This document shows positions 1 through 42,413 of a stretch of 42,413 nt of DNA, piece by piece. How positions within the stretch are numbered: the first letter of the stretch is position 1; every line of letters starts with the position of its first letter. The stretch is from Sulfurimonas sp. Lineage in GTDB: Bacteria > Campylobacterota > Campylobacteria > Campylobacterales > Sulfurimonadaceae. Where the stretch lies: contig JALWLL010000065.1 of NCBI GenBank assembly GCA_026996295.1, forward strand, positions 1-42,413, read 5' to 3'. The notes beneath the pieces were generated by a model. The model did no database searches. It was not told where the DNA came from and saw nothing but the letters and a program-made list of their open reading frames with translations. A program made the position numbers and the translations under genes.

Positions 1-537
1 CATATTGGAGAGATACTCTACAAAACCTATACTGAAATAGTTTGCCGTCACAATATTTGTAAGATTTGAAAACACAAAAGGCAGAGATGCACTATCGCTT
101 ATAAATCCACCGGCGAGTAAAAATGCCAGGATTGTTTTAGCATTGAGCTTTAAAATTTTCATTTTAGCTAATAAAATAGGGGTAAGTATAAGTGCAGCAC
201 CATCGTTTGCAAAGAGTGCAGAGACTAAAGCGCCCAAAAGGATAGAGTACACAAACATCTTCCTTCCATCCCCATTGGAGAGTTTTGCCATTTTAAGAGC
301 ACACCATTCAAAAAAGCCAATCTCATCAAGAACAAGAGAAAGGATAATAATCCCTACAAAAGCAAGGGTAGCATCCCATACAATATTCCAAACAATAAAA
401 AGATCACTAAAGCTAACTACACCTAAACTAAAAGCTACTACAGCACCGACAACAGCGGTTGTACCGATTTGCAGTCCACGAGGCTGCCAGATAACAAGGA
501 GCAGGGTGATAAGAAATATACTACCGGCTAAGAGCAT
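1..537 (-). CDS. arsB: Arsenite efflux pump ArsB (3' part missing)
   Basis: Inner-membrane arsenite/antimonite exporter of the ArsB/NhaD (ion transporter) superfamily. The 179 visible residues start [20 protein letters not shown] and form successive hydrophobic segments separated by short loops. They include the family-typical stretch [17 protein letters not shown] and then a [21 protein letters not shown] region. The gene runs off the left edge of the window, so the C-terminal half is not seen. Its ATG overlaps the 3' end of arsC by 17 bp, so it is the third gene of an arsR-arsC-arsB operon. The pump would export the arsenite that ArsC makes from arsenate. A related anion permease is the only real alternative, and the arsC/arsR context makes arsenite the likely substrate. 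Confidence 0.88.
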
Positions 538-925
538 CTCTTACCTTTGGTAGTAAAATCTCTTCTATCTCTTTGTAGGTCTCTACAAATGCATCAAACT
601 CTTTTCCATCAGGATCTTCAAAACCAACATGGATAACTTTTGTCTTTTTAGGAAATACAGGGCAGGTCTCATTTGCGTTGTCACATACAGTTACAACCAA
701 ATCAAAATCTATATCGAGTAGAGCATCTAAATGTTTAGAGTGATAGTTATCACTCCAGATACCATTTTCTTCTAATATCTTCCTTGCATTGGGATTTACT
801 TTTCCGCTTGGAGCAACACCACAACTATATGCTTGAACCCCGTCAAGTTTAGCATTGATAAGTGCTTCTCCTATGATGCTTCTACAGCTATTGCCTGTAC
901 ACATCACTAAAACTTTTTTATCCAT
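521..925 (-). CDS. arsC: Arsenate reductase ArsC, thioredoxin-coupled (LMW phosphatase fold)
   Basis: Cytoplasmic reduction of arsenate to arsenite. The 134-residue length fits the low-molecular-weight phosphatase type. The N-terminal active-site loop CTGNSCR (C9 to R15, CX5R) is intact. C81 and C88 in [12 protein letters not shown] sit where the thioredoxin-coupled enzymes keep their second and third redox cysteines (C10/C82/C89 in the Staphylococcus aureus enzyme). This argues against the glutaredoxin-dependent E. coli type. The start overlaps the end of arsR by 8 bp and the end overlaps arsB by 17 bp, which suggests translational coupling. The gene should be induced with the operon by arsenite through ArsR. 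Confidence 0.93.
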
Positions 926-1229
926 TTTTACAATCCTTTTGCAATTTTGGTATATCTAATTCTAAATAACTTATCTCTTGTAAAATACTCTGTCTGAACC
1001 TGTCAAGTGGAGAACGCACACTATAATAAGCCCAGCGACCTTTTCTCTCAACTTTTAAAAATCCCGCTTCTTTTAAAATCTTGAGGTGTCTTGAGATGCG
1101 TGACTGAATCATATCAAACGAGTTCTCAATATCACACACACATACTTCGCCGTTTTCATTGATAAAGCGAACTATTCGTAGTCTCGTTTCATCATTGATG
1201 GAGCCAACTGTCTTAAGAAAGATATCCAT
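918..1229 (-). CDS. arsR: ArsR/SmtB-family arsenite-responsive repressor
   Basis: Small (103 aa) winged-helix metalloregulator. The recognition helix region SRISRHLKILKEAGFLKVERKGRWAYY (roughly residues 43-69) is typical. The inducer site ENGEVCVCDI carries C30 and C32, the paired cysteines of the alpha-3 type arsenite-binding ArsR proteins (consensus ELCVCDL). The third cysteine used by the E. coli protein is not obvious. It is first in the operon, overlaps arsC by 8 bp, and has a well-formed minus-strand TATAAT at 1265-1260. ATCAA/TTGAT half-sites lie just upstream, so autorepression relieved by arsenite is the expected behaviour. Confidence 0.9.
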   Translation of the reverse strand: MDIFLKTVGSINDETRLRIVRFINENGEVCVCDIENSFDMIQSRISRHLKILKEAGFLKVERKGRWAYYSVRSPLDRFRQSILQEISYLELDIPKLQKDCKNG

Positions 1230-1259
1230 GATAGCATTGCCTTGTTTTAATATTTAAGA

Positions 1260-1304
1260 ATTATAGCATAAATATATCAAGATAAGTTGATGCAAAAATC
1301 AACT
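1260..1304 (-). promoter_or_regulatory. arsRCB promoter and ArsR-type operator
   Basis: The minus-strand -10 box TATAAT lies at 1265-1260. Upstream is a perfect ATCAA-N6-TTGAT dyad (1276-1280 and 1287-1291), the usual ArsR-family operator layout. A third half-site ATCAA follows at 1298-1302, giving AGTTGAT-N6-ATCAACT (1285-1304). The three half-sites start exactly 11 bp apart (1276, 1287, 1298), so two ArsR dimers could bind overlapping dyads. The assignment rests on position and symmetry only. Confidence 0.6.
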
Positions 1305-1354
1305 AAACTTATTGCTCACTTAAAAGTAAATAACAATTTGCCGATAATGCAACA

Positions 1355-1370
1355 TGGAACTTTTATTGCT
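1355..1370 (+). promoter_or_regulatory. Sigma-54 (RpoN) promoter of flgL
   Basis: TGGAAC-N5-TTGCT matches the sigma-54 consensus TGGCAC-N5-TTGCW. GG (1356-1357) and GC (1368-1369) are 12 bp apart, as the -24/-12 elements require. It lies 43 bp upstream of the flgL ATG, which has a good RBS (GGAGGTG) just before it. Hook and rod-associated genes of Campylobacter and Helicobacter are known RpoN/FlgRS targets, so this fits the gene. Confidence 0.8.
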
Positions 1371-1412
1371 CTCATTTGACAATAATGTTGTAACAGTATA
1401 CGGAGGTGCGTT

Positions 1413-3518
1413 ATGAGAATAACATCAAGCATGTACTACAAAAATTTATATGGTCAAAACAGTTCACAGCTCAGCAAGGATCTTTTTGATGTAAATAAAC
1501 AGATCGCTTCTGGATTGCAGATTCAGTATGCAAAAGATGATATTTCTACTTTTACCGAAACAATGAGACTTGATAATGAAATAGCTTCTCTCTCAGAAGT
1601 GAAACAAAGTGCTAACAGTGCATATAAAATTTCTGATCAAACAGATGTTATTTTAAATGACTTTGAAGATACTATGAATAGAACGAGAACACTCCTTGTG
1701 CAGGCTGCAAACGGAACTCATGATGAAACCTCTCTTGATTCGATTGCTGCAGAACTGAGGGGATTAGAAGATCACTTTAGAAGCTTGGCAAATTCATCGA
1801 TAAACGGACAGTATCTTTTTTCCGGCTCAGCTATTGATACTAAACCTATCGATGAGAATGGGGTTTATCAGGGTAACGATGAACCTTTAAATGCTTTTTT
1901 GGGTTCAGGTGTGCAACAACAATACAATCTTACGGGTGCAGAACTTTTTTTAGGTGAAGAGGTTCTTGTGAAACGGGAGGTGAGCAGTAATGTTGTCAAT
2001 TATGATATGGCAAAAAAATACCCAGACTTTACAGATCCAAATGTTCAAGGAAGCTCCATCCCACTTGATAACAGTGGAACAATCCGTGGTCTTATGGGTG
2101 ATAGTGACAATAATATCGATACTGTTAACTCCAAACATTTTTTTTATTTAAGGGGTACCAAAAGTGACGGTACGGCTTTTAATGAAAAGTTTTCTATGCG
2201 AGATGATGAAAGTGTAGATGCCCTTTTAAGTAGGATCGGTGATGCATATGGAAATACACCAGACCTTGATATTGTTGATGTGTCACTTAATGGAAGTGGC
2301 GAAATAGTAGTTCAGGATAAGATGAACGGTTCTAGTAAGCTTGACTTTCATATGGTTGGTGCGACAGACTTGAGTGGTGGAACTGCGGCTGATGTAAATG
2401 TGCTTGATGATCTGGATGATGGGGAAAATAATTTTGATAGAATCATCAACGGTACGAGTACGGCAGTAAATCCAAATCTTTATGTCAAAGAATTTGTAGT
2501 TTCCCCTCTTGATCCCGCTTCAGGAGCTGCTACAAATATCAACGGCATTCTTTATGACAGAACACAGTTTACAAAAGATGGCGCAAAGCTCTCTTCATCA
2601 TCACCACAAATAATCAGAGAAACAAACGCTTTTGCAACAAACTCTACTAAACTTTCAGAAGTTGCAGACCTTTCACAGGGTAATGCCGGCACCCTTGATG
2701 GCACTCAGTTTACACTCTCAGGAACTGACATCAACGGCGTAGCTTATGATGTACAGATAGACCTTAATAGCACACTTAACGGTGGTTCAACATTTTCACT
2801 TGATGGTGGAGTAACAAACTATAATATTTACGATATGGATACGGCAGGCCGAAAAGCAGTTGATGCAGATGAGATGACCTATCAGCAACTTATGGATGTC
2901 ATGAATATGGTAGCGACAGGAAATATTCCGGCCACAACAAATACTGCGACAGACTATGACAAGGCTGTATATGATTCAAAGTTCAATGCAAAGACCTACT
3001 TAAGTTATGATGGTAAAATTCAGTTTGAAGAGTACAACACAACAGATACCAAGGCGACAATGGCACTGTATGATGCAAACAGCGGGGATATAACTGCAGA
3101 CGCTTCCGTAATGACGTTCAACACAAACAATGCACTTACTATACGTGATCCAAAAACAGACTTTTTCAAAAGCCTTGATGAGATGATAACAGCAGTAGAA
3201 AATCACAATCTTTACCCAGACAGTACAAGTAGTGATGTAAGGAATATAGGCATAGAAAATGCTATCTCAAAAATGGATGATTTGCAAGACCATGTGTTTA
3301 GATCACACTCCTATGTCGGTGCACAATCAAACTCTCTTTCAAGATCAATAGAAAGAACAGAACTGTTGGAAATCAGCACAAAAACACTTCGATCCTCTGT
3401 TATTGACACAGATCTGGCTGAAGCATCTTTAACACTTACTCAGCTCAATTTAAACTATGAAGCGATGCTTTCAACCGTTGGTAAAACATCCCAATTAAGC
3501 TTAGTAAATTATTTATAA
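1413..3518 (+). CDS. flgL: Flagellar hook-filament junction protein FlgL
   Basis: Structural protein (HAP3) joining hook and filament, exported by the flagellar type III apparatus. The conserved flagellin-like N-terminal D0/D1 helices (about residues 1-150) are clear: MRITSSMYYKNLY, NKQIASGLQIQYAKDD, and the LANSSINGQYLFSG motif. The C-terminal helices (about 610-701) include VRNIGIENAISKMDDL and the tail TDLAEASLTLTQLNLNYEAML. At 701 residues it is much longer than enteric FlgL (about 320). The extra part is a variable, Thr/Asp/Asn-rich middle of about 450 residues, as in other Campylobacterota. It has its own sigma-54 promoter and a terminator behind it, so it is monocistronic. No export signal peptide is expected or seen. 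Confidence 0.9.
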   Translation: MRITSSMYYKNLYGQNSSQLSKDLFDVNKQIASGLQIQYAKDDISTFTETMRLDNEIASLSEVKQSANSAYKISDQTDVILNDFEDTMNRTRTLLVQAANGTHDETSLDSIAAELRGLEDHFRSLANSSINGQYLFSGSAIDTKPIDENGVYQGNDEPLNAFLGSGVQQQYNLTGAELFLGEEVLVKREVSSNVVNYDMAKKYPDFTDPNVQGSSIPLDNSGTIRGLMGDSDNNIDTVNSKHFFYLRGTKSDGTAFNEKFSMRDDESVDALLSRIGDAYGNTPDLDIVDVSLNGSGEIVVQDKMNGSSKLDFHMVGATDLSGGTAADVNVLDDLDDGENNFDRIINGTSTAVNPNLYVKEFVVSPLDPASGAATNINGILYDRTQFTKDGAKLSSSSPQIIRETNAFATNSTKLSEVADLSQGNAGTLDGTQFTLSGTDINGVAYDVQIDLNSTLNGGSTFSLDGGVTNYNIYDMDTAGRKAVDADEMTYQQLMDVMNMVATGNIPATTNTATDYDKAVYDSKFNAKTYLSYDGKIQFEEYNTTDTKATMALYDANSGDITADASVMTFNTNNALTIRDPKTDFFKSLDEMITAVENHNLYPDSTSSDVRNIGIENAISKMDDLQDHVFRSHSYVGAQSNSLSRSIERTELLEISTKTLRSSVIDTDLAEASLTLTQLNLNYEAMLSTVGKTSQLSLVNYL

Positions 3519-3534
3519 TTTAACTTTGCAAAAT

Positions 3535-3581
3535 GCCAAAAATGTAATCTTATGGAACATTTTTGGCTATACTTCTTTTTT
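3535..3581 (+). terminator. Rho-independent terminator of flgL
   Basis: A perfect 11-bp inverted repeat, GCCAAAAATGT (3535-3545) and ACATTTTTGGC (3557-3567), with an 11-nt loop is followed by a T-rich run ending TTCTTTTTT. It lies between the flgL stop and ftsK and separates flagellar from division transcription. Confidence 0.8.
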
Positions 3582-3611
3582 CAAACCATCTACATTTAAA
3601 GGTCTCTTAAT

Positions 3612-5825
3612 TTGAAAGAAACTGTTTTTATTATACTTTTTGGCGTGTTTATATATCTTGGTTTTGCAACCATATTGGGTGATAGCGGTATCATTGGAAG
3701 TTACGGTGCTACATTTGCATCGTATAATCATCAGTATTTTGGTTATATCTCTTTTGTTTATCTGTTATTGCTTCTTATTCCTTTGTACTTTCTCTATAAA
3801 AATCCTCGTTTTGATGCTAGAAAAGCTGAGATCATTATGGCCTCTTTTTTACTTTTGTTCTCAGCACTCTTAGCACAGGCACTCCTTGTAGAAAATCAGC
3901 TTAGAGGTAAAATAGGTGCTGATTTTGTGGACTTTTTAGCGCCTTATATAGGAAGTTTCGGTTTGTGGATATTTTGGGTGATCATTACACTTGTATCTGT
4001 AGTTATTATTTTGGACAAAAGCACCCATGAACTCTTAGAAGGGTTTTCAGCCGGAGTAAAAAACAAAATGCCAAAACCAAAAGAAAAACCACAAAACAAT
4101 GATGCCCTGTACGTGGAACAAGATGAATCAGCAGTCATTGAAAATAAAAAAACACAAGAGTATCTAGAAGTAAACATACCACTAGAAGATGAATACGACA
4201 CACCTGCATATCTGAGAAAAAAAGAGCAAAACGAAGTTGCCGATGAAGAGATACCTCAAAACAGCGAGCCTAAAGAGCCACAAACAAAACAGGAAGAACC
4301 AACAAAACCACATAATATTTTGGAGCTTGCCTCTCAAGTCAAAGAGCAAAAAAATGCTCTTATTGTAGATGAACTTGAAGAGAACACAAAACTTTTAGAG
4401 AGCATAGAGAAAGGGGAGGTGGAAAAACCCAAAAACTTTACTTTGCCATCGACCAAGTTTCTACAAAAACCGGAGCTAAAGGCACATAGTGTAGATGAGA
4501 GTGAACTTGATGATAAGATACGCTATCTCATAGAAAAACTTGCACACTTTAAAATAGATGGAGATGTGGTTCGTACCTATGCCGGTCCCGTGGTTTCAAC
4601 ATTTGAGTTTAAACCGGCTGCAAATGTAAAGGTAAGTAAAATACTCAACCTGCAAGATGATCTTGCAATGGCACTCTCAGCAGAAACCATCCGTATTCAA
4701 GCGCCGATTCCGGGTAAAGATGTTGTAGGTATCGAGATACCAAATGAGACAGTTGATACCATTTATCTGCGAGAGCTTCTTGACTCTAAGCTCTTTAAAG
4801 AAGCATCCTCACCACTTACCATCGTGCTTGGAAAAGATATTGTCGGTAAACCTTTCGTAACCGACCTCAAAAAACTGCCACACCTGCTTATAGCCGGAAC
4901 GACTGGAAGTGGAAAAAGTGTGGGAATCAACGCAATGATACTTTCGCTTTTATATAAAAATTCACCTGATCAGTTAAGACTTCTCATGATTGATCCAAAG
5001 ATGCTGGAGTTTTCTACATATAACGATATTCCGCATCTGCTCACTCCGGTGATAACCAAACCAAAACAAGCCATAGTGGCACTCAACAATATGGTTTCAG
5101 AGATGGAAAGACGCTATGAGCTTATGGCAGAGACCAGAACGAAAAATATTGAGAACTACAATGAAAAAATAAAAAAAGAGGGGGGAGAGCATTTTCCGTA
5201 TATAGTAGTGATCATAGATGAACTTGCAGATTTGATGATGACAAGCGGTAAAGATGTTGAGTATTCCATAGCAAGACTGGCGCAAAAATCACGAGCTTGC
5301 GGTATCCACCTCATAGTAGCTACCCAAAGACCATCGGTAGATGTTGTAACTGGACTCATCAAAGCGAATCTTCCATCGAGAATAAGCTATAGAGTAGGGC
5401 AGAAAATAGATAGTAAAATCATTTTAGATCAGATGGGAGCGGAGTCACTTCTTGGGCGCGGTGATATGCTCTTTACTCCCCCAGGGGCTCCTGCGCTTGT
5501 GCGCTTACATGCTCCTTGGGCTACAGAACAGGAGATAGAAAAAATTGTGGAGTTTATCAAAAGTCAAAGAGAGCCAAACTATGACAAAAGCTTTTTGGTT
5601 GAAGAAAGTGAGTCAAACAACACCGCCTCAGAGAACTATGAGGAGTTAGATCCTCTTTTCTCAGAAGCCAAGAGTGTTGTGCTTAGTGACAGAAAAACAT
5701 CTATATCATACCTGCAAAGAAAACTTCAAATAGGTTACAACCGTTCAGCCAGAGTGATAGAGCAGTTAGAACAGGAGGGGATACTTTCAGCGCCAAATGC
5801 AAAAGGTATTCGTGAGATTTTATAG
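3612..5825 (+). CDS. ftsK: DNA translocase FtsK
   Basis: Septum-anchored hexameric DNA pump for chromosome dimer resolution and terminus segregation. Four hydrophobic segments fill about residues 1-135. A charged, low-complexity Glu/Lys/Pro/Gln linker (about 150-290) follows. The RecA-like motor has Walker A GTTGSGKS at about 429-436 and Walker B YIVVIIDELADLM near 530. A C-terminal winged-helix gamma domain (about 675-737, SYLQRKLQIGYNRSARVIEQLEQEGI) would read polar DNA signals. At 737 aa it is a short-linker FtsK. The TTG start is supported by AAAGG at 3598-3602. In this phylum the partner recombinase is typically XerH acting at a difH site, and neither was found here. Confidence 0.94.
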   Translation: MKETVFIILFGVFIYLGFATILGDSGIIGSYGATFASYNHQYFGYISFVYLLLLLIPLYFLYKNPRFDARKAEIIMASFLLLFSALLAQALLVENQLRGKIGADFVDFLAPYIGSFGLWIFWVIITLVSVVIILDKSTHELLEGFSAGVKNKMPKPKEKPQNNDALYVEQDESAVIENKKTQEYLEVNIPLEDEYDTPAYLRKKEQNEVADEEIPQNSEPKEPQTKQEEPTKPHNILELASQVKEQKNALIVDELEENTKLLESIEKGEVEKPKNFTLPSTKFLQKPELKAHSVDESELDDKIRYLIEKLAHFKIDGDVVRTYAGPVVSTFEFKPAANVKVSKILNLQDDLAMALSAETIRIQAPIPGKDVVGIEIPNETVDTIYLRELLDSKLFKEASSPLTIVLGKDIVGKPFVTDLKKLPHLLIAGTTGSGKSVGINAMILSLLYKNSPDQLRLLMIDPKMLEFSTYNDIPHLLTPVITKPKQAIVALNNMVSEMERRYELMAETRTKNIENYNEKIKKEGGEHFPYIVVIIDELADLMMTSGKDVEYSIARLAQKSRACGIHLIVATQRPSVDVVTGLIKANLPSRISYRVGQKIDSKIILDQMGAESLLGRGDMLFTPPGAPALVRLHAPWATEQEIEKIVEFIKSQREPNYDKSFLVEESESNNTASENYEELDPLFSEAKSVVLSDRKTSISYLQRKLQIGYNRSARVIEQLEQEGILSAPNAKGIREIL

Positions 5826-5830
5826 ATAAT

Positions 5831-6244
5831 ATGTCAAATCAAAAAGCACACTTTATTTTTACACAACATGCAAACTCTTTTAGCGTGCATATTGTCAATC
5901 TTGAAAAGCTTTCTGTGGAAGATATTCAAAAAATAGAGCTTTTTGTCAGCCAAAGAAAAGGGGTGTTTGATTTTCAAACATACACTTTTGTTATTCAGAA
6001 GAAGCTCAATTTTGAAGAGTTCAAGACTCTTGTGCAACATAGTGCTATTGAGAGTGTATCTGAAGAAAAGGTAGTTATTAACACTACACATGAACAGATT
6101 GATTTTGGTAAATATAAAGGTATGAGAATATCTGATCTCCCTGAGAACTATCTATTGTGGATGAAGGCTAATTATCGTGGTTCTCAAAGAGAGCTGATTG
6201 AAAAAGAATTACAAAGAAGAAATGTTAGTACTTTGAGCCTGTAA
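5831..6244 (+). CDS. DUF3820-like protein downstream of ftsK
   Basis: A 137-residue soluble protein of unknown function. The C-terminal third (about residues 92-133) contains IDFGKYKGMRISDLPENYLLWM followed by an ERNV-like basic tail. This matches the short FGKYKG...I.DLP..YL.W pattern of the DUF3820 family. The N-terminal 90 residues have no motif I recognise. No signal peptide or membrane segment is seen. The ATG is only 5 bp after the ftsK stop, so the two are almost certainly cotranscribed. The RBS is weak, consistent with coupling to ftsK translation. The domain call is by motif memory and no biochemical role is claimed. Confidence 0.65.
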   Translation: MSNQKAHFIFTQHANSFSVHIVNLEKLSVEDIQKIELFVSQRKGVFDFQTYTFVIQKKLNFEEFKTLVQHSAIESVSEEKVVINTTHEQIDFGKYKGMRISDLPENYLLWMKANYRGSQRELIEKELQRRNVSTLSL

Positions 6245-6278
6245 AATAAACTGTGTAAACCACCGCAAGTCCATGTAA

Positions 6279-6514
6279 CTACCTTCTGTATTTTTCCATA
6301 ATTTCATTGAAAAATATACAAAGTTGAGGGTAAATTTCACCCCAGTTGTTAAGTCCGTTACGCTTCCATTTTTCCTGAACCTCCTGAGTTGAGAGATAAA
6401 GCACATTAAAAGCTGCATCGATCGTAGGAAATGAGCCTTTGTCAAACGAACTGCTAAAATTGGATTCTTTAATAAGCTCTTCATAGCATAGTTGATATAA
6501 TTTGCAAGTCCCAT
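6279..6514 (-). pseudogene. Small frameshifted gene of unknown function
   Basis: The minus strand has a complete expression set: TATAAT at 6556-6551, AAGG about 10 nt before the ATG, and ATG at 6514. The frame reads MGLANYINYA and then turns into low-quality sequence. One base out of phase, near 6486, the reading continues as YEELIKESNF...SFDKGSFPTIDAAFNVLY...WKRNGLNNWGEIYPQL...EIMEKYRR and stops at TAG (6279-6281). The second part looks like real protein but has no usable ATG/GTG/TTG start near its own beginning. Joining the two gives about 78 residues. A one-base deletion, natural or from sequencing, is the simplest explanation. I do not recognise the family. Confidence 0.5.
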
Positions 6515-6653
6515 AAAATAGCCTTACATTTTTAATGTTACAGGAACAAGATTATACTAAAAGTGCTTATTTATAGGCTTTAATGCTCAACTTAAGCTTG
6601 TGGATTTAGTGGCATTTATGTGCGAAAATTGAGTAGAAAAGTAAGGAAATAAA

Positions 6654-6881
6654 ATGTCATATATAATTTCAGCAGTAAGTCAAAAGGATACGGAGTTTTT
6701 AAAAAATGAAAGGACTATACTTGAGTCACATCAATATAAAGCGATTAGCCTTAATACATATCTTGGTCAAAAGTCCTCAAGTGCAATAGTTAATCAACAA
6801 CTTAAAAATGATTCTATATATAAGTTAGAAAAAACAAAATGTAAAATTGAAATCTATCATGGTAGTGTAACAAAAGTATGA
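6654..6881 (+). CDS. Unknown 75-residue protein coupled to an acetyltransferase
   Basis: Not recognised. It is a short, Lys/Ser/Gln-rich soluble protein ([15 protein letters not shown]...) without signal peptide, membrane helix or Cys motif. It is preceded by a good RBS (AAGGAAAT just before the ATG). Its TGA overlaps the ATG of the next gene (ATGA at 6878-6881), so the two are translationally coupled. It could be an intact small partner of the acetyltransferase or the remnant of a larger sugar-biosynthesis gene. I cannot separate these. It lies in an AT-rich accessory patch between conserved blocks. Confidence 0.5.
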
Positions 6882-7387
6882 TACATAAATTAGCAGATGT
6901 TCAATCAACAACTATTGGAAACAACACAAATATTTGGCAATTTTGCGTAGTTCTAAAAGATGCAAAAATTGGAAATAATTGCAATATTAATGCTCAGGTG
7001 CTAATTGAAAATGATGTGAGAATTGGAGATAATGTAACTATTAAAAGTGGTGTTCAAGTTTGGGATGGAATAACTATAGAAGACAATGTGTTTATAGGTC
7101 CAAATGTTACTTTTACAAATGATTTTACTCCAAGAAGTAAAAAGTATCCAAGCCAATTTTTAAAGACTACTATAAAAAAAGGTGCTTCTATTGGTGCAAA
7201 TAGTACTATAGTTGGAGGAGTGAGTCTTGGAGAGTATTCAATGATAGGTGCAGGCAGTGTTGTTACAAAAGACATAGGCACTCAAGAACTTTGGTATGGA
7301 AATCCAGCTGTACACAAAGGATTTGTATGTAAATGCGGTAGTAAGTGTGATGACAGTTTGATTTGTACTAATTGTAAGGAAAAATAA
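6878..7387 (+). CDS. Left-handed beta-helix sugar N-acetyltransferase (WbpD/FdtC-like)
   Basis: Acyl-CoA-dependent acetyltransferase built from hexapeptide repeats: [30 protein letters not shown] and IGAGSV give about seven coils over residues 10-140. The insertion [15 protein letters not shown] is the loop seen in enzymes that N-acetylate 3-amino nucleotide sugars (WbpD/WlbB, FdtC/QdtC types), in O-antigen or glycan precursor pathways. The C-terminus adds a four-Cys tail, VCKCGSKC...CTNC (about 147-166), which resembles a small zinc site. No aminotransferase, dehydratase or glycosyltransferase lies nearby, so it is an orphan here. It starts inside the stop of the preceding ORF. The exact substrate is not deducible. 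Confidence 0.75.
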
Positions 7388-7520
7388 TATAATAGCGTCA
7401 TAACTCTCTTGAGATGGCAGACTCTGCTGCCCTAGTAAATTTGCTATATGTTTTTGTGTATATCCCGCCTCTTTGTAAGCAGATATTTTCAAGTTAAATA
7501 GTGCTTTATTGATTCATAAA
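7388..7520 (-). pseudogene. Possible remnant of a transposase C-terminus
   Basis: On the minus strand the frame reads INKALFNL then KISAYKEAGYTQKHIANLLG before degenerating. The stretch AYKEAGYTQKHIANLLG resembles the helix-turn-helix found near the C-terminus of REP-type (Y1) transposases. No ATG start, catalytic HUH or Tyr motif, or terminal repeats are present, so any element is dead. The fragment lies directly behind the orphan acetyltransferase. The family call rests on about 20 residues and is weak. Confidence 0.3.
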
Positions 7521-7560
7521 TATTCTCCCCTTAGAAAATAAGCAGCAGAAGATATGCAGT

Positions 7561-7617
7561 GTTACTAAAGTAAACATATTTTTTACAAAATGCAATATTG
7601 ATGTTTACATAAGTAAC
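7561..7617. promoter_or_regulatory. Paired dyad operator-like sites upstream of acnB
   Basis: Two 17-bp arms, GTTACTAAAGTAAACAT (7561-7577) and ATGTTTACATAAGTAAC (7601-7617), are inverted copies matching at 15 of 17 positions. Each arm is itself a dyad, TTAC-N4-GTAA (7562-7573 and 7605-7616), with starts 43 bp apart, about four helical turns. The right site is centred about 48 bp upstream of the start expected from the acnB -10 box, a place where activators often bind. The short half-sites with a 4-bp gap recall CRP/FNR-family sites, but the regulator is unknown. Confidence 0.5.
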
Positions 7618-7646
7618 ATAGCCAAAAACTAGAAACTATATTTAGA

Positions 7647-7674
7647 TATAATCCTAGCAAATTTATAAACAGGA
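7647..7674 (+). promoter_or_regulatory. acnB promoter -10 box and RBS
   Basis: TATAAT at 7647-7652 in the AT-rich context usual for Campylobacterota promoters, which lack a clear -35, is followed by AGGA at 7671-7674, seven bases before the acnB ATG. The leader would be about 20 nt. Confidence 0.65.
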
Positions 7675-7680
7675 ATCACT

Positions 7681-10230
7681 ATGGGATTTATTGAAGACTA
7701 TAAAGCACATGTTGCTGAGAGAGAGGCACTGGGTGTACCTCCTTTACCACTTTCAGCTGAGCAAACAGCAGAATTGATCGAGTTAATTAAAACAGATTGT
7801 ACAGATGAATTGTTGGAGCTGTTGACAAACCGCGTTTCTCCGGGTGTTGATGATGCAGCATATGTAAAAGCGGCATTTTTAAATGATGTGGCTTCAGAGA
7901 AGATAAGTGTTTCTTGTATCGCTCCTGAGCAGGCTGTTTCTATGCTAGGAATGATGCTTGGTGGATACAATGTAAAACCTTTGATCGATGCTTTAAGTTC
8001 AAGCAACGATAAAGTTGTTGCAGCAGCTATTGAAGCTCTTTCTCATACACTTCTTGTATATGATGCGTTTAATGATGTTGAAGAGTTACATAAAGCAGGT
8101 AACGCAGCTGCAACTGAAGTTATGACCTCATGGGCGAATGCTGATTGGTTTACTGCAAAACCTGAACTTGCTGAAAAAATTACTGTAACGGTATTTAAAG
8201 TAGATGGCGAGACCAATACTGATGATCTTTCACCTGCTTCTGAAGCGTTTACACGTTCAGATATTCCACTTCATGCAAACTCTATGCTTACAGCTAAGAT
8301 GGATGACCCAATCGGTACTATCAAAAAGTTAAAAGAAAAGGGTCACCCTGTTGCATATGTCGGTGATGTTGTAGGTACCGGTTCTTCTCGTAAATCTGGT
8401 ATAAACTCTGTTCAATGGCATATGGGTGAAGATATCCCGGGTGTTCCAAATAAACGCACAGGCGGTGTTGTTCTTGGTGGTATTATCGCTCCTATCTTCT
8501 TTGCAACTTCTGAAGATTCAGGCGCACTTCCATTAGAGCTTGATGTAAGCAAGATGGAGATGGGTGATGTTATTGATATTTACCCATATAAAGGTGAAGC
8601 TCATAAAAATGGTGAGTGTATAGCGACGTTTAAGCTTAATCCTAACACGATCACTGATGAAGTTCGTGCCGGTGGACGTATCCCGCTCATAATCGGTCGT
8701 GGTCTTACTTCTAAAGCTCGTTCAGTACTGGGTATGCCTGCTACTGATATCTTTTTAACAGCTGAGCAACCAGAAGATAGCGGCAAAGGGTTCACTTTAG
8801 CACAAAAAATGGTTGGTAAAGCATCTGGTTTAGAGGGTGTTCGTCCGGGTATGTATGTAGAGCCTGAGATGAGTACTGTTGGTTCTCAAGATACAACAGG
8901 TCCTATGACTCGTGATGAGATTAAAGAGCTTGCTGCACTTGGATTCAATGCCGATTTGGTCCTTCAGTCGTTTTGTCATACAGCGGCATATCCAAAACCG
9001 TCTGATGTAAAAATGCACCACACGCTTCCTGACTTTATCTCTAACCGTTCAGGTGTTGCTTTACGTCCGGGTGATGGGGTGATCCACTCTTGGTTAAACA
9101 GAATGGTACTTCCAGATACTGTCGGTACAGGTGCAGATAGCCATACACGTTTTCCAATAGGTATCTCTTTCCCTGGTGGTTCTGGAATCGTTGCATTTGC
9201 CGGTGTTACAGGTTCTATGCCTCTTACAATGCCAGAGTCTGTTCTTGTACGTTTTAAGGGTGAGATGCAACCGGGTATCACTCTTCGCGACCTTGTAAAT
9301 GCTATCCCGCATAAAGCGATCCAAGAGGGTCTTTTAACAGTTGAGAAAAAAGGTAAGAAAAATATTTTTGCCGGCCGTATTTTAGAGATCGAGGGTCTTC
9401 CTGATCTTAAAGTTGAGCAAGCATTTGAGCTTTCTGATGCTTCTGCTGAGCGTTCTGCTGCTGCTTGTACTGTTAAGTTAAATAAAGAGCCTGTAATTGA
9501 GTACTTAAAATCAAATGTTGTGCTTCTTCAGTCTATGATTGATGCTGGCTATGAAGATAATCGCACTATCGCTAGAAGAATTGAAAAAATGAATGAGTGG
9601 TTGGCAAACCCAACTCTTATGGAAGCAGATGCTGATGCTGAATATGCCGCTGTTCTTGAGATAGATCTCAATGAAGTAAAAGAGCCTATCTTAGCATGTC
9701 CTAACGATCCGGATGATGTTGCAACTTTAACAGAGGTTTTAGCTGATCCTAAACGTCCACATATTATCAACGAAGTATTTGTAGGTTCTTGTATGACAAA
9801 TATCGGTCACTACCGTGCGCTTGGTGAAGTTCTCAAAGGTGAGGGTGCTGTTCCAACTCGCTTATGGGTTTGTCCTCCGACTAAAATGGATGAGAAACAA
9901 CTTACAGAAGAGGGTTATTATGCTCTATTTGGTGCTGCAGGCGCTAGAACAGAGATCCCTGGATGTTCACTATGTATGGGTAACCAGGCACGTGTTGCTG
10001 ATAATGCAGTTGTTTTCTCAACATCTACTCGTAACTTTGACAATCGTTTGGGTAAAGGTGCTCAAGTTTATCTTGGTTCTGCTGAACTTGCGGCAGTGTG
10101 TGCAATGCTTGGATATTTACCGACAAAAGAGGAATATCTTAACATTGTTCCTAAGAAAATTGGTGGTAAAGAGGAAGATATCTATAAATATCTTAACTTC
10201 AACCTTATTCCAGAGTATAAACTGGGATAA
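7681..10230 (+). CDS. acnB: Aconitate hydratase B
   Basis: [4Fe-4S] enzyme isomerising citrate and isocitrate through cis-aconitate, in either direction of the TCA cycle. The 849-residue length and domain order fit AcnB: N-terminal HEAT-like domain (about 1-155), swivel domain with [17 protein letters not shown], then the Fe-S core. Cluster cysteines are C704 ([11 protein letters not shown]), C762 and C765 (CSLCMGN), matching C710/C769/C772 of E. coli AcnB. AcnB is also known to act as 2-methylisocitrate dehydratase and, as apoprotein, as an RNA-binding regulator. It is monocistronic between its own promoter and a hairpin terminator. Confidence 0.96.
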
Positions 10231-10238
10231 TCCTCCAT

Positions 10239-10264
10239 GTAAAAAAGGATTTTTCCTTTTTTAC
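10239..10264 (+). terminator. Terminator of acnB
   Basis: GTAAAAAAGGA (10239-10249) pairs perfectly with TCCTTTTTTAC (10254-10264) around a 4-nt loop, just after the acnB stop. The T run forms part of the right arm, a common bidirectional-looking form. Confidence 0.75.
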
Positions 10265-10345
10265 TCCTAAACTTCCATACGACCCCACTTTTTATAACAT
10301 TTTTAATTCTATTACGCTAGAATAACTTTAGCATGAGGAAGATTG

Positions 10346-12091
10346 ATGATAGAGTTAAAAGAGATTATACCTATAACAAACAAACTTTCACTTTTGTATA
10401 TTGATGAAGATTACAAAGTACTCTCTAGTGTTACCAAAGTTTTAAAGCAAGTTTTTTTAAGAGTAGATGATGCTGAAAATGCTACAGTCGGGCTCTCATA
10501 TGCCAAAATAAACAACTATGATCTGATTATTATAGACTCTGCTTCCAGTGTTATGAATGTCTATCAACTTCTCGATAATCTTCATCGTATCGATACATTT
10601 CAAAATATCATAGTTACGACAAAAGAGTTAAGCCAAAAAGATATCATAGATATATATAAACGCAATATCTCTTCTGTCATACAAAAGCCTTTTACCGCAT
10701 CGGAACTTTTGGATGAAATAGTCTCTATAGCTTCAAAGCTTTTACATGACAGGAACTATTTGGAGCCTGAACTTGAGAAGCTCAATCAGGATCTAATGTA
10801 TGAAAGAAAGCGTATAGGTCGCTTTATGGTCAATGAAAAAAAACTCAATGATAAAATCAAACTTTTTACACAAAATATACAAATAAACAGAAATATTCAT
10901 GAACTTACAAAACTACCAAGTAAATACGCTCTCAACAGTGCCATAGGCGATAATGTTCAATCTCTTATCTATATCAATATAGATCATTTTGATTTTATCA
11001 ACAATATTTACGGCATGGCCAAGGCAAACAAACTTCTTATTGAGTGTGCTAAAAGACTCGGTCTTTTTTTGCCAAAGAATGCTGAAGTGTTTCATATAAC
11101 GGCTGATGAATTTGTTATACTTTTGGATGATCCGGCAAAAGATCAGGATATACTTCTGGCAAGGCAGATACAGGCACTCTTCAAAGAAGCTCCCTTGGAG
11201 TTTGATACCTATTCTCACAGTGTAGTTTTCTCAATAGGTATAGACAGAGGAAAAGGCAAGCAGCTTTTTGTAAATGCAAAATATGCTTCCAAAGAGTCTA
11301 GATATTTTGGTGGAAACCAAATCACTATATACTCACCGATGTCCGAATATATGAAAGAGCAAAAAGAGAGTCTTTACTGGATTGAAATATTAAGAAAAGC
11401 TTTTGATGATGATAAAATTTTTACCTATTATCAACCCATTATCAACAATAGCGACTCCGGCATAAAGCACTATGAAGTGTTGTGCAGACTTATGGATGAT
11501 AACAACAAACTCGTTGATGCCAGTAAGTTTATCCACAGCGCGAGACTGGTTGGTTTGATAACACAAATAACAAGAACGGTCATAGATAAGTCTTTTAAGG
11601 TTTTTCAAGACAATGAGTATAATTTTTCACTCAATATAAGTATGCATGATCTGCATGAGTCCTATTTGGAAGCCTTTTTAGTATATAAATGTGAGAAGTA
11701 CAATATTGACCCAAACAGAGTATATTTGGAGATAGTTGAAGATATTATTTTCTCAAAATCACTTGAAATAGATGAACAGATAGGCTCCTTAAAAGAGAAA
11801 GGCTTTCATGTTGTCATAGATGATTTTGGTTCAGATAAATCTACTTACAACCGTATGTTTGACCTTGAAGCTGAGTTTATTAAAATAGATGGAAGTTTTA
11901 TTCGGGGGATTGCAAAAAATGAGGTCAATAAGATTATCGTTCAAAGTATTGTTGATTTTGCAAAAAAAAGCGGGATGAAAACCATTGCTGAGCATGTGGA
12001 AAATCCGCAAGACTATGATACGATTAAAGAGTTGGGGATAGAGTATTCACAAGGGTTCTTTTTGGGTAAACCCTCTTTAAAGCTTAAATAA
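10346..12091 (+). CDS. Receiver-GGDEF-EAL protein, likely c-di-GMP phosphodiesterase
   Basis: Three-domain signalling protein. The receiver domain (about 12-125) has acidic D20/E21, probable phosphoacceptor D64 (LIIIDS) and K114 (QKPF). A coiled linker leads to a GGDEF-fold domain (about 180-320) whose signature is TADEF, so cyclase activity is unlikely. The EAL domain (about 335-580) keeps most catalytic positions: EVL for EAL, LNIS, LEIVED, DDFG, KIDGSF, AEHVE and SQGFFLGKP. Loss of phosphodiesterase activity is therefore not expected. The ATG at 10346 is chosen over the TTG one codon earlier because GAGGAA (10335-10340) is well placed for it. No partner histidine kinase is adjacent. Its stop abuts that of convergent lolA. 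Confidence 0.88.
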   Translation: MIELKEIIPITNKLSLLYIDEDYKVLSSVTKVLKQVFLRVDDAENATVGLSYAKINNYDLIIIDSASSVMNVYQLLDNLHRIDTFQNIIVTTKELSQKDIIDIYKRNISSVIQKPFTASELLDEIVSIASKLLHDRNYLEPELEKLNQDLMYERKRIGRFMVNEKKLNDKIKLFTQNIQINRNIHELTKLPSKYALNSAIGDNVQSLIYINIDHFDFINNIYGMAKANKLLIECAKRLGLFLPKNAEVFHITADEFVILLDDPAKDQDILLARQIQALFKEAPLEFDTYSHSVVFSIGIDRGKGKQLFVNAKYASKESRYFGGNQITIYSPMSEYMKEQKESLYWIEILRKAFDDDKIFTYYQPIINNSDSGIKHYEVLCRLMDDNNKLVDASKFIHSARLVGLITQITRTVIDKSFKVFQDNEYNFSLNISMHDLHESYLEAFLVYKCEKYNIDPNRVYLEIVEDIIFSKSLEIDEQIGSLKEKGFHVVIDDFGSDKSTYNRMFDLEAEFIKIDGSFIRGIAKNEVNKIIVQSIVDFAKKSGMKTIAEHVENPQDYDTIKELGIEYSQGFFLGKPSLKLK

Positions 12092-12607
12092 TCAGTCTCT
12101 AATCACATCAAAATCTATAGGAATCTTTGGCATAAAAACTTCCGGGTCAATCACTTCATTTTGTTTTTGATGTGTAAAAACAATTTTTACATTATTCTCA
12201 AACTCATCCAAATAAGAGATACTCTCTATCATATCGTTTTTTGTAGTGATAATAAACTCTGAATCTTTGTAAAATGCTTTGTATGTTTCTTTGTCTATCT
12301 GTTTTGCATTTTTTATCATGTTGAAAAGATCAAAGTTTGATTCAAGTTTTCTTATGATGACCTGTTCAATTTCTGGCTCAATAACGGTTACATTAAAAGC
12401 ATTGATATAGATCTCTTTTTTTACAGGTGTATTATACTTCCAAAGTGCATTTTGCGGCTTTGAAGCTATGATATGTCCACTATAGCTCAAAACCTTCTTC
12501 TTTTCATCAGTAACACTTTGTGTAAAATCGGCTTCAAAAGAGTTGATAGAGTCAATATATGCAAATATTTGCGTAAATAATATCAGAAGTGTAAATATAT
12601 ATTTCAT
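12092..12607 (-). CDS. lolA: Outer-membrane lipoprotein carrier LolA
   Basis: Periplasmic chaperone carrying lipoproteins from the LolCDE transporter to the outer membrane. The 171-residue protein starts with a signal peptide ([16 protein letters not shown], cleavage likely near residue 16-17). The LolA opening follows: [26 protein letters not shown] and [19 protein letters not shown]. The fold-typical late strands end in [10 protein letters not shown]. It has a minus-strand TATAAT at 12633-12628 and an AAAGGAAA RBS. It is transcribed divergently from secA and lies near a LolC/E-like permease on the other strand, so Sec export and lipoprotein sorting genes cluster here. Confidence 0.88.
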
Positions 12608-12627
12608 TTATTTTCCTTTGGGCGGAA

Positions 12628-12662
12628 ATTATAACAGAGGAAGCCTTTATATATTTTATAAT
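12628..12662. promoter_or_regulatory. Divergent lolA/secA promoters
   Basis: Plus-strand TATAAT at 12657-12662 would start secA transcription near 12669. Minus-strand TATAAT at 12633-12628 would serve lolA. A second plus-strand candidate, TATGAT, is at 12685-12690. The two promoters face apart within about 35 bp. Confidence 0.5.
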
Positions 12663-12688
12663 TTATGCAAATTATTATTTTTTGTATG

Positions 12689-12746
12689 ATAGAATGGCGC
12701 ATATTTCTTTGGTGCCCTATAGCTTCTATAATCGGTGCCATTCTAT
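12689..12746 (+). promoter_or_regulatory. Inverted repeat in the secA leader next to the RBS
   Basis: ATAGAATGGC (12689-12698) is perfectly complementary to GCCATTCTAT (12737-12746). The right arm ends exactly at the AAGG Shine-Dalgarno (12747-12750) that serves the preferred ATG at 12757. If transcription starts from the TATAAT at 12657-12662, the mRNA could form a 10-bp stem beside the RBS. This would allow translational control of secA. The effect is inferred, not shown. Confidence 0.4.
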
Positions 12747-12756
12747 AAGGTTGAGA

Positions 12757-15339
12757 ATGCTACAAGCATTAATGGGTAAAATTTTTGGTACTACAAATGA
12801 TCGTGAGTTAAAAAAATATTATAAAAGAGTTAAAAAGATAAACGCTCTTGAGAGCAAATATGAGGCTTTAAGTGATGATGAGCTCAAAGCTTCATTTTTG
12901 GAATTAAAAGACAGTGTGTTAAATGAAGAAAAAACTTTAGATGAAGTTTTGGAAGACTCTTTTGCAATAACAAGAGAAGCCAGTAAGCGTGTGTTGGAGA
13001 TGAGACACTTTGATGTACAGCTTATAGGTGGTATGGTTCTGCATGAGGGCAGGATTGCAGAGATGAAAACAGGTGAGGGTAAAACACTCGTTGCAACACT
13101 TGCGATCGCACTCAATGCAATGACAGGCAAAGGTGTGCACCTAGTAACGGTAAATGACTACCTTGCAAAAAGAGATGCTACAGAGATGGGTGTTCTTTAT
13201 AACTTTTTAGGATTTTCCATAGGTACTGTTACAGACAACATGGAAGATATCCAGGCAAAAAAAGAAGCTTATGCTGCTGATATAACGTATGGAACAAACA
13301 ATGAGTTTGGTTTTGATTATCTAAGAGACAACATGAGTTACTCCGCTGAAAATATGGTGCAAAGAAACCATAACTTTGTTATCGTTGATGAAGTGGATTC
13401 CATCTTGATCGATGAGGCAAGAACTCCCCTTATTATTTCCGGTCCTACAAACAGAAAAATGCAAGACTATGCTGATGCAAACAGAATTGCTCTGCAGCTG
13501 ACAAAAGATGAGCATTTTACCGTAGATGAAAAAGATAAAGTGATCCTCATTACAGAAGAGGGAATTAGAAAAGCTGAAGAGCTTTTTGGTGTTGAGAACC
13601 TTTACTCACCTGAGAACTCTTCACTGCCACATGCACTTGATCAGGCGCTGAAAGCAAACTATCTTTTTGAGATAGATATAGACTATGTTGTGAATAATGG
13701 CGAGATTGTTATCGTTGATGAGTTTACGGGGCGCTTAAGTGAGGGGCGTCGTTTTTCTGAGGGTCTGCACCAGGCACTAGAAGCAAAAGAGGGTGTTGAG
13801 ATAAAAGAGGAAACGCAAACTTTAGCAGATATCACCTTCCAAAACTACTTTAGAATGTATGATAAGCTAGCGGGTATGACCGGTACTGCTCAAACAGAAG
13901 CAACAGAGTTCGCTCAGATCTATAACCTTGATGTTATCTCTATTCCTACCAATATCCCTATTGCGAGACAAGACCTCAATGATCTGATCTATAAAACAGA
14001 AGATGAGAAGTTTGTAGCAGTCGTAAACACTATAAAATCTCTTTCAAAAACGGGACAACCCGTACTTATAGGTACAGCCTCAATTGAAAAATCAGAAGCA
14101 CTACATGAGATACTTAAACGTGAAAAGATCCCACATACGGTTTTGAATGCAAAAAACCATGAGCAAGAGGGTGAGATTATTAAGCACGCGGGTGCCAAGG
14201 GTGCTGTTACCATTGCCACAAATATGGCAGGTCGTGGTGTTGACATAAAAGTGAGTGATGAAGTAAGAGAGCTTGGCGGGCTTTACATTATCGGAACCGA
14301 GAGACATGAAAACCGTCGTATAGATAATCAATTACGTGGACGTTCAGGTCGTCAGGGTGATCCGGGTACTACCCAGTTTTATCTTTCACTTGAAGATAAC
14401 CTTCTTCGTATTTTTGGAAGTGATAAGATCAAATCCATCATGGAGCGTCTTGGTGTTGAAGATGGTGAATATATAGAGTCAAAGATGGTTACTCGTGCAG
14501 TAGAAAAAGCTCAGAAAAAAGTTGAAAACATGCACTATGAAGGGCGTAAGCAGATTGTTGAGTATGATGATGTAGCCAATGAGCAAAGAAAGATCATTTA
14601 TAAATTTAGAAATCAACTCTTAGATAAAGAGTTTGATATCGGTGCTAAAATCGAGGAAAACAGAGCTGAGTATATAGAAAATCTGCTAAATAACTGTGAT
14701 ATTTTTGATGGTGGAGCTAAAGAAGACTTTAACATAAAGAAAGTATGTGAAGTACTTAAAGAGCAGATAAATCTTGATATTGATCCTCAAGAGTTGAATG
14801 GTCTTGAATATGAAGAGTTACTTGAGAAGTTAATAACAATCGTTAAAGATTCTTATGATGAAAAAATGAGTGTTGTTGAAGAAGAAGTACGTCATGAGAT
14901 CGAAAGAGAACTCTATCTTAAAGAGCTTGACAGTGCTTGGCGTGAGCATTTGTATGCTATGGATACAATGAAAACAGGTATCCGTTTACGTGCATACAAT
15001 CAAAAAGATCCTCTTGTTGAATATAAAAAAGAGAGTTTTAACCTTTTCTCTGAGCTTGTTAATGATATCAGATTTAACACCATCAGAACACTTCAGATTA
15101 TCCGTTTTCAAATGGAATCTCCGGAAGAGGAAGCTAGAAAAATGGCTGAACAAATGGAGATGCAAAGAAAACTTGATGAAGCAGCAATGAAATTAAACCA
15201 TGCAGATGATGATGACATCGATGAAGCAACACTTACAAAAAAAATAGCAAGAAATGACCCTTGTCCTTGTGGAAGTGGTAAAAAATACAAACAGTGTTGT
15301 GGAAAAAGTGGACCTAAAAAAGGTGTTTTTGCTTCTTGA
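12757..15339 (+). CDS. secA: Preprotein translocase ATPase SecA
   Basis: Motor of Sec-dependent export, acting at SecYEG. With the start chosen here it is 860 residues. The N-terminus [20 protein letters not shown] matches the family opening, and AAGG at 12747-12750 fits this ATG. A start 75 bp upstream is open but adds an atypical sequence. Walker A is MKTGEGKT (about 101-108), Walker [13 protein letters not shown] (about 209-220), with the helicase-like IATNMAGRG and [10 protein letters not shown] motifs in the second nucleotide-binding fold. The C-terminus carries the zinc/SecB-binding motif [13 protein letters not shown] (about 837-849). The TGA overlaps the TTG of the next gene. Confidence 0.96.
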
Positions 15340-16538
15340 AACAGTCACTCGTACCTTATCTCGTAAAGCGCTTTTTGCGCTTTGATAATGAACAGCCTTT
15401 TATCTTTTTATCTGCTCTTTTAGCTTTTTTAGGAATCTCTTTGGGTGTTATGGTTCTCATAATAGCCATGGCACTTATGAATGGCTTTGATAAAGAGTTT
15501 AAGAAAAAACTGACAATTATGAACTACCCTTTAACAGTTATACCAAAGTTTTACGGTGCTGTAAATGATAATCTTCTTATAGACTTACAAACAAAATTTC
15601 CAGAGCTTCAATTTAGTCCATATGTGCAGTCTTCCGTTATGGCAAGAAGCGGTACTAAACTCGAAGGGGGTTATCTTTTTGGTGTAAATTTTGGGGATGA
15701 AGCCAAGGTGAACAGTATTGTTGCCAAGGCAATTGTGCATCATAATATTGGGAAGTTTGATGTGCTTGTAGGCAAATCGCTTAAAGATGAGTTCAATCTC
15801 TATGTAGATGATAAACTAATGTATATTTTTACTCATATTGAGCCGGGCGGACTCTCCGTTACTCCAAAGATAAAACGTTTTAAAATTAAAGGTTTTTTTG
15901 ATTCGGGTCTCTCAGCCTACGATAAAGCCTACAGTTATACAACTATTACCTCTTTACAAAAGGTACTCAATATACCTGCAAATCAGTATGACGGTATCCA
16001 TATCTACTCGGCAAATCCGGAAGCTGATATTCTCAAGATCAAAAAAGAACTGCCAATCAGTGTTACGGTAAAAGGGTGGTGGGAAGATAACGTCAATTTC
16101 TTCGCGGCTCTTGAGCTTGAAAAAGCTTCTTTATTTATTGTATTGATGCTTATTATTCTTATTGCTGCCATTAACATCATCTCCTCGCTTTTGATGACAG
16201 TTATGAACAGAAGAAGCGAAATAGCACTGCTGCTCTCCCTTGGTGCAACAACAGCTGAGATCAAAAAAGTATTTTTGTATTTGGGTATTGTGATCGGTAT
16301 CGGCGGCATCGCCGCAGGTATATTTTTTGGTATGAGTGGTCTTTGGATATTAAGTAACTTTGATATAGTCTCTCTTCCAAAAGATGTATATCCTACAACA
16401 ACCTTACCGCTTGATCTAAGTATGCAGGATTTCTTTTTGATTATTACGGGGGCTTTTCTTATTGTTATCGCTTCAGCATATTATCCTGCAAAAAAAGCGA
16501 GTGAAGTAGATATACTGACCGTTTTAAGAAACGAATAG
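15336..16538 (+). CDS. Lipoprotein-releasing permease LolC/LolE-like
   Basis: Inner-membrane subunit (400 aa) of the ABC transporter that extracts lipoproteins and hands them to LolA. The MacB/FtsX topology is evident: one N-terminal helix (about 25-48, [23 protein letters not shown]), a periplasmic domain (about 50-260), then three helices at about 262-285, 312-340 and 367-385. It opens with [15 protein letters not shown] and has the [17 protein letters not shown] element after TM2, as in LolC/E. It starts at TTG overlapping the secA TGA (TTGA), so it is coupled to secA. No LolD ATPase is in the window. LolC and LolE cannot be told apart from sequence alone. Confidence 0.82.
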
Positions 16539-16547
16539 TAAAGCTTT

Positions 16548-19500
16548 TTACTCACCTGTAATAAGGTGGTAAGGAAGCAAAAAGGTTCGTTTTATTATAT
16601 TGAGCGGAGCTACGATAATATCTTCTGCAAGCAATGACTCCACTTTAGGATCCTCCAGTGTTCCTGTGATCTTTAGCGTAGTTGAGACTGTATCATCACC
16701 GAGTAATATGTAGCCCACAACAGGTATTTTTGAGATACTGCTTCCCAGATCTGTTTTGAGGTTGAGCTGTAGATCGATTGTATTTGTGTTGAAGTTTGCA
16801 CTCCCCCGTCCGAGTATATCAAGCTCTTTTGAGTCTATAAATATATCTGAGATCTCAAACACATTGTTTTTAGCTTTAAAGTGCATATATGCATCTTTTA
16901 CAGCCATCCCATGCGTGTTATAGCCTGGAAGTGAAAAAGTCACTAAAGAAGGGATAGTGTTTACAAATGCCAAAATATTGTTTAAAACCTTGTAGTCAAG
17001 TATGATAGTATCTGTTACATAAAAAACACCTTCATACTCTTGAGTACTTCCTTGCATAGAAAATGCCAAGGAGCCGTTTTTGAACTTGGAAAGGGCAAAA
17101 AGATTTTCCATAAAAGTATCATTGAATTTATCTCCATGAAGATGGAAGGTGTCATTTTCCAGTTCAAACCCGGCACTTCCCTCTTTGTATCTTAATTGAG
17201 CCGTTGTGATGTTGTTGTAGTACTGCAGATCGATGGTATCAGAGATAATATGTCTGTTTTTGCTTACAAATATATAGCTGTTTTTTGCATTGAGAATAAT
17301 ATTTGGTTTTTTTGATTTAGAAGAGTTTGTCTCGTTTCTATCATTGAAAAATTTTACGACATCGTTAATATTTACTCCAACCTGATTTGCAGAGATATGA
17401 ATACTTTTGCTAATATTTACATCTATAGAGTTATTGACAGTAAGGTTTATGGTATCGCCATACGTCCCATTTATATGATACTCTTTGAGCGGTTCATCAT
17501 CTTCTACAAGAAAATGATAAGGATAAATGATATCAGCATCAAAATGGATCTGATCATTATATACATTTTTATAGAGTGTAAAATTACCCTCACTCAGATT
17601 GTAATCATTTAAAATCTTTGACTGCTTGGCTATTGTGTTTAAAGAGTTAAACTGTAGTTTCCATGAGTTGTCATTGAGTATATAATCTATATCGAACTCT
17701 TTAGAGTGAAGTGTTAGATTTTTATTTTTATATTGCATTTGCAGTGTTGTTTGGTTGATGTTTGAGAAGATCTCACCCAGGCTTTTATTTTGTATGTTTA
17801 GATTATTTAAATGAATAACGCTTGTGTCATTGTTAAAATCATAGACTCCGCTGAGATCTGTTTTAAGTATGTTGCCAATTTGCAATGCGCTTTGTTTTAT
17901 ATTGAGATGGTTGTTTTGTATGCTAAGCGTGCTTTTTGCAAGGATATATTCCATATTGTCTATTATAAATCGTGTGTCATTTTTTGAGGATATTATTACC
18001 TTTTTGTCATATACAAACTTTAAAGGAGCGTTTGTATCTGAAAGTTTGACACCGCTATGGGCAAACTTTAAAACATCAACATCAAGATCGATATGAAGAG
18101 GGTTTAGAAGAGCTTCTCCTGAAACATAGGCTGAACCCATCTTTTTTGCCTGAACATAAGTGATGGGGATCTCTGCTTTGAGTGTATCAAGATCAAACTT
18201 TACATCCATTGGATCAACACTAAGATCTATGGTTTTAAATTTCCAGTATGATTGATCAATTGAAATACGGTCATTTTCTTTGTCAATTCTATAGACTGCA
18301 TGCAAAGGTTTGTTGTGTGGCTCTAAGCGTAGATCGAGCTCTTTAAAGGAGATATCCTCAATGTTAAAGTCAATAACTCCTGTAGATTCTTTTGCGTCAA
18401 AGTTTACATTTACCACACTACTCATAATATCTTTATATTTTACATACATATCTTTTATAGCAACATCGTAGTTGTTGAGTACCACATAGGTGTTGTTTAT
18501 ATCAAGATTAAGTCCCAAGTAAGTAAAGTTAGCACTTTGTGTAAAAAAATCGCCTTTAGCTGTAACATCTATAGTTCTTAAGTTCACAAGAATCTGTAAG
18601 CTTGTATCAACACTTCCCGTATTTTGTACAAAGGGGAGGTTTATCTGATATGTACTAAGTAGGTGCAGAAGGTCTTTGTTGACAACACCTTTAAATAAAA
18701 GTTCTAAAGTTAAAAGTTCCTCTTTTTGAGTAAAATCAATTTTGAGCCAACTTTTGTCCAAATAAAAGTCGTATGTATATGCCTCTTTTGGATAAATAAA
18801 TAATATTCCGTTTTTAAACTCCAAGATTGTATATTTGGAGTGAATCGCATCAACATCTTTGTTGTAGATATAGTTAAGGTCATTGACGACTGCTTTGATG
18901 TATATGTTTTTGTATGCCTCATCCATCTTTTCATATTCCAGCCATCCATGAGCACTCTTGAGTGTTGCATTTGACATCTCAATGGCATCATATGCCCAGT
19001 ATTTAACAGCTTCATCAAGAGAGAAGAGGTTTATGATATGTTGTATATCTGTAATGTTTTTCAAAGACTCCAGTGTATAAAAAACTTTTTTTTGATTAAG
19101 GTAGGCATAGAGGTTAAGGGATGCATCATTATTGATATCTATATTGAGCGATGTTATGACTTCCGGATACTGAGTATTTATCAGTATGTTGCCACTGAGG
19201 GCAATATTTCGTTGAGTGTCTTTAAAGCTGTTTATATTGATGTTTAAAAAATCTACCTCATAAGATAGAGTGCTTTTGAGTGAAAACTCTGGCGATGATG
19301 CTATAAGATAACCTGATTCACCATTGGCATATCGAAAACTTCCGGATATGTCGTTAAAGATGATCTTATGTAGTGTTATACTTTCAAACCAATTATCAAA
19401 CAACACCATCTCTTTGAAGATCTTTTTAACTGTTTTATATTTTATAGGAGTATCTGTCTGGCTGTTTTTTTTGATAATATAGGTTTCTTCAACCGAGATA

Positions 19501-19688
19501 TTGAGTTTTTCATTCCATTTTATGTATAATTTCTTGATTTTGACATTTGCAACCGATATGCTTTCAAGATAAAGCCCATTTTGAAGAAGTATAAAAATAA
19601 CACAAAGTAGTATAAATATGAATGATAAAAAACTTACTATTATAAAGTGTATTTTTGAAATTGCATTGATAATTATGTTATCGTTCAT
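16548..19688 (-). CDS. AsmA/YhdP-like membrane-anchored protein
   Basis: Large (1046 aa) protein with one N-terminal membrane helix (about 13-36) and a long beta-rich, repetitive periplasmic region. The last 150 residues hold the AsmA-like C-terminal signature: LNNILAFVNTIPSLVTFSLPGYNTHG, LDILGRGSANFNTNTIDLQLNLKTDLG, and IPVVGYILLGDDTVSTTLKITGTLEDP. This resembles the DUF3971/YhdP branch, a group implicated in phospholipid transport to the outer membrane (known for E. coli YhdP/TamB/YdbH, inferred here). The 5' end overlaps mltG by 71 bp head to head, and an AGG sits about 7 nt before this ATG. It converges on the LolC/E gene with a 9-bp gap. Confidence 0.78.
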   Translation of the reverse strand: MNDNIIINAISKIHFIIVSFLSFIFILLCVIFILLQNGLYLESISVANVKIKKLYIKWNEKLNISVEETYIIKKNSQTDTPIKYKTVKKIFKEMVLFDNWFESITLHKIIFNDISGSFRYANGESGYLIASSPEFSLKSTLSYEVDFLNININSFKDTQRNIALSGNILINTQYPEVITSLNIDINNDASLNLYAYLNQKKVFYTLESLKNITDIQHIINLFSLDEAVKYWAYDAIEMSNATLKSAHGWLEYEKMDEAYKNIYIKAVVNDLNYIYNKDVDAIHSKYTILEFKNGILFIYPKEAYTYDFYLDKSWLKIDFTQKEELLTLELLFKGVVNKDLLHLLSTYQINLPFVQNTGSVDTSLQILVNLRTIDVTAKGDFFTQSANFTYLGLNLDINNTYVVLNNYDVAIKDMYVKYKDIMSSVVNVNFDAKESTGVIDFNIEDISFKELDLRLEPHNKPLHAVYRIDKENDRISIDQSYWKFKTIDLSVDPMDVKFDLDTLKAEIPITYVQAKKMGSAYVSGEALLNPLHIDLDVDVLKFAHSGVKLSDTNAPLKFVYDKKVIISSKNDTRFIIDNMEYILAKSTLSIQNNHLNIKQSALQIGNILKTDLSGVYDFNNDTSVIHLNNLNIQNKSLGEIFSNINQTTLQMQYKNKNLTLHSKEFDIDYILNDNSWKLQFNSLNTIAKQSKILNDYNLSEGNFTLYKNVYNDQIHFDADIIYPYHFLVEDDEPLKEYHINGTYGDTINLTVNNSIDVNISKSIHISANQVGVNINDVVKFFNDRNETNSSKSKKPNIILNAKNSYIFVSKNRHIISDTIDLQYYNNITTAQLRYKEGSAGFELENDTFHLHGDKFNDTFMENLFALSKFKNGSLAFSMQGSTQEYEGVFYVTDTIILDYKVLNNILAFVNTIPSLVTFSLPGYNTHGMAVKDAYMHFKAKNNVFEISDIFIDSKELDILGRGSANFNTNTIDLQLNLKTDLGSSISKIPVVGYILLGDDTVSTTLKITGTLEDPKVESLLAEDIIVAPLNIIKRTFLLPYHLITGE

Positions 19689-20562
19689 GTACTACCTAAA
19701 TAAACCGCTGGATACCTCGAAGGTGATATATATTCCTCAAGGTTCAATAAATCAAATTATAACACAATTGCGTGAGAAAAATTATGACGTTTGTAAACTC
19801 GATTCACTTTTATTGAGGCTGATTGGAACACCTCAAAGCGGGTGGATAAATATAGGCACTACAAGAAGTACAAAAGCAGATTTCTTATATAAACTTACTA
19901 CTGCAAAAGCAGCACTTCAAAATGTAACACTTATACCGGGAGAAACAACACATATATTTTTAGATGAGTTGGCAAAAGATCTTAATCTGGACAGAAAAAA
20001 ATTACAAAAAGAGTATGATCTTCGCTCTAAGCACAAAGAGGGAGCCCTTGTTCCAAATACTTACAAACTTCCACTTGGTATTACAGAGGAGGAGCTCATT
20101 CGTATTTTATTGCAAAACTCCCAGAAACAAATGGAGGCATTTTCAAAAAAACTCTTTGGCAACTACAACGATAAAAAATGGTTTCAATATGTAGCAATCG
20201 CATCTGTTATTCAAAAAGAATCAGCAAATGCACAAGAGATGCCGCTGGTGAGTTCTGTTATATACAACAGAATAAAAAAAGGGATGAAGCTGCAAATGGA
20301 CGGTACATTAAATTATGGAAAATATTCTCACATAAAAGTGACACCAAAACGTATTAAAGAGGATATATCCATATATAACACATATAAACACTCAGGTGTT
20401 CCAAAAATTCCCATATGTAATGTAAGCTTTGATGCTATCAGAGCTGCTATATTCCCTGCAAAAACCGATTATCTCTATTTTATGAAATCCAAGTCGGGAA
20501 CACATGATTTCTCATGTAACTATTCTACACATTTACGTAATATAAGGCGTGCTACAAAATGA
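19618..20562 (+). CDS. mltG: Endolytic murein transglycosylase MltG
   Basis: Cleaves nascent glycan strands and so sets their length, anchored in the inner membrane. At 314 residues it is typical for YceG/MltG. A membrane helix (about 9-26) is followed by the LysM-like portion (IYIPQGSINQIITQLREKNY) and the catalytic domain. E201 in IASVIQKESANAQEMPLVSSVIYNRI is the conserved catalytic glutamate. The later motif LQMDGTLNYGK is also present. The ATG at 19618 is needed for a full membrane helix but lacks a clear RBS. ATG at 19675 is an alternative that shortens the helix. The chosen start lies inside the coding part of the divergent AsmA-like gene. Confidence 0.9.
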   Translation: MNDKKLTIIKCIFEIALIIMLSFMYYLNKPLDTSKVIYIPQGSINQIITQLREKNYDVCKLDSLLLRLIGTPQSGWINIGTTRSTKADFLYKLTTAKAALQNVTLIPGETTHIFLDELAKDLNLDRKKLQKEYDLRSKHKEGALVPNTYKLPLGITEEELIRILLQNSQKQMEAFSKKLFGNYNDKKWFQYVAIASVIQKESANAQEMPLVSSVIYNRIKKGMKLQMDGTLNYGKYSHIKVTPKRIKEDISIYNTYKHSGVPKIPICNVSFDAIRAAIFPAKTDYLYFMKSKSGTHDFSCNYSTHLRNIRRATK

Positions 20563-20627
20563 AACATTTTAAAAATATAATTAAATGTTTATAGGAGCTA
20601 ACCAAATATTACCTATCTTAGTGTTAT

Positions 20628-20633
20628 TATAAT
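20628..20633 (+). promoter_or_regulatory. icd promoter -10 box
   Basis: TATAAT in a TTATTATAATCTTG context lies 61 bp before the icd ATG. GAGGA a few bases before the ATG is the RBS. Between mltG and this box, AAACATTT (20562-20569) and AAATGTTT (20583-20590) form a weak AT-only hairpin that may end mltG transcripts. Confidence 0.55.
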
Positions 20634-20694
20634 CTTGTAAATTTTTATAGAGTCTAACTACTGTAAAAATAAAATATCAACTCGAGGACACACA

Positions 20695-22869
20695 ATGTCA
20701 AAAATTATTTGGTCTAAAATTGATGAAGCTCCGGCTTTAGCAACTTATTCGTTACTACCGATTGTTAATGCTTTTACGAAAGCTGCAGGTGTAGATGTGG
20801 TTACTAGTGATATTTCACTAGCAGGTAGAGTTCTTGCTGCGATGGGTCTTGCTGAAGACGAACTGTCAAAGCTTGGTGAAGTTGTACTGCAACCAGATGG
20901 AAATATAATCAAGCTTCCAAATATTTCTGCATCAATAGGGCAACTTAAAGATTGTATAGCAGAGCTTCAAGGTCAAGGTTATGACATTCCAGATTTTCCT
21001 GAAAATCCGGCAAATGCTGAAGAGGAAGCTATCCGTGCAAAATATAATGTATGTTTAGGTTCTGCGGTTAATCCTGTTCTTCGTGAAGGTAACTCAGACA
21101 GACGTGCGGCAGCAGCTGTTAAAAAGTATGCACAAAAACATCCACATAGACTGAAGCCGTTTGCTGAAAACTCTAAGGCGTATGTTGCACATATGGAAGG
21201 AAAGGGTGATTTTTATGCTAATGAGCAATCAGTTACTATGGATAAAGCTCAAAAGGTTACTATCGCACTTAACGGCAAAGAGTTAGCTACTATTGATGCA
21301 CTTGACAAAGAAGTGCTTGATGGTACATTTATGTCTGTAAAAGCTTTAAGAGCATTTTTCCAAAAAACGATTGATGATGCAAAAGCAAACGGTGTTTTAT
21401 GGTCTATTCACCTTAAAGCTACTATGATGAAAATCTCTGATCCGATCATGTTCGGTCATGCATTGGAAGTATTTTTCGCTCCGGTATTTGAAAAATATGC
21501 AGATACATTCGCTGAACTAAAAGTAAATCCTAATCTTGGTATTTCTGATATTGAGAAGAAGATCGCCGGTCATGCTAAAGAAGCAGAGATCAAAGCTGCT
21601 TTTCAAGCTGTTGTAGATGCTGACAGCCCAAAAATTGCAATGGTTGACTCTGATAAGGGAACAACAAACTTTAATGCTTCCAATGATGTGATCATCGATG
21701 CATCAATGCCTGTTGTTGTTCGTGAAGGTGGTAAACAGTGGGATAGAAACGGTGATGCTGTTGAGTGTGTTGCAGTTATTCCAGACAGTACATATGCAAT
21801 GTTCCATGCAGAGATGGTAGCAGATTGTGTTAAAAACGGTCAGTATGATGTTACAACTATGGGTAATGTTGCGAATGTTGGTCTTATGGCACAAAAAGCT
21901 GAAGAGTATGGTTCTCACCCGACAACTTTTGAACTTCCAGAAGGTGGTAAAGTAACTGTAACTGCAGAAGATGGTACCGAACTGATGAGTTTTGATTGTG
22001 AAGCAGGTGATATATGGAGAATGTCTCGTGCTAAAGATATCCCGATTAAAGACTGGGTTCGTTTAGCAGTTGAGCGTGCTCGCATCACAGGAAATCCTGC
22101 TATATTCTGGTTAGATGAAAACCGTGCTCATGATGCTGAGATGATCAAAAAGGTAAATGAATACCTAAAAGATCATGATACATCAGGTTTGGATATTCAA
22201 ATCATGAATGTAACTGATGCTACTCGTTACACAAATGCGCGTGTACGTGAAGGTAAAGATACTATCTCTGTAACCGGTAATGTTCTTCGTGACCACTTAA
22301 CAGATATGTATCCTATCTTAGAGCTTGGAACATCTGCAAAAATGCTTTCAATTGTTCCATTGTTAGCTGGTGGTGGTCTATTTGAAACAGGTGCCGGCGG
22401 ATCTGCTCCAAAACATGTTGATCAGTTCTTGGCAGAGGGTCACTTGCGTTGGGATTCTCTAGGTGAGTTCTTGGCACTTGCTGAATCTTTACGCTTTATC
22501 GGTCAGAAAAACAACGATTCAAAACTTGCTGCATTGACGGCTGCTCTTGATGTTGCTAATGATGGTTATCTAGACAACGATAAAGCGCCTTCAAGAAAAT
22601 GTGGTGAGCCGGACAATAAAGCTTCTCACTTTTTTGTAGCACAGTATTGGGCAAAAGCTCTTGCAGAGGGTGATAATGCAGAACTTGCAGAAAAATTTGC
22701 TCCTGTTGCTAAAGCTCTAGAGGAAAATGAAGAAACAATTATCTCTGAGTTATTAGCTTCAGAAGGTAGCCCAAAAGATGTTGGTGGTTATTTCCATCCG
22801 GATGATGCAAAAGCTGAGGCAGCGATGCGTCCATCTGCTACTTTAAACAAAATTATTGACGCTATATAG
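20695..22869 (+). CDS. icd: NADP-dependent isocitrate dehydrogenase, monomeric type
   Basis: Interconverts isocitrate and 2-oxoglutarate plus CO2; run reductively it is a carboxylation step of the reverse TCA cycle. The 724-residue length and the N-terminus (MSKIIWSKIDEAPALATYSLLPIV) are those of the monomeric IDH family, unrelated in size to the 45-kDa dimeric enzymes. Family-typical stretches include HPHRLKPFAENSKAYVAHM, the WSIHLKATMMKISDP segment, and GTSAKMLSIVPLLAGGGLFETGAGGSAPKH near the C-terminal third. It has its own promoter and a strong terminator, so it is transcribed separately from the mdh operon that follows. Confidence 0.95.
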   Translation: MSKIIWSKIDEAPALATYSLLPIVNAFTKAAGVDVVTSDISLAGRVLAAMGLAEDELSKLGEVVLQPDGNIIKLPNISASIGQLKDCIAELQGQGYDIPDFPENPANAEEEAIRAKYNVCLGSAVNPVLREGNSDRRAAAAVKKYAQKHPHRLKPFAENSKAYVAHMEGKGDFYANEQSVTMDKAQKVTIALNGKELATIDALDKEVLDGTFMSVKALRAFFQKTIDDAKANGVLWSIHLKATMMKISDPIMFGHALEVFFAPVFEKYADTFAELKVNPNLGISDIEKKIAGHAKEAEIKAAFQAVVDADSPKIAMVDSDKGTTNFNASNDVIIDASMPVVVREGGKQWDRNGDAVECVAVIPDSTYAMFHAEMVADCVKNGQYDVTTMGNVANVGLMAQKAEEYGSHPTTFELPEGGKVTVTAEDGTELMSFDCEAGDIWRMSRAKDIPIKDWVRLAVERARITGNPAIFWLDENRAHDAEMIKKVNEYLKDHDTSGLDIQIMNVTDATRYTNARVREGKDTISVTGNVLRDHLTDMYPILELGTSAKMLSIVPLLAGGGLFETGAGGSAPKHVDQFLAEGHLRWDSLGEFLALAESLRFIGQKNNDSKLAALTAALDVANDGYLDNDKAPSRKCGEPDNKASHFFVAQYWAKALAEGDNAELAEKFAPVAKALEENEETIISELLASEGSPKDVGGYFHPDDAKAEAAMRPSATLNKIIDAI

Positions 22870-22879
22870 CGTCACCATC

Positions 22880-22918
22880 TATCCTGCACTTTGGTGCAGG
22901 ATATTTTCTCTTTTTTTA
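22880..22918 (+). terminator. Terminator of icd
   Basis: TATCCTGCAC (22880-22889) and GTGCAGGATA (22894-22903) form a perfect 10-bp stem with a TTTG loop, followed by a T-rich tract (TTTTCTCTTTTTTT). It is a classic intrinsic terminator. Confidence 0.9.
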
Positions 22919-22923
22919 TAAAA

Positions 22924-23033
22924 CTTTTGTAAAGGTATTATACAAAAGGCGAAAGTCTTTCAAAGATGTTTTTAATATACTTAAGTGTTGTGTAATTGTA
23001 CACATTGTTTAAGTGTATTTTACTAAAAACATC
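22924..23033 (+). promoter_or_regulatory. Dyad-rich leader of the mdh-fum-suc-oor operon
   Basis: First dyad: CTTTTGTA (22924-22931) and TACAAAAG (22941-22948), 9 bp apart, overlap a possible -10 (TATTAT). Second: TGTGTA-ATTG-TACACA at 22989-23004. Third: outer arms GATGTTTTTA (22965-22974) and TAAAAACATC (23024-23033) enclose it. A direct repeat TTAAGTGT occurs at 22981 and 23009, 28 bp apart. These may be regulator sites or a nested leader hairpin. A good RBS (AAGGAG) precedes mdh. Confidence 0.45.
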
Positions 23034-23059
23034 AATATATTAAATATCAAGGAGCGTAT

Positions 23060-24016
23060 ATGAAGCAAGGAAAAAGAGTAGGGATAATAGGTGCCGGTAA
23101 TGTCGGTGCGACCGTAGCATATTCTTTAGCGATGCTTGGTTCTTGTCATGAGATCATTCTTCGTGACAATAAAATTGATGTGGCTCGTGGTAAGGCTCTG
23201 GATATGTCTCAAGCTGCTTCTGCGGTAAGAAGCCATACTGTTGTAAAAGTTGCTGAGGGGATGGAAGATCTTACAAACTGTGATGTTGTTGTTGTAACTG
23301 CGGGAAGTCCGAGACTTCCGGGTATGAGTCGTGATGACCTTTTAATGATCAATGCAAATATTACAAGAGAGGTTATTCAGGGTGTTGCCAAATACTCTCC
23401 GGATGCTATCATCATAATGGTTTCCAATCCGCTTGACGCTATGACATATGTTGCACTCAAAGAGAGTGGTTTTGACAGAAGCCGTGTTATTGGAATGGCA
23501 GGAATTTTAGACAGTTCTCGTATGGCAGCGTTTATCCAAGAAAAACTTGGATACGGCGGTGGTCAAATCCGTGCGTCAGTTATGGGTGGACACGGTGATG
23601 ATATGGTTCCTCTTCCAAGATATTCAACTGTAGCAGGTGTGCCTCTTTCAGATGTATTAAGTGAAGATGAGATTGATGAAGTTGTTGATCGTACCCGCCA
23701 TGGCGGTGCTGAAATTGTTGGACATTTAAAAACTGGTTCAGCATATTATGCACCAGCAAAATCTACTTCGATCATGGTAGATGCAATCCTTAAAGATACA
23801 AAACAAATTCATCCTTGTGCAGTTTTTTTAGAAGGTGAATATGGCTACAAAGATGTTGTTTCAGGTGTTCCTGTTATGCTTGGTGCTAACGGTGCTGAAA
23901 AGATCATTGAAGTAACATTAAATGAAAAAGAGCAAGAGATGTTCAAAAACTCGTGTGCATCGGTTCAAGACCTTATAGATTCTTTAAACAAAAACAATTT
24001 TTTTGAGGATCAATAA
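23060..24016 (+). CDS. mdh: Malate dehydrogenase
   Basis: NAD-dependent interconversion of malate and oxaloacetate. At 318 residues it belongs to the LDH-like MDH group. The Rossmann motif [14 protein letters not shown] is at about 10-23, the substrate-binding loop RLPGMSRDD near residue 88, [12 protein letters not shown] follows, and catalytic H178 is in [11 protein letters not shown]. The arginine in the 88 region (PRLPG) matches malate rather than lactate specificity. It is first in a nine-gene operon, directly before the fumarase genes, so it would feed malate to fumarase in the reductive direction. Confidence 0.95.
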
Positions 24017-24017
24017 T

Positions 24018-24869
24018 ATGCGTGAAATTGCATACGAAGAGATAGTGAAAAATGTAAGAGATATCATTGTATATTCTGCATCCAATCTTCCAGAAGATGC
24101 TCTAAATGCTATGAAAGAAGCATATGAAAATGAAAAATCTCCGGTAAGTAAAGAGGTTTTAAAGCAACTTCTGGAAAATGCAGATATTGCATCTTCAGAA
24201 GCTCGTCCTCTTTGTCAAGATACAGGTTTGGCAGTGTTTTTTGTTAAGATAGGTGCTGATGTGAAAGTTGTCGGCGGTCTTTTAAAAGACGCGATTAACG
24301 AAGGAACAGAAAAGGGTTACGTTGAGGGTTACTTAAGAGCTTCAACATGTGAACCTTTTTCCCGTGCAAATCTAAAAGATACAGTTGGATATAACCTTCC
24401 GGCTATCATCCATCTTGATATAGTTGAGGGTGACAAAATAGAGATCGAGTATGCTGCAAAAGGTGGTGGTAGTGAAAATGTTTCTCGCGCGAGAGTATTT
24501 CCTCCGGCCGCCGGAAAGCAGGGTGTTATCGATTTTGTAAGAGAGTGTATCTCTGATGCAGGACCAAATCCATGCCCTCCACTTACTGTAGGTGTTGGTA
24601 TCGGCGGTACTTTTGAAAAAGCTGTGATCTCCTCTAAGCACGCTCTTTTTAGAAATATCGGTTCTGTCAATGATGATCCGGAAATGGCTGACCTGGAAGC
24701 AACTATAAAAGATGAGCTCAACAAACTTGGCATAGGTACTATGGGTATGGGTGGAACGGAAACAGTTTTGGCTGTTCATATAGAAGCAAACCCATGTCAT
24801 ATCGCTTCACTTCCAGTTTCTGTTAATGTTCAGTGTCACAGTTCTCGTCACACACATATTACTATATAA
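24018..24869 (+). CDS. Class I fumarate hydratase, alpha subunit
   Basis: Fe-S subunit of the two-subunit, oxygen-sensitive fumarase that interconverts malate and fumarate. The 283-residue chain has three conserved cysteines expected to hold the [4Fe-4S] cluster: C66 (RPLCQDTG), C186 (NPCPPLTVGVG) and C273 (VQCHSSRHTH). The ATG at 24018 is used because GAGGAT (24005-24010) is well placed. An upstream TTG at 24003 would sit inside mdh. It starts one base after the mdh stop and is followed 12 bp later by the beta subunit. Tartrate dehydratase has the same architecture, but the TCA operon makes fumarase much more likely. Confidence 0.92.
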   Translation: MREIAYEEIVKNVRDIIVYSASNLPEDALNAMKEAYENEKSPVSKEVLKQLLENADIASSEARPLCQDTGLAVFFVKIGADVKVVGGLLKDAINEGTEKGYVEGYLRASTCEPFSRANLKDTVGYNLPAIIHLDIVEGDKIEIEYAAKGGGSENVSRARVFPPAAGKQGVIDFVRECISDAGPNPCPPLTVGVGIGGTFEKAVISSKHALFRNIGSVNDDPEMADLEATIKDELNKLGIGTMGMGGTETVLAVHIEANPCHIASLPVSVNVQCHSSRHTHITI

Positions 24870-24881
24870 TAAGGGTAGAAG

Positions 24882-25439
24882 ATGAGTAAAACATATCATT
24901 TAACAACGCCACTTAGCGACGAAACGGTTGAAAAATTACAAAGTGGCGATATCGTTTATTTGAGTGGTACTATTTATACTGCTCGTGATGCTGCACATAA
25001 AAGACTGGTAGATCTTTTAGATGCCGGTAAAGAGCTGCCTTTTGATCTAAAAGGTGCAGTGATATATTTTGTTGGACCTACACCACCTAAACCGGGTGAT
25101 CCTATTGGAAGTGCAGGGCCTACAACATCGTATCGTATGGATTCTTATTCTCCGCGCCTGATCGCTGAGGGTTTAAAAGGGATGATCGGTAAAGGAAAAA
25201 GAAACAAAGATGTAACAGATGCATGTGAAAAATATAAGGCTGTATATTTTGGAGCAACAGGCGGTGCGGGAGCACTGCTTGGGAAGCAAATCAAAAGTGC
25301 AGAAGTTATTGCATATGAAGAGTTGGGACCTGAAGCAGTAAGAAAACTTGAAGTGGTTGACTTTCCGGTTACAGTGGTTAATGATACTCATGGCAATGAT
25401 CTATATAAGATCGGTCGTGAACAATACGAAGTAAAATAA
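24882..25439 (+). CDS. Class I fumarate hydratase, beta subunit
   Basis: The 185-residue partner of the preceding alpha subunit, equivalent to the C-terminal domain of one-chain class I fumarases. Family motifs: LSGTIYTARDAAHKRL (about 29-44), GPTPPKPGDPIGSAGPTTSYRMD (about 66-88) and YFGATGGAGALLGKQI (about 121-136). No Fe-S cysteines are needed in this subunit and none of note are seen. An AAGGG-type RBS lies before the ATG. With mdh and sucCD on either side it sits in pathway order: malate, fumarate, then succinate to succinyl-CoA (the fumarate reductase step is encoded elsewhere). Confidence 0.92.
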   Translation: MSKTYHLTTPLSDETVEKLQSGDIVYLSGTIYTARDAAHKRLVDLLDAGKELPFDLKGAVIYFVGPTPPKPGDPIGSAGPTTSYRMDSYSPRLIAEGLKGMIGKGKRNKDVTDACEKYKAVYFGATGGAGALLGKQIKSAEVIAYEELGPEAVRKLEVVDFPVTVVNDTHGNDLYKIGREQYEVK

Positions 25440-25465
25440 CTTCCATTTTTAAATAAGGAGAATAG

Positions 25466-26641
25466 ATGAATATACATGAATATCAGGCAAAACAGATATT
25501 TGCAAAGTACGGTGTTCCAACACCAAAAGGTAAAATTGCTCATTCAGTTGAAGAGGCAGTGAAAAACGCAGAAGAACTCGGTGGACCTATTTGGGTTGTA
25601 AAAGCTCAGATCCATGCAGGTGGACGTGGACTTGGCGGTGGTGTAAAACTTGCTAAGTCTATTGATGAAGTGAGAGCGTTGGCAGATGAGATTTTGGGTA
25701 TGACTCTTGTGACTCATCAAACCGGGCCAGAAGGTAAGCTTGTACAAAAAGTTTATATTGAAGATGGTGCTGATATTAAAGATGAACTTTATTTAAGTGT
25801 TGTTCTTGATCGTGCTGCTGAGATGCCAATTATCATGGCTTCTACAGAAGGTGGTATGGATATTGAAACAGTTGCGGAGAAGACTCCCGAAAAGATCATT
25901 AAAGTTGCTATCGATCCTTCTATCGGTTTTCAAGGTTTTCACGGTCGTGAATTAGTTTTTGGCCTTGGAATCACAGACAAAGCAGAGCAGGGCAAGATGA
26001 TTAAATTTGCCCAAAAACTCTACACGTTATATATGGAAAACGATGCTGAGATGATTGAGATCAATCCTTTAATTAAAACAGGTTCTGGTGATTTTATGGC
26101 ACTTGATGGCAAAATGGGCTTTGATGATTCGGCACTTGGACGTCACCCTGATATCGAAGCGATGAGAGATATTTCTGAAGAAGATGCTGATGAGCGTGAA
26201 GCTGCACAATATGGTCTTTCTTATATTGCTCTTGATGGTGAGATAGGTTGTATGGTTAATGGTGCCGGCCTTGCGATGGGTACTATGGATACTATTAATT
26301 ATATGGGTGGTACACCTGCAAACTTCTTGGATGTTGGTGGTAGTGCAAATGCAGAGACTGTTGCAAAAGGCTTCGAGATCATTCTCAAAAATCCTCAGGT
26401 AAAAGCTATCTTTGTTAATATTTTTGGTGGTATTGTACGCTGTGATCGTATTGCAAACGGTATTTTGGAAGCTACGAAAATTACGGACGTGAATGTTCCT
26501 GTTATCGTTCGTCTTGATGGAACTAATGCTCCAGAAGCAGCAGAAATTCTTAAAAATGCGAATATTGACAACATTATAGTTGGTACAGATTTAGGTGACG
26601 GTGCTGCAAAAGCAGTAGCTGCAGCGAAAGGAGAGTTATAA
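25466..26641 (+). CDS. sucC: Succinyl-CoA synthetase beta subunit
   Basis: ATP-grasp subunit (391 aa) of the enzyme making succinyl-CoA from succinate, CoA and NTP. The opening MNIHEYQAKQIFAKYGVPTPKG is diagnostic. The nucleotide-binding stretch VKAQIHAGGRGLGGGVKLAKS follows at about 44-65, and the C-terminal domain contains NIFGGIVRCDRIANGI. In the reductive cycle this provides the substrate for the OorDABC carboxylation encoded downstream. AAGGAG precedes the ATG. The gap to sucD is 3 bp, so the two subunits are translationally linked. Confidence 0.96.
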   Translation: MNIHEYQAKQIFAKYGVPTPKGKIAHSVEEAVKNAEELGGPIWVVKAQIHAGGRGLGGGVKLAKSIDEVRALADEILGMTLVTHQTGPEGKLVQKVYIEDGADIKDELYLSVVLDRAAEMPIIMASTEGGMDIETVAEKTPEKIIKVAIDPSIGFQGFHGRELVFGLGITDKAEQGKMIKFAQKLYTLYMENDAEMIEINPLIKTGSGDFMALDGKMGFDDSALGRHPDIEAMRDISEEDADEREAAQYGLSYIALDGEIGCMVNGAGLAMGTMDTINYMGGTPANFLDVGGSANAETVAKGFEIILKNPQVKAIFVNIFGGIVRCDRIANGILEATKITDVNVPVIVRLDGTNAPEAAEILKNANIDNIIVGTDLGDGAAKAVAAAKGEL

Positions 26642-26644
26642 GAT

Positions 26645-27520
26645 ATGTCTATTTTAGTTAATAAAGATACAAAAGTAATAGTTCAAGGTTTCACAGGAAA
26701 AGAGGGAACCTTTCATGCAGAACAATGTTTAGCATATGGTACAAATATTGTTGGTGGTGTTACACCAAACAAGGGTGGGCAAGAGCACCTCGGAAAACCT
26801 GTTTTTAACACTGTAAAAGATGCAGTAGATACAACTGGTGCGACTGTTTCTATGATTTTTGTTCCACCTGCATTTGTTGCAGATGCTGTTATGGAAGCTG
26901 CTGATGCAGGAATTGAACTAGCTGTAATTATTACAGAAGGTGCTCCAGTTCGTGATATGATGTATGCCAAGCAGTATGCTGTTAAGAACAACATGAAAAC
27001 AATCGGGCCGAACTGTCCTGGTGTTATTACTGCTGAGGAGTGTAAAATAGGGATCATGCCGGGTATGATCTTTAAAAAAGGTAATGTAGGTCTTATTTCA
27101 AAATCCGGTACTCTTACATATGAAGGTGCAAACCAGGTATGTAATGAAGGCTTTGGTATTACTACAGCAGTTGGTATCGGTGGGGATCCTATTATTGGTC
27201 TTTCATATAAGCAACTTCTTCCGATGTTTGAAGCTGATCCTGAGACTGAAGCGATTGTAATGATCGGTGAAATCGGCGGAGACCTTGAGATTCAGGCTGC
27301 AAAACTGATCAAAGAGCAAATTACTAAACCTGTTGTTGCTTTTATTGCCGGTCAAACAGCTCCAAAAGGGAAACGTATGGGTCATGCCGGTGCAATTATA
27401 TCCGGTAGTGCAGGAACTGCAAAAGAGAAAATGGATGCATTGGAAGCTGCAGGCGTTAAAGTTGTAGTTTCACCTGCTGAAATTGGTAAAGCCGTAGCAG
27501 AAGTTTTAGGTAAAAAATAA
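26645..27520 (+). CDS. sucD: Succinyl-CoA synthetase alpha subunit
   Basis: CoA-binding and phospho-histidine subunit (291 aa). The CoA-site motif [18 protein letters not shown] is at about 38-55. The ligase motif [20 protein letters not shown] is near 119-138. The catalytic histidine is H247 in [17 protein letters not shown]. All key residues are present and length is normal. It follows sucC by 3 bp and precedes the HMA-domain gene by 3 bp. Confidence 0.96.
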
Positions 27521-27523
27521 AAT

Positions 27524-27823
27524 ATGCTCCATTCTGTAGAGGTCAAAAATGTACGCTGTGAAGGGTGTGCAAATACAATTATTAAAACTCTTAAAGAAGA
27601 GGGTTTTGAAAATGTAAATGTTGATCTCTCGTGCGAGCCCCGTAAAGTAACAGTTGATATTTTAGACGAGGCGTCATTAGCACAATTTAGAGCAATTTTA
27701 AGAAAACTTGGTTATCCTTTTTTTGATGAAGAGATTAGTTTTAGTAATACAGCTACTCTTAAGGCTAAGAGTTTTATCTCTTGTGCGGTCGGAAAATTTA
27801 GTATTCAAGATGATGCAAAATAA
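27524..27823 (+). CDS. HMA-domain (metal-binding) protein inside the TCA operon
   Basis: Small (99 aa) cytosolic protein with a heavy-metal-associated domain over about residues 3-70. VKNVRCEGCANTI carries the metal-binding pair C12/C15, and the betaalphabeta-betaalphabeta pattern ends LRKLGYPF. Extra cysteines are C37 (LSCEP) and one in the C-terminal tail (FISCAVG). The family normally chaperones Cu(I), Zn or Hg. Here there is no copper ATPase nearby; it is 3 bp after sucD and just before oorD. A role in metal or Fe-S handling for the oxygen-sensitive Oor or fumarase enzymes is speculation. Tail residues 71-99 are not recognised. Confidence 0.8.
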   Translation: MLHSVEVKNVRCEGCANTIIKTLKEEGFENVNVDLSCEPRKVTVDILDEASLAQFRAILRKLGYPFFDEEISFSNTATLKAKSFISCAVGKFSIQDDAK

Positions 27824-27849
27824 TTTGCATCTTAATAATAGGAGAATAA

Positions 27850-28200
27850 ATGGGAACTTTTGAAACACAAAATCCAGGGAATCAACCTGTGTGGGTTAAC
27901 ACAAATAACTGTAAAGCGTGCGATATTTGTGTGTCTGTATGTCCAGCTGGCGTACTTGGTATGAAGTATGAGTCAACATCTACACTTGGAGCTATGATCT
28001 CTATAGATCATCCTGAGTCTTGTATCGGGTGTAATGAGTGTGAACTCACATGTCCAGATTTTGCTATTTATGTAGCAGATAAAAAAGAATTTAAAGAAGC
28101 TGGCTATAGTTTTGCAAAATTAACTGATGATGCTAAAAAGCGTCAAGAAGCGATTATTGCAAACGGCTATATGTCACTTGATCAAGAAGGAGTTAAATAA
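27850..28200 (+). CDS. oorD: 2-oxoglutarate:acceptor oxidoreductase, delta (ferredoxin) subunit
   Basis: Electron-transfer subunit (116 aa) of OorDABC. Two [4Fe-4S] motifs are visible: CKACDICVSVCPAGV (about 17-30) and CIGCNECELTCPDFA (about 58-71). The C-terminal tail is helical and charged. It is the first oor gene, preceded by GGAGAA. Its TAA overlaps the oorA ATG by one base (TAATG). In the reductive TCA cycle the complex fixes CO2 onto succinyl-CoA using reduced ferredoxin. Confidence 0.94.
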   Translation: MGTFETQNPGNQPVWVNTNNCKACDICVSVCPAGVLGMKYESTSTLGAMISIDHPESCIGCNECELTCPDFAIYVADKKEFKEAGYSFAKLTDDAKKRQEAIIANGYMSLDQEGVK

Positions 28201-29333
28201 TGGCGACTAGAGAAATTATATCTACTGGTAATGAATTAGCAGCAATCGCAGCGGTAGATGCTGGGTGTATGTTTTTTGGTGGATATCCATTAACGCCTTC
28301 TTCAGAGGTGATGCATGTTATCTCTGATCTTTTACCTGCAAAAGGCGGTGTTGCAATTCAAATGGAAGATGAAATAGCTGGTATCTGTTGTGTTATCGGT
28401 GCTGCTATGAGTGGTGTTAGAGCACTTACTGCAACTTCCGGACCGGGGATGAGTCTTAAAGCTGAAAACTTGGGTCTGGCTCAAATGGCTGAAGTACCTT
28501 TGGTTTGTGTGAATGTTATGCGTGGTGGTCCATCAACGGGTCTTCCAACTCGTGTTTCTCAGGGTGATATTTCACAATCTAAAAATCCGTCACACGGTGA
28601 TTATAAATCAATCACTTTATGTGCAGGCTCATTAGCTGAGTGTTACACTGAAGTTGTGCGTGCATTTAACATTGCTGACAGATTTATGCAGCCGGTTATT
28701 GTTTTACTTGATGAAACGATCGGTCACATGCATGGTAAAGCAGAACTTCCGACTCTTGAAGAAGTTGAAGCTGGAATTAAGCCAAGAAAAACATTTGACG
28801 GTCCTGCTGAAGAGTATTTTCCATATCAGTGTGAACATGATGAACCAGCGGTTCTTAACCCTATGTTTAAAGGTTACAGATACCACTTCACAGGTCTTCA
28901 TCATGACAAAAACGGTTTCCCGACTGAGGAGATTGAAACTTGTCGTAAATTGATTCAAAGACTTGAAGACAAAGTTGAACTACACAAAGATGAAATTGAG
29001 TCTTATGAAGAGTTTATGATGGATGATGCTGAAATTATGATTGTAGCATATGGTTCAGTTTCTCTGGCAGCAAAAGAGGCTATTCGTCACTTGCGTGCTG
29101 ATGGTATTAAAGCTGGTTTATTTAGACCAATTACAATCTGGCCAAGTCCAGCCGAGAAGATCAAAGAGTATACTGATAAGATTGAAAAAGTTTTAGTTGT
29201 TGAACTAAATATTGGTCAGTTCCATTCAGAAGTTCAACGTGCAGCAGCAAGACTTGACATCGATGGTTTGTTTAAAGTAAATGGTAGACCACTCTCTCCT
29301 CATGAGATTGTGACTAAAGTTAAGGAGTTATAA
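28200..29333 (+). CDS. oorA: 2-oxoglutarate:acceptor oxidoreductase, alpha subunit
   Basis: The 377-residue alpha chain carries the pyrimidine-binding and transketolase C-terminal-like parts of the enzyme. GGYPLTPSSEVMH near residue 28 is the conserved YP(I/L)TP motif that contacts 2-oxoacid and thiamine diphosphate. ALTATSGPGMSLKAENLGLAQMAEVPLVCVNVMRGGPSTGLPT (about 78-121, shown here in outline) is family-typical. The order D-A-B-C and one-base overlap with oorD match the Helicobacter and Campylobacter operons. In those microaerophiles the complex works oxidatively; in an autotroph it would carboxylate succinyl-CoA. Confidence 0.95.
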   Translation: MATREIISTGNELAAIAAVDAGCMFFGGYPLTPSSEVMHVISDLLPAKGGVAIQMEDEIAGICCVIGAAMSGVRALTATSGPGMSLKAENLGLAQMAEVPLVCVNVMRGGPSTGLPTRVSQGDISQSKNPSHGDYKSITLCAGSLAECYTEVVRAFNIADRFMQPVIVLLDETIGHMHGKAELPTLEEVEAGIKPRKTFDGPAEEYFPYQCEHDEPAVLNPMFKGYRYHFTGLHHDKNGFPTEEIETCRKLIQRLEDKVELHKDEIESYEEFMMDDAEIMIVAYGSVSLAAKEAIRHLRADGIKAGLFRPITIWPSPAEKIKEYTDKIEKVLVVELNIGQFHSEVQRAAARLDIDGLFKVNGRPLSPHEIVTKVKEL

Positions 29334-29334
29334 T

Positions 29335-30192
29335 ATGGCATTTAATTATGATAAATATTTAAGATTAGAAAAGATGCCGACACTATGGTGTTGGGGTTGT
29401 GGTGATGGTGTTATTTTAAAGGCATTCATTAGAGCTATAGATAAGATGGGTATATCTCAAGATGATGTATGTGTTGTTTCCGGAATCGGTTGTTCAGGAA
29501 GATTCTCTTCTTATGTTGATTTCAATACAGTACATACTACTCACGGTAGAACAACTGCATATGCTACAGGTATCAAACTTATGAATCCTGATAAGCTTGT
29601 TGTTTGTGTTGCCGGAGATGGTGATGCACTTGCAATTGGTGGTAATCATACGATCCATGCATGTAGAAGAAATATTGATATGACTATGATTGTCATCAAT
29701 AACTTCATCTATGGTCTAACTAACTCACAAACAAGTCCGACAACTCCAAAAGGTATGTGGACCGTATCTCAAAAAGCCGGTAATATTGACCCGACTTTTG
29801 ATACTTGTGATTTGGCAATTGCCTCAGGAGCTTCTTTTGTTGCTCGCGAGAGTATGCTTGATCCTAAAAAGCTTGAAAAAGTAATGATTAAAGCAATGGA
29901 ACACAGAGGTTTTTCAATGATGGAAGTTCTCTCTAACTGCCATATCAACCTTGGTAGAAAAAATAAAATGGTTTCTGCTATGGAAAATCTTGAATGGATT
30001 GACAACATTACGGTTGCTAAGAAAAAATATGATGCTATGACACCAGAAGAGCAACTTAACTTACTACCTACTGGAATCTTGAAACAAGATACAGAAGCAG
30101 ACGAGTATTGTGATATGTATGCAGAGATTCAAAAAGTACATCAGGGTCAAAGAGGTAAGATCACTCAAGATGACTTTGAGAAAAAAATATAA
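29335..30192 (+). CDS. oorB: 2-oxoglutarate:acceptor oxidoreductase, beta subunit
   Basis: Thiamine-diphosphate-binding chain (285 aa). The Mg-ThDP motif starts GDGDALAIGGNH (about 98-109) and ends with NNFIYGLTNSQTSPTT (about 122-137). Conserved cysteines in LWCWGCGDG (about 18-26) and GIGCSGRF (near 50) are those used for Fe-S binding in related beta subunits. It begins 1 bp after the oorA stop with GGAG as RBS, and is complete. Confidence 0.95.
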   Translation: MAFNYDKYLRLEKMPTLWCWGCGDGVILKAFIRAIDKMGISQDDVCVVSGIGCSGRFSSYVDFNTVHTTHGRTTAYATGIKLMNPDKLVVCVAGDGDALAIGGNHTIHACRRNIDMTMIVINNFIYGLTNSQTSPTTPKGMWTVSQKAGNIDPTFDTCDLAIASGASFVARESMLDPKKLEKVMIKAMEHRGFSMMEVLSNCHINLGRKNKMVSAMENLEWIDNITVAKKKYDAMTPEEQLNLLPTGILKQDTEADEYCDMYAEIQKVHQGQRGKITQDDFEKKI

Positions 30193-30203
30193 GGAAACAC
30201 GCA

Positions 30204-30767
30204 ATGGCTAAAACATTAATGAGATTTACAGGTGTTGGTGGACAAGGTGTTCTTCTTGCCGGTGAGATTTTTGCAGCTGCAAAAATTAAAACTGGTGGAT
30301 ACGGATTGAAGACTGCTACATACACCTCACAGGTTCGTGGTGGACCAACAGTTGTTGATATCCAGTTAGATGACGAAGAGATTTATTATCCATATGCAAA
30401 TGACGGTGAGATTGGTTTTATGCTTTCAGTTGCTGATAAAAGCTACCAGCTATTCAAAGATGGTGTTCAGGTTGGCGGAACAATTGTTGTTGATCCAAAC
30501 CTTGTTCATCCATCTGATGAAGACCGTAAGAAATGGAAAATATATGAAATTCCAATTATTACAATAGCAAAAGAAGAGGTTGGTAACGTTATTACTCAAT
30601 CTGTTGTTGCACTTGCAATTGCAAATACAATGATGAATGCTATTGACAAAGAAGTACTTATAGAAACAATGCTTTCAAAAGTACCTGCTAAAGTTCATGA
30701 AGTAAATAAAACTGCTTATGAGCTTGGTGAAAAATATGCTAAAGAAGCTATGGCAGCTGCTAAATAG
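30204..30767 (+). CDS. oorC: 2-oxoglutarate:acceptor oxidoreductase, gamma subunit
   Basis: Gamma chain (187 aa) of the four-subunit enzyme. The opening LMRFTGVGGQGVLLAGEIFAAAKIK and the TSQVRGGPTVVDIQL segment (about 43-57) are the POR/KOR gamma signatures. It is the last gene of the operon; a terminator begins 9 bp after the stop. With it the set oorDABC is complete. Confidence 0.94.
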   Translation: MAKTLMRFTGVGGQGVLLAGEIFAAAKIKTGGYGLKTATYTSQVRGGPTVVDIQLDDEEIYYPYANDGEIGFMLSVADKSYQLFKDGVQVGGTIVVDPNLVHPSDEDRKKWKIYEIPIITIAKEEVGNVITQSVVALAIANTMMNAIDKEVLIETMLSKVPAKVHEVNKTAYELGEKYAKEAMAAAK

Positions 30768-30776
30768 TTATTTATT

Positions 30777-30808
30777 AAAAAAGATAGTCTTAGGGCTATC
30801 TTTTTTTT
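30777..30808 (+). terminator. Terminator of the mdh-oorC operon
   Basis: AAAAAAGATAG (30777-30787) and CTATCTTTTTT (30796-30806) form a perfect 11-bp stem with an 8-nt loop and a run of eight T residues. The mirror-symmetric arms could also end the minus-strand tetR transcript coming from the other side. Confidence 0.88.
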
Positions 30809-30870
30809 AAAAATGAATCTAATATTATTTAATATTATCATTTCTATTTTACATATAAACTATAGAAATA

Positions 30871-31488
30871 TTATATTTTTATACTTTCCCAGAAGAAATC
30901 TACATGTTTTTCAAATTGAGTTGAGAGATTATTAGTAGATAATGAGTCAAATCGCAATAGTGTTACCTGTAGTCTGATGTAGAATAGGGTAGATAAAAAC
31001 TCATAGGAAATAATCATAGGATCGTTGGATCGAATAAGTGAGTTTTGCATCATAATAAAAAAACCTTCCGATAGAATAGCTATATTTTTATCATGAAAAT
31101 AACTTATAAACTGCTCTCTTAGCTCTTTATTTTGCAGTAACTCTATAAGAAGTATTCTGAACATACTTTCGTTGTTCTTATCAAATGTAAGAAGCTTATA
31201 TTGCATGGCAAAATTCTGTAAAAAAACCTTTCCTTTCAATGCATTTTCTCTAATATCATCACTGTTAAAAGAGAAGGGCGATGTAAAGATCTCACGTGCT
31301 ACTTCTAAAAAGATCTCCTCTTTATTTTTAAAATGATTATAAAGAGCACTCTCTCTAATACCAACTTGTGAAGCTATTTTTCTTACACTTGTGCCTTTGT
31401 AACCATGCTCAGAGAAGAGGGCTTTAGACTCTTTGAGTATTTTGGCTTTTGTGCCGACTCTTTTGTGTATCGTCGTATTTTCGGGCAT
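30871..31488 (-). CDS. TetR-family transcriptional repressor
   Basis: A 205-residue regulator with a canonical TetR N-terminus: KILKESKALFSEHGYKGTSVRKIASQVGIRESALYNHFKNKEEIF (outline; residues about 17-60), containing the helix-turn-helix. The remaining helices form an effector domain I cannot assign. It has AAAGG as RBS at 31500-31496 (minus). Unlike most TetR genes it has no adjacent efflux pump or enzyme; the divergent neighbour is rnpB. Four palindromic operators lie immediately upstream, two of them around its likely promoter, so autorepression is expected. Its other targets are unknown. Confidence 0.88.
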   Translation of the reverse strand: MPENTTIHKRVGTKAKILKESKALFSEHGYKGTSVRKIASQVGIRESALYNHFKNKEEIFLEVAREIFTSPFSFNSDDIRENALKGKVFLQNFAMQYKLLTFDKNNESMFRILLIELLQNKELREQFISYFHDKNIAILSEGFFIMMQNSLIRSNDPMIISYEFLSTLFYIRLQVTLLRFDSLSTNNLSTQFEKHVDFFWESIKI

Positions 31489-31509
31489 ATTTGAACCTTT
31501 TTATTGATA

Positions 31510-31619
31510 TGAACAAATGTTAACTATCCTAGAAGTATATATGAACACTTGTTAATCTATGCTTAACTGTTAGTGAACGATTGTTCACACAAAAGCATTG
31601 CAATATGAACATATGTTCA
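31510..31619. promoter_or_regulatory. Array of four TetR-type operators at exact 32-bp spacing
   Basis: Four 14-bp near-palindromes: TGAACAAATGTTAA (31510-31523), TGAACACTTGTTAA (31542-31555), TGAACGATTGTTCA (31574-31587) and TGAACATATGTTCA (31606-31619). Their starts are exactly 32, 32 and 32 bp apart, about three helical turns. Sites 3 and 4 are perfect dyads (16 bp with flanks GTGAAC...GTTCAC and ATGAAC...GTTCAT). Sites 1 and 2 flank a possible minus-strand -10 TATACT (31539-31534) of tetR. TGAAC-N4-GTTCA is a known type of TetR-family site, so the adjacent regulator is the likely ligand. Confidence 0.8.
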
Positions 31620-31655
31620 TGAGATAAAAACAGGAAAAATAAATGATAATTTCTG

Positions 31656-31661
31656 TAAAAT
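31656..31661 (+). promoter_or_regulatory. rnpB promoter -10 box
   Basis: TAAAAT preceded by TG lies six bases before the likely 5' end of RNase P RNA. The nearest TetR-type operator ends 36 bp upstream of this box, so it does not cover the core promoter. Confidence 0.5.
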
Positions 31662-31666
31662 TACAC

Positions 31667-31985
31667 AGGTACAACAGATAGTGACTTGATTTTCAAGAGG
31701 AAAGTCCGGGCTGCTGTAAGACAATGTTCCATTTAACTAATGGCCGTAGTAATACGAGGGAAAGTGCAACAGAAAATAGACTTTTATCCATTGGATAATA
31801 AAGGTGAAAAGGTGGTGTAAGAGACCACCAGTCTTTATAGCAATATAAAGAGCTTGTAAACCCAACATGGCAGCAAGAAACAAATGGTTAGAGTCTTACG
31901 ATGCTATTGTTTCGCTAGAGGTACTATGTAAATTGTGCACTAGATTAATGCTATCAAAACAAAACCCGGCTTATGTTGTGCCTGA
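31667..31985 (+). ncRNA. rnpB: RNase P RNA, bacterial type A
   Basis: Catalytic RNA that removes 5' leaders from pre-tRNA. The conserved 5' core GAGGAAAGTCCGGGCTGC (from about 31702) and the 3' core AAAACCCGGCTTAT match the universal P4 halves. The middle has GGTGAAAAGGTGGTGTAAGAG with pairing GACCACCAG, and AAGTGCAACAGAAA. The P1 helix is formed by AGGTACAACA (31667-31676) and TGTTGTGCCT (31974-31983), with one G-U pair, which sets the ends. It is transcribed divergently from tetR. No clear terminator follows before the next gene. Confidence 0.93.
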
Positions 31986-32083
31986 CTCAGGGTATGCCTA
32001 CTTATTTTCAAGAGAATTTACATTATGTTAACCAATATAGATCTCTTATCTTCCTCTTACACCTTTTAGTATATAATATGGCT

Positions 32084-32860
32084 ATGAAACAAGCATATAT
32101 AATTGTAACTATCTTAGTGTTAACAACAATTCATTTAGGTGCGAGTGATTTTAGTTTTAGAAAGTATAATCACGTAAAAGAGTTCTATGCGTCTATAAGC
32201 AATGATACGCTAGAGATCGCTAAAAGATACAAGCTGCCGCCTGCAGCCATTTTAGCTATTGCAGGGCTTGAATCCGGTTATGGTTCAGGTTATGTATCTC
32301 AAATTACCGGCAATATACTTAGCTTGGGTGCTTTTAGAGGTGATTATGAACTGCCAAGGGTTTATTTGCCATACTCAAAATCAAAAAAGTGTGTACTCAT
32401 CTCTTCTAAAGAGTTTAAAAAGTGCTCAGAGAATGATCTTATTTGGAAAAAACGTCCAAAGAGTTTAAAGCGTGACTATCGCCCTCTTCCGTATGCAGGA
32501 ACTTCCAAGCACTTAGATCTGCTTCTATATGACCCTTTAGAGAAAAGCAAAGCACAAAAAGCATGCTTACAAGACTTTGCAACAAGATGGATAGTTAAAA
32601 GCTCCAAGGTACAGGCATTTAGAGATGCAAGAATTTGGCTTGATAAACTCATTTCTCAAGAAGGCATTAACATATTGTTTAATATGAATACTAATATAGA
32701 GTTTATTAAAAGAATTGGCGGTATCCCCCACTCTTTTAACTATAGACAAGAGTGGCCTAAAAAAGTAACTTTAATCATGAAAAAGGCCGGTTTGGTAGAA
32801 TTAACAAACGATATCTATTTTAACAATATGAGTTTTGATACAGCATGGAGAAATATATGA
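32084..32860 (+). CDS. Glucosaminidase-family peptidoglycan hydrolase, secreted
   Basis: Predicted periplasmic endo-N-acetylglucosaminidase (258 aa from this start). A signal peptide (MKQAYIIVTILVLTTIHLGA, cleavage near residue 20) leads into a domain with LPPAAILAIAGLESGYGSGYVSQITGNILSLGAF, where ESGYG holds the catalytic-glutamate position of the glucosaminidase/FlgJ fold. The frame is open back into rnpB, but those residues are clearly not coding. No RBS is visible before ATG 32084 or 32078; a TATAAT at 32072-32077 is so close that a leaderless mRNA is possible. It is coupled by ATGA to the small downstream gene. Family assigned by motif only. Confidence 0.72.
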   Translation: MKQAYIIVTILVLTTIHLGASDFSFRKYNHVKEFYASISNDTLEIAKRYKLPPAAILAIAGLESGYGSGYVSQITGNILSLGAFRGDYELPRVYLPYSKSKKCVLISSKEFKKCSENDLIWKKRPKSLKRDYRPLPYAGTSKHLDLLLYDPLEKSKAQKACLQDFATRWIVKSSKVQAFRDARIWLDKLISQEGINILFNMNTNIEFIKRIGGIPHSFNYRQEWPKKVTLIMKKAGLVELTNDIYFNNMSFDTAWRNI

Positions 32861-33063
32861 ATAGAAAAGATCGGCTTATAGAAGATATACAAAAACTACT
32901 CAACTCCTATGAGGGTGTCAAAGAAACAAAGATCAATCCAAATCTCTTGGCATTTATGGATGAAAAAACACTTATGAGTATTATAGACTCACTTTTAACT
33001 CAAAAAGAAAATGCAGTAGATTCCGATACGCAGTGGCTTGAAAAGTTTAAAAAGCACAAGTAA
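32857..33063 (+). CDS. Small helical protein coupled to the glucosaminidase
   Basis: A 68-residue soluble, charged, mostly helical protein (MNRKDRLIEDIQKLLNSYEGVKETKINPNLLAFMD...) ending in a basic tail. No recognised domain, signal or Cys. The ATG at 32857 overlaps the upstream TGA (ATGA) and has GGAG at 32847-32850, so it is preferred over the ATG at 32845. The ATGA overlap argues for translational coupling and joint regulation. Function unknown. Confidence 0.6.
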   Translation: MNRKDRLIEDIQKLLNSYEGVKETKINPNLLAFMDEKTLMSIIDSLLTQKENAVDSDTQWLEKFKKHK

Positions 33064-33128
33064 ATGGAGACTTTTCGTTAACAATTTAAAATATTAATAT
33101 TTTGTAACAACTTTTTTAACCCTTTTTT

Positions 33129-33150
33129 AGCCCCAAAACAAGGGGCTTTC
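33129..33150 (+). terminator. Weak hairpin terminator
   Basis: AGCCCC (33129-33134) and GGGGCT (33142-33147) form a 6-bp GC-rich stem with a 7-nt loop, followed by only TTTC. It lies between the small gene at 32857 and the response regulator. A perfect AT-only palindrome (33088-33103) precedes it. Confidence 0.4.
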
Positions 33151-33195
33151 AAGCAATGTTGTTTTGTGTTATTATGTTTGTTGCCAAAATATTTG

Positions 33196-33201
33196 TATAA
33201 T
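33196..33201 (+). promoter_or_regulatory. -10 box of the response-regulator gene
   Basis: TATAAT in TTTGTATAATTACAG, 33 bp before the ATG at 33235. Because it lies downstream of an open ATG at 33166, it rules that longer start out. AGGA at 33222-33225 is the RBS. Confidence 0.6.
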
Positions 33202-33234
33202 TACAGTCAAATTTCATTATTAGGATATTGGTTT

Positions 33235-33780
33235 ATGGCAAATATAGATTTAGTTCAGCTCACTGGACAAACAAAAAGACTTACTTCGATGATTGTTGAA
33301 GATGAAAAAGTAACAAACGAGCTTTTGAGTTCAACGTTTAAGAACTTTTTTTCTGATGTGCATTCTTACTTTAATGCAGAAGAAGCACTTGAAGCATACA
33401 ATAAAATTCAACCGGATGTTGTTTTTGTTGATATAGTTATGGCTGGAATGGATGGTATTGAGCTTTCTCGTAAGATTCGTGAGATCAATCCAAATCAAAT
33501 CATTATAGTTATTTCTGCTAGTAATGATATAGAAAAAATCTCTCAGTCTATTGAGGTTGGTGTTAATAGTTTTATCCAAAAACCTATTGATACGAAAAAA
33601 ATCATAGAACTTCTGACAAACCTTATCTCTATGATAACTAAAAAGAAAAAAATAGAAACAAAAACTTTCTCTATCTCTCTTCCTTTAGATCTTTACGAAG
33701 TTGTCAACGACAATGCTAAAGCTGAAAGTATTTCAAAAAATGCAGTGATCATCAGAGCACTACGCAATTTTTACGAATAG
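33235..33780 (+). CDS. Response regulator with C-terminal ribbon-helix-helix-like domain
   Basis: 181-residue two-domain protein. The receiver (about 14-132) is complete: E22/D23, phosphoacceptor D66 (VVFVDIVMAGMDG), S94 (VISAS) and K116 (QKPID). A Lys-rich linker (ITKKKKIETK) leads to residues 144-181, FSISLPLDLYEVVNDN...SISKNAVIIRALRNFY. This reads as one beta-strand and two helices, as in CopG/Arc ribbon-helix-helix DNA-binding proteins. RHH is not one of the common response-regulator outputs. No histidine kinase is next to it, so it is an orphan regulator. The RHH call is from pattern and could be a short dimerisation element instead. Confidence 0.78.
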   Translation: MANIDLVQLTGQTKRLTSMIVEDEKVTNELLSSTFKNFFSDVHSYFNAEEALEAYNKIQPDVVFVDIVMAGMDGIELSRKIREINPNQIIIVISASNDIEKISQSIEVGVNSFIQKPIDTKKIIELLTNLISMITKKKKIETKTFSISLPLDLYEVVNDNAKAESISKNAVIIRALRNFYE

Positions 33781-33891
33781 AAAATAAAACTGAATTTTTC
33801 TGAGCCAAGAAGATTTTATACTATTTTAAGAATAATATCTATATACTTTCGGCTCAGGAAAACGAGGTGACATTATCTTATGTTATCACCC

Positions 33892-33897
33892 TATAAC
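33892..33897 (+). promoter_or_regulatory. -10 box of tRNA-Glu
   Basis: TATAAC lies 12 bp before the mature tRNA 5' end. Just upstream, GGTGA and TCACC flank a short imperfect dyad (about 33866-33890). Further upstream, CTGAGCC (33800-33806) and GGCTCAG (33851-33857) are a perfect 7-bp inverted repeat 44 bp apart, of unknown meaning. Confidence 0.45.
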
Positions 33898-33909
33898 ACT
33901 TTTCCTAGT

Positions 33910-33984
33910 GGCCCCATCGTCTAGCGGTTAGGATCCATGGTTTTCATCCATGTTACCGGAGTTCGAGTCTCCGTGGGGTCACCA
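33910..33984 (+). tRNA. tRNA-Glu (anticodon TTC)
   Basis: The 75-nt cloverleaf has acceptor GGCCCCA pairing with TGGGGTC (one G-U), D-loop AGCGGTTAGGA, anticodon stem CCATG/CATGG-like around TTTTCAT with anticodon TTC, and T-arm CCGGAGTTCGAGTCTCCG. CCA is encoded (33982-33984). It lies 86 bp upstream of gltX. Confidence 0.95.
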
Positions 33985-34026
33985 CCTTCACGCAACAAAT
34001 CAAAATCAAAAAAAGAACTTTATTAG

Positions 34027-34040
34027 TAAACACTTGTTAA
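34027..34040. promoter_or_regulatory. TetR-operator-like site at the gltX promoter
   Basis: TAAACACTTGTTAA differs by one base from operator 2 of the tetR array (TGAACACTTGTTAA at 31542). It overlaps the likely gltX -10 box TAAAAT (34038-34043), so binding would block gltX transcription. It may be a chance match in AT-rich DNA. Confidence 0.35.
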
Positions 34041-34070
34041 AATTACGAAAATTATTTTTTAGGAATTTTA

Positions 34071-35369
34071 ATGTTAAGATTTGCACCTAGTCCAACTGGT
34101 GATATGCATATAGGAAACTTGAGAGTTGCTCTATTTAATTATATTGTTTCAAAGCAAAAAAATGAAGATCTCATCGTTCGCATAGAAGATACGGACAAAG
34201 AAAGAAATATAGAAGGTAAAGACCAAGAGATCCTCGATATACTTGCTCTTTTTGGTATTGATTACTCTCAGGTTATCTATCAAAGCCAAAATATCCGCTT
34301 TCATACGGCTATGGCGTTGCAACTTGTTCAAGAGAAAAAAGCATTTGCCTGTTTTTGTTCACCTCAATGGCTTGAGAAAAAACGTGCGCAAGCAAAAGAG
34401 AACAAGGTCGCTTATCGCTATGATGACGCATGTGCGGAGCTTCCGGCAGAGCTTGTTATCGACAATACCAACCCTTTTACAGTAAGGATCAAAAAGCCCC
34501 AAGAGCCTATAGTGGTGAAAGATCATATAAAAGGTGAAATAAGCTTCGCCCCTGATGATATAGACAGTTTTATCATTATGAGACAAGATAAAACACCTAC
34601 ATACAATTTTGCATGTGCTGTTGATGATATGCTCAGTGATATCTCCATTGTTATTCGTGGTGAAGATCATATGAGCAACACACCTAAACAAGATCACATT
34701 AGAAATGCCTTAGGGTATGAAAAGAAAGTGGAGTATGCACACTTGCCGATTATTTTGAATAATGAGGGCAAAAAAATGTCTAAGCGCGATGATGCTTCAA
34801 GTGTCAAATGGCTTCTAGAAGAGGGTTTTTTGCCTTCAGCGATATCAAATTATTTAATATTAATAGGAAATAAGCCCCCTTGTGAAGTATTTACTCTTGA
34901 AGAATCGATCGAGTGGTTTGAGCTCACAAAAATCTCAAAGTCACCTGTTCGTTTTGACATAGATATGTTAAGACATATCAATAATGAGCATTTAAAAAAT
35001 CTTGACTCAAAAGAACTTTCAAGATATGTTGGTTTTGCAGATGATGAGATTGGTCAGCTTGCAAAGATATATCTTGAAGAAGCAAGCACAACCAAAGAGC
35101 TTAAAGCTAAGATAAAACCTATTTTTGAAGAAAAAAATATACCAGATGAGTTTCAAGAACAGGCACTTTTAATGGCAAACACCATTAAATCTGCACCCTA
35201 CTTTGAAGAATATAATGATTTTAAAAACTATCTTATGAAAGAATCCGGCTTAAAAGGGAAAAACTTTTTCAAGCCTTTACGCATTCTTTTAACAGGTGCC
35301 GAGCATGGTCCTGATATTGCAGAGATATACAAACATTTAAAAAACTATATAGGTGAGATTGTAAAATGA
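34071..35369 (+). CDS. gltX: Glutamyl-tRNA synthetase, GluRS2-like paralogue
   Basis: Class I synthetase (432 aa). The HIGH motif reads HIGN (residues 13-16, [13 protein letters not shown]), and KMSKR is at about 235-239 ([10 protein letters not shown]). [12 protein letters not shown] after IEDTD, and the shorter length, resemble the second GluRS (GluRS2) of Helicobacter pylori as I remember it. That enzyme charges tRNA-Gln with glutamate for later amidation by GatCAB. If so, this copy serves tRNA-Gln and another GluRS exists elsewhere. The ATG has TTTAGGAATTTT as RBS. The TGA overlaps the next ATG (ATGA). A tRNA-Glu gene lies just upstream. Confidence 0.9.
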
Positions 35370-35653
35370 GTGTAATTATAGATATTGTTCAAGGTTTAGG
35401 TTCTATTGTTATCAGTTTGATCAACATATATATATGGGTAATTATCATCTCCGCACTTCTGAGTTTTGTAAACCCTGATCCATATAACCCTATCGTGCAG
35501 TTTTTAAACAGAGTAACACAACCGGCTTATAATCTTGTCAGAAGATTCATTAATACAAACATGGGAGGAATCGACCTTGCTCCCTTGGTTATAGTTATAG
35601 GGCTACAGGTCATTACAGTTATACTAAGTGCTATACTGGGTTCTCTTTATTAA
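35366..35653 (+). CDS. YggT-family membrane protein
   Basis: A 95-residue inner-membrane protein with two hydrophobic segments (about 10-32 and 70-92). Between them is the family motif [30 protein letters not shown], here with a Gly-Gly-Ile-Asp-Leu-Ala stretch before helix 2. The biochemical role of YggT is not established; links to osmotic tolerance and division have been suggested in other bacteria. Its ATG overlaps the gltX TGA, so the two are cotranscribed. It converges with the lipoprotein gene, 5 bp away. Confidence 0.88.
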
Positions 35654-35658
35654 AGAGA

Positions 35659-36153
35659 CTACTGCTCATCTTTATAGTACACAAGTACAGACGAAGAGAG
35701 ATCTTTGCCTTTGAGGAGCAGATGAAGTGTGCTGCCCTGCTTGTTAAATGCTACAAGGTAGTAGATATTCCACTCATTGGTTCGTGAGAGAAGATGTGAG
35801 AACTGGTTTTGGCTTGGAAGTTTTTTTATCTTTACCGGCAACTCCCCATTTAGCATAAGAGTAAGAGCAACATCTTCATTTGTATTTGGATCATGGATCT
35901 CTTTTTTATCTTTTAAATATATAGAAACATAAAAGTATTCATTTTGATTAAAGGATTTTGGATATACCTCATTGAGATAAATGGCTGAAAGCACACCCTC
36001 TATTTGGTTGTTTTTTGAGACGATTTTACTGCTTTGAAGGCTTGAAACACTCAGCTCTTGTTCTTTTTGCATGTGAAATTTTGTAAATGCGTTATTGTAA
36101 GAGCATCCACTCAGAAGTAAGGCGCAAACAGCTGTTAGAGATAAAAAATTCAT
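35659..36153 (-). CDS. Putative lipoprotein
   Basis: A 164-residue exported protein. The N-terminus MNFLSLTAVCALLLSGCS is a lipoprotein signal peptide with lipobox LLSGC, so C17 would be lipidated. The mature part is charged and beta-rich (YFYVSIYLKDKK, LTLMLNGELPVKI, TLHLLLKGKDL), with no domain I recognise. It is the only minus-strand gene between gltX and metG. As I recall, C. jejuni has an oppositely oriented lipoprotein gene at the same place near mobB-fbp-metS, so it may be conserved in the phylum. Function unknown. Confidence 0.72.
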   Translation of the reverse strand: MNFLSLTAVCALLLSGCSYNNAFTKFHMQKEQELSVSSLQSSKIVSKNNQIEGVLSAIYLNEVYPKSFNQNEYFYVSIYLKDKKEIHDPNTNEDVALTLMLNGELPVKIKKLPSQNQFSHLLSRTNEWNIYYLVAFNKQGSTLHLLLKGKDLSSSVLVYYKDEQ

Positions 36154-36217
36154 ACTTCTCCTTGTAAAATAAACATAGAATTATAGCTTATTAAACAACT
36201 TTTTAATGAGTCTTTTG

Positions 36218-36223
36218 TATAAT
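36218..36223 (+). promoter_or_regulatory. -10 box of mobB-fbp operon
   Basis: TATAAT in TTTTGTATAATC would start transcription near 36230. This lies downstream of the open ATG at 36206 and so supports the GTG at 36254 as the mobB start. Confidence 0.55.
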
Positions 36224-36253
36224 CACTTAAATTTTAAAAACAAAGATGAAAAA

Positions 36254-36757
36254 GTGAACAAAAGATTAGCGGTCGCATTTACCGGACCATCAAACAGTGG
36301 AAAAACAACGCTTATTCTTAAAGTGGCCAGAAAATTGATCCATGAGCATTCTAAAGATGTGGCGATTATCAAGCATGATCCTAAGGATAAGGCACGGTTT
36401 GACGTAGAAGGCAAGGACAGTTATAAGTTTAGTGATACAGGAGCCGAGGTTATTGTTACCTCCCCTACCCGTACCACCTACTTTTCTCAACGTAACAAGG
36501 ACCTCGATGAGATGATCAGACTTTTTGAGAAGTTTGATATTTTATTGGTTGAGGGACTTAAAAATTTGCCATTGCCTCGTATCGGTATATTTAGAAACTC
36601 ACTTGACAGAGATTATTTTTCTTATATGAATGCTTTGGCGATCGATGAGAGTATAGAAACAAACAAGTATGATATACCTCAAAATGTTGATATTTTAGAT
36701 CTCAATAACCCCGATGACGTGATATCGTGGATTTTAAAAAATGCAAAGGAAGTGTAA
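36254..36757 (+). CDS. mobB: Molybdopterin-guanine dinucleotide biosynthesis adaptor MobB
   Basis: GTP-binding protein that assists MobA in making the bis-MGD cofactor of formate dehydrogenases, nitrate reductases and polysulfide/thiosulfate reductases. The P-loop GPSNSGKTT is at the very N-terminus (RLAVAFTGPSNSGKTTLI). KHDPKDKARFDVEGKDSYKFSDTGA is the MobB-specific segment, and LLVEGLKNLPLPRIGIFR follows the Walker B region. The GTG start is chosen because the promoter -10 (36218) lies after the earlier ATG and because family members begin just before the P-loop. The GTG of fbp follows the stop directly. Confidence 0.88.
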   Translation: MNKRLAVAFTGPSNSGKTTLILKVARKLIHEHSKDVAIIKHDPKDKARFDVEGKDSYKFSDTGAEVIVTSPTRTTYFSQRNKDLDEMIRLFEKFDILLVEGLKNLPLPRIGIFRNSLDRDYFSYMNALAIDESIETNKYDIPQNVDILDLNNPDDVISWILKNAKEV

Positions 36758-37600
36758 GTGAAAGATATATTTGACGCAATTCAAAGAAGTGCAAAAAGAA
36801 TTAAAGAAGCGATTGATGTAAAAGATATAGGGTATTCTCAACAGGAAAACTCATCCGGTGAAACACAACTTGAGCTTGACATAAAATGTGACATGATCAT
36901 CGAAGAGGAGCTTTCCCGTGTAGCTTCTGTCCATACGGTTTCTTCTGAAGAGAAAGAACATGCCGAAGTTTTACATGAAGATGGCAAGTATTTTATCGCC
37001 TATGATCCTTTGGATGGTTCATCATTGGTTGATGTCAACCTTAGCGTAGGCTCTATTTTTGGTATCTATGAAGGTGATTTTGGTTCGCAAAACATGGTTG
37101 CTGCATGTTATGTTGTCTATGGACCTCGTGTAGAGATGGTTTTTGCTCACAATAAAACAAAACTTTACCTGTTGCAAGCCGGTGAGTTTGAATTTGTCAA
37201 AGAGATCCATCTTGGTGAAAAAGGCAAACTTATGGCTCCGGGAGGAACACAGCAAAACTGGCCAAGCTATCATAAAGCTATGATCGATGGCTTTTTTGCT
37301 GATGGATATCGTCTGCGTTACTCAGGCGGTATGGTTCCGGATCTGCACCAGATCCTTCTTAAAGGAGGCGGACTCTTTAGTTATCCTGCTACTTCTGATA
37401 AACCGGAAGGAAAGTTGCGTCGTTTATTTGAAGTGTTTCCGTTTGCGTTTATCTATGAAAAATCAGGTGGTGAGGCAATAGACGGACATAAGAGAGTACT
37501 TGACCTTGGATATGCACACCTTCATGACACATCTCCATGTTTCTTTGGCTCAAAAAATGAGATCGCAAAAGTAAAAGAGGTGTATGCAGACAATGCATAA
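36758..37600 (+). CDS. fbp: Fructose-1,6-bisphosphatase, class I
   Basis: Gluconeogenic phosphatase converting fructose-1,6-bisphosphate to fructose-6-phosphate; needed when carbon enters through the reductive TCA cycle. The 280-residue chain has the metal site [25 protein letters not shown] (about 87-111) and the [21 protein letters not shown] and [16 protein letters not shown] segments. The N-terminus ([16 protein letters not shown]) is short compared with eukaryotic enzymes. GTG start with AAGGAAG as RBS, immediately after the mobB stop. The small Cys-rich gene overlaps its 3' end. Confidence 0.93.
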
Positions 37601-37790
37601 CAACACAACAGACAAGTTTGAAATTCATCTTGATGAGATGATACAAAAAGTACAAAATTGTCAAAAAGAAAAAGGCTTACAAAGCTGCTCTTTGTGTGAG
37701 CAGTTTTTAGCGTGTGAATTGAGAAGTGACTATGTTAAAGCAGTTTACAACTCGATGAGCAAAGGTGAAACCGGCGGGTTTGAGTTTTAA
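37593..37790 (+). CDS. Small four-cysteine protein downstream of fbp
   Basis: A 65-residue soluble protein with cysteines in the pattern C-x9-C-x2-C-x5-C ([21 protein letters not shown]), which could bind zinc or an Fe-S cluster. The C-terminus is [12 protein letters not shown]. The start overlaps fbp; ATG 37593 is preferred because AGAGG (about 37575-37580) is too close to the ATG at 37584. A small gene occurs at the same place between fbp and metS in C. jejuni as I recall, which supports it being real. Function unknown. Confidence 0.65.
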
Positions 37791-37854
37791 AAATATTGAA
37801 AATTATAAGCCTATTTGGCTAAAATACCACCATAACATTTAACAGGACTGAAAA

Positions 37855-39792
37855 TTGAGCAAATATATAACAACACCTATATACTACGTCAACGGAGAAG
37901 CGCATATCGGACATGCATATACTACTTTTATTGCCGATACAATAGCTCGCTATGAAAGACTTAAAGGGGAAGATACTTTCTTTTTAACAGGAACTGACGA
38001 GCATGGTCAAAAAATAGAAGAATCAGCACAAAAAAACAACAAGCCAACACAGGAATTTGCTGATGAGATTAGTGCAACGTTTAAAAATCTTTGGGATGAA
38101 TTTGAGATAAGTTATGACAAATTCATAAGAACAACAGATGAAGAGCACAAACGCGGTGTTCAAAAAGCGTTTGAAGTTATGTATGCAAAAGGTGATATAT
38201 ATAAAGATTTCTATGAGGGTCATTACTGTGTAAGCTGTGAGACTTTCTTCCCTGAAACACAACTGACCGATGGTGAGTTTTGCCCGGATTGTGGCAGAAG
38301 TACAAGTGTTGTAAAAGAGGAAAGCTACTTCTTTAAACTTTCCAAATATGAAGATGCTCTTTTAAAATACTATGCAGACAATCCAGACTTTATTCTTCCA
38401 CGCTCACGCGCAAATGAAGTAATTAACTTTGTAAAAGGTGGTCTTCGTGATCTATCGGTTACAAGAACATCGTTTACCTGGGGTGTGCAAATGCCCGAGT
38501 CTCTCAATGATGACACGCATGTAATGTATGTGTGGCTTGATGCGCTTTTAAACTATGTAACTGCTCTTGGTTATGGTAATGATGAAGCAAATATGAATTA
38601 TTGGCCTGCTACCGCTCAGCTTGTCGGTAAAGATATTTTAAGATTTCATGCTATCTACTGGCCGGCATTTTTGATGAGTCTAGATCTGCCGCTTCCTAAA
38701 CATATCGGTGCACATGGATGGTGGACACGCGATGGTGAAAAAATGTCAAAGTCCAAAGGTAATGTTATCTCACCAAAAGAGGTTTCGGATGCTTATGGCG
38801 TTGAAAACTTACGATACTTTATGCTAAGGGAGGTTCCTTTTGGTCAAGATGGTGATTTTTCTCAACGAGCACTTATAGACAGAATTAACTCTGAGCTTAG
38901 CAATGATCTTGGAAACCTCTTAAACCGTATTATTGGTATGAGTGGTAAATATTCCGATTTTGAGATCGACAGTGTTGATGTTGTAAAGTATCATACAAAA
39001 GAGATAGATGCTATGAACAGCGTGCTGGATTCACTTGATACTTTTATGCAAAATTTTCAAACACACAGATATCTTGAAGAGCTATGGAAACTTTTCTCTA
39101 TCGGTAACAAAGCGATAGAAGAACATGCGCCTTGGGTAAAAATGAAAGAAGGTAAAAAAGATGAAGCACTCGCAACGGTTGCTCTTGTTGCAAATGTTCT
39201 TGCAAAAGCTTCAGTGATGCTCTCACCTGTTATGCCTCGTACAACACAAACCATAGCGGAGGCTTTGAACTTTACGATTGACAATGACAGCTATAAAGAA
39301 CTTATTTTAGAGAAAAAGCTTTTAAAATTATTTAATATTAAAAAAGTTCCGCCACTTTTTCCAAGAGTTGAAGAGCCTTTGATGAGTGAAGCACCAAAAG
39401 CGGAACCTAACAAACCAAAACAAGAAAAGAAAGAACAAAAAAAAGTTGATAACGCAGAAAAAGACAACCTCATAGAGATTGGTCAGTTTTTTGAAACATC
39501 ACTCAAGGTTGGTACCGTGATAGAAGCCGAGGAGGTTGCAAAAAGTAAAAAACTTCTGAAACTTCAAGTAGATCTTGGTGAAGAGCAACCTAGACAAGTT
39601 GTGGCGGGAATTAAAGAGTTTTACTCACCCGAGTCTCTTGTAGATACACAGGTATGTGTTGTTGCAAACCTCAAACCTGCAAAACTTATGGGAATGATCT
39701 CTGAGGGAATGCTTCTTGCTGCTAAAGATGAAGACGGTTTGTGTTTAGTGAGACCGGAAAAACCTAAAAAAGCGGGTACACCTATTGGATGA
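37855..39792 (+). CDS. metG: Methionyl-tRNA synthetase
   Basis: Charges tRNA-Met. The 645-residue chain has HIGH at H17-H20 (GEAHIGHAY), a zinc knuckle with CVSC and CPDC (about 125-145), and KMSKS at about 296-300. A Lys/Glu-rich linker (about 505-540) joins the C-terminal tRNA-binding domain (about 545-645; IGQFFETSLKVGTVIEAEEV, MGMISEGMLLAA), fused as in many bacteria. The TTG start follows AGGA by about 9 nt and is followed at once by the family N-terminus SKYITTPIYYVNG. The next gene begins within its last codons. Confidence 0.95.
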   Translation: MSKYITTPIYYVNGEAHIGHAYTTFIADTIARYERLKGEDTFFLTGTDEHGQKIEESAQKNNKPTQEFADEISATFKNLWDEFEISYDKFIRTTDEEHKRGVQKAFEVMYAKGDIYKDFYEGHYCVSCETFFPETQLTDGEFCPDCGRSTSVVKEESYFFKLSKYEDALLKYYADNPDFILPRSRANEVINFVKGGLRDLSVTRTSFTWGVQMPESLNDDTHVMYVWLDALLNYVTALGYGNDEANMNYWPATAQLVGKDILRFHAIYWPAFLMSLDLPLPKHIGAHGWWTRDGEKMSKSKGNVISPKEVSDAYGVENLRYFMLREVPFGQDGDFSQRALIDRINSELSNDLGNLLNRIIGMSGKYSDFEIDSVDVVKYHTKEIDAMNSVLDSLDTFMQNFQTHRYLEELWKLFSIGNKAIEEHAPWVKMKEGKKDEALATVALVANVLAKASVMLSPVMPRTTQTIAEALNFTIDNDSYKELILEKKLLKLFNIKKVPPLFPRVEEPLMSEAPKAEPNKPKQEKKEQKKVDNAEKDNLIEIGQFFETSLKVGTVIEAEEVAKSKKLLKLQVDLGEEQPRQVVAGIKEFYSPESLVDTQVCVVANLKPAKLMGMISEGMLLAAKDEDGLCLVRPEKPKKAGTPIG

Positions 39793-40784
39793 GACTTGAA
39801 AATACCATAGCACTTACTTATGGAAAACTTGTAAATGAGCCGTTTGTAAATAGTTTTGATGATGTTGTGTTTGAAGCACACAAAGTAAAAAGAGGTGATC
39901 TTTTTATAGCTTTTGATGAGAGTGCTATTGAAGAAGCTATTGTAAACGGTGCCTATGGTGTTATATTTGACAAACCCACTCAGATCAGCGACAGTGAGAT
40001 CGCCTGGATCAAAGTTCAAGATGTTGAGGAGTCTCTGAAGCGTCTTTTGCGTTTTAAGCTTATAGAAAAAGAGATCGTTGCCTATGAGTGTAATGAGATT
40101 ATTTTAAAACTTGCGCTGCAGGTTATCACTGAGCAAAACTTTATAACCATAAACGGTGATATACGCTCTATTTTTAAATTGTTATGGAATGCTGATGCGA
40201 ACAGTACTGTTTTGTTCTGCCCTGCTCTTAGCGATAAAAATATATTTACAAATATAAAACCTTTTATCAAAACCACTTCTCAAACCATAACTATTATGGA
40301 GCAAACACTTTTTGAAACTTCTTTTATTTATGAGAACACTTTTTATGAAAGACAGCTTATATCGCCTTTTTTCATCCCCTATCTCGAAGAGTTACTGCAC
40401 CTGTATAAAAGTCTAAAAATTAACTTTAGACTAAGAAAGTTTACCCCTATCGATCACTTTGAAGCGGTGTTTACAAACAAAAATTTTGAGATCAAAGAGT
40501 TTGGGACAAGTGATAAGGTTCTTATCTTTGAATCCAACACCACTTTGATAACATCAGAGATAAAATTTTTGCAAAAGCAGGCAAACTGGGCAAAGACGAT
40601 CTATATACTTCCGGATAGATGCGATTATGAAGAGAGTGATGATATTTTTAAATATAAAAAAGAGAGTGAGATTATCAAGATACTTAAGGGCACAAAGTTT
40701 CACTTTGCCCTTATAGTTGGAGTGGATAAATCTATTTTAAACAAGCCTTTGTCAAATCAAACACAGTTGACTTTGAACTTTTAG
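39789..40784 (+). CDS. Mur-ligase-like protein with degenerate ATP site
   Basis: A 331-residue soluble protein, 4-bp overlap with metG (ATGA). Residues about 25-65 (FEAHKVKRGDLFIAFDESAIEEAIVNGAYGVIFDKP, outline) closely resemble the N-terminal UDP-MurNAc-binding domain of MurF/MurE. At about 118-132, where a Mur ligase has GT/SNGKTTT, it reads FITINGDIRSIFKLL: the NG survives but the Lys and Thr of the P-loop are lost. No C-terminal Mur ligase motifs are clear. It is therefore probably not a functional ligase; a binding or regulatory role is possible. True MurF must be elsewhere. Confidence 0.6.
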   Translation: MRLENTIALTYGKLVNEPFVNSFDDVVFEAHKVKRGDLFIAFDESAIEEAIVNGAYGVIFDKPTQISDSEIAWIKVQDVEESLKRLLRFKLIEKEIVAYECNEIILKLALQVITEQNFITINGDIRSIFKLLWNADANSTVLFCPALSDKNIFTNIKPFIKTTSQTITIMEQTLFETSFIYENTFYERQLISPFFIPYLEELLHLYKSLKINFRLRKFTPIDHFEAVFTNKNFEIKEFGTSDKVLIFESNTTLITSEIKFLQKQANWAKTIYILPDRCDYEESDDIFKYKKESEIIKILKGTKFHFALIVGVDKSILNKPLSNQTQLTLNF

Positions 40785-40785
40785 A

Positions 40786-41475
40786 TCACAGGTGGTGTCG
40801 CACTTTTGGTGCTCGAACAAAACGCATCTCTTTGAGGCTCATAACAGCTGTATTTATTCCCCCTGCGTATTTTACTTCTGTATGGGGAAACATAACACCG
40901 TGTTGCGCTTTATAATCTTTGTAGATCGTTAAAAAAGCCATTCCGTTACCGTTTATTTTTAAATTACCGACCACTTTATCTATAAAAAAAGTTTTTTTGG
41001 AAACAAAATATTTAGCAGAGATACTCCCTTTGCTAATTGTTAAAACATAGTGATCTTTTTCATCTTCAAGAGTGATATTTTTCAGTTTCTTTTTAAGTGT
41101 CAGTGGAGAGTAGAGTCTCATTAGTTGAAGTTTCATTGCATCAAGCATTGGTCCTTGCGCTTGAAATTTTTTATTGCCGTATTGTTTTGTCCCATAATCC
41201 TTTATAATCACTCTTATCTCATTTTTATCGGGATACACAAGCTCGGTTCTAAGAAAATCCGGCAAAGCTACTTTTCTATAATCTGTTCCGTTTTTTTTAC
41301 TTGTTTTTGTCTCGATATGCCATACCTGCTCGTACGCATTGAGTTGTTTGAGGTTTTTTTCTCCACCGTATGCCTGTATCATTTTGTCTATGACTGTTGA
41401 CGCCTCTTGTGTGTTAGCATTGAGCGTTATAGCAAAAAATGAGATAACAAGGAGTAGTTTTGTCATTATTTTCAC
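40786..41475 (-). CDS. Secreted LolA-like/outer-membrane lipoprotein-sorting-type protein
   Basis: A 229-residue exported protein with signal peptide (KLLLVISFFAITLNA, cleavage near residue 20-22). The start of the mature protein, ASTVIDKMIQAYGGEKNLKQLNAYEQVW, is the pattern seen in periplasmic LolA/LolB-like-fold proteins (zinc-protease-like or lipoprotein-sorting annotations). Later strands (YVLTISKGSISAKYFVSKKTFFIDKV, VMFPHTEVKYAGG) fit a beta-sheet. The GTG start at 41475 is supported by AAAAGGA 6 nt upstream; an in-frame ATG at 41466 is too far from it. The substrate is unknown. It converges on the Mur-like gene, 1 bp away. Confidence 0.65.
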   Translation of the reverse strand: MKIMTKLLLVISFFAITLNANTQEASTVIDKMIQAYGGEKNLKQLNAYEQVWHIETKTSKKNGTDYRKVALPDFLRTELVYPDKNEIRVIIKDYGTKQYGNKKFQAQGPMLDAMKLQLMRLYSPLTLKKKLKNITLEDEKDHYVLTISKGSISAKYFVSKKTFFIDKVVGNLKINGNGMAFLTIYKDYKAQHGVMFPHTEVKYAGGINTAVMSLKEMRFVRAPKVRHHL

Positions 41476-41601
41476 ATCTGTTCCTTTTGTTTATGTGTGA
41501 TGAAATTATATCTTGAGAACTTAAATAATATACGATAAGTTATTTATAGTTTTTTGTTTTATAGATCATATAATTTTTTTGCCTTTATGTGAGATATACA
41601 A

Positions 41602-41628
41602 TATAATTAGCCATTAATATTTACAAGG
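41602..41628 (+). promoter_or_regulatory. Promoter -10 and RBS of the TRAP solute-binding gene
   Basis: TATAAT at 41602-41607, then AAGG at 41625-41628 before the ATG pair at 41633/41639. The 157-bp intergenic region otherwise shows only AT-rich sequence. Confidence 0.5.
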
Positions 41629-41632
41629 CATT

Positions 41633-42413
41633 ATGAAGATGAACCGAAGAGATTTTTTAACAACAGCAACAGCAGCATCGGCGGCTTTGGCACTAGGTGG
41701 CTGTAATGAAAACAATCGTCAGGCAATTGACTACTCAAAGCATCCCCAACCTAAAGATGAGCAAAGCAAGAGAGTCTATATAAACAAAAATAAAAAAACA
41801 ATTGTCAAACTTGCTACGAGTTGGCCGGCGCACTTTCCCATCATGGGCACAGGGGTTGAGAAGTTCGCACAAAGAGTGAAAGATGTCAGTGGTGGTTCAC
41901 TAGAGATCAAGCTCTATCCAAAAAATGTGCTTGTCCCTGCCCTTGCGGTGTTTGATGCGTGCTCTAGCGGTCAAATAGATGCGTTTCACTCGGGTCCTTA
42001 CTACTGGAAAGGGAAAAATTCCGCTTTTTCACTCTACAGTGGTATCCCGTTTGGTTTTACGGCTGAAGAGATCAACTCCTGGATGCTTTATGGCGGCGGT
42101 CTTGATCTTTGGCGTGAACAATACGCAAAATACAATCTGCACCCCTTTCTAGGCGGCAATACAAATATCCAAATGGGTGGATGGTTTAGAAAACCGATAA
42201 ACTCTTTAGCAGATATGCAGGGTCTTAAAATGCGTATTCCGGGACTTGGCGGAGAGGTTTTTGCAAAAATGGGTGTCAATCCTATCCTTTTGCCTGCCGG
42301 TGAAATATACACCTCATTGGAGCGTGGAGTTATCGATGCAACAGAGTGGGTGGGACCTGCACTTGATATTAAAATGGGGTTTTACAAAGTAGCTCCGTAC
42401 TATTATTCGGGCT
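41633..42413 (+). CDS. TRAP transporter solute-binding lipoprotein, Tat-exported (3' end missing)
   Basis: Periplasmic DctP-type ligand-binding protein of a tripartite ATP-independent transporter; about 260 residues visible. The N-terminus MKMNRRDFLTTATAASAALALGGC combines a twin-arginine motif (R5-R6) with a lipobox, so C24 is likely lipidated after Tat export. The mature part matches the mannitol/chloroaromatic/2-oxoacid (TakP-like) branch: ATSWPAHFPIMGTGVEKFAQRV, SSGQIDAFHSGPYYWKGK, GLKMRIPGLGGEVFAKMG and EIYTSLERGVIDATEWVGP. The membrane subunits DctQM would be expected downstream, beyond the edge. The ligand (carboxylate, 2-oxoacid or sugar acid) cannot be told. Confidence 0.9.
   Translation, partial: MKMNRRDFLTTATAASAALALGGCNENNRQAIDYSKHPQPKDEQSKRVYINKNKKTIVKLATSWPAHFPIMGTGVEKFAQRVKDVSGGSLEIKLYPKNVLVPALAVFDACSSGQIDAFHSGPYYWKGKNSAFSLYSGIPFGFTAEEINSWMLYGGGLDLWREQYAKYNLHPFLGGNTNIQMGGWFRKPINSLADMQGLKMRIPGLGGEVFAKMGVNPILLPAGEIYTSLERGVIDATEWVGPALDIKMGFYKVAPYYYSG

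Follow-up and report, generated by a model that had tools for sequence, protein, structure and literature searches.

The window analysed here is a stretch of 42,413 nucleotides from Sulfurimonas sp. (contig JALWLL010000065.1). At its centre of interest, a TetR-family gene on the reverse strand and the RNase P RNA gene rnpB on the forward strand are separated by four 14-bp palindromes, and a XerCD-type dif site lies just past rnpB, 390 bp from the palindrome array. At dif, the completed chromosomes of a bacterium are parted. The features are as follows.

30871-31488, reverse strand: tetR, TetR-family protein of 205 aa (Pfam TetR_N, PF00440, 5e-16)
31510-31523: operator site 1, tetR-proximal, TGAACAAATGTTAA, conserved in relatives
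31534-31539, reverse strand: probable tetR -10, TATACT (TATAAT in the genus consensus), a conserved spacer block
31542-31555: operator site 2, TGAACACTTGTTAA, between the probable tetR -10 and -35
31561-31566, reverse strand: probable tetR -35-like element, TTAAGC, with the conserved TAAGC block of spacer 2
31574-31587: operator site 3, TGAACGATTGTTCA, perfect palindrome
31606-31619: operator site 4, TGAACATATGTTCA, perfect palindrome
31666-31988, forward strand: rnpB, RNase P RNA, class A (Rfam RF00010, 227.6 bits, 8e-73)
32006-32033, forward strand: dif, XerCD type, 28 bp, TTTCAAGAGAA (XerC arm), TTTACA (centre), TTATGTTAACC (XerD arm)

The four sites are separated by three steps of exactly 32 bp each. 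The exact motif occurred four times in the window, compared with a mean of 0.13 (maximum 2) in 400 dinucleotide-matched simulated versions of it, where it was never found twice within 200 bp. The first-pass annotation of this DNA had placed the four sites and their three 32-bp steps correctly, had recognized the two sites distal to tetR (sites 3 and 4) as perfect palindromes, and had named the flanking genes in agreement with the profile searches (TetR_N, 5e-16; RF00010, 8e-73). It had overlooked that a dif site lies 390 bp from the array and that the locus is at the terminus of the chromosome.

Each of the 30 loci from the genus that were looked at first had the array upstream of tetR (29 with four sites, one with three), with successive steps of 32, 31-32 and 32 bp. 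Among 80 further fetched loci it was present upstream of tetR in 79 (four sites in 70, five in 6, three in 3, none in 1), and 232 of the 240 listed steps measured 31-33 bp. The comparison with relatives, which had been set beforehand as a possible refutation, therefore left sites and spacing standing. At the genome level, 78 of the 100 genomes from the genus had the paired-site pattern, nearly always at the tetR locus alone, while the reversed-pattern control was near zero. Mean information per column reached 1.5-1.6 bits in the sites, 0.9 in the spacers and 0.5-0.6 in the flanks; conservation covers the sites but not the greater part of the spacer sequence, and the array is clearly constrained.

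Overall, the array precedes an orthologous tetR in at least six of the order's families (f1, f3, f4, f6, f10 and f18), with steps of 22/22/22 or 32-33 bp in f18, 33/31/22 or 32/32 bp in f4, 33/33 bp in f10 and f3, and 42-43 bp in f6. Within the genus, a gain or loss of about one turn is rare (43/31/32 in L268 and L295), and one locus (L257) had an extra site 22 bp away. The spacing is thus quantised in helical turns, with 22, 31-33 and 42-43 bp corresponding to two, three and four turns. As whole turns are kept while the absolute distance varies, assembly on one face of the DNA is supported, and these steps lend weight to the earlier suggestion that a multi-site same-face array may be bound cooperatively. 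In one genome (G085, locus L094), rnpB is preceded by two array-like sites lying far apart, which may be a disrupted array.

The tetR product, for which the name "dif-associated TetR" is a label used here only, possessed the N-terminal TetR_N helix-turn-helix (PF00440, E = 5e-16) and reached no equivalog cut-off in the NCBIfam profile search. Its orthologues were 71-80% identical across the genus, and the TetR tree grouped by family, as expected from vertical inheritance. The AlphaFold model contained ten helices with a mean pLDDT of only 69, and the best Foldseek matches of this low-confidence model were TetR-type regulators, generic matches that gave no functional clue.

A conserved TATAAT lies between sites 1 and 2 and a conserved TAAGC block, which may be read as a -35 box, lies past site 2, so that site 2 falls between the two and the putative promoter is interleaved with sites 1 and 2. 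With these conserved spacer blocks taken as the two boxes of the tetR promoter, on either side of site 2, autorepression of tetR is likely, and autoregulation appears well supported by the promoter geometry. The earlier proposal that the array controls the dose of tetR fits the same geometry. TetR-family proteins commonly autoregulate, and as the array overlaps the predicted tetR promoter, autoregulation alone could explain the existence of the array.

A scan of the window for canonical dif gave a moderate score only (23 of 30), and the dif block was accepted only after its conservation, near-unique copy number and published match had been established. It is a single noncoding near-palindrome with a conserved XerD arm, near the GC-skew maximum. 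In relatives, the conserved block stood downstream of rnpB at distances that differed, between non-conserved flanks; it was usually present as a single exact copy per genome and mostly 0.4-2 kb from the array. The window dif differed by one base from the published S. denitrificans dif (PMC2731167). The dif positions of G083 (1,122,264 on a chromosome of 2,201,561 bp), G364 (1,186,929 of 2,562,277 bp) and G149 (1,001,399 of 1,877,931 bp) also agreed with published ones, and the dif or difH sites that the paper gives for S. denitrificans, Sulfurovum NBC37-1 and Nitratiruptor SB155-2 are those found here. The window's genome encoded two XerC/XerD-like recombinases (271 aa and 296 aa) with full-length matches below the curated cut-offs.

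Across the fetched loci, the median distance from array to dif was 562 bp. A dif site was found in 51 of the 64 loci having enough upstream sequence, and its orientation relative to tetR was the same in 56 of 56 loci. A dif near the array was present in families f6 and f10 too; the 14 kb read at two f6 loci (L244 and L245) contained none. As the distance in XerCD lineages varied from 43 bp to 3.5 kb (0.04-2 kb in nearly all), no tight array-dif complex is required. One MAG (G074) carried two tetR-array-dif loci on different contigs (L078 and L079), each array about 1 kb or less from its own dif, which probably reflects two strains in the bin.

The arrays of families f4 and f18 have tetR on one side and the gene for the recombinase XerH on the other. 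This recombinase matched H. pylori XerH over its full length (PDB 5jjv, E = 7e-103, residues 1-347) and was 68% identical between G039 and G053. In the nine f4 and f18 loci read across the junction, the difH palindrome was found 49-91 bp from the nearest array site, in one orientation; the phase between difH and the array was weak, with no strong phase found. Within the genus of the window, difH searches returned chance-level matches only. Two XerH-type genomes (G044, locus L122, and G055, locus L123) were without a TetR orthologue at the search threshold, and G044 kept a difH-like site beside xerH.

Positions were calculated from dnaA on seven chromosomes with exact lengths. The array was found at 0.466, 0.508, 0.507, 0.530 and 0.494 of the chromosome (G011, G012, G030, G031 and G009, respectively), and tetR at 0.46 (G039) and 0.49 (G053). 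In further complete genomes of f1, f4, f6 and f18 the array was mostly at 0.46-0.55, provided that these records begin close to the origin. The cumulative GC-skew peak was 12.5 kb from the array in G011 and 25 kb in G031, and 66 kb and 49 kb, respectively, from the exact midpoint. The array is thus near the replication terminus in all complete chromosomes with a mapped origin. Within about 5 kb, tetR was the only gene family present in 23 of 23 loci from five families, the next being xerH with 8. That the array-dif pairing outlasts the change of every other neighbour suggests a new protein marker of the chromosome end point.

Other targets of the motif were also searched. In the window's genome, the stringent motif was confined to the array. 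Off-array single TGAACRNNYGTTMA matches exceeded the reversed-pattern control in five genomes (G005, G083, G108, G165 and G225), and some of the matches lay near oriC. Of the 22 matches inspected, 20 fell within coding sequence, several of them in one and the same dehydrogenase gene, and a second regulon was rejected on this basis, the excess over the control being not fully explained.

The sequence itself shows a conserved, phased array of four sites adjoining dif or difH, a fixed side and dif orientation, a position at the terminus, and a tetR promoter interleaved with sites 1 and 2. The reading favoured for these features, with a probability of roughly 0.5, is that an autoregulated TetR builds a one-faced nucleoprotein patch that would mark dif and ter, in the manner of MatP, ZapT or RefZ. 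A dedicated TetR-family protein would repress its own gene, and its dimers would bind all four sites cooperatively. Four sites on the same face would yield a compact protein-DNA assembly covering about 110 bp next to dif at the replication terminus, and the bound patch could have a positional job there, for instance as an anchor or landmark at ter/dif for use by the divisome, FtsK or the Xer machinery. Stated more broadly, and only tentatively, the locus may be a Campylobacterota terminus-marking complex in which an autoregulated TetR and a phased four-site array stay by dif independently of whether XerCD or XerH is used, a functional counterpart of MatP and ZapT derived from the TetR fold.

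Alternatively, the protein could be a pure autorepressor and small-molecule sensor, the four phased sites providing a steep tetR switch and the dif neighbourhood being inherited by chance. The promoter interleaved with sites 1 and 2, the general habit of TetR-family proteins and the lack of any other evident target are in line with this account. It is nevertheless rather unlikely, as an autorepressor needs neither four same-face sites nor a fixed place, and the adjacency to dif was kept across five families and two Xer systems while all other neighbours changed. Autoregulation could account for the existence of the array, but not for its staying by dif.

A role in Xer recombination, with the array controlling xerH transcription or serving as accessory DNA for dif/difH synapsis like ArgR/PepA at plasmid cer, would suit the f4 and f18 loci, where the array lies between tetR and xerH, 49-91 bp from difH. 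Such a role is improbable given that in XerCD lineages both recombinase genes were on other contigs, that the array-dif distance ranged from 43 bp to 3.5 kb, and that no strong phase linked difH to the array. Chromosomal dif is normally controlled by FtsK.

Mobile elements have integrated at dif in the genus, as judged from half-dif sites with a replaced XerD arm (L332 at 6879 and 17487; L333 at 3579 with L334 at 5828; L273, L299, L302 and L311). In G114 and G103, an element was found in dif, leaving a half-site beside the array and an intact dif about 10.6 kb and about 98 kb off, respectively. Such insertions partly account for the apparent distance exceptions; in G002, G069 and G104, the array was 12-80 kb from dif and no half-site was seen. 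The array itself could in principle be the remnant cargo of an element once inserted at dif, but this is very improbable, because the loci read had no second dif on the other flank of tetR, the TetR tree matches the family grouping and the array is clearly constrained.

The first-pass annotation had also raised the possibility that control by the array reaches rnpB. While rnpB is the next transcript past site 4 in most genus genomes, this reading is scarcely credible: 47 bp separate the end of site 4 from the 5' end of rnpB, the spacing between array and rnpB is not constant, differing by up to about 17 bp, f4, f6 and f18 retain the array although their rnpB has another location, and G023, G065, G071 and G088 have rnpB but no array. 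Beyond this genus, in other families too, the neighbour of the array on that side is a lipoprotein gene, xerH, kdsB or another gene. As other families have rnpB elsewhere, control of rnpB is not supported, and within the genus rnpB is a bystander between array and dif. The multi-site same-face array and its link to tetR dose are therefore retained from the earlier interpretation, and rnpB control is dropped as the main role.

Some genus genomes were without both tetR and the array: G088 kept oorC-rnpB-dif (L328, 7758-8800) without tetR or sites, and G023, G065 and G071 kept oorC-rnpB. Natural losses of this kind were also noted at L089, L092 and L093. The gene and its sites are thus dispensable, and appear to have been lost together, so that these lineages offer natural controls. 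In several array-negative genomes the absence of the array is uninformative, because dif is close to a contig end.

Among known systems, MatP-matS of enteric bacteria also combines a protein with DNA sites marking ter, but has a different fold, and matS sites are spread through ter. The MatP domain (PF06303) was found in none of seven genomes, the window's own included, with a positive E. coli control. RefZ of Bacillus is likewise a TetR-family protein with near-palindromic sites (RBMs) at conserved chromosomal positions (PMC6657595), but its RBMs occur singly, at five places on the arms and close to oriC, whereas here one phased four-site array lies at dif, interleaved with the promoter of the protein's own gene, and off-array matches were mostly coding. 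The TetR scored 44.4 bits against the RefZ equivalog cut-off of 180 in NCBIfam. SlmA of E. coli is a TetR-family nucleoid protein acting through chromosomal position, with several SBSs that are richer near the origin (PMC4117426), in contrast to the single terminus array; here the score was 30.5 bits against a cut-off of 120. By these tests, the TetR does not belong to the RefZ, SlmA or MatP families. ZapT of Caulobacter is a ter-biased DNA-binding protein that couples ter to the Z-ring; unlike the TetR, it is discussed with MerR-family proteins, and no consensus motif was found for it, its sites being mostly inside ORFs (PMC7188993). By analogy, a positional role for the TetR would have precedents in the TetR-fold proteins RefZ (PMC6657595) and SlmA (PMC4117426) and in the ter couplers MatP and ZapT (PMC7188993).

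The available text of PMC2731167 describes the epsilon-proteobacterial dif as lacking any apparent specific genetic environment and does not mention a TetR array, and no paper linking a TetR array to dif was found in the literature searched. A dif-associated phased TetR array is thus the better description of the locus, and is apparently unreported. With one gene, four sites and dif, a small locus that is kept together under two different Xer systems makes the coupling of terminus and division in bacteria other than enterics and Caulobacter directly testable, and the two-, three- and four-turn spacings across families provide a natural experiment on same-face cooperative assembly.

In addition, a small response-regulator-like protein (VxLTxQTKKLTxMIVEDEKVTNELLSS) recurred near dif in the family, also in array-less genomes; it was located at 33166-33780 in the window, and at 8130-8675 in L226, 5273-5821 in L232, 6836-7375 in L326 and 6437-6979 in L329.

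Follow-up and report, generated by a model that had tools for sequence, protein, structure and literature searches.

A Sulfurimonas response regulator joining a CheY-type receiver to a CopG-type ribbon-helix-helix output: a probable phosphorylation-controlled transcription factor

The 42,413-nucleotide stretch of Sulfurimonas sp. DNA analyzed here (hereafter the window) encodes a response regulator whose output is uncommon. The gene occupies 33235..33780 of the plus strand, stop codon included, as an open frame that runs from an ATG start and specifies 181 amino acids, and it has full-length orthologues. The product is confirmed to consist of a receiver whose phosphorylation site is complete, a lysine-rich linker and a 38-residue ribbon-helix-helix (RHH) domain of the CopG type. 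We read it, with a probability of about 0.62, as a phosphorylation-controlled transcription factor in which a CheY-type receiver carries a C-terminal CopG-type RHH output; it is a response regulator and no new category of protein. No description of a receiver-RHH response regulator was found in the open-access literature searched, including excerpts of PMC5847659, PMC4558063 and PMC9696931, and the architecture may be listed elsewhere.

The receiver domain spans residues 18-130 (33286..33624, plus strand) and is defined by its Pfam match, its invariant active-site residues and its receiver fold. Response_reg (PF00072) matches residues 19-127 with an E-value of 6.4e-24 and 84.7 bits (cut-off 30.2); none of the 25 NCBIfam matches listed for the whole protein reaches its cut-off. 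The active-site residues E22, D23, E24, D66, S94, A95, S96, K116 and P117 are all present, with the codons of D66 and K116 at 33430-33432 and 33580-33582 of the plus strand. Because E22, D23, D66, S94, A95, K116 and P117 are invariant in an alignment of 28 orthologues, the receiver looks competent for phosphorylation, and the complete receiver with D66 and K116 claimed in the preliminary description is borne out. The lysine-rich linker (residues 131-143; 33625..33663, plus strand) prolongs the long last helix of the receiver, modelled at residues 120-139.

The remaining residues, 144-181 (33664..33777, plus strand), are assigned to the CopG-type RHH domain on the basis of Pfam RHH_1, PHROG families, a model with fold search, and pN/pS. 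A strand at about 144-149 is followed by helices at 151-164 and 168-180, and profile, fold and conservation all speak for the 38-residue CopG/Arc-type output proposed earlier. Compared with profiles, as had also been proposed, these residues narrowly exceed the RHH_1 cut-off of 20.5 bits when the 38-residue tail is scanned alone (21.0 bits, E 3.1e-4) and fall below it when the whole protein is scanned (16.7 bits, residues 145-181). All 14 orthologous tails scanned singly match RHH_1 at an E-value of 0.1 or better, the best being 6.1e-6; HicB and RHH_5 are also listed for these tails, with only 4 and 2 of the 14 members reaching them. In addition, PHROG families named Arc-like repressor match the RHH tail.

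Structure prediction points in the same direction. The full-length monomer model (pLDDT 73.5, pTM 0.65; the other four of five models averaged below 50) shows the receiver, the long last helix, an extended low-confidence stretch and the two C-terminal helices, with pLDDT below 50 at linker and strand residues 138-147. Compared with the PDB by VIA-align, it retrieves receivers alone, at Z of about 19-20, a result that bears on the receiver and not on the tail. Modelled on its own as 52 residues, the tail reaches a pLDDT of 85.5 with good confidence in both helices, and the ribbon strand is extended but unpaired in both monomer models. A PDB fold search with the tail-only model places CopG chains at ranks 1-6, several of them from DNA complexes, with AmrZ, Arc and toxin-antitoxin antitoxins among the entries below. 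The best match has a probability of 1.00 and an E-value of 0.034, no better than a chain of this length would be expected to give. A sequence search of the PDB with the tail returns nothing, and a search with the tail profile returns unrelated chains only, with no RHH relative among them. Conservation is complete or nearly complete in the T-F-S-I strand and in the S-K-N-A residues that open the second helix. T144, S146 and S148 are the predicted DNA-facing strand residues, with the register set by the Pfam match and the facing taken from CopG; these positions hold small hydroxyl residues and no arginine.

Receiver-RHH fusions were sought in genome collections within Campylobacterota and, beyond the phylum, by a limited exact-peptide scan and in plasmid records. 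The survey of the phylum suggested in the preliminary description found the fusion in 49 of 397 high-quality genomes, a count that may miss divergent fusions since limited candidates were scored per genome. Forty-four of these belong to the window's own family (26 in genus g1 and 18 elsewhere in family f1), four to f4 and one to f6. The family profile matches 50 of the 397 genomes; 49 matches are full-length or nearly so, each as a single copy, and the fiftieth (G079) covers the receiver part alone. Eight listed f1 genomes lack the regulator, including G428, which has a tail piece at a contig end. The RHH profile by itself, for which the candidates scored per genome were likewise limited, matches 51 of the 397 genomes: the 49 with the fusion, G428 through its fragment, and G108 through a weak 78-amino-acid frame; since it finds almost nothing else, this version of the RHH domain is tied to this receiver in the phylum. 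The collection scan and genome searches return mostly Sulfurimonas and near relatives; the scan yielded 77 loci, and the family counts omit L087 (42 residues at a contig end) and L088-L111 (unrelated receivers). Ten plasmid records gave matches, every one confined to the receiver and none covering 80% of the query.

Selection has acted most strongly on the output. When 99 orthologues are compared with the window gene, the median pN/pS falls from 0.247 (residues 1-17) and 0.226 (linker) to 0.137 in the receiver and 0.085 in the RHH part, which is therefore the most constrained portion of the gene and under strong selection. This low value, together with the 49 genomes among 397 that keep the fusion at full length, shows that the open reading frame is no product of chance. 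Within the receiver, residues 88-125 (alpha4-beta5-alpha5) have a mean majority identity of 0.968 among 69 sequences, the highest of the segments compared, which fits an interface used for pairing. In one orthologue (G004; loci L009 and L283) a stop codon interrupts the RHH domain and the promoter is shifted some 200 bp away from the translation start; this copy is perhaps a decaying gene or an assembly fault.

How might such a protein work? We infer that a cytosolic histidine kinase would phosphorylate D66, upon which the receiver pair would rearrange through its highly conserved alpha4-beta5-alpha5 side. The change would then pass through the long last helix and the lysine-rich linker and alter the binding of an RHH dimer to its operator. 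The preliminary description had suggested that pairing of the receivers directly assembles the DNA-binding unit. RHH domains generally dimerize unaided, and their dimers are usually stable alone. For this reason, the assembly of the RHH dimer by receiver pairing would be possible but is not favored, and the coupling more likely consists of cooperative binding being promoted, or an inhibition being released, than of an RHH dimer built from nothing.

The promoter of the regulator gene could bear on where such a protein binds. A conserved element, TTTGTTGCC-AAA with the -10 hexamer TATAAT (33196-33201) after it, occupies 33177..33201 of the plus strand and was followed by pattern search through 114 genomes. 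Five TGTT units 5' of the -10 box (33157..33182, plus strand) are candidate regulator-binding repeats, either HP1021-like boxes or the protein's own operator. Among 80 distinct orthologue upstream regions, TATAAT is present in 84%. Compared with 341 control upstreams from the same loci, the regulator upstreams are enriched in TGTTA (86% against 23.5%), in TTTGTTAC (30% against 0.9%) and in TGTT-N5/6-TGTT, that is, pairs 9-10 bp apart (44% against 1.8%), figures to be read with a G+C content of 29% in the controls and 22% in the regulator upstreams, and with orthologues that are not independent. In 58 clustered sequences, a TGTT spacing of 10 occurs 20 times against 0.7 in shuffles. Furthermore, the strict pattern TTTGTTRCCNAA-N4-9-TATAAT has 25 sites in 114 genus genomes and none when reversed; 20 of them lie at the regulator gene (the window's included), three at nadE and two elsewhere, an enrichment that is partly circular because the pattern was derived from regulator promoters.

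These figures (the paired repeats, their spacing and the 20 of 25 exact sites) would suit an own operator: tandem TGTT(A/G)C half-sites, spaced by about 10 bp, through which the protein would repress or activate the gene that encodes it. Such autoregulation is compatible with the phosphorylation-controlled reading, and we hold it to be possible if doubtful. The same element occurs elsewhere: TTTGTTAC followed by TATAAT stands in 11 of 33 nadE upstreams, none of which has the tandem TGTT spacing, and a related promoter pattern adds two further nadE sites. It also persists in genomes without the regulator, as TTTGTTAC at nadE in G020 and in a GGTTACC version at nadE in G246. A genome-wide search of the window's genome (G000) for TGTTNNNNNNTGTTRC shows no excess (14 sites against 15 in the control), and a regulon defined by the repeat pattern was rejected on that count. 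Moreover, the orphan regulator HP1021/Cj1509 has a box, given as TGTTWCW in the excerpts of PMC6052347 and PMC4285127, that is very close to the TGTT(A/G)C elements of the regulator promoters, and HP1021 is described there as conserved in Epsilonproteobacteria. TGTTWCW itself occurs in 21 of 80 regulator upstreams against 12 of 341 controls, and TGTTACC in 22 of 80 against 3 of 341; the window promoter carries TGTTGCC, no exact fit to TGTTWCW. Given their likeness to HP1021 boxes and their recurrence at nadE, even in genomes that lack the regulator, the TGTT(A/G)C repeats are poor evidence of autoregulation, and from their sequence they are more safely read as putative boxes for an HP1021-like regulator. 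The likeness to HP1021 concerns a possible controller of the gene, not the nature of the receiver-RHH protein. At five promoters of nadE, an NAD synthetase-like gene (L285, L289, L290, L291 and L297), TTTGTT(A/G)CCAAA lies shortly 5' of TATAAT, and these elements are possible HP1021-type boxes in Sulfurimonas.

Upstream of this promoter, a co-oriented 68-amino-acid open reading frame (32857..33063, plus strand) is a neighbor in most orthologous loci. Among 98 distinct orthologue loci that include 400 nt or more of upstream sequence, a sample dominated by one genus, 90 have it at a distance of 77-334 nt from the regulator, which makes it the most constant upstream neighbor; no copy turned up in the loci of f4 and f6 or in G345, G109 and L058. 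The window copy shares 51-67% identity with seven aligned relatives, and family searches returned no credible family for it. A terminator-like hairpin followed by T, read directly from the sequence at 33129..33149 of the plus strand, lies between this frame and the regulator promoter. With this hairpin and a separate promoter in between, the 68-amino-acid frame and the regulator probably do not share one transcript. Downstream of the regulator are tRNA-Glu and an open reading frame named from its sequence as glutamyl-tRNA synthetase-like. Farther off, positions 7681-30767 of the window carry genes for aconitase B, monomeric isocitrate dehydrogenase, a malate dehydrogenase-like protein, fumarase and a 2-oxoacid:ferredoxin oxidoreductase set, and a TetR-type gene (30871-31488) follows these genes of central carbon metabolism. 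One other receiver protein lies in the window, with a receiver-GGDEF-EAL architecture (10343-12091). GGDEF genes adjoin the regulator in two relatives (L144:7698-8450 in G402 and L147:8645-10591 in G374), and a c-di-GMP-binding RHH protein, CdbA, is known.

No kinase gene was found among the 20 window open reading frames scanned, and none adjoins the regulator. The earlier statement that there is no adjacent kinase thus holds for the window and fails for the family, in which G039, G058, G191, G245, G109 and G398 have a convergent neighboring kinase. When the neighborhoods of 14 orthologous loci were compared (L148, from a genome without the gene, was not counted), a convergent histidine kinase gene adjoined the regulator in five, those of G039, G191, G245, G109 and G398; G058, of family f4, has the same H-box at the corresponding position. 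Such a neighbor is present in three lineages. The adjacent kinases of G039, G191 and G245 (family f4) have FIST_N, FIST_C and HATPase domains, that of G109 has PAS and HATPase, and that of G398 is a 267-amino-acid protein with HATPase. Regulator and kinase genes share an overlap of some 10 nt in G191 and G245, whereas the gap between them is 16 nt in G109 and G398 and about 105 nt in G039. FIST and PAS kinases are 44-45% identical over 255 kinase-core residues, and all regulator-adjacent kinases have in common the H-box NIAHQWRQPLNI[IL]AL. PLNIIAL is also present in the second FIST kinase of G039, which is encoded in tandem. Outside f4, this H-box was seen in none of the non-adjacent kinases compared, drawn from nine genomes and 30 of 43 matches. 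The cytosolic FIST-domain histidine kinases of f4 lie at L134:4067-8196, L135:8674-10719 and L136:1446-3497, convergent with the regulator and as a tandem pair in G039.

An exact DNA pattern, which misses variants, finds no kinase with the shared H-box in G000 or its 47 congeners. A DNA pattern wider than the H-box is met in 10 of these 48 genus genomes, in each case as a PLNI-[IM]-[GS]-L variant with no instance of PLNI[IL]AL, and is absent from G000. The failure to find the shared H-box in any of the 48 suggests that the window's genus has lost that kinase partner. FIST-domain histidine kinases are convergent neighbors of the receiver-RHH gene in f4 and are not adjacent to it in the window's genus. 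Of the 49 genomes that have the regulator, 39 have a FIST match, as do 119 of the 348 that lack it; within f1 the figures are 34 of 44 and 4 of 8 (p 0.19). A FIST kinase as obligatory partner was rejected, since 10 of the 49 regulator genomes have no FIST match and the link within f1 is weak.

Alternatively, the RHH domain could be a constitutive dimer that is always on DNA; the receiver would then mediate protein contacts or, in the window's genus, have ceased to be phosphorylated, in the manner of HP1043 and other orphan regulators of the phylum. The failure to find the shared H-box kinase in the 48 genus genomes fits this option, and so does the general stability of RHH dimers. Phosphorylation-independent orphan regulators are also known in the phylum: the excerpt of PMC8345958 describes HP1043 as an orphan regulator with a degenerate receiver that acts independently of phosphorylation. 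Unlike that receiver as reported there, the present one keeps its active site fully, in the genus and beyond, and intact kinases adjoin the gene in three lineages. We consider a constitutive dimer unlikely and favor phosphorylation control; in relatives the kinase gene lies tail-to-tail with the regulator, and in the window's genus it seems to be gone. A bolder proposal, which we rate as rather improbable, sees in these proteins lineage-specific regulators in which receiver pairing would gate the RHH ribbon dimer. Their original partners would have been tail-to-tail soluble FIST or PAS kinases of one H-box type, from which the Sulfurimonas regulator would have been cut loose, with a new partner that may be the 68-amino-acid protein in the kinase's place; G398 has both this frame and the adjacent kinase. 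Very improbable is a protein-docking tail of similar shape in place of a DNA-binding RHH, which would suit the whole-protein RHH_1 score below the cut-off and the small hydroxyls without arginine at T144, S146 and S148 but is opposed by the RHH_1 matches of all 14 tails, by the CopG chains, several of them from DNA complexes, that head the fold search with AmrZ and Arc after them, and by the near-invariant T-F-S-I strand and S-K-N-A helix start.

An RHH ribbon needs two chains to bind DNA, so the receiver-RHH protein, with 181 residues and no extra domains, offers a small system for studying how the pairing of receivers is converted into binding to DNA. Natural contrasts are at hand between lineages in which a FIST or PAS kinase adjoins the gene and those that keep the regulator without such a kinase.

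Among known systems, regulators of the OmpR, NarL, NtrC and LytTR types likewise combine a receiver with a C-terminal DNA-binding output and are expected to be under phosphate control; their outputs are winged-helix, helix-turn-helix, Fis-type or LytTR domains, whereas that of the window regulator is an RHH. The RHH_1 repressors CopG (1ea4), AmrZ (3qoq) and Arc (1par) share the strand-helix-helix arrangement of about 40 residues with the window tail, but CopG/Arc-type repressors stand alone, while the RHH of the window protein is the C-terminal output of a phospho-receiver. The only RHH-receiver protein met in the literature searched is the Arc-type RHH-HisKA-REC of Lokiarchaeum, as given in the excerpt of PMC5847659. 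It unites an RHH and a receiver in one protein, as the window regulator does; the Lokiarchaeum proteins differ in that they carry a kinase domain, have the RHH named first and come from archaeal or contaminant contigs.
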